Below, piece after piece: positions 1-33,430 of a DNA stretch of 33,430 bases (position 1 is the first letter of the stretch; each line of letters begins with the position of its first letter). Position numbers and translations under genes: made by a program. The notes beneath the pieces are model-generated. The model ran no database searches, was not told the origin of the DNA, and saw only the letters and a list, made by a program, of their open reading frames with translations. The DNA lies in contig JALCOX010000015.1 of the NCBI GenBank assembly GCA_022649925.1, forward strand, positions 1 to 33,430. The letters run 5' to 3'. This DNA is from Bifidobacteriaceae bacterium. Its GTDB lineage: Bacteria > Actinomycetota > Actinomycetes > Actinomycetales > Bifidobacteriaceae.

Positions 1-497
1 CCCTTGGCAGCCGCGTAGGCGGAGACGGTTTCGCGGCCCAACTCGCTCATCATGGAACAAATATTGATGATCTTTCCGTGACCTTTCTCAATCATGCCGG
101 GGATGACGGCCTTAGACACGATGAAGGGGCCGTTGAGATCGACGTCAATGACCTGCCGGAAGTCCGCCGCGCTCATCTCGAGCATGGGGATGCGCTTGAT
201 GATGCCCGCATTGTTGACGAGGATGTCAACTCCGCCCAGATCGCGTTCGATGTTGTTGACGAGGGAGGAGACTTGAGTTTCGTCGGTGACATCGGCGACG
301 TAGCCTTGTGCCTCGATTCCTGCTTCCTTATAAGAGGCGAGCCCCTTTTGGACGGCCTCTTCGTTGCGATCGTTGAAGGCGATTTTTGCTCCTGCTGCCG
401 CAAAAGCGGTGGCGATGGCGAATCCAATGCCGTAACTCGCCCCAGTGACGAGGGCAACTTTGCCCTTGAGTGAGAAGCTATTCATTTCAAATGTCAT
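1..497 (-). CDS. SDR-family oxidoreductase, gluconate 5-dehydrogenase / KduD-like (C-terminus cut off by window edge)
   Basis: Reverse-strand reading from ATG at 497: MTFEMNSFSLKGKVALVTGASYGIGFAIATAFAAAGAKIAF...DILVNNAGI. Shows the SDR TGxxxGIG and NNAG motifs. GAAAGGATC ribosome-binding site upstream. Not in the ORF list because it runs off the edge. Confidence 0.85.
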   Translation of the reverse strand, partial: MTFEMNSFSLKGKVALVTGASYGIGFAIATAFAAAGAKIAFNDRNEEAVQKGLASYKEAGIEAQGYVADVTDETQVSSLVNNIERDLGGVDILVNNAGIIKRIPMLEMSAADFRQVIDVDLNGPFIVSKAVIPGMIEKGHGKIINICSMMSELGRETVSAYAAAK

Positions 498-526
498 GAT
501 GATCCTTTCTGATTGAATCGCACTCG

Positions 527-2629
527 TTACTTGGTGGCGCGAACCTTCTCGATGGAAGCGGTTGCCGCGTCAGCAACATGTTCTGTGGTGATGCCCAGCG
601 CCTTGAGATTGTCTTCTCCGCTGCCCTGCAGTCCAAACTGTTCAACTGAGACTGCAATGCCGTATTTACCGAGGTACTTATACCAGGGCATTGCAATGCC
701 TGCCTCGACGGAGACGCGGGCCTCTATACTTTCGGGCAGAATCGTCTCTTTATATTCCTCGGTTTGTTCTTCGAACCATTCCATGGAGGGCACTGATACG
801 ACTCGTGCGGCAACGCCTTGCGTCTTGAGGGTGCTTGCAGCACAGACTGCAAGCTGAACTTCAGCGCCGCTCGCCATGATGATGACGTCCGGAGATGGTG
901 TATCTACGAGTACGTAGGCCCCGTGACGAACCCCAACACGAGCCTTCGCTTTGGTGAGTGGCATATTTTCGACGGGCTGGCGGCTCAGTACCATCGCAGT
1001 CGGCAATGTGTTGCTCTTTTCGAAGAAGTACCTGTAGGCCTCGGCGGTTTCGAATTCATCTGCAGGACGTACCACTTCAAAGTCTGGAATAGCACGCATG
1101 GCAGCAAGATGTTCGACAGGTTGATGGGTGGGGCCATCTTGCCCGAGTGCCACGGAGTCGTGTGTCCATACGTAGAGATTTGGCAGTTTCATGAGGGCCG
1201 CAAGGCGTACCGAAGGGCGTTCATAATCGCAGAATTGGAAGAAGGTACTTCCGAAGGGGCGGGTGAGGGAATCCAGCAGAATGCCGTTGGTGATCGCTCC
1301 CATTCCGAATTCTCGGACACCGAAGTGAAGTTGGCGTCCGTAAGGATTTGCGTCGGGTGCTTGTTTGGTAGCATATTCCTTCGGCGCAAATGAAGAGGCT
1401 CCGGCGATGTCAGTCATGCAGGCGCCGCCAAGGTCGGCAGAACCTCCCCACAGTTCTGGCATGACGGGGGCGATGGCGTTGAGGACTTCGCCGGAAGCGT
1501 GGCGTGTGGCGAGCAGAGATCCTTCCTTTACCCCTGCTTCAAGAGCGTCGATGGCGTCGTCAAAGCCAGCTGGGATTTCACTCTTCTTGAGACGGTCGTA
1601 TAGAGCTGCCTTATCCGGATTGCTGCTACGCCACTGCTCGAATTGTTGCGCCCATGCATTGTGTTCTGCGAGACCGCGCTGGGCTACTTCGCGCGCGTGG
1701 GTAAGTGCAGCGTCGTCGATCTGGAAAGTCTGCGATGGATCGAGTCCGAGGACTTCCTTGAGACCTGCGACTGCCTCGCTTCCGAGAAGTGAGCCGTGGG
1801 TGGAGGGATCCCCGGTCTTTCCGGGGGTTGGCCACGCTATGAGAGTGTCAACTTTGATGAACTTCGGGCGGTCGGTGACCTTTTCTGCTCTTTCGAGTGC
1901 GGCTGCGAGCCCTTCTACGTCCTCTTTGTAAGTTCCGTCCGACTGAATGAAACTGACTTCATCGGTATACCATCCGTAGGCTTCATAACGTTTCAAGACG
2001 TCTTCTGCAAAAGCGATCTTGGTGTCGCCTTCGATTTGGATGTGGTTGGCGTCGAAGATAACGGTGAGGTTGCCGAGCTTTTGGTTGCCTGCAAGTGAGC
2101 AGGCTTCGGAGCTTACGCCTTCTTCGAGATCGCCCTCTCCGGCGATGACCCAAATCTTGTGGTCAAAAGGAGAGGCTCCTTGAGCTGTATCCGGGTCGAG
2201 GAGTCCTCGCTGATAGCGCTGCCCGTAAGCGAATCCCACTGCTGTGGCGAGTCCTTGTCCGAGCGGACCTGTCGTCATCTCGAGACCGGGAGTGAGGCCG
2301 TATTCGGGGTGTCCGGGAGTCTTTGTGTCGATTCCCCCGCGGAAATATTTGAGGTCGTCGAGGGTGACTCCGTAACCGGAGAGATACAGCTGAACGTATT
2401 GCGTTAACGATGCATGTCCACCTGAGAGGATGAAGCGGTCCCGTCCCTCCCATTGTGGGTCGCTAGGGTCGTGTTTTATGAAACGTTGATAGAGCAGATA
2501 GGCAATAGGTGCGAGGGAGATTGCTGAGCCGGGATGTCCGTGTCCGGCGTTTTCGACGGCGTCGGCGGTGAGGGCCTTGGTCATTTTGACTGCCCTGTCA
2601 TCAAGCTCAGACCATGTGAAATCCGTCAT
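527..2629 (-). CDS. tkt: Transketolase
   Basis: ORF 527..2665; likely start at MTDFTWSELDD (2629). Motifs: GHPGSAISLAPIAYLLYQRFIKHDP, GEGDLEEGVSSEACSLAGNQKLGNLTVIFDANHI, THDSVALGQDGPTHQPVEHLAAMRAIP. Confidence 0.97.
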   Translation of the reverse strand: MTDFTWSELDDRAVKMTKALTADAVENAGHGHPGSAISLAPIAYLLYQRFIKHDPSDPQWEGRDRFILSGGHASLTQYVQLYLSGYGVTLDDLKYFRGGIDTKTPGHPEYGLTPGLEMTTGPLGQGLATAVGFAYGQRYQRGLLDPDTAQGASPFDHKIWVIAGEGDLEEGVSSEACSLAGNQKLGNLTVIFDANHIQIEGDTKIAFAEDVLKRYEAYGWYTDEVSFIQSDGTYKEDVEGLAAALERAEKVTDRPKFIKVDTLIAWPTPGKTGDPSTHGSLLGSEAVAGLKEVLGLDPSQTFQIDDAALTHAREVAQRGLAEHNAWAQQFEQWRSSNPDKAALYDRLKKSEIPAGFDDAIDALEAGVKEGSLLATRHASGEVLNAIAPVMPELWGGSADLGGACMTDIAGASSFAPKEYATKQAPDANPYGRQLHFGVREFGMGAITNGILLDSLTRPFGSTFFQFCDYERPSVRLAALMKLPNLYVWTHDSVALGQDGPTHQPVEHLAAMRAIPDFEVVRPADEFETAEAYRYFFEKSNTLPTAMVLSRQPVENMPLTKAKARVGVRHGAYVLVDTPSPDVIIMASGAEVQLAVCAASTLKTQGVAARVVSVPSMEWFEEQTEEYKETILPESIEARVSVEAGIAMPWYKYLGKYGIAVSVEQFGLQGSGEDNLKALGITTEHVADAATASIEKVRATK

Positions 2630-2794
2630 GTGTAATAACTGTCCTTTCAGTCGAGGTGGAGCCATTCCTCATTGCGTTTCGTTGTGCATTCCAAGCGTCT
2701 TTGGATGGAGGCAAGTTCTTTTCGATGGCTTCAGTTTTATTGGTTGAGGTGTTTGCTTCGAAGCGGAGATTTTTTCCCAGAAGCCTTCGTCGAG

Positions 2795-2823
2795 TTGACA
2801 ACCTCTGTAACAATCTCTAATAT
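2795..2823 (+). promoter_or_regulatory. Strong sigma70-type promoter candidate for the sugar-acid operon
   Basis: TTGACA (2795-2800), 17-nt spacer, TAATAT (2818-2823), upstream of the plus-strand MFS gene at 3195. Confidence 0.65.
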
Positions 2824-2839
2824 ATCAGAAATATATCAG
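2819..2839. repeat. Perfect 10-bp direct repeat AATATATCAG at 11-bp pitch overlapping the -10 region (operator candidate)
   Basis: AATATATCAG at 2819-2828 and 2830-2839. Confidence 0.55.
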
Positions 2840-3194
2840 GTATGCAACGCAATCCTACTTCGGTGGATAGCGAAGTAGATCTGAGAAAGGCTCAAAGAAT
2901 CAATATTCTCAACACGAAGGAGTGTGGAAAAGAAGAAGTCGAAATGTCCGTCCGTTGAATATCCGTTGGATAACAAACAAAGAAGTTGTTCATATGGGGA
3001 CACGCCAGAACCTGAAATGTGCAGACAACGATGGTTTGCTGTAGCTGTCAGAGTTGACGGAGGTTGTGGACGTCTCCAGTTATGTGCACTGCTAAAAATT
3101 CGTAAATCTCACGCATGGAAGCGTGGGCGGTCGAAGTGGATCGTTGAACGATTGCGGGTTTAGGTGCATTCACCGGAGCTTTGAAAAGAGAATC

Positions 3195-4625
3195 ATGGCA
3201 GATTTAACAATCTACAACACGATTGAAAACGCGAAAGCTGTGCTGGGCAAACAAGAGGCAAAGCATTCTTCGCGAGCAGGTTGGTTGATGGTCACGGCTT
3301 TATTGATCGAGTCGTGGGACATCTACTCGATGTCGTTTATTATGACGCATCTCAACGATGTGTTTCATCCTAGTGCCGGTCTTCTCGGCTTTACGGCCGC
3401 TGGAACCCAATTGGGTGCAATTGTCGGCTCGATTGTGGGTGGTTGGCTCACCGATAAATTCGGGCGCAGGAAAATCTTTATTTTCTCAATGTCCATGTTC
3501 GCAATCTGTGCAATCGCACAGGCTTTCGCCCCCTCCATGTTGGTTCTGGCCATCATCCGCTGTGTCGCAGGTTTCCCCGTGGGCGCCGACGTGGCCAATG
3601 GCTTCACCTACATGATGGAAATCTTGCCAAAGGGCAAGCGTGAAATCATGGGCAACAGGTGGCAGTTCATGTTCTCCTTGGGAATCCTCTGTGCAATTCT
3701 TCTGGTCACAGCCTTCGAGCTCGGGAGTCTTCCTGCAAACATAACGTGGCGTATCATCCTCGCTGTTCCAGCGATCCCCGCGGCAGCGTTACTTCTTATG
3801 CGTCATGGTCTTCCTGAGACCCCGACGTGGTTCGTCGAGCACGGTCGTTTTATTGAAGCTCGCGAAACCGCGAAGAACTATTACGGCAAGGACGTTCTCG
3901 CCGGTCTTATTCCCGATCACGATGTTGAGATTCCACAGCCCGGTTGGGGTGAAGCAGTCAAGGATCTCTTCCACGAGCCCTTCAGCCGAAGGAGCACCAT
4001 CTTCGGGTGGATCTCCTGCTTCGTTCAGGCCTTCGAAAACTATTCCTTCTCCTTCTATCTCCCAACAATCCTCGCGGGACTCGGTATTGCGACCCTCGTA
4101 CAGAACAACCTTGCGATGTTTGCTGTATATGTGCTGGCGTCTGTCTCTGCGTTTGTCGGTCCGCTGACACTTCCCAAGCTTGGTCATAAGGGTTTGAGTC
4201 AGTGGGGCTTTGGCCTGGTCACCGTCGGAATCCTCGTCATGGTGTTCGGCGTGGTTCAGACCAATATGATCTTCATCATTGCCGGCGCGGGCGTCATGCT
4301 CTGGGGACACTACTGGTCTTCAGAATCGGGCATGACCATCTGCTCTCTGGTGGCAAAGCCTGCTTACCGCGGTGCGGCTTCCGGGATCGCCTACGTCTTC
4401 GTCAAGCTGGCATCATTCCTCACTCTCTGGGTTTTTCCCACGCTTTATGCGAATCTCGGCGTTCCTACAGCGACTTTGCTCATTGCAATTGGACCTGTTG
4501 TCGCGCTTCTTGCGGCTACTTTCGTCCTTCCTGAGACCTTCGGTCATGGCGAGGGTTCAGACAAGAAGTCGAATCCTGTGCAGGTTGCCGAGGCCGGCAA
4601 GGAGGAGTTCGTAGCCGTTAAGTAA
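3195..4625 (+). CDS. MFS transporter (sugar / sugar-acid)
   Basis: MADLTIYNTIENAKAVLGK...; 12-TM-like hydrophobic pattern; GGWLTDKFGRRKIFIFSM matches the MFS loop 2-3 motif. Start at 3195 with a purine-rich upstream region. Confidence 0.9.
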   Translation: MADLTIYNTIENAKAVLGKQEAKHSSRAGWLMVTALLIESWDIYSMSFIMTHLNDVFHPSAGLLGFTAAGTQLGAIVGSIVGGWLTDKFGRRKIFIFSMSMFAICAIAQAFAPSMLVLAIIRCVAGFPVGADVANGFTYMMEILPKGKREIMGNRWQFMFSLGILCAILLVTAFELGSLPANITWRIILAVPAIPAAALLLMRHGLPETPTWFVEHGRFIEARETAKNYYGKDVLAGLIPDHDVEIPQPGWGEAVKDLFHEPFSRRSTIFGWISCFVQAFENYSFSFYLPTILAGLGIATLVQNNLAMFAVYVLASVSAFVGPLTLPKLGHKGLSQWGFGLVTVGILVMVFGVVQTNMIFIIAGAGVMLWGHYWSSESGMTICSLVAKPAYRGAASGIAYVFVKLASFLTLWVFPTLYANLGVPTATLLIAIGPVVALLAATFVLPETFGHGEGSDKKSNPVQVAEAGKEEFVAVK

Positions 4626-4701
4626 GTGCGCCGTGCCACTACGCGGTGCCGGCGCAACATTAATTGTTATTTTGAATCAAAAGAAAGAAAGTGCAATAGA
4701 A

Positions 4702-5799
4702 ATGCCAGAAATTCCAACTATCGAAAGTATTACACTCACTCCGGCAAGGGTTCCGCTTCCGCAGGGTCCCTGGGGTGACCAGATTCACCACGTGGAGGAC
4801 ATCGAAGTCATCGTGGCGGACGTGAAGGGTTCGAACGGCCTTGTTGGCACCGGCTTCAGCCATACTTCCGGCTGGTGCGGGGCAACAATCAAGACTCTCG
4901 TCAGCGAGATCATTCCTGACGTCATCGGACTGAAGGTATCTCCTCAAGGACTGTGGCGCCGCAGCTACAAGTACATTCACGATGTTGGCGGCGCGGGCGT
5001 CACCACCCACGCGCTCTCCGCTCTAGATATTGCGTATTGGGATCTGCTCGCTAAGTCTCTCGACGTTTCGCTGTGGGATCTGCTGGGCAAAGTTCGCGAT
5101 AAGGCTCCCCTCTATGGCTCTGGTATCAATCTCGACCTTTCTATCGAAGAGGTCCTGGAGCAGGTGAAGCGGTGGCATGATCAGGGGTACAAGTGCGCCA
5201 AGGTCAAGGTGGGTAAACCCGACATCGAGGAAGATGTGGAGCGTCTCACCAAGATTCGTGAGGCTTTTCCCGACTTCCCTCTCGCGGTGGATGCAAACCA
5301 GGGCTGGGACCTGCCCAGCGCTCTGCGTGCCTTCAAGAAGTTTGAAGACCTGGATCTCCTCTGGATCGAGGAGCCACTTCCAGCGGATGATATTCGCAGT
5401 CACAAGCTGTTGCGCGAGCAGGTGAATACTCCGATCGCATTGGGGGAGAACACTTACACGCTTAACCAGTTCAACGACCATTTCGAGCAGGGAACGTGCA
5501 ACTACGTCCAGTCCGATTTGGGTCGAGTCGGTGGCATTACGGGCTATCTCGACATCGCTGCTGCCGCGCGCGCACACAATCTGCCGATGACGCCTCACTT
5601 TGTGATGGAGCTCAGCGCCAGTTTGCTGACCGTGGTCCCCAATATCTATGCATCCGAGATGACCGATGGCGGAACGTGGACCGATCTGCGCATCGTGAAG
5701 TCTTCGGGCCATATTGAGAATGGTTTCTGGGTGCCCCCGACGGCTCCAGGGCACGGAATTGTGCTTGACCGCGAATATTTGGAGGCTCACAAGTTCTGA
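4702..5799 (+). CDS. Mandelate racemase / muconate lactonizing enzyme family protein (probable sugar-acid dehydratase)
   Basis: MPEIPTIESITLTPARVPLP...; KxK motif AKVKVG, metal ligands in VDANQGW, IEEPLP and LGENTY, and a late TPHF histidine. Typical MR-subgroup enolase superfamily. Confidence 0.88.
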   Translation: MPEIPTIESITLTPARVPLPQGPWGDQIHHVEDIEVIVADVKGSNGLVGTGFSHTSGWCGATIKTLVSEIIPDVIGLKVSPQGLWRRSYKYIHDVGGAGVTTHALSALDIAYWDLLAKSLDVSLWDLLGKVRDKAPLYGSGINLDLSIEEVLEQVKRWHDQGYKCAKVKVGKPDIEEDVERLTKIREAFPDFPLAVDANQGWDLPSALRAFKKFEDLDLLWIEEPLPADDIRSHKLLREQVNTPIALGENTYTLNQFNDHFEQGTCNYVQSDLGRVGGITGYLDIAAAARAHNLPMTPHFVMELSASLLTVVPNIYASEMTDGGTWTDLRIVKSSGHIENGFWVPPTAPGHGIVLDREYLEAHKF

Positions 5800-5812
5800 G
5801 TCTTTCCAACTA

Positions 5813-5930
5813 CTCTTCGGCCCCTCGTCATGGAGAAGGGCCGAAGAGGACTAGTGCGGGGATTTCCCTTCCGGTGTCCCCGCACCTATTGCCTGATTAC
5901 TGGCAAGGAGCGTGTGGCTCAGCGATGAGC
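5813..5930 (+). promoter_or_regulatory. Structured intercistronic region with four consecutive predicted hairpins ending at the kdgK ribosome-binding site
   Basis: CTCTTCGGCCC/GGGCCGAAGAG (5813-5848), TGCGGGGA/TCCCCGCA (5855-5884), TTGCC/GGCAA (5889-5906), GCTCA-GCGA-TGAGC with GNRA loop (5917-5930), followed by GGAGGGGG. Confidence 0.6.
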
Positions 5931-5945
5931 GGAGGGGGTTCGTAA

Positions 5946-6950
5946 ATGATGAAGCACGAAGATTTTGATATTCAGGGTATTCGCCCAGGCAAGGTCATTC
6001 TCGTCGGTGAGGCGATGACCCTGCTGACCGCGGAACAAGAGGGTGACTTCGGTGACGTTGTCACTTTCGATGCCTCCGTCGCGGGTGCCGAGCTCAATGT
6101 GGCTGTGGGGCTCTCGCGTCTGGGCCAACACCCTGTGTACATGACGAAAGTGGGGGCCGATCCTTTCGGCGTGCGGATTTGTCGGTTTGCTCAACGCAAT
6201 GGGATTGATACGTCTTTTATTGAGGTCGACAGGACTCGGCGCACTGGATCCATGATGAAGTCCAAAGTGCGTGAGGGCGACCCCTCAACCTTCTATTTTC
6301 GAAAGAATTCGCCGGCGTCAACGATCGGGATTGACGACGTAGAGAAGTTGCTGACATGTGATGCCCAGGTGCTGCATATGACCGGGATTTTCCCACCGCT
6401 TTCCAAAGTAACGCACTTTGCGTCTGTCAAGCTCATAGAAGAGGCGCGTGCTGCTGGAATGTTCGTCTCATTCGACGTCAACGTGAGACCGAGTATCTGG
6501 GATTCCCGCGAAGAAATGGCAAGTACGCTCCGGCTTCTGAGTGGCAAAGCAGATCTTGTTTTACCAGGAATCGAGGAGGGCCGAGAGCTCTTCGGAGTCA
6601 CAAAGCTCGAAGAAATTGGCAAGGCGTTTATTGATAACGGTGCTCGTTATGTGGTCGTTAAAGATGGGCCGCGAGGTGCCTATGCGACCGATGGCACAAG
6701 GGGGATTTACGTTCCAGGATTTGTAGTGGATGAAGTTGTTGACACGGTCGGCGCCGGTGACGGTTTTGCGGCGGGCGTTCTTTCCTCCCTCTTGGAGGGA
6801 GGCAGTGTGGCGCAGGCGTTGACGCGTGGGTGTGCGGTAGGGGCGATGCAGACGCAATTCGTTTCAGACAACGACGGACTTCCGACACATACCGAACTCG
6901 AGAAATTCATGGAGACGCATAACCGCGCTTCATGGGGCGTTGCTGCCTAA
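5946..6950 (+). CDS. kdgK: PfkB-family carbohydrate kinase, probable 2-keto-3-deoxygluconate kinase
   Basis: GEAMTLLTAEQ, GAELNVAVGLSRLG, DTVGAGDGFAAGVLSSLL (PfkB signature 2). Lies directly upstream of a KDPG aldolase. Confidence 0.88.
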   Translation: MMKHEDFDIQGIRPGKVILVGEAMTLLTAEQEGDFGDVVTFDASVAGAELNVAVGLSRLGQHPVYMTKVGADPFGVRICRFAQRNGIDTSFIEVDRTRRTGSMMKSKVREGDPSTFYFRKNSPASTIGIDDVEKLLTCDAQVLHMTGIFPPLSKVTHFASVKLIEEARAAGMFVSFDVNVRPSIWDSREEMASTLRLLSGKADLVLPGIEEGRELFGVTKLEEIGKAFIDNGARYVVVKDGPRGAYATDGTRGIYVPGFVVDEVVDTVGAGDGFAAGVLSSLLEGGSVAQALTRGCAVGAMQTQFVSDNDGLPTHTELEKFMETHNRASWGVAA

Positions 6951-6985
6951 GGCCAGTAGCTTTATAGATTTAAGGAGAATTTATC

Positions 6986-7669
6986 ATGGGAAAACAACTG
7001 GAGAACGAAGAGCTGATTCAGTCCATAGAGCAGCTAGGAATTGTGCCGCTGGTGACGCTGAAAGGCGAGGATGAGGCGCTTCCTCTCGCTGATGCGCTTG
7101 TAAAGGGAGGGATTCCCGTTGCAGAGGTCACTTTCCGTTCGCCCTATGCTCTGGAGGGAATGCGGCAGATACATGAGCAATTGCCAGAGGTGATGCTTCT
7201 GGCGGGCACGGTACACAGTGTTGATCAGGCGAAGGCTTCCGTCGAAGCGGGGTGCGTGGGCATCGTGACGCCATCATTCGACGAGGATGTTGTTGATTGG
7301 TGTCTCGAAAACGAGGTGATGGTGTTGCCGGGAACCGCTGCGCCTTCGGACATTGAAAAGGCATACGACCGCGGCTTGCGGCGTGCCAAGTTCTTCCCTG
7401 CGGAGGCCTATGGCGGGGTGAAGACACTGAAAGCTCTCTCTGGACCCTTTGCCGAGATGAAATTCCTGCCCACCGGTGGAGTGAACCTGAAGAACGCCGC
7501 CGAGTACATGATACAGAAGAATGTTTTCGCGATTGGTGGCTCGTTCCCGGTGCCATCAGATGCTCAGGATTCTCACGATTGGGATGCGATTGTCACGGCG
7601 TGCAAGATGGCGCGCAGCGTCGTCGATCCGATTGTTGCCGGGAAGAATCAAGACTACGTCATCGCTTGA
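6986..7669 (+). CDS. eda: Bifunctional 4-hydroxy-2-oxoglutarate / 2-dehydro-3-deoxy-6-phosphogluconate aldolase
   Basis: GIVPLVTLKGEDEALPLADAL, AEVTFRSPYALEGM, AGTVHSV, RRAKFFPAEAYGGVKTLKALSGPF (Schiff-base Lys motif), LPTGGVNLKN. Confidence 0.93.
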   Translation: MGKQLENEELIQSIEQLGIVPLVTLKGEDEALPLADALVKGGIPVAEVTFRSPYALEGMRQIHEQLPEVMLLAGTVHSVDQAKASVEAGCVGIVTPSFDEDVVDWCLENEVMVLPGTAAPSDIEKAYDRGLRRAKFFPAEAYGGVKTLKALSGPFAEMKFLPTGGVNLKNAAEYMIQKNVFAIGGSFPVPSDAQDSHDWDAIVTACKMARSVVDPIVAGKNQDYVIA

Positions 7670-7693
7670 TGAGCCGTTCAAGCTCGCCATGCA

Positions 7694-7946
7694 TCACGCG
7701 CCTTCAGTGGTTTCGCGAACCATGATGGGGCATTCTACCAATGTCACTCCGTGCTGTACCTTCCCGTTGATGGCGTCGATGAGCATATGTGCAGCGGTTT
7801 TGCCGATGAGTGGGATGTTGTTGTCGAAGGTGGTAAGGGTGGGGTGTGAATCAGTTGAGAAAACGGTCCAATTGTCGTGTCCAATGACGGCGACATCCTC
7901 CGGGACCTTGCGCCCGCTTGCGATGATGCCGCGGACCACGCCGCGG
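7694..7946 (-). pseudogene. C-terminal remnant of a LacI-family regulator
   Basis: Reverse frame ARGVVRGIIASGRKVPEDVAVIGHDNWTVFSTDSHPTLTTFDNNIPLIGKTAAHMLIDAINGK...VECPIMVRETT is a typical LacI C-terminal end. No HTH domain upstream. Confidence 0.8.
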
Positions 7947-8215
7947 GCTTCCTGACGGCTGTCGGCTCTGCGTTCTGCATCCAGGTCGGCTCCGGTTTTG
8001 GAGCGTTCCTGCCTCTGCAGATTATGAGCGCTGCAGGCTTTGTCGCCAACAAGACGCAGACGGTGGCCGCGCAGAATGCGATCAGTTTCTGCTTCATCTG
8101 GCTGCCGGTGATCATTTATACGATCGTGGGCGTGATTATGCTCTTCTACCGCAAGTTCGAGAAGATGGAGCCGATGATTAAGGCTGAGCTCGAGCAACGT
8201 CGTAACGCCGAGTAA
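7946..8215 (+). pseudogene. C-terminal remnant of a GPH/MFS-type cation:sugar symporter
   Basis: GFLTAVGSAFCIQVGSGFGAFLPLQIMSAAGFVANKTQTVAAQNAISFCFIWLPVIIYTIVGVIMLFYRKFEKMEP resembles the last two TM helices of GPH-family symporters. The rest of the gene is absent. Confidence 0.72.
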
Positions 8216-8261
8216 GGACGTCAGTCCAGGGCGCTGATCAAAGAGGTGATACGAAAAGACG

Positions 8262-8312
8262 AATAGCGGTGGAATGCGGCTGATGTGGTTGCGTTCCACC
8301 GCTATTGTTTTG
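8262..8312 (+). terminator. Rho-independent terminator
   Basis: AATAGCGGTGGAA...TTCCACCGCTATT stem followed by GTTTT. Confidence 0.8.
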
Positions 8313-8373
8313 CGCCGCACGGGAACATCTTCTGGCGCGCTACTGTGAAAGGGAATGTAAGGAGTGCGCTTGT

Positions 8374-8835
8374 ATGACGGATCCATCGGAGACCCTTGAT
8401 CTGGGGGACCTCGATTCTGCGGAGGTCCATTCGCCAGAGCCGTTGTCTGAACAACGAGCAGAGTGGATTGGCAGGACGCTCGAGCGTCTCTCGCATTCTC
8501 AGTTTCGTTCGAAATTCCGGCTCTCTGCAAAAGACTTGACCTACACAGTAGACAAGGGCCCCGAGACCATTGACCGACACGCACATGAGATGCTGCGCAA
8601 GCGCGTTGGCGATGCTTTTCCGCTCAAGGATGGCAAGCAGACTCCGTGGCGAGGCCATCCCGTTTTTACTGCACAACATGCGACGGCGACGTGCTGCCGT
8701 GGATGCATGGAGAAGTGGCACCACATTCCCAAGGGGCGTGAGCTCACCGACGATGAGGTGGATCGGCTGTCGGCGCTCGTGATGGCGTGGATCGCGCGCG
8801 ATGTGATGCGCAGTGAAGCGGCTCACGAGGATTAA
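8374..8835 (+). CDS. DUF4186 family protein
   Basis: SQFRSKFRLSAKDLTYTVDKGPETIDRHAHEMLRKR...DGKQTPWRGHPVFTAQHATATCCRGCMEKWHHIPKGRELTDDE matches the DUF4186 pattern as I recall it. Confidence 0.85.
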   Translation: MTDPSETLDLGDLDSAEVHSPEPLSEQRAEWIGRTLERLSHSQFRSKFRLSAKDLTYTVDKGPETIDRHAHEMLRKRVGDAFPLKDGKQTPWRGHPVFTAQHATATCCRGCMEKWHHIPKGRELTDDEVDRLSALVMAWIARDVMRSEAAHED

Positions 8836-8860
8836 TAATATTGTTGGCGGTGCGTCGTCG

Positions 8861-9100
8861 TTATGATTCTGTGCTTCTTGCCTGGGGTGGGTTCTCTAGT
8901 CCCCGCTTCAATAATTCGCGCAGTATTACTGAGAAGGGTAATTTCTCTTTCTTCGCAATCTTCTTGAGCGTTTTCACTTCTGATTGTGGCAGCCTCACGG
9001 TAACGGGCACAAGAGCTTCGTCGTAGATGCGGGTGTGCCGTCGGAATGACAGGGATTTTCGACCTCTGTGGTCGAATGAGCTTATGTGAATCTTGAGCAT
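8861..9100 (-). CDS. Small ribbon-helix-helix-like protein
   Basis: VPVTVRLPQSEVKTLKKIAKKEKLPFSVILRELLKRGLE resembles a CopG/RHH fold. The upstream part of the listed ORF overlaps a terminator, so the start is probably 9100 or later. Confidence 0.6.
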   Translation of the reverse strand: MLKIHISSFDHRGRKSLSFRRHTRIYDEALVPVTVRLPQSEVKTLKKIAKKEKLPFSVILRELLKRGLENPPQARSTES

Positions 9101-9105
9101 AAATA

Positions 9106-9148
9106 AAAACCGCGCCGCAATCCCGAAGGACTGCAGACGCGGCTTTCG
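9106..9148 (-). terminator. Rho-independent terminator of the minus-strand MHS-type MFS gene
   Basis: Minus-strand reading: AAAGCCGCGTCTGCAGTCC-TTCG-GGATTGCGGCGCGGTTTTTATTT. Long GC stem, UUCG loop, U-tract. Confidence 0.85.
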
Positions 9149-9185
9149 CAACGTGAACTGAAAGAAGCGAGCGGAATGAATCCTC

Positions 9186-10526
9186 TCAGCCCTTCAGCGG
9201 CTTGAAGGCGGTCTCCTTTGCCATCACGAAGGTGATGCCGGAGATCAGGGCGGCACCCATCAGGAGGAAGGCGGGGGCAAACTTGTTGCCGGTCCAGGTG
9301 ATGAGAGCGGTGGAGAGGTAGGGGGTCAGGCCGCCGAAGATGGCGACGGCGATGTTGTAGCTCAGCGAGAGGCTACCGTACCTCAAGTTGGTGGGGAAGA
9401 GCTCCGCCATGGCGGCGTTGATGGCGCCGTCGATTGCGGCCATGAAGATTCCGAGGAGCGCCATAGCAGCGGTCGCGGCCCAGAAGCTACCCGCGTTCAT
9501 CAGCATCAAAGTGGGGTAGGAGAGCACCACGAAACCGACGCAGCCGGCGATCATGACGGGGCGGCGTCCAATCTTGTCGGAGAGCAAGCCAAAGGGCATG
9601 CACAGCGCCACGATGACGACGAAGCCGATGACGGTCACGCCGTAGCTGGTGAGCTGGTTGTAGCCCAAATCGGTCTGCAAGTAAGACGGCATGAAGGTCT
9701 GCAGCATCCAGTGACCGACCGACTTGACGATGACGAAGCCGACGCAGAAGAGCAGAGCGCGCCACGAGGTGCGCAGGGAGGTGCGAATCGGGTTCTTCTC
9801 GATCTTGCCGGATTCCTTGGCGGCGCGGAATTCGGGAGTGTCCTCGAGCTTTTCTCGCAAGTAGATGCCAACCCAACCCAGGGGCAGGGCGAGGAGGAAC
9901 GGAATGCGCCATGCCCAGCTGTTGAGGGCATCGGTTCCGAAGAGCCACGACATGAGGAAGACGAGGCCGGCGCCGACGAGGAAGGCGACGAAGCCGAAGA
10001 CGTCGATGAGGCTGGAATAGAGGCCGCGACGGTGTGACGGCGCGTACTCGGTGAGTAGGGCCGTTGCGCCAGAGCTCTCGCCACCCGCTGCGAAGCCCTG
10101 AATGAGTCGCATGAGCACGAGGAGGACCGCCGCCCAGATTCCAATCGTTTTCCACGTGGGCAGAACGCCCATGAGGAAGGTGGCTCCGGACGTCGAGAGG
10201 ACGACGATTGCAAGAATGTTCTTGCGACCGAAGCGGTCGCCGAGCGAGCCCCAGAAGAGTCCGCCGAGCGGGCGCATCACAAAGCCCGCCGCAAACACGG
10301 CGAAGGTGGACAGCATGGCCGCCTGAGTATCGCCCTTCTGGAAGAAGTTCAGGCTGATGACGGTTGCCAGGGTTCCGTAGAGGCCGAAGTCGAACCATTC
10401 CACGAAGTGACCGATGCCGGCCGCGGGAATGACCTTCTTGAGTGCGTGCTTCCTCTGCTCGTCATTTTCGATCGACTGTGCGTCGACGGCGCCGCCTGGC
10501 GCAGTTGATGGTGCTGTTGTTTCCAT
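9186..10526 (-). CDS. MFS transporter, metabolite:H+ symporter (MHS) type
   Basis: IGHFVEWFDFGLYGTLATVISLNFF, GGLFWGSLGDRFGRKNILAIVV, LIQGFAAGGESSGATALLTEYAPSHRRGLYSS are the MHS/ProP-KgtP hallmarks. Start METTAPS at 10526 with a GGAGAA RBS. Confidence 0.93.
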   Translation of the reverse strand: METTAPSTAPGGAVDAQSIENDEQRKHALKKVIPAAGIGHFVEWFDFGLYGTLATVISLNFFQKGDTQAAMLSTFAVFAAGFVMRPLGGLFWGSLGDRFGRKNILAIVVLSTSGATFLMGVLPTWKTIGIWAAVLLVLMRLIQGFAAGGESSGATALLTEYAPSHRRGLYSSLIDVFGFVAFLVGAGLVFLMSWLFGTDALNSWAWRIPFLLALPLGWVGIYLREKLEDTPEFRAAKESGKIEKNPIRTSLRTSWRALLFCVGFVIVKSVGHWMLQTFMPSYLQTDLGYNQLTSYGVTVIGFVVIVALCMPFGLLSDKIGRRPVMIAGCVGFVVLSYPTLMLMNAGSFWAATAAMALLGIFMAAIDGAINAAMAELFPTNLRYGSLSLSYNIAVAIFGGLTPYLSTALITWTGNKFAPAFLLMGAALISGITFVMAKETAFKPLKG

Positions 10527-10538
10527 CGAGATTCTCCT

Positions 10539-10646
10539 TTGCATGCCTCTTTGCACGAAACACATCTTTCAGCAAAACAATAACACAAGTTGCAGAAATT
10601 GCATGTACCATTGCAATATCAGAAAGTAGTTGGTGATCTAGTGCAA
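10539..10646. promoter_or_regulatory. Divergent promoter region with clustered TTGCA/TGCAA half-sites, including ATTGCA-N8-TGCAAT
   Basis: TTGCA at 10539, 10551, 10590, 10599 and 10611; TGCAA at 10612 and 10642; inverted repeat 10598-10617. Confidence 0.5.
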
Positions 10647-10703
10647 GTATTCTGCGGGTGCGCTCGCGGATGCGAACGGAGTTTGTACCAAAGGAGGTAC
10701 GTC

Positions 10704-13094
10704 ATGAGGGAAGTTCATGAACCCGCTGGGACTGTAGAATCTTCAGATGTCGTCGTCATCGGTGGTGGCCTTGCTGGCTTGAGCGCAGCTGTGTCCGCCG
10801 CGCGTTTGGGCTCGTCTGTGTCGCTCATTACCAATCGGCCGGTCCTTGGCGGAAACTCCTCGAGCGAGGTTCGCGTCTGGGTCGTGGGCGCGAGTTCTCA
10901 CGGTGCCCAACGCTTCGCCCGCGAGACTGGCATCATGGACGAACTCTTCACGGAAAACCAGTACCGCAACCCTGAGGGCAACCCCATCCTCTGGGATCAA
11001 GTGCTTCTCGATCTGGTGCGATCCACTCCTGGGGTGAAGCTCTATCTCAACACAGACGTGCACGAGGTCAGCACCGACTCTGAAACCGGCGCCATCAGCT
11101 CCGTGCGCGGGTGGACGATGGACAACGAGGAGCTCACGACCTTTGAGGCACCGATCTTCGTTGACGCGACGGGTGATGGCTTGGTGGGTCTCCTCGCAGG
11201 CGCAGACTTCACGGAAGGGCGTGAGTCCAAGAGCGAATACGGAGAGGAGTGGGCCCCGCAGAAGGCCGACAAAGAACTTCTCGGCAGCTCCATGTTCTTC
11301 TACACGAAAGATGTCGGTCATCCCGTCAAGTATGTGGCGCCCAACATTGCTCTGGACATCACGGAGACCTCAATACCCCAAACGCGCATCATCAAGCAGT
11401 CCGACTCTGGTGGCTTCTACTGGTGGATTGAGTTCGGCGGAGATCTCAACACCATCGCCGACAACGGCCACATCCGCAACGTCCTCGCCTCCGCAATCTA
11501 TGGAATCTGGGACTATATTAAGAATTCTGGGAAATTCGACGCTGACAATCTCACTCTGGAGTGGGCGGGAAATCTCCCCGGGCGCCGTGAATCCAGGCGC
11601 TTCCTCGGTGACAAGGTTCTCACCCAAGACGATGTCATCGGTCAGACCGCGCAGGACGACGCTGTGGCCTACGGCGGGTGGTCCATCGACCTGCACCCCA
11701 AGGAAGGCATGTTCGCCACGGACCCTGGCTCGCGTCAGCGCTATGGCAACGGTCCTTACTCCATTCCTTTCGCGAGTCTCTACTCCCGCAACGTTCCCAA
11801 TCTGCTGCTGGCGGGACGAGACATTTCTGCCTCGCACATCGCCAACGGTTCGGCGCGCGTGATGGCAACGTGCGCCACCGAGGGTCAGGCAGTCGGCACG
11901 GCCGCCGCGATCGCAGCTCGAAAGGGCCTCACGCCGCGCCAGATTCAACGCGACCACATCGGTGAGCTCCAGCAGACGCTGCTGCGTGAGGATGGCTCCG
12001 TTCTCGAGACCCCGCTCGCAGACAGCGACAATCTTTTGGCCTCGCCGGCGGTGCGAGTGAGCGCCTCCAGCTGGCAGAAGGAGCTGAAGTCGTACGTCGG
12101 TATCGGCGCGCAGACGCAGGTGCGCCCCATGGATTCGGATTATGCACAGATCATTCCCGTCGAATCCTCGCTCAAGAGCGTGAGCTTCCTCGTAGACGCT
12201 GCGAAGTCCACCCACCTCACCCTTCAGGCGTGGGATGTCGAAAAGCCGCAGAACTACGTTCCGGTGACTTTGCTCGCTGAGCGCAGCGTCGACCTCTTGG
12301 CTGGGACGGCGATGGAGGCACGCGCCGATTTCGACCTCCAGGTGCCTTCAGTGCGCAACATCGTGGTGGTGCTGCGGCGCAACCCCGACATCAGTCTGCA
12401 CTTGACGGACGTGTACCCCTACGGCGTGATGGCGTTGCGCAAGAAGGCCGAGAGCGACGTGCCCTTCGACCCCAAGATCCCCGACGAAAAGGGAGAGCTG
12501 CTGAGCGATTGGCCGGCACGCGAGATGCGCGGTTTGGCGCTGGCGTTCAGCGTCGAAGGCGAAACAAACGTCTATGCGCCCCAGCACGCCGTGGACGAAT
12601 ATCAGCGCCCCTTCGGTGGACCGCACATGTGGATGTCACAGATGGACGAGACGATCCCGTCCTATCCTGGGCGCGGTTCTGACGCGCCGGTCGAGGGCTC
12701 CTCTGCAGTGAACGAGTGGATCCGATTCGACCTTGCTGCGCCGACCACCGCCGCCAGTGTGCGTCTCGTTCTCAACGACGACACGGATCTCGACCTCATC
12801 AACCTGCATCACCACTTCACGCCGTATCGCAGCATTCCGACGCTGCTGGCTGACTACACGGTTGAGGTGCACGAGGTGGGTGCTCAAGGCGCCGAGCGTT
12901 CCGGTGGCCGCTGGGTCAGCGTCGCTTTGGTGCGCAACAACAGGCACCGCCTGCGGGTGCACGATTTCGATCAGCGCACTATCGACGGAGTTCGTGTGAA
13001 CGTGACGCGCACCAACGGCGTCGGCTACGCCAGCATCAGTGCCGTCAAGCTGTACGCGCAGCCCTCCGGTAGGCCTGAATCGCCGTGGAAGTGA
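10704..13094 (+). CDS. FAD-dependent oxidoreductase (FAD_oxidored-like) with C-terminal beta-rich extension
   Basis: DVVVIGGGLAGLSAAVSAARLGSSVSLITNRPVLGGNSSSEVRVWVVGA: Rossmann GxGxxG plus GGNSSSE motif. RBS AAAGGAGGT before ATG 10704. Confidence 0.88.
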   Translation: MREVHEPAGTVESSDVVVIGGGLAGLSAAVSAARLGSSVSLITNRPVLGGNSSSEVRVWVVGASSHGAQRFARETGIMDELFTENQYRNPEGNPILWDQVLLDLVRSTPGVKLYLNTDVHEVSTDSETGAISSVRGWTMDNEELTTFEAPIFVDATGDGLVGLLAGADFTEGRESKSEYGEEWAPQKADKELLGSSMFFYTKDVGHPVKYVAPNIALDITETSIPQTRIIKQSDSGGFYWWIEFGGDLNTIADNGHIRNVLASAIYGIWDYIKNSGKFDADNLTLEWAGNLPGRRESRRFLGDKVLTQDDVIGQTAQDDAVAYGGWSIDLHPKEGMFATDPGSRQRYGNGPYSIPFASLYSRNVPNLLLAGRDISASHIANGSARVMATCATEGQAVGTAAAIAARKGLTPRQIQRDHIGELQQTLLREDGSVLETPLADSDNLLASPAVRVSASSWQKELKSYVGIGAQTQVRPMDSDYAQIIPVESSLKSVSFLVDAAKSTHLTLQAWDVEKPQNYVPVTLLAERSVDLLAGTAMEARADFDLQVPSVRNIVVVLRRNPDISLHLTDVYPYGVMALRKKAESDVPFDPKIPDEKGELLSDWPAREMRGLALAFSVEGETNVYAPQHAVDEYQRPFGGPHMWMSQMDETIPSYPGRGSDAPVEGSSAVNEWIRFDLAAPTTAASVRLVLNDDTDLDLINLHHHFTPYRSIPTLLADYTVEVHEVGAQGAERSGGRWVSVALVRNNRHRLRVHDFDQRTIDGVRVNVTRTNGVGYASISAVKLYAQPSGRPESPWK

Positions 13095-13192
13095 TACCCA
13101 GGTGACTGCGCTGGCGGCAGTCCGGCGGCGGTGAAGTAAAGTCAGTGGTGCGAGGCGTTGATTTTACTCAAAGACCGATGAGGAGTCGTGAC

Positions 13193-13963
13193 ATGGCAGC
13201 GGAAACTTATCAAACCGTTCGCAAGGCTGCGTTGATTCTCGACGTCATTGGAGCCTGCCACAGTGACGGCATGCGAGCGGCCGAGATTGAGCGAGAGGTG
13301 CATTTGGGGACCTCGACGACAGTGCGCCTCCTGTCGAGCCTTGAGAATCTCGGACTCGTGCGCAAGGTGGAGGACCAGCAGTACGTCATCGGCGACAAGG
13401 TGTTCCTGCTGTCGTCGCAGGGGCTCAACCACAATCCGATCTTTCGCGAGTCGCGCATGCTGTGCCAGCAGCTGGCTCAGGAGACGGGCTTCAACGCGAA
13501 TGTCGCCCAGTGGGATGGCGAGGAAGCCTTCTACCTGTGCCACTTCGAGGGGAAATTGTCGCCCAAGAGTCGTGCCATGGTGGGCATGAGCCTGCCGATG
13601 CACGCTTCGGGGATCGGCAAATGCCTCATGATGGACATGAGCGAGCAACAGCGACGCGATTTGCTCGGCGACGAGCTCCATCCTTACACGTCGCACACGG
13701 TCACGGATCATCAGCAGTTGACCGAGCGCATTTCCGAGGCGCACAGGCGCGGTTACGCGATTGAGAATCAGGAGCTCGCGTATGGTCGCATGTGTGTTGC
13801 GGCGCCGATTCGAGATTCGAGCTCGCAGATTTGTGCCGCTTTGTCGCTGTCGGGGAGGCTCTCGATCATGACGCGCGAAGGCATTGACGAGTTGGCCGAA
13901 CAGACCGTGGAAATTGCCGATCGCATCAGCGTCAACCTCGGTATGCTGGGCGGTGCCGTTTAA
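13193..13963 (+). CDS. IclR-family transcriptional regulator
   Basis: N-terminal wHTH (AALILDVIGACHSDGMRAAEIEREVHLGTSTTVRLLSSLENLGLV) and IclR effector domain (PMHASGIGKCLMMDMSEQQ, RRGYAIENQELAYGRMCVAAPIRD). Confidence 0.92.
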   Translation: MAAETYQTVRKAALILDVIGACHSDGMRAAEIEREVHLGTSTTVRLLSSLENLGLVRKVEDQQYVIGDKVFLLSSQGLNHNPIFRESRMLCQQLAQETGFNANVAQWDGEEAFYLCHFEGKLSPKSRAMVGMSLPMHASGIGKCLMMDMSEQQRRDLLGDELHPYTSHTVTDHQQLTERISEAHRRGYAIENQELAYGRMCVAAPIRDSSSQICAALSLSGRLSIMTREGIDELAEQTVEIADRISVNLGMLGGAV

Positions 13964-14014
13964 AGGAAGTGGAGCGGATACCTGAGTCCACGGGACTGGC
14001 GAAGAGAGAAAAGT

Positions 14015-15037
14015 ATGGAGAAATTTAAAGAGCGCTTCGATGCGTTCAGCGATGCTGTCATCGCGATTTTATTGACGATCATGGTGTTGGAATTGCCGAT
14101 CGAGGTCATCAATGGGACTATCGACTACGCCGGGCTTTTCCAGGCGATCGGCATCTATTTCATCAGCTTCTGCATGGTGGGAAACGTGTGGTATCGCCAC
14201 GCGATGGCGTTTAATCAGGTGAAGGAGATCGAGAACCTCATCGTCATCCTCGACTTCCTGATGATCATGTTCCTCTCGCTCATTCCCGCCTTCACCAGGC
14301 TCATGGTCACCGACGTCACCAACATCACGGTGATGCTGTACGGCGCCGATTATTTGGTGGTGCTCATCATGCAGGATCTCATCACGCAGATGATCATCAG
14401 AAAGCGCTACTCCAACAAGGCTGCGATTCATCTGGCGTACGGCAAGATTTTGGGGCGAGTTCCGTATTCGGGCATCATCCTTCAGGCGATATTCCTGGCG
14501 GTGGCGTATTGGCGCCCGACCGTTGCGCTGGTGTTTTACATCGTGATTCCCGTGGAGTCGTTCCTCTTTAACGCGCGCCGGGAGCAGGATTTCCAGGATG
14601 TGGAGGAGCTCGACGGCAAGGATCTGAAGACGTATCTCGATCTGCCGGAAAACAAGCAGCGCGAATTTAGACGGAAGATGCGAGGATACCGCAAGCAGTT
14701 GCGCGATTCTGGAATGAGCGAGGCTGAGCAGCGGGAATTGTGGCGCACGGCCATGGACTCGTTGCAGCAGCAGAAACCCCTGGCGCAGGACGCGGCTCAG
14801 GGATCTCCCGCAGGTGGCGCTGGCGTTCCAAAGCACGCTGACGTTTCAGAGAAAGAGAGCACAGGCGCGCCAGAGCGCACGGATTCTGGACGCGGAAGGC
14901 GGGGCAGAGTACGTAGTCGACGGATGGGGAGGCAGAGAACTCCTGAGAACACCTGGGATGATTTTGACCCCAGAGCGCGCCGTCGAGCGATTCTGAAGGA
15001 GCTGAAAGAGACGCAGGAGCGGAATCGAAAGGCGTGA
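14015..15037 (+). CDS. TMEM175/DUF1211-family membrane protein (putative K+ channel) with long charged C-terminal tail
   Basis: MEKFKERFDAFSDAVIAILLTIMVLELPIE: the FSDAVxAIxxTxxVLEL signature. Tail rich in Arg/Gln/Glu after about residue 190. Confidence 0.85.
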   Translation: MEKFKERFDAFSDAVIAILLTIMVLELPIEVINGTIDYAGLFQAIGIYFISFCMVGNVWYRHAMAFNQVKEIENLIVILDFLMIMFLSLIPAFTRLMVTDVTNITVMLYGADYLVVLIMQDLITQMIIRKRYSNKAAIHLAYGKILGRVPYSGIILQAIFLAVAYWRPTVALVFYIVIPVESFLFNARREQDFQDVEELDGKDLKTYLDLPENKQREFRRKMRGYRKQLRDSGMSEAEQRELWRTAMDSLQQQKPLAQDAAQGSPAGGAGVPKHADVSEKESTGAPERTDSGRGRRGRVRSRRMGRQRTPENTWDDFDPRARRRAILKELKETQERNRKA

Positions 15038-15042
15038 GATGA

Positions 15043-15125
15043 CTCCAGAATCTCATATTCTGGAGGAGTTGTATTAAATGGTGGACTTACCGAAGACTTC
15101 TCGGTGAGCCCATCATTCCTTTTAA
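15043..15125 (+). terminator. Candidate terminator region (two successive hairpins)
   Basis: CTCCAGAAT-CTCAT-ATTCTGGAG (15043-15065), then CTTACCGA...TCGGTGAG followed by a T-rich tail (TTCCTTTTAAAT). Confidence 0.45.
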
Positions 15126-15384
15126 ATCACCGAAATTGAACGCGCTATATGTTCGGTTTACAGATGGGCGCTGTCGGCACACGGTGGGTTTTCTCGAGCG
15201 TTGCCCTCCTGAGATCGTTGCAATTCCAAGGAAATCGTTCGCTTATAAGAATCTCTTGTACCTCGCCACAAATTTATGCGATGGAAGTGCCGCTCCATTG
15301 CCCCTTGCAACGCCATAGTGTTTTCCTCACTACCTGATCGGGCACATCCGGTCGGTCGGCACAGGCAAGCAGGAGGAAGACACA

Positions 15385-16299
15385 GTGAAACAGTTCGCGC
15401 GACGCAAAGCAGTCATCGTTACGGCAATTCTGGGAGCGATGGCGTTCATGGCGGGCTGTGGCGGTCAGGTCGGCGACGTGAGCGGCGAGGGATCTACCGC
15501 CGCGACACCGGCAAAGGCGAAGACGATCGTGGTGGCGACGTCTGCCAACCCCTCACCCATGACCGAAGTTGACAAGAACGGCAAGCTCACTGGCTACGAA
15601 ATCGAGCTTCTGCGAGCGGCCGACAAAATCATTCCCGAATACAATTTCGACTACGACAAGGTTGATTTCACGGGCATCACCGGAGGTCTCGATTCCGGAA
15701 AGTACCAAATTGGCGCGAACTTCTTCAACTACACGAAGGAACGGGAGGAGAAGTTCATCTTCTCCAAGTACCCGCACTACCGGGACAATGCTTCGATTCT
15801 GACGCAAGCCGGCTGGAGCAAGAAGCACCCGATCACCTCGCTCGCCGATCTGGGTGGCTACTCCGTTCCCGCGGACAACAACGGCTCCGCCTGGGAGGTT
15901 TTCGTCGAGGACTACAACAAGCTCTTCCCGAAGAATCCGCTCAAGATCACCTACACGGGCGTGGACCACGCAACCCGGCTGCGCCAAATCAGCAACGGAC
16001 AGTTCGACTTCGGATACGGCGGGCGCTTCCACCAGAAGGTCTATGGCACTGACCTGGGCGTGAAGGTCGACTACGTGAAGCTGCCAGATTCCCTGGCGAA
16101 AACGAGCGCGGAGAAGGACCTGCTCAAGACAATCCGCCAGGAAACCTACTTCCTGTTCCCCAAGACCGCCGAGGGGCAGAAGATCTCTGACGCCGTCGAT
16201 AAGGCCCTGGTGACGTTGCACAAGAACGGAACGATGCAGAAGCTGTCCAAGCAGTTCCTTGGATACGACCTCACCGGTTCCACCGCGGATTGGAAGTGA
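15385..16299 (+). CDS. Amino-acid ABC transporter substrate-binding lipoprotein
   Basis: GTG start; lipobox AFMAGCGG; KTIVVATSANPSPMTEVDKNGKLTGYEIELLRAADKIIPEY (SBP family 3). Confidence 0.9.
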   Translation: MKQFARRKAVIVTAILGAMAFMAGCGGQVGDVSGEGSTAATPAKAKTIVVATSANPSPMTEVDKNGKLTGYEIELLRAADKIIPEYNFDYDKVDFTGITGGLDSGKYQIGANFFNYTKEREEKFIFSKYPHYRDNASILTQAGWSKKHPITSLADLGGYSVPADNNGSAWEVFVEDYNKLFPKNPLKITYTGVDHATRLRQISNGQFDFGYGGRFHQKVYGTDLGVKVDYVKLPDSLAKTSAEKDLLKTIRQETYFLFPKTAEGQKISDAVDKALVTLHKNGTMQKLSKQFLGYDLTGSTADWK

Positions 16300-16304
16300 T
16301 CGCG

Positions 16305-17129
16305 ATGCCCGACATCTTCAACCCCAGCGTGATCCTCAGCGATATCCCTGCCATTCTGCAAGGTCTCCCCGTCACCCTGGAAATTGTGGTGTTCTCGGCG
16401 GTCATCGGGTGGATTTTCGGCCTGGGTCTCGCCCTGGTCAAGATGCACCGCATTCCGGTGTTGTATCAAATCTGCGGAATCTTTGTGTCGTTTACCCGCG
16501 GAACTCCGGAACTCGTCCAGCTCTTCCTGGCCTACTACGGCCTGCCGGTCATCATCGAATACGCGAATTACTACTGGGGAGCCGGCATCCCGGTGCGCAC
16601 TCTGCCGAAGATGCTCTTCGTTTTGGTGGCGTTCACCAACATCACCGCGGCGTATTCGGCGGAGTCGTTCCGCGCCACGCTCGAAGGCGTCGACAAAGGG
16701 CAGATGGAGGCGGCGCTGAGCTCGGGCCTGAGCCGTTGGTCGGCGTACCGGCGCATCGTGCTGCCCGAGGCCCTCGTGGTGGCAATTCCCTCGCTGGGAT
16801 CGCAGTTCGTGAGCATGTTGAAGGGCACGTCCCTGGCATTCGTGGTCTCGGTGGTCGACATGACGTCCGCCGGGCAGCTGGTGGCGTCGCGTACGTACCG
16901 CTATCTGGAGATGTACATCGCGTTGGCACTGCTCTATTGGATTCTCTCCGGAGCGTTCTCGGGGCTCTTCCGTGTGGTCGAGCGTCTGCTCAAGCGCAAC
17001 GAGCGGGTCAGCGAAGGGCTGCGGGCCTCCGTTTTCGTGCAGCGAGTGCGCAGGCTGACGGGGCGCGAAGAGGTCGAAAGGGGGATCAATGTCGGTGTTA
17101 CAGATATCAGGACTGCGAAAGCAGTTTGA
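16305..17129 (+). CDS. Amino-acid ABC transporter permease
   Basis: LPVTLEIVVFSAVIGWIFGLGLALVKMH, SFTRGTPELVQLFLAYYGLPV, SGLSRWSAYRRIVLPEAL (EAA loop). Confidence 0.93.
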   Translation: MPDIFNPSVILSDIPAILQGLPVTLEIVVFSAVIGWIFGLGLALVKMHRIPVLYQICGIFVSFTRGTPELVQLFLAYYGLPVIIEYANYYWGAGIPVRTLPKMLFVLVAFTNITAAYSAESFRATLEGVDKGQMEAALSSGLSRWSAYRRIVLPEALVVAIPSLGSQFVSMLKGTSLAFVVSVVDMTSAGQLVASRTYRYLEMYIALALLYWILSGAFSGLFRVVERLLKRNERVSEGLRASVFVQRVRRLTGREEVERGINVGVTDIRTAKAV

Positions 17130-17832
17130 CGGTACCGAGATCCTGCGAGGCATTGACGTCGAGGTGAACGAGGGCGAAGTGGTGGGCCTCATCGGTTCCT
17201 CGGGTGCGGGTAAGTCGACGCTGCTGCGCTGCATCGATTTTCTGGAGCAGCCGGATGCGGGCCGTTTCCGCCTTGAGGACTACGAAATTGCGGATGTCGC
17301 GTCTGCAGCCAAAGCAGATATCGCCCATTTTCGCAGACATACGGCGATGGTCTTTCAGAGCTTCAACCTCTACAAGCTCAAGACGGCCCTCGAGAATGTG
17401 ACGCTGGCGTTGACCGATTCGCGCAAGATTCCCGCGAGCCAGGCGCGCGACATCGCCTCGGAGTTCCTCGCCCGAGTGGGATTGAGCGAGAAGCAGGACA
17501 GCTTCCCTGACAAACTGTCGGGTGGTCAGCGTCAGCGCGTGGCCCTCGCCCGGGCCGCCGTCCTCAAACCCAAGGTGATGCTCCTGGATGAACCCACTTC
17601 CGCGCTCGACCCCGAAAACGTGGGGGAGGTTCTCGACGTGATTCGTGGCCTTGCGGATCAGGGGCAATCCATGATCATCGCCTCCCACGAGATGGGATTT
17701 CTCCGGCAGGTGGCCGACCACGTGGTGTTCATGGATCATGGCGTGGTTGAGGAGGAGGGCAGCGCCGAGCAGGTGTTCCTCCATCCTGGCAAAGAGCGGA
17801 CGCAACAATTTCTATCGAGAGCGAGGGTGTGA
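17089..17832 (+). CDS. Amino-acid ABC transporter ATP-binding protein
   Basis: Walker A GSSGAGKSTLLR, signature LSGGQRQRVALARA, Walker B VMLLDEPTSALDPE. Confidence 0.97.
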   Translation: MSVLQISGLRKQFDGTEILRGIDVEVNEGEVVGLIGSSGAGKSTLLRCIDFLEQPDAGRFRLEDYEIADVASAAKADIAHFRRHTAMVFQSFNLYKLKTALENVTLALTDSRKIPASQARDIASEFLARVGLSEKQDSFPDKLSGGQRQRVALARAAVLKPKVMLLDEPTSALDPENVGEVLDVIRGLADQGQSMIIASHEMGFLRQVADHVVFMDHGVVEEEGSAEQVFLHPGKERTQQFLSRARV

Positions 17833-18518
17833 TGAGCGTGACTTTACGATTGGCGACGGCGAGTGACGCCGACGATATCGCCCGCTTCTACGCCCCTTAT
17901 GCGGAGGAGACCGCGATCAATTTTGAGTACGAGGCCCCGGACGCGGAGGAGTTTGCACGCCGGATTGAAGAGGTGGAACAGAAGTTCCCGTTCATTGTGG
18001 CGCAGGCGAACGGACGTGTTCTCGGCTATGCCTTCGCTCGCGGCATGGGGGAGCGGCCGGCCTACGGCTGGTCCATCGACACCTCGATCTACCTCGACAA
18101 AGGCATTCGCGGCCACCATGTCGGTTCGGCGCTGTACTGGGCTCTCGAGGCCATCCTCATCGAGCAGGGCGTGATCAACATGTTCGCCTGCATCACTGTC
18201 CGACGCGACGATGGGCTCTACGACCTGTCGGGGGTTCCTGGACTCACGGATGCCAATGCCAGCGCCTCCGACCCGCACCTTCCGCTCACCAGCCCTCGAT
18301 TTCATGCGGCTCGCGGATTTCACGTCGTGGGAAGGGAGCGCAGCTGCGGCTACAAGCTCGGCACGTGGTACGACAAGCTCTGGATGGAAAAGCAGGTGGG
18401 AGAGCGCCTCGAACAGCCCGTGCCCGTCACTGCGCTTCCCGAACTTCCCGATGAAAAAGTCGCTGCCATCCTCACCCACTACAGCGACCGAATGGCCGGC
18501 GGGCCGACAACTTTTTGA
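17832..18518 (+). CDS. GNAT-family N-acetyltransferase (phosphinothricin acetyltransferase-like)
   Basis: TLRLATASDADDIARFYAPYAEETAINFEYEAPDAEEFARRIE...YLDKGIRGHHVGSALYWAL. TGATG overlap with the ABC ATPase stop. Confidence 0.85.
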   Translation: MSVTLRLATASDADDIARFYAPYAEETAINFEYEAPDAEEFARRIEEVEQKFPFIVAQANGRVLGYAFARGMGERPAYGWSIDTSIYLDKGIRGHHVGSALYWALEAILIEQGVINMFACITVRRDDGLYDLSGVPGLTDANASASDPHLPLTSPRFHAARGFHVVGRERSCGYKLGTWYDKLWMEKQVGERLEQPVPVTALPELPDEKVAAILTHYSDRMAGGPTTF

Positions 18519-18579
18519 TTCAACGCGCACAACAATCATTCATCACTGCAATATCGACAACAAATAATAAGGAACAAAA

Positions 18580-19566
18580 ATGACAACTACAGCAACCCTC
18601 CCCAAGACTCCCGAAGCCGCGAAGATCGACCCGATTCAGTATTCCTACGACGAGCTCAAGGCCCTGAGCCCTCAGGAATATGAGCGCTACTGGGAGGAGT
18701 GGCACGAGGGCCGCGAGGCACAGCTCAGCTCCGAGTACGGCTGGTTGAGCCTGCGCAGCATCGATTGGCTGGAGGACGGATCCTCGGTGCGCATCCCGAA
18801 TTTTCCTGGCGCATGGACTCAGAGCGGCGACACGGTGGTGTACACGCCTCAGCCTGGCAAGGACGTTTATAACCGCGGGCAGGTGATCCGCTCGCCGAAG
18901 GTCATCAAAGTCTCGATTCATGCAGACGTGAACGTGGAGGACTTCGACTTTGAGGGTGTGCGCGCCCAGCTCATCAAGCGCATCGGACCCAATCGTCAGT
19001 TTGCTGTTCGCCAGCGCGATCCTCAATCGGTGACTCGCACCGCATTCGCCGGCGTTCCCCACTTCGAGCCGAACCAAGACTGGATTTACCCGGCTCGCTA
19101 CGAGGCGCTGAGCCAGTGGTCCACCGTAGAAACCTCTGCCGTTCTGGGAGATCTTTCTCACGACGAGACTCAGATCGGCACGCTTTTTATCACCATTGGT
19201 GGTAAAGAGTACGGCCTGGTGGTGTTCCAGGGGCACAACGACGATTCAGGCTGGACGCGGGTCAACCCCAGCACGGGGGAAACCGAATACCTCGATAATC
19301 GGCAGAATACAGAGGGTTCAGGCTTCGTGCTCTTCCGTGACGAGACGTCGGGGAAGCAGACTTACGGCGGCGCTCGCGGATTGCACGTCGACCTTCGCGA
19401 GCCAGAAAAGGTGAGTTACGTCGACTTCAATCAGGCGACGAATCTGCCGTGCGCCTTCACGTATTACTGCACGTGCCCCTTCGCTCCGCGTGAGAACCTT
19501 TTCCCCTTCGAGGTGCTCGCAGGAGAACGCACGCCGAAGATCGTGGATACGGGCGATTTCGAGTAA
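18580..19566 (+). CDS. DUF1684 domain-containing protein
   Basis: EEWHEGREAQLSSEYGWLSLRSIDWL...GARGLHVDLREPEKVSYVDFNQATNLPCAFTYYCTCPFAPRENLFPFEVLAGER matches the DUF1684 pattern. Confidence 0.85.
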   Translation: MTTTATLPKTPEAAKIDPIQYSYDELKALSPQEYERYWEEWHEGREAQLSSEYGWLSLRSIDWLEDGSSVRIPNFPGAWTQSGDTVVYTPQPGKDVYNRGQVIRSPKVIKVSIHADVNVEDFDFEGVRAQLIKRIGPNRQFAVRQRDPQSVTRTAFAGVPHFEPNQDWIYPARYEALSQWSTVETSAVLGDLSHDETQIGTLFITIGGKEYGLVVFQGHNDDSGWTRVNPSTGETEYLDNRQNTEGSGFVLFRDETSGKQTYGGARGLHVDLREPEKVSYVDFNQATNLPCAFTYYCTCPFAPRENLFPFEVLAGERTPKIVDTGDFE

Positions 19567-19586
19567 GGGTATGAAGTGTGGTGGGC

Positions 19587-20801
19587 TCATCCCATGCGGT
19601 GGCGCACGCTCTTCTTGACGGTGGCGATGAACATGATGAGAGGGAAGACGGCCGCGAAGAGGAGCCCCACGTGGAGGCTGTCGCCGAAGGCTCCGGCGAC
19701 AGCCCCGACGGCTAGGGGCCCCAGCGTTCCTCCGACGTCTTGAGAGAAGGAGAAGAGCGAGAACATGGGAGTTCCCCCGTTGGGGATTTTCTGGGCGCCG
19801 AGCGACATCAGGCCCGGTGCCATGATTCCCACGGTGAGGCCCGTCAGCGCGCAGGCGAGGAGGCTGAGGGCGGGCATCGGGGCTATCGCGGTGACGATAT
19901 AGGTCACCACACACAGCGTCGCAGACCAGTGAATGAGCGCCCTCAGGTCGACGCGCTCGCCCCAGCGGGCGTAGAGAATACGCGAGATCCCCATCATGGC
20001 GGCGAAGGCCGCGGGCCCCGCAAGATCGCCGACGACCTTGCTCACTCCGAGTCCTGCCTCGGCGAAGGCCGAGGACCACTGGCTCATCGACAGCTCAGCC
20101 GCCGCCGCGCAGATGAGCATGAGGCAGAAGAACCACATTGCAGGGCGGCGAAGAAGCTCGACGAAGTCGATGCGATTGTCGTCGTCCACGATGCTGGGCA
20201 TGGGGGCCTTGGCGAACATGAGCAGGCTCACCGCCGGAATGAGGGCGAAGAGGAGCGAGAGGATGGGCCAGCTACCAGCTCCGAAGAGTGCCACGAATCC
20301 GACGAAGACCACTACGACCCCCACCTGTCCCCACGAGTAGAACGAGTGCAGCAGGCTCATCATCTGATCGTTGTTGTCGGAGGGGATGGCCTCGATGATG
20401 GGGGAGATGAGCACCTCGATGAGTCCTCCACCCACCGCGTATACCACCACCGAGATGATGATTCCAGCAAAGGCGCTGGGCATGATGAAGGGCATGAAGG
20501 ACAACATGATGAGGCCCGTGGCGCAGAGTGCGTTTGCGGCGACGATTGACGTCTTATAGCCGATGCGATCCACGTAGCGGCCAGCGAAGATGTCGACGAG
20601 GAGCTGCAGGAAGAAGTTTGCGCTGATGAGAATCGACAATTCCTCGATGCTGATGCCAAAAGTCTGAGTAAAGGTGATGAACAGCAGTGGGAGGAAGGTG
20701 TTAACCACCGCCTGGGCGATGTAGCCATTGAAACAGGCATAGGCGGTGAGTCGGTAAGAGGTTGGGTGTGGTGGCGGTGTCGTCGGTGTCATCGTAGTCA
20801 T
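19587..20801 (-). CDS. MFS transporter
   Basis: Multi-TM protein, MTTMTPTTPPPHPTSYRLTAYACFNGYIAQAVVNTFLPLLFITFTQTFGIS..., DIFAGRYVDRIGYKTS motif. Confidence 0.87.
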   Translation of the reverse strand: MTTMTPTTPPPHPTSYRLTAYACFNGYIAQAVVNTFLPLLFITFTQTFGISIEELSILISANFFLQLLVDIFAGRYVDRIGYKTSIVAANALCATGLIMLSFMPFIMPSAFAGIIISVVVYAVGGGLIEVLISPIIEAIPSDNNDQMMSLLHSFYSWGQVGVVVVFVGFVALFGAGSWPILSLLFALIPAVSLLMFAKAPMPSIVDDDNRIDFVELLRRPAMWFFCLMLICAAAAELSMSQWSSAFAEAGLGVSKVVGDLAGPAAFAAMMGISRILYARWGERVDLRALIHWSATLCVVTYIVTAIAPMPALSLLACALTGLTVGIMAPGLMSLGAQKIPNGGTPMFSLFSFSQDVGGTLGPLAVGAVAGAFGDSLHVGLLFAAVFPLIMFIATVKKSVRHRMG

Positions 20802-21132
20802 CGGCCCTCCGTCAAATAGTGGCGGCATGCGGTCAGGCGGTCATTTTCTTATCTCTGGGATGTTTTCAGTATTTCAGACTGTGTTTGGAAGGGCAAGGCG
20901 CGGCGCGAAAGCTCTCTATCAGCTCATCTATGGGGAGAAAGTGTGAACGCAGTGTTGAGAAAGTGTGCTCGAATTGTCCTCGCAAAGTGAAGGGGGCGAG
21001 GAGCTGGGCCAGATATTTTTTATATTCCTCTCAGATGAGAATGGACAACATGTTGCGAATAATTGGTATCGTGAGAGACGGGAGAGATAAGTTTCATTGA
21101 GTGGTTGTGTCCAGGGGAAGGGACATTGGCAC

Positions 21133-23510
21133 ATGGGGGGAATATCAGTAACTCTGCGAAGTCGGGCGCATGCGCGCCGTCGCCGCATTGTGGGTTATGT
21201 TGTCATCGCAGCGGCTAGTCTTGCCGTTGTCATCACAGGTCTGTTTTTGGGATTCGCGCACGCGGCGGATTCAACCGACGTCTTGCAGGAGCCGCACCAC
21301 TCGGTTTCGGTCGAGAAGTCCGCCACTGCGGGCAAGGACCGCTATACCGTGACGTTGGCGGCCGACGGCAACAGCGCTACTCAGACAACTCCGCTCGACG
21401 TGGCCGTCGTTCTCGATACGGGATACGCGATGCCGAGCCTATCTACGCGGGTTCGTCCACCACCAAGATCGCCGCCGCCAAAACGGCCTTGACGAATCTG
21501 AGCTCACAACTGCTCGCCACAAACCCCAACAATGCCATCAATATGTCGCTCGTCACCTTCTCGAACTCGGCGCAGGTCGCTTCCGGCAGCACCACATCCG
21601 CCTTCACCGGCAACAAGGCAACCTTTGACAGGTGGGTCAATTCACTCACCGCACCCACGAGCCGGAACTCAACGCACACTTTCTGGGATACGGGACTGAC
21701 CATGGCCAACAGCCTCACGACGCGCTCGGGGGCGAAGAAGGTCGTGCTGTTTCTCAGTCAGGGCTACCCAACAACCATGTATACGCCCGGCGATCCCAGC
21801 AAAAACATCGATTACTTCAACCCCATTGTGTACGCAGGGTCCCAGGCGGCAGCCAAGACACTGATCAATAACAACTGGTCAATATATAACGTTGCCTTCT
21901 ACAACACCGTGCACCCCTGCGTGGCGCAGAAGCCCGCTAGAGATGACAACAACGGGTACGCCACCAAGGATTGGACCGCCTCCAACCAGTGCTACATCAG
22001 CACCACCACGACGTACTCAACCACGACAACTAATCACGGGCGCAACTCTCAGTTCTACAACTCCTCCATCTCCGGGTCCTTTCCCGTGGGGTCCTCGAGC
22101 GTGCCCTCCACGTGGATGAAGCCCTTCGACGCCTTCGTCAGCACGCAGCAGCAGTATGCACAGTCGAAGGCCTCCGTGGACATCGCCTCGTACTATCTCT
22201 CGGGTGACAATCTCGGAGATATTTTCACCTCCATCAGCCAGCAGCTCACCACCACGTACATCTATAGCCCGGTGACGGTGAAGCAGAAGCTCTCGCGCTA
22301 CGTGGCACCGGTCGATGTGACGGCAGTCGGTGGCGGTGTCAGTGCGAAAGTCGTCAACGCAGACGGCAGTGCTGCAACTTTCGGTGGAGCCACCATCGCG
22401 ACCGTGTACGATTCCGTCTCGCAGACGCTGACGGTGACGATTCCGCAGCTGGGCGTCGGGCAGAAGTTCACAGCGACTTACGACGTCATGCCCACGCAGG
22501 CGGCCTACGCGAAATACGTTGCGGACGGAGATTATCCCGACGTGGGCGACGACACCACCGGTTCCCTCTCCGAGGACAAGGATGGATTCTTCATTGACGA
22601 TTCCGCCGATACGACAGGCGTGGGTGCGAATCTCACCTATGCAGTGACCCGCTTGGGGATGAATCCGGAGTCGGTCACGGAGCAGACCACCTACAAGCGA
22701 CCCGTCATCCAAGTCACCCCGACGGCCACTATCCCGGTGGAGAAGCAGTGGGGACCCGATCCAATTGACACCGACCCCAGCAAACCCCTGTACGCGCTCG
22801 ATAACCTGCCAAACGTCCCGAATTCTGTGACGCTGCACCTCCTCAAAGACGGGGTGGACACGGGCAAGACTCTGACACTTGGCGCCTCCAACAGCTGGAA
22901 GGGTCACTTCGACGAGGTGGATTTGGGCCACGTCTACACGTTGAAAGAAGATGGCGTGCAGGATTCCGCGGGCAGCGCCCTCTACGAGCCGTGCTTCATC
23001 TCGCGAGACCTCGCTACGCCGGCTGCCTCAGAGTGCAGCGTGACCCAACACCTCCAGCAGAGCATCGACCTCACCTCCGCGATGACGACCAAAGGTTGGC
23101 TGGTCCGCAACATGGCGGTTCAGTCTCAGGTTTCGGTCGTCTTCAAGGTCAAGAACGGAACGTTCACCGGTGGTGTGACGAGCTACACGCAGCAGGTCTT
23201 TGCACTCGCCGGGAGGGGGACGCTCCAACAGGCAGCCGTCGACAGGGCCCTCGACCAGATCACAGCCGACAAGGGCTATGCGCTCTCAACTGGCACGTGG
23301 GACGTCACGCCCGACACCACTCGCGGCGGTCTCATCCAAGGGAATTCATACGTCTACACTTTCACCCTCAATCCGACCCCGGTCTCGCAGCTCCCACTCA
23401 CCGGCGGCACCGGGTCTGGATGGACAAGGATCGTGGGACCGCTTGCCGTGGCTGCTGTTTTTATCTTTGCCATTGCCGCAAAACTGAGGGATCGCGCTCG
23501 CAGAGCGTAA
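21133..23510 (+). pseudogene. LPLTG-anchored vWA surface protein with Cna-B-like repeat, frameshifted near 21415-21450
   Basis: N-terminal TM/signal segment and vWA beta1 strand TPLDVAVVLDT in one frame (ORF 21097..21492). Remaining vWA, Cna-B-like segment and LPLTGGTGSGW-TM-RDRARRA anchor in another (ORF 21489..23510). In-frame upstream reading of the second ORF continues as DAEPIYAGSSTTKIAAAKTALTNL. Confidence 0.72.
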
Positions 23511-23553
23511 TTGCGTGCGCACGTCTGCGACATTTCCTAAGCTAGGGGTGCAA

Positions 23554-23655
23554 GACACGGGGTGCCCGTGCCTCTGTGGCCCGCAGGGTCGGGGAGGTAC
23601 AGGGCTGAGAAACACCCGCCGAACCTGCTCTAGTCAGCACTAGCGAAGGGATGTC
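23554..23655 (+). ncRNA. TPP riboswitch (THI element)
   Basis: GACACGGGGTGCCC...GGGCTGAGAAACACCCGCCGAACCTGCTCTAGTCAGCACTAGCGAAGGGATGTC has the conserved GGGGUGCCC, GGCUGAGA, ACCC..GAACCUG and GCGAAGGGA blocks. Lies directly upstream of thiM. Confidence 0.96.
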
Positions 23656-23658
23656 ATT

Positions 23659-24576
23659 ATGACACTTCATACACAGTCCGCCGATTCAACGTCTGCAGCC
23701 GCAACCGAGAAACCGAACGCCTCCGATATCGGAGAGGCGCTTGTCACCTTGCGTGCCACCGCCCCACTCACGCAATGCATCACGAACGAGGTCACGACAA
23801 ACTTCGTCGCCAACGCCATCTTAGCCGTCGGAGGGTCCCCGGCCATGGCGGCGGACCCTGGTGAGGCCGACGATTTCGTCCGGCTCGCCTCGGCGTTGCT
23901 CATCAACGTCGGCACGCTTTCCACCGACAAGCGCGTCACCATTCCCCCCACGGCACGGATCGCCCACGAAACAGGTACTCCTTGGGTGCTTGATCCCGTG
24001 GCAGTCGGCGCGCTTCAGCCGCGCACGCGCATCGTCGAATTCATTCTGGATTTCCGCCCGACCGTCATCCGGGGCAACGCTTCGGAGATCATCGCGTTGG
24101 CGGGAGGCACCTCCGCCGGCAAGGGCGTCGACTCGGGTGACGATCCTGTTGCCGCCTTGCCGGCAGCTCTCGCGTTGGCGGCGCGGTATGGATCGGTCGT
24201 CGCGATTTCAGGGGCGACGGATCTCATCACCGACGGACGTATTGTGGCGCGGACGCCAGGCGGTTCTGTTCTGAGCACTCGCATCACGGGAGCGGGTTGC
24301 TCGCTCGGTGGCGTCACCGCCTCCTTTGCGGCGGCCGCGTCGTCCCCGCTGGTGGGTGCGCTCGCCGCCTCAATTGCTTACAACGTTGCCGCCGAGCGCG
24401 CGGAGAAGATATCACAGGGCCCTGGAACGTATCAGCCGCATTTCTTGGATGAGCTGTACTCGCTCAGCCCTGCAGATATTGGTGATCCTCGACGATTTTC
24501 CCTTGAGCCCGTTGATCCAGCCTCGGCGCAGGCTGCGGGTGTCTCGTTGGTGTCACAGAAGGGAGCAGCGGAATGA
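23659..24576 (+). CDS. thiM: Hydroxyethylthiazole kinase
   Basis: PLTQCITNEVTTNFVANAILAVGGSPAMAADPGEADDFVRLASALLINVGTL, WVLDPVAVGA, RGNASEIIALAG, GAGCSLGGVTASFAA. Confidence 0.97.
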   Translation: MTLHTQSADSTSAAATEKPNASDIGEALVTLRATAPLTQCITNEVTTNFVANAILAVGGSPAMAADPGEADDFVRLASALLINVGTLSTDKRVTIPPTARIAHETGTPWVLDPVAVGALQPRTRIVEFILDFRPTVIRGNASEIIALAGGTSAGKGVDSGDDPVAALPAALALAARYGSVVAISGATDLITDGRIVARTPGGSVLSTRITGAGCSLGGVTASFAAAASSPLVGALAASIAYNVAAERAEKISQGPGTYQPHFLDELYSLSPADIGDPRRFSLEPVDPASAQAAGVSLVSQKGAAE

Positions 24577-25361
24577 CCGCGAAATTGCCGCTGTGGCTTC
24601 GCAATCCACACGAGCGCGCGGAGGGAATCCGAGCGCATCTAGCAACGTATTTTGTGGTGGGGCCCCAGGATGTTGCGCCGCTCGGCCGTGACCTTGTGGA
24701 AACCATCCGCGAGGCCATCGCCGGAGGCGTGACCTTCCTCCAGCTGCGTGCTAAACCGGCCGGCGCGCGCGAGATTCTCGAGCTTTCGCGTGCCATAAAC
24801 CCCCTTCTTGCGGCGTTGCCCGAACGCGAGCGTCCGCTGTTCGTGATCGACGACCGCGTCGATGTCGCCGCCGCCGCTCAGCGTGAGGGACTGCTCGTCG
24901 ACGGGGTCCATGTGGGGCAGAGCGATCTGCCGGTGGAGCATGCCGCTCAGTTGCTCGCGCCCGGCTCGGTGATCGGACTGTCTGCCGCAACCGATGAAAC
25001 AGTGCGCGCGCTCGATGCACAACAGGCCGATTACCTCGGCGTGGGAGCGTATCACGACACGATTTCCAAGGCGGATGCCGGCGGTGGCTTGGGTGCCGAC
25101 CGGTTCGCCGAGCTGACGAGGATAGCGGTGCGCCCAGTTGTAGCGATCGGAGGCATCACGCCTGCCGACGCGGAATCCGTGGCTCGGGCAGGCGGCGCGG
25201 GCCTGTGCGTGATCTCGGATATTGCGCGGGCCGCCGACGTGCGTGCCGCTGCCGCGACCCTGGCTACCGCGTGGAAGAGAGCGGTTGCTGCTACTGGTAC
25301 TGGCGCGAAATCTGGCGCGGAGTCAGACGCGAAATCTAGCAAGGAAGCGAGTGCGCGATGA
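24573..25361 (+). CDS. thiE: Thiamine-phosphate synthase
   Basis: ATYFVVGPQDV, ETIREAIAGGVTFLQLRAKPAG, LFVIDDRVDVAAA, DGVHVGQSDLP, YLGVGAYHDTISKADAGGGLG, PVVAIGGITPADA. Confidence 0.95.
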   Translation: MTAKLPLWLRNPHERAEGIRAHLATYFVVGPQDVAPLGRDLVETIREAIAGGVTFLQLRAKPAGAREILELSRAINPLLAALPERERPLFVIDDRVDVAAAAQREGLLVDGVHVGQSDLPVEHAAQLLAPGSVIGLSAATDETVRALDAQQADYLGVGAYHDTISKADAGGGLGADRFAELTRIAVRPVVAIGGITPADAESVARAGGAGLCVISDIARAADVRAAAATLATAWKRAVAATGTGAKSGAESDAKSSKEASAR

Positions 25362-26269
25362 ATGCGAACGCGCGAGGTAGCCGTACTTCCGGGAAACGCG
25401 CTTCCGGGAAACGTGAGCGTGGCAGCCGTGCGCGAGTCCTCAGCATTGCCGGTACGGATCCGAGCGGCGGGGCCGGACTGATGGCAGATCTGCGCACAAT
25501 GGCCGCGTTGGGCGCCTACGGAATGGGCGTGGTGACCAACGCGGTGGCGCAGAATACGCAGGGCGTGCGCGCTGTGCTGGCCGTGCCGTCGAGCTCGGTT
25601 CGCGCCCAGCTCGAGGCGGTGAGCGACGACGTTACGATTGACGGCGTCAAGATCGGCATGCTCGGCGGCGTCGAAACCATAGAAACCGTGCGCGCATGGC
25701 TGGAAGCGTTCGGTTCACGGAGGCCCCCGGTCGTTCTCGACCCGGTGATGATCTCGACGTCGGGCACGCGACTCCTCGACGAGGATGCGGTGTTCGCGCT
25801 GCACAAGTTACTCTGCAGCGGCCTCATAGACGTCGTGACACCCAATATCCCCGAGCTCGCCGCTCTGTGTGAGTGGGCGGTGCCGAAGGATTGGGAAGGT
25901 GTGCGCGAGCTCGCGATTGAGTTCGCAGGGGAGTCGGGTGCGAAAGTGTACGCGAAGTCGGGGCATCTAGAGAGCTCCGATGACCGTACGGACGCGCTGG
26001 TGTCATGGGATCAAGCGAAGAGCGAAGCCCGGATCGACGAATTTGCTGGCACTTTGGTGGAGACACAGAATACGCATGGGACCGGCTGCACGCTGTCGAG
26101 CGCATTGGCGACTTTTGCGGCACAGGGGAGCGGATGGGTCAAGGCTGCCCGCCGAGCGAAATCCTTCATGAACGGCGCCATCGCACACGCAGACGAACTC
26201 CACGTCGGTCACGGACACGGCCCGATCGACCAGCTGTGGAACACGACTTATGACGTAGGGAATGAATGA
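25358..26269 (+). CDS. thiD: Hydroxymethylpyrimidine/phosphomethylpyrimidine kinase
   Basis: VLSIAGTDPSGGAGLMADLRTMAALGAYGMGVVTNAVAQNTQGV, VLDPVMISTSGTRLLD, TPNIPELAAL, THGTGCTLSSALATFA. Confidence 0.96.
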   Translation: MNANARGSRTSGKRASGKRERGSRARVLSIAGTDPSGGAGLMADLRTMAALGAYGMGVVTNAVAQNTQGVRAVLAVPSSSVRAQLEAVSDDVTIDGVKIGMLGGVETIETVRAWLEAFGSRRPPVVLDPVMISTSGTRLLDEDAVFALHKLLCSGLIDVVTPNIPELAALCEWAVPKDWEGVRELAIEFAGESGAKVYAKSGHLESSDDRTDALVSWDQAKSEARIDEFAGTLVETQNTHGTGCTLSSALATFAAQGSGWVKAARRAKSFMNGAIAHADELHVGHGHGPIDQLWNTTYDVGNE

Positions 26270-26272
26270 TAA

Positions 26273-27877
26273 ATGACGATGGAAATGAGTGATACGAGCG
26301 AAAGAGGGCACATGAACGCTTCTCTCCATGCCCTAGAGGTTGTCGCCGAGAAATCCTCGGGTGCACCGAGTCGTGCGCGAGTACTGTCGATTGAAGGCTC
26401 CGACCCGATCGGTGGGGCGGGCACCATGGCGGATATGAAGGTTTTCACCGCGCACGGAGTCTATGGCTACGCGGTGATGACCAGTGTGCTGGCGCAGAAC
26501 ACGCAGGGCGTCACCGACATTGTGAACATGGAACCGGGGTTCATTCGGGCTCAGCTCGATGCTGTGAGTGACGATTCTGACATCGATTCCATGAAGATTG
26601 GAATGCTCGGAACCGTTGAAATCATTGATGTCGTGCGCGAGTGGCTCTCGGGAGTCCTGGAGCGTGCGGCCGCGGGTGAGATTGCGAAGCCGTTCGTCGT
26701 CATCGATCCCGTGATGTACGCGAAGTCCTCGGATGCGCTGCTGACCCCCGAGGCCGAGCAGGCGCTGAGGAGCGTGTTGCCGCTCGCGGACGTGATCACG
26801 CCGAACATCCCTGAGCTTGCAGCCCTGACAGATTCGCAGCCCGCGAGTTCGTGGGACGGCATGGTGGACCAGGCCCGCGACTTGGCCGCCGCGATGAATA
26901 TCGGCGTCTATGCGAAGTCGGGAATGTTGACGATGAAAGGTGCGTCCGACGCTTCGGACGTGTTGGTCATGCCGGGGGATACCGGCGACGAACCGCTCGC
27001 TCTCCGCATCCCTGGCCACGCCATTTCGACGAGCAACGTCCACGGAACTGGCGACTCCCTCTCGAGCTCCCTCGCGGCGCTGCGACCTCAAAAATCTTCG
27101 TGGAGTGCGACTGCGCTCGCGGCCAAGGAGTGGATGACGGGTGCGATCGCCGCCGCCGATCAATTGCACGTCGGCAAGGGCCACGGGCCCATTGATTTCA
27201 CCTGGAAGCATGCTCCTACGGGACTGAGTTTTTCCAGCGACTACTGGAATCGGGTGGAGCCTGTGCGTGAGCGCATTGCTTCCATGCCCTTCATCGAGGC
27301 CCTCCTCGATGGCAGTCTGCCGCGCGATGCGTTCAACGATTATCTGCATCAGGATGACCTCTACCTCAGCGACTACACCTCCCTACTGGCACTGGCATCC
27401 TCGCGTGCCGACACCATTCACGAGCGTGTATTTTTCGCCGGCGCCGCCAGAGGCTCCGTGGAGTCGGAGCTGGGGCTGCATCGTTCGTGGTTCCTCGACA
27501 ACGGGTACTCGCCGGAGCGTGCGCGCATGTCCGAGGTGACGGCCGCCTACATCGGCCACGAGCACCGCGTCGCAGACCAGGGGCGCTATTCCACCTTGGC
27601 TGCCGTGGTGATGCCCTGCTTCTGGCTGTATGCCGAAGTTGGGAGAACAATTGCCTCGCGCGCTGTTTCACTTGGGCTTGACCTCGATACGCATCCGTAT
27701 GGCTCGTGGATTCACGCCTATGCGGACGACTCGTTCAACTCGGCCGTGGCGCAGGAAGTGGCGATCTGCAATCGGGTTGCTGCGGCCGCTTCCATTGATG
27801 AATACAACGAAATGATGGACGCTGCGTTGATTTCTTCGGAGCACGAGTACCGGTTCTTTGCGCAGGCGGGGGAGTAG
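26273..27877 (+). CDS. ThiD-like kinase fused to C-terminal TenA/thiaminase-II domain
   Basis: N-terminal half VLSIEGSDPIGGAGTMADMKVF...VHGTGDSLSSSLAAL. C-terminal half LHQDDLYLSDYTSLLALASSRAD, VVMPCFWLYAEVGR, EHEYRFFAQAG matches TenA with Cys and Glu retained. Start may be 26273 or 26312. Confidence 0.92.
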   Translation: MTMEMSDTSERGHMNASLHALEVVAEKSSGAPSRARVLSIEGSDPIGGAGTMADMKVFTAHGVYGYAVMTSVLAQNTQGVTDIVNMEPGFIRAQLDAVSDDSDIDSMKIGMLGTVEIIDVVREWLSGVLERAAAGEIAKPFVVIDPVMYAKSSDALLTPEAEQALRSVLPLADVITPNIPELAALTDSQPASSWDGMVDQARDLAAAMNIGVYAKSGMLTMKGASDASDVLVMPGDTGDEPLALRIPGHAISTSNVHGTGDSLSSSLAALRPQKSSWSATALAAKEWMTGAIAAADQLHVGKGHGPIDFTWKHAPTGLSFSSDYWNRVEPVRERIASMPFIEALLDGSLPRDAFNDYLHQDDLYLSDYTSLLALASSRADTIHERVFFAGAARGSVESELGLHRSWFLDNGYSPERARMSEVTAAYIGHEHRVADQGRYSTLAAVVMPCFWLYAEVGRTIASRAVSLGLDLDTHPYGSWIHAYADDSFNSAVAQEVAICNRVAAAASIDEYNEMMDAALISSEHEYRFFAQAGE

Positions 27878-27900
27878 GCAGGCAGTGGTCGCGTGCTCTC

Positions 27901-28902
27901 TTATGTGGGCAGCACGATATTCAGCACAGTCATGATGGCGATGGCGATAAAGGCGGTGGCCGCGAGCGTGAAACCGGCTAGCTTCGGGCTGCCAAGCACT
28001 TTGTCAGTAAAAAGTGTTGCAAATACGGCGGTTGGAGCAAAGCACACCATGACCAAGGCTTTACGGAATATGCCATCAAAAGGCATGACGAACCATGCGA
28101 AGATCGCGAACAGTGTCGCAAGGGGAATTCTCCATCCGATAACTTCTAAAACGGCCTTAATGTCCTTACACCCTTTTGGTAGGTCCATCAGCATACCAAC
28201 CATGAGCATGGAGCAGAAGGGATTCGCGGCCGATACGGGCTGTAGAACGGTTGCGATCCATTGCGGCAGATGAAGACTGAAAACAGTCACCACGATCATG
28301 ATGAGATAAATGTCGAATGAAGGTGACGTGACGAAGCCCCTAAGAATAGTGCGAAGATGTGCGCGATGCTGTAACCTCCGTGCGTCCGGGTCAGTAAGTT
28401 TTCCGGTGGGAACGACGGGTGCTGTGCCATCATATTGTTCGCTCAGTGGTTTCTGCATATCTATGTTGAGCAAAGAGGTTGTCATCACATTCGTTCCAGC
28501 CGTCACCATCACCGCGTTGCCCATGTCGAACATCGAAGCAATCATGAGGGTCGAAGGCCCGAGGAAAGCCTGAAGAATGGGGAAGCAGAAGGTTCCCACG
28601 TTGAAGCCGGAGGCGTTGAGTAGCAGAAAGGCACGTTCGCTCACTCGTCGTTTGTGCGAAAAGAGGAAAAGCAGAGGAATTGGCAGGAGTGCACAGCCCA
28701 ACCCGAAAAGTGTCACCAGGAGCAAGCTCATATTGTGGTTACTGTTGACGAAGGAGACGATGATGGCTGAAGGCAGCGTGAGATTAAATACCACTGATTG
28801 CAAAATTCGATAATCGAGAGCCCCGAAAACCCCGAGGCGTCGGAGCAGAAAACCCGCGACGATGATGAGCACGAAAGCTCCTGATTGCAGTATCGGTGTC
28901 AT
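27901..28902 (-). CDS. AEC (auxin efflux carrier) family transporter
   Basis: MTPILQSGAFVLIIVAGFLLRRLGVFGALDYRILQSVVFNLTLPSAIIVSF...LLNASGFNVGTFCFPILQAFLG; AEC-type TM pattern. Confidence 0.88.
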   Translation of the reverse strand: MTPILQSGAFVLIIVAGFLLRRLGVFGALDYRILQSVVFNLTLPSAIIVSFVNSNHNMSLLLVTLFGLGCALLPIPLLFLFSHKRRVSERAFLLLNASGFNVGTFCFPILQAFLGPSTLMIASMFDMGNAVMVTAGTNVMTTSLLNIDMQKPLSEQYDGTAPVVPTGKLTDPDARRLQHRAHLRTILRGFVTSPSFDIYLIMIVVTVFSLHLPQWIATVLQPVSAANPFCSMLMVGMLMDLPKGCKDIKAVLEVIGWRIPLATLFAIFAWFVMPFDGIFRKALVMVCFAPTAVFATLFTDKVLGSPKLAGFTLAATAFIAIAIMTVLNIVLPT

Positions 28903-28919
28903 TGTTACCTCACATGAGC

Positions 28920-28946
28920 GGAGGGCAAACGAGTGGTTTGCCCTCC
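28920..28946 (-). other. Perfect 11-bp intercistronic hairpin upstream of the AEC gene, no clear U-tract
   Basis: GGAGGGCAAAC-GAGTG-GTTTGCCCTCC. Confidence 0.7.
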
Positions 28947-28985
28947 AGATTTATTGCATTTGTTGCGTTATTAGTTGATGGTCCA

Positions 28986-30254
28986 CTACTTCACTTTGCG
29001 AATCAAAGCGATCAGTACGAGACCCACGATGGCGAAGGCTGCAGCCAAAGGGAACAATGCGTGGTAGCCGACTCCCGAGATGAGAGCAGCTGCGAGAACC
29101 GGTCCCAGAATCTGACCACCGGTGTTGGCGAGATTGAGAATGCCGAGATCTTTTGCTGCGGAATCTGCGTTGGGAAGAACCTCCACATTGAGTGCCTGAT
29201 CCACTGCTTGGAAGGCGCCGAGACCCATTCCCGCAAGGATTGCATAAGCAATCATGAAATTGGGGTTAGGGGAGAAGAAGGGGAGGATTGAGCCGGAGGC
29301 GATGAAGAGTGCGGAGAGAATGACGGGCAGTTTCCTGCTCTTGATGCGGTCGGAGATGATACCGGTGAGAATGGTCATGCCGATGGCGGTGACCATCATG
29401 CAGGCGGAGATGACGGAGACGTAATAGGCAGATCCTGCGGTGTCAAGCTTCATGTAATCGGTGAGGATGTAGAGCTGGAAGCCTGTGATGGAGAACTTCG
29501 CGGCCATGATGAGGAACTTGCCGAAGAGAGCCAAGTAGTAATCGCGTGCACCGTGAAGCGGAATGGAGAAGTGGGTAATGAGGACCTTGCGGTCGAATTT
29601 AATCTTCGGCATGTCCATGCTAGAAGGCTCGCGCATGATGATGGCAGCGAGTGGCCCAGCGAGTACGACAGCGCCTGCAAGCACCCAGAATCCGATGTTG
29701 ATGCGATCAAGGAACTGTGCTCCCACCATCTGGCCAGTGTAGATGCCGACGGAATAGCCGAATGCGTACATCGAGGAAATGGTGCCACGATACTTTGGGG
29801 CAACTCGATCAGCCATGATAGCGACGAACGGTGCGATGATGGCGTTAAGACCGAGCTGGAAAATGCACCAGTAAATGACGAGAAGAGTGACGTTGGGTGC
29901 CGAGTTCAGCAGGAGAAGCGAGATGGCGGTGAGAATCGATCCGCCGATGATCCATGGGCTACGACGGCCAATGCGAGAGCGCGTCATGTCAGACAGCGTT
30001 CCGAAGATAATGTTTGCGATAGTCGCGACCACCATTGCACTCGTTGAAAGCAAGGCAATGACTGCTGCCTTGGAATCGGGAGCGAGTTGTGCGGTCTTGG
30101 CGGGGAGGAGAACGACGTTCGTTCCCATGTAGGGTCCTAAGTACAGGAAGACTCCACACATCAAGGCGAAACCAACTTTGTATGGTGCCTTCTTCTGAGT
30201 CTCATCTGTTTCTTGCGCAAGCCACTTTGTAGGCTCAACTGTGTTCGTGGACAT
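28986..30254 (-). CDS. MFS transporter
   Basis: MSTNTVEPTKWLAQETDE...; IIFGTLSDMTRSRIGRRSPWIIGGSILTAISLLLL; 12-TM pattern; GGTAGTT RBS region. Confidence 0.88.
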   Translation of the reverse strand: MSTNTVEPTKWLAQETDETQKKAPYKVGFALMCGVFLYLGPYMGTNVVLLPAKTAQLAPDSKAAVIALLSTSAMVVATIANIIFGTLSDMTRSRIGRRSPWIIGGSILTAISLLLLNSAPNVTLLVIYWCIFQLGLNAIIAPFVAIMADRVAPKYRGTISSMYAFGYSVGIYTGQMVGAQFLDRINIGFWVLAGAVVLAGPLAAIIMREPSSMDMPKIKFDRKVLITHFSIPLHGARDYYLALFGKFLIMAAKFSITGFQLYILTDYMKLDTAGSAYYVSVISACMMVTAIGMTILTGIISDRIKSRKLPVILSALFIASGSILPFFSPNPNFMIAYAILAGMGLGAFQAVDQALNVEVLPNADSAAKDLGILNLANTGGQILGPVLAAALISGVGYHALFPLAAAFAIVGLVLIALIRKVK

Positions 30255-30396
30255 AACTACCTCCATTGGTAATTACTCAGTTACTTCTTATCTTTATTTC
30301 GGTTGACGCACTGCTGTGTGCGTCGAACATGAGCCGTTGTCTCTATCGGTTCCTTGGGATTTGGGTATAGCTTCGCTGGCCCTCCCTCCCTTTTCA

Positions 30397-30424
30397 CTTC
30401 GGACAGTCTTTCGACTGTCCGAAG
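30397..30424 (-). other. Perfect 12-bp intercistronic hairpin between the GH120 and MFS genes
   Basis: CTTCGGACAGTC-TTTC-GACTGTCCGAAG; no U-tract on either strand. Confidence 0.7.
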
Positions 30425-30464
30425 CCGTGGGGTCTTCTCTTTGTGTTCCGTGTTGTGAAAAGAC

Positions 30465-32432
30465 TTAGAAAAGTCGAATCTTGTTGCTTCCCACCTGGAG
30501 GCCTTCGACGGGGCCGGGGGTTGGAGAGTCGTTACGTTGCTCGCCACGCAAATCTGTGTTGATGCTCAGTGGGGATCCATCTGGATTCTCATAGAGTTCG
30601 CCAACGATTCGCGGACGGTCGAGAGATTTGGTGTCCAAAAGTGTCGTCGAGATGTCGAAGAGGCCTTTCTCGAAAGTTCCCTCGAGCCATACTGCGCCTT
30701 GTTCATCTTCGTAGACCCGGATTTCTGGATTCTGGGATGAAGTGAACTTTGCTTCCTCTTTGTCAAACGATGGAGAATCCTTGAGATAGGCATTCCCGCT
30801 GATGTAAACAGGCTGTTTTACCTTCTCGAACAGTGAGATATCACCGATGAGAGGATCCTTGCTACCTCCGTGTACCGTCTCGATAAATTCCTTTTCGCTA
30901 GTGAGCAGGCCATCGTAGTCTGCTGTTCCTTCGAAGGAATTCATCATGGGCTTGGAATCGTTGCCGACGAAGATATTTTGATAGATTCTGTCGTCACCGC
31001 TGTAGACGCATGCGGTTCCCAGGATTTCTGTGGAGTGTGGGAAATGATAGGGGGTGAACCTGTTGACGATTGGCTTGCGTGTCCAACCTCCGAGGAACAG
31101 ATTATGGACGAAGGCGGTACCCTGTGCGTGATTGTCAACGGTGTGAGCGGAAGCGAAGACGTTGTTGTCGACAAGGCAGGGACCATGGGTTACTTCGATC
31201 ATGAAGTCCCGGTCATTGTCAAAATAAGCATTCGAGCTAACGCGGGTGCCCTGGGCCTGCCAGTCAAGCCAAGTACCGAGGGCGCATTGATGAATCTTGT
31301 TCCTGCGAATGATGGTGTCGATGGGCGCGTGGAGCTTGATGCCACCGATCTCATGGCCGAAGAACTCGCGCTTGGTTCCGATGTGGTGAATATCGTTGCC
31401 TTCGATCACAGAGAAGATGCAGCCAAGATGACCGACAATGCCGTTCTGGCCACAGTCATGAATCGTGTTGTTGCGCACAATGTGCGAGCCGATGGTCTCT
31501 CTATCCCAGCCGCGGTGCCTCGCCAGGAAGACACTTTCAAGCTGGAACTGGTATCCGGGCTTGCGCTGTGTATAATACGCTTCCTGGTCTCCGGTGGAGT
31601 ACTCCTTGCCCAGGCTGATGCCGCTACACTTGGCGTCGTGGATGTCGTTATCTGCGATAACCCAGCCTTTCGACCAATTTGTGCCGAGGAGGCCGAACTG
31701 CTCTGCCGTTGGTGGTGCCCATCCGCAAGCTGCCTGCGCCATCTCGAAACCCTGAACGGTGATGTAATCACGGCCAGTGTGTGAGGGGAAGAAGCAGGTT
31801 CTACGAACGTTAATCTCCACGACCTCATGATTGGGGTTTTTGTCCTGGAAGTTCGCCCAGATTTCCGTCGCTTGTGCGCCGACCTTTGCGTGCCACTGGT
31901 AAAGGGAGCCTTCGGGGTCGGCGAGCTTCTCGATGGGGTCAATCCACTCGGGACCAGGACCTGTTGGACGCTTTTTGGCTGTCGCGACATCTTCAATCGT
32001 GCGTGCTTCGTACATTGACTTGCCATTGAGATACACGTCGCCGAGACTGAGATCCCAGGTGTGGGGTTGTTCGAGCCAGTCGCCAACGAGGGGAGTGGCG
32101 TAAGGGTTGTAGTTACCGAAAAGTGTGTTGGGAACGGTGACGTGCCACACAGTTCCTTGTGTATTCTCCCAGCTGGAGATTACTTCAGAACCTTTGATGA
32201 CAGGGTGTTCCCCCGTAGCCGCTTTATATGTAATGCGTGCGTATTCGTGGAAGCCGCCGCGTGGGGGGTCTACCTCTTCGCGGTACGTTCCGTCGTGCAC
32301 GATGACGGTGTCACCGGGAACTGCGATATTTGCTGCTTCCTGGATAGTGGAGAACGGGTTGCTCTGGCTACCGTCTCCCTGAGCTGCAGTAACTGAAGCT
32401 CGAACGTGAATCTCTCTACCTAAGGTGCCCAT
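30465..32432 (-). CDS. Glycoside hydrolase family 120 beta-xylosidase (right-handed parallel beta-helix), cytoplasmic
   Basis: Whole-length resemblance (from memory) to Thermoanaerobacterium XylC: PGDTVIVHDGTYREEVDPPRGG, VWHVTVPNTLFGNYNPY, DYITVQGFEMAQAACGWAPPTAEQFGLLGTNWSKGWVIADNDIHDAKCSGISLGKE, TWLDWQAQGTRVSSNAYFDNDRDFMIEVTHGP. The catalytic Asp and Glu keep a 23-residue spacing. No signal peptide. Confidence 0.88.
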   Translation of the reverse strand: MGTLGREIHVRASVTAAQGDGSQSNPFSTIQEAANIAVPGDTVIVHDGTYREEVDPPRGGFHEYARITYKAATGEHPVIKGSEVISSWENTQGTVWHVTVPNTLFGNYNPYATPLVGDWLEQPHTWDLSLGDVYLNGKSMYEARTIEDVATAKKRPTGPGPEWIDPIEKLADPEGSLYQWHAKVGAQATEIWANFQDKNPNHEVVEINVRRTCFFPSHTGRDYITVQGFEMAQAACGWAPPTAEQFGLLGTNWSKGWVIADNDIHDAKCSGISLGKEYSTGDQEAYYTQRKPGYQFQLESVFLARHRGWDRETIGSHIVRNNTIHDCGQNGIVGHLGCIFSVIEGNDIHHIGTKREFFGHEIGGIKLHAPIDTIIRRNKIHQCALGTWLDWQAQGTRVSSNAYFDNDRDFMIEVTHGPCLVDNNVFASAHTVDNHAQGTAFVHNLFLGGWTRKPIVNRFTPYHFPHSTEILGTACVYSGDDRIYQNIFVGNDSKPMMNSFEGTADYDGLLTSEKEFIETVHGGSKDPLIGDISLFEKVKQPVYISGNAYLKDSPSFDKEEAKFTSSQNPEIRVYEDEQGAVWLEGTFEKGLFDISTTLLDTKSLDRPRIVGELYENPDGSPLSINTDLRGEQRNDSPTPGPVEGLQVGSNKIRLF

Positions 32433-32474
32433 ATTTTCTGCTCCATAAACTCGTCATTGAGAATTTCGGATCCT

Positions 32475-32498
32475 GTAATTAACTAGGTGGTTAATTAC
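32475..32498. promoter_or_regulatory. Palindromic operator candidate upstream of the GH120 gene
   Basis: GTAATTAAC-TAGGTG-GTTAATTAC, perfect 9-bp arms, between the TetR and GH120 genes. Confidence 0.7.
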
Positions 32499-32623
32499 TA
32501 AAAGTGATATTAAACCTTTAATTAATCAGTTGTCAAGTAAGTATGTAGAAAAATCATTAGATCTTGATAAGACTATGAAATACGGGGGATTGAGAGGGTC
32601 ACGTACTTTCGATTGGAGGTGTC

Positions 32624-33262
32624 TTAGCGTCGTCCCCAGCGACCCTCGGCGAATATATCCCACTCTTTGAGAAGGTCGATGGTGTCGGGATGGTGCAGCC
32701 ATCTTAGTTCAAGGCCATCCATTGCTGCGAAGACGTCAAATGCTTCTTTGTGAGGGTCGGGGAAGTTGTCGTGCTTTGCGATTTTCGCCATGTTACTGAT
32801 GGTGCGTTCTTCGCGACGCTGATAATACTCATACGCGGGATGATCTTTGTTGAGTGCTTCAGCTTGAAGGATCATGTACAGCCGAATGATCTCGATCTGT
32901 TGTGAATTGCGCTCCATCGCCACGTGGCAGAACTCTTTGAGCCCGTATTGGACAGGTTCTTTCCACATTTCGTCGTAGCTCACACCGAGGGCCTGTGATG
33001 TGTGACGAATGTCGATTTCATCGCGGTGCTCGAGAACCGCAATCATCAAGTCCTCTTTTGATTTGAAGTGATATAGCACCGCGGGGCCCGTGAGTCCGAG
33101 CTCTTTCGCCACCTGACGGACTGAAAAGCCCCAGTAACCCTGCTTCGATAGCTCGGTGGTAGCGACTTCGATAATCTGCCGCTTTCTCTCCTCAGGGTCA
33201 AGACGTTGCCTGACGGGCGCTTGTGTACTTTTCGTTTTACGAGGAGGCAATATTTTCTCCAT
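32624..33262 (-). CDS. TetR-family transcriptional regulator
   Basis: RKRQIIEVATTELSKQGYWGFSVRQVAKELGLTGPAVLYHFKSKEDLMIAVLEHRDEID: TetR_N HTH. Confidence 0.92.
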   Translation of the reverse strand: MEKILPPRKTKSTQAPVRQRLDPEERKRQIIEVATTELSKQGYWGFSVRQVAKELGLTGPAVLYHFKSKEDLMIAVLEHRDEIDIRHTSQALGVSYDEMWKEPVQYGLKEFCHVAMERNSQQIEIIRLYMILQAEALNKDHPAYEYYQRREERTISNMAKIAKHDNFPDPHKEAFDVFAAMDGLELRWLHHPDTIDLLKEWDIFAEGRWGRR

Positions 33263-33290
33263 CTATCGGTGCTCAAAGTATCCTACCTCG

Positions 33291-33320
33291 AAACGTTCCC
33301 TTTACTATGTTGGAACGTTT
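33291..33320. promoter_or_regulatory. Inverted repeat upstream of the TetR gene, resembling two LacI-type boxes
   Basis: AAACGTTCC (33291-33299), 12-nt spacer, GGAACGTTT (33312-33320). Confidence 0.55.
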
Positions 33321-33430
33321 ACATCGGGGCACTCGGGGGTCGAGCGGCCTCGAGTGTAGGAGCACTGGTAGTACGAGAACCGTGGGTGGGGGAGTTGTTC
33401 GTGGAGTTTTGACTGCTGAGCGGCGTGCGT

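Follow-up and report, generated by a model that had tools for sequence, protein, structure and literature searches.

Why should a single thiamin operon hold two ThiD-type kinases in tandem, one with the catalytic Cys and the other, fused to a TenA domain, with Asp in its place? We addressed this question in the window, by which we mean the whole stretch of 33,430 nucleotides that was analysed, on contig C15 of the Bifidobacteriaceae genome G000 (1.70 Mb, 77% complete). The nearest named records are the MAGs UW_DM_BIF1_1 and UW_DM_BIF2_1, followed by Bifidobacterium thermophilum, B. boum, B. apri, B. mongoliense and Pseudoscardovia. The two kinase genes were confirmed as adjacent open reading frames, at 25358-26269 and 26273-27877, as the initial annotation had placed them. 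They belong to an operon with the order TPP riboswitch, thiM, thiE, thiD and thiD/tenA, in which thiM overlaps thiE, and thiE overlaps thiD, by 4 bases each, and 3 bases separate thiD from the fusion gene. The features of the locus are as follows.

23548..23668, + strand: TPP riboswitch aptamer RF00059 heading the operon (cmscan 55.8 bits, gathering 54.3); the thiM start lies inside its 3' end
23659..24576, + strand: thiM, hydroxyethylthiazole kinase (PF02110 251.7 bits; canonical GAGC motif)
24573..25361, + strand: thiE, thiamin phosphate synthase (PF02581 154.1 bits; TIGR00693 151.6, cut-off 145.1)
25358..26269, + strand: thiD, Cys-type HMP/HMP-P kinase, 303 aa (TIGR00097 237.8 bits, cut-off 204.95; Phos_pyr_kin 237.6 bits)
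26087..26089, + strand: Cys244 codon of the separate ThiD, the comparison site for Asp261 of the fusion
26273..27877, + strand: thiD-tenA fusion, Asp-type kinase plus thiaminase II, 534 aa (TIGR00097 207.7 bits, a narrow pass of the cut-off of 204.95; PF03070 92.5 bits)
26375..27202, + strand: Asp-type ThiD kinase domain of the fusion, about residues 35-310 (Phos_pyr_kin 208.5 bits; alignment; structure model)
26393..26395, + strand: Glu41 codon of the fusion, Salmonella position 10 (Ala in 63 of 64 Cys-type ThiDs, Ser in the remaining one)
27053..27055, + strand: Asp261 codon GAC, at the site of the ThiD catalytic Cys213 (Salmonella numbering)
27230..27868, + strand: TenA thiaminase II domain of the fusion, about residues 320-532 (Asp361, Tyr426, Cys449, Glu525)

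A large surface-protein-like ORF with an LPLTG-type sorting motif and a hydrophobic tail lies 5' of the operon (21489-23510); its TTG start is uncertain.

The motifs reported in the initial annotation were all recovered. The separate ThiD carries GTDPSGGAG and NTHGTGCTLSSA (NTHGTGC), which includes Cys244, and the fused kinase carries GSDPIGGAG and NVHGTGDSLSSS (NVHGTGD), in which Asp261 replaces the Cys. In the TenA half, MPCFWLY (Cys449) and EHEYRFF (Glu525) align with the catalytic Cys and Glu of Bacillus subtilis TenA, as do Asp361 and Tyr426 with the other catalytic residues of that enzyme. The TENA_THI-4 model PF03070 scored 92.5 bits against a threshold of 22, and the TIGR04306 equivalog scored 112.6 bits, below its cut-off of 130. 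An AlphaFold model of the fusion (pLDDT 81.8, pTM 0.55) confirmed both folds, with unreliable placement of the domains relative to each other: the kinase domain is ribokinase-like (TM 0.86 to 1jxi) and the TenA domain resembles 1tyh (TM 0.87).

We then asked how usual Asp is at this site. The possibility that it is simply the norm in ThiD-TenA fusions, which had been set as a test of the initial proposal, proved false outside the window's clade. Seven of seven fusions sampled elsewhere in the order, outside this family, had Cys, as did other bifidobacterial fusions, for example those of genomes G119, G165 and G166. Among 397 sampled Actinomycetota, a DNA pattern for the Cys motif matched 101 genomes and one for the Asp motif matched 22, where the window's gene was the sole ThiD. 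Within the Bifidobacteriaceae, the Asp fusion was found in about 25 of 189 genomes, some of which are MAGs (G000-G002, G008, G023, G034, G205, G070, G076, G161, G162, G111, G141-145 and G147-154). Every Asp fusion that was read contains GSDPIGGAG or GTDPIGGAG together with NVHG[TA]GD. The Asp was present in every one of the 19 clade members whose residues were aligned and compared, and direct reads showed it in other Asp fusions, indicating that Asp261 is neither chance nor a sequencing error. The ThiD-TenA architecture is already known, and the Asp variant is not its norm; none of the papers found in a literature search describes an Asp ThiD or a bifidobacterial ThiD-TenA.

A quick tree placed the Asp fusions in a single clade (support 100) inside the actinobacterial ThiD-TenA group, on a long stem of about 1.0 changes per site. 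Nineteen Asp-fusion kinases were compared with 64 Cys ThiDs, the latter set being defined by Cys213 itself. Changes fixed in the clade (Salmonella numbering) are A10E, S15I, I20T, Q21M, M35Y, T208V and C213D, plus one at position 24. H261 has become Phe in 18 of the 19 and Val in one, and H179, invariant in the 64 Cys ThiDs, is lost and mostly replaced by Ala or Met. Asp261 is one of several clade-specific changes around the active site, the others having been overlooked in the initial annotation. Positions G11, A18, D23, Q44, M80 and V107 are unchanged in 19/19 Asp-fusion kinases; these (with Q/E at 44) are HMP contacts in the Salmonella ThiD structure. E142, the GTG anion hole and K176 are also kept, apart from Ala at T211 in one member and Thr at K176 in one. 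The Asp-fusion kinase is under purifying selection: the dN/dS ratio of the kinase domain was about 0.07-0.2, with dS partly saturated. Several Bifidobacterium Asp fusions (L040-L052) contain long, variable, low-complexity insertions in the kinase domain, near residues 186-245 of the window's fusion protein.

Asp at the catalytic site is also found in the Lactobacillales. It occurs in the best-scoring Enterococcaceae matches that were read, and in one Bifidobacteriaceae genome, G033, the sole ThiD is an unfused Asp type within a Lactobacillus-type thiM-thiD-thiE-tenA cluster. The nearest tree relative of this ThiD is on a Lactobacillus plasmid. Near-identical transposase-like ORFs flank the cluster on both sides (L173:5262-8202; G033:C1, about 1545261-1548201) and, together with its Lactobacillus-type organisation, suggest probable horizontal transfer. 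In G219 the Asp thiD adjoins thiM and thiE. The second ThiD-like protein of both G219 and G232 belongs to the pyridoxal-kinase type and reads TMDP or TMNP as well as HGAGC. The Lactobacillales Asp ThiDs retain A10, Q21, T208, H179 and H261, with one row deviating at 21 and 208. A single origin of both Asp groups was rejected by an AU test (p = 5e-6), and the Lactobacillales proteins are an independent Cys-to-Asp lineage. Since Asp also occurs in these ThiDs, the catalytic Cys213, which 19/19 fusion kinases lack, is not strictly ThiD-defining. The initial annotation had taken the Asp as such to indicate a new specificity. This part of the proposal was not supported, as the Lactobacillales Asp ThiDs can be the only ThiD in ordinary thiM/thiE/thiD salvage operons; Asp by itself cannot mark loss of function, and we rejected it as a diagnostic of new function.

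The ThiM beside the Lactobacillales Asp ThiDs (L173:5262-6047 and L203:16-864) has GTGD, as opposed to GAGC in the window's ThiM, so the Cys/Asp exchange seems to have occurred in this sister kinase too. The C198D variant of B. subtilis ThiM is reportedly more active than the wild type; the paper on Staphylococcus aureus ThiM contains no text on the catalytic Cys of ThiM.

Next, we examined which genes accompany the Asp fusion. A Cys-type ThiD is also present in 24 of the 25 Asp-fusion genomes. When 17 of these were searched for ThiE, 16 had it, and all 16 had a Cys ThiD. MAG G142 is the exception, with neither a Cys ThiD nor thiE, and an Asp fusion as the only ThiD alongside thiE was not found among the Asp-fusion genomes tested. 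At the G142 locus (L174:10776-14350), a Mutator-type transposase gene lies directly upstream of the Asp fusion, and thiE, thiM and thiD are missing there. The eight Cys-fusion genomes examined have one canonical ThiD each, and one of them (G062) has a divergent ThiD-like protein in addition. In the window's genus and Pseudoscardovia the Cys partner is the sister of the Asp fusion kinase (support 84, not strong), as would be expected from a duplication; in Bifidobacterium the tree assigns the partner to a different ThiD lineage, so the Cys partner may have been exchanged. As the Asp fusions form one clade, this co-occurrence should be counted as roughly one or two evolutionary events and not as 25 separate ones. 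In the B. thermophilum group the Cys thiD lies elsewhere than the fusion and adjoins thiC in several genomes; in B. thermophilum itself the fusion is away from thiM/thiE/thiD, under its own TPP riboswitch (L061:7860-7949). Genus g1 is without ThiC, so HMP there must come from salvage or uptake. A link of the fusion to missing de novo HMP or PLP synthesis was considered and rejected, because the presence of ThiC and PdxS does not track the fusion across genomes.

The TenA half is not always preserved. In Pseudoscardovia suis and the related MAG SUG1663 (L073:8805-10844 and L072:5975-8209), TenA is degenerate, with the catalytic Cys changed to His and the N-terminal part missing, and the Asp kinase is intact. 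This indicates that the kinase is not tied to TenA. Channelling of degraded thiamine products from TenA, one of the roles suggested initially, is thereby excluded as the whole reason for the fused kinase.

On these grounds we infer a substrate preference, a role for the Asp and a division of labour between the two kinases. We consider it somewhat probable that the fusion is a salvage HMP kinase plus thiaminase II acting mainly from HMP to HMP-P, with the step from HMP-P to HMP-PP carried out by the Cys ThiD. The TenA domain would release the pyrimidine moiety, HMP, from thiamin or from products of its degradation; the ThiD-fold domain would phosphorylate HMP with Asp261 as general base, and the separate Cys ThiD would supply HMP-PP to ThiE. 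Remodelling after duplication would have turned the fused kinase into a salvage HMP kinase that is no longer the cell's only HMP-P kinase. Asp as general base is the norm at this site in ribokinase-fold kinases, so the exchange need not impair chemistry. Purifying selection and retention of the kinase where TenA has decayed suggest that the fused domain is probably an active ThiD-type kinase, yet not a substitute for the Cys ThiD. The simplest account would be a salvage kinase for HMP that acts on HMP-P weakly or not at all. Natural ThiDs differ in how well they carry out the second step: that of S. aureus forms no more than traces of HMP-PP, and a less active second step is cited for Plasmodium falciparum (PMC2766623). 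A weak second step is therefore not special to the Asp-fusion clade. A bolder version, that the Asp kinase has abandoned HMP-P chemistry entirely, acts on HMP only or on another thiamin-breakdown pyrimidine and feeds the separate Cys ThiD, is offered tentatively as the less probable case. Of the functions named in the initial annotation, HMP versus HMP-P specificity remains the best. Its broader proposal, that the paired kinases have diverged in function, is supported by the separate long-stemmed clade, the fixed active-site changes and the near-constant Cys ThiD partner (24/25).

A fully bifunctional enzyme would likewise be compatible with the kept HMP contacts. The fusion might then be a redundant ThiD in which Cys-to-Asp is neutral and both HMP-P and HMP-PP are made, the second copy serving dosage or separate regulation. 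We regard this as rather unlikely, although the Lactobacillales Asp ThiDs act as sole ThiD in thiM-thiE-thiD operons, the only ThiD of G033 is of this type and adjoins thiM, thiE and tenA, and the B. thermophilum fusion has a riboswitch of its own. Against it, A10, Q21, T208, H179 and H261 are kept in the Lactobacillales but altered in the fusion clade, and the fusion was never the only ThiD with thiE among the genomes tested. The changes fixed in the clade might instead reflect a different substrate, such as an amino- or formylamino-pyrimidine breakdown product or an HMP analogue, with HMP not the main one. Several of them are grouped in the substrate loop (segment 10-24) and around 179 and 208-213, where Cys ThiDs vary little or not at all. 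Such a switch seems improbable, however, as all direct HMP contacts considered are unchanged and HMP is the expected TenA product.

Two further readings are very improbable. A non-catalytic kinase domain, acting as a scaffold or sensor for TenA, would accord with the loss of H179 and the replaced Cys, but the GTG anion hole and E142 are kept, K176 is present in all but one member, purifying selection is strong, and the kinase persists where TenA has decayed. The pyridoxal kinase suggested in the initial annotation draws on Asp being the usual base in PdxK/PdxY and on the finding of neither a dedicated pyridoxal kinase nor PdxS in G000 (77% complete). The sister genome G001, however, encodes a pyridoxamine-kinase-family protein (236 bits, cut-off 231), Pseudoscardovia species with PdxS retain the fusion, and the HMP-type AQNT is retained where PLK-type relatives have TMDP or TMNP. 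The PdxK/PdxY models TIGR00687, PRK05756 and PRK08176 scored 31, 38 and 41 bits, far under their cut-offs of 144.5, 292 and 342, and the Bacillus-type PdxK PRK12412 scored 103.5 bits against 385, the fusion keeping AQNT without the Met at that site. Given the dedicated protein in G001, the AQNT and the low scores, we rejected this candidate.

If the bolder version of the salvage HMP kinase holds, bifidobacteria would possess a dedicated first-step salvage kinase, and the two ThiD steps would be split naturally between paralogues of one operon. In a normal ThiD, one active site serves two phosphorylations that differ chemically, and the features that distinguish them are ill-defined. A matched kinase pair in a single operon, together with two independent Cys-to-Asp lineages of which only one has further active-site changes, allows direct tests of which residues determine HMP versus HMP-P activity and of whether a Cys or an Asp base matters. 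For about 25 bifidobacterial species, annotation of the Asp fusion as a bifunctional HMP/HMP-P kinase may be incorrect.

Among known systems, the best NCBIfam match of the fusion is the actinobacterial ThiD-TenA fusion (NF011301 / PRK14713), which has the same domain order, length and folds; the score for NF011301, 494.6 bits, is narrowly below the curated cut-off of 512. Unlike that family, the window's protein has Asp for Cys, more active-site changes and a second ThiD alongside. Yeast THI20 (3rm5), a trifunctional HMP/HMP-P kinase and thiaminase II, shares the ThiD-TenA order and is the top Foldseek match (E 3.6e-26), with an rmsd of 21.5 to the model (pTM 0.55), so that relative domain placement is not comparable. 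Compared with Salmonella ThiD (1jxh/1jxi), the kinase domain has a TM-score of 0.86, about 40% identity and the same HMP contacts, but differs in Cys213 to Asp, A10E, S15I, Q21M, T208V and the loss of H179. The Asp ThiD of Enterococcaceae and Lactobacillaceae likewise has Asp at the catalytic Cys site, but it is of separate origin, unfused, without the other diagnostic changes and the operon's sole ThiD where checked. The ThiD-family pyridoxal kinase of Bacillus and Staphylococcus (2i5b, 4c5j) shares the fold; the PLK-type relatives read have TMDP/TMNP for AQNT and keep the Cys, and the window's protein is far under that model's cut-off. ThiD2 (Thamm et al. 2017) is reportedly a monofunctional HMP-P kinase. 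Finally, B. subtilis TenA (1to9, 1yaf) matches the C-terminal domain at a TM-score of 0.84-0.88 and shares its four catalytic residues (Asp, Tyr, Cys and Glu), but it stands alone, whereas the window's TenA is fused.
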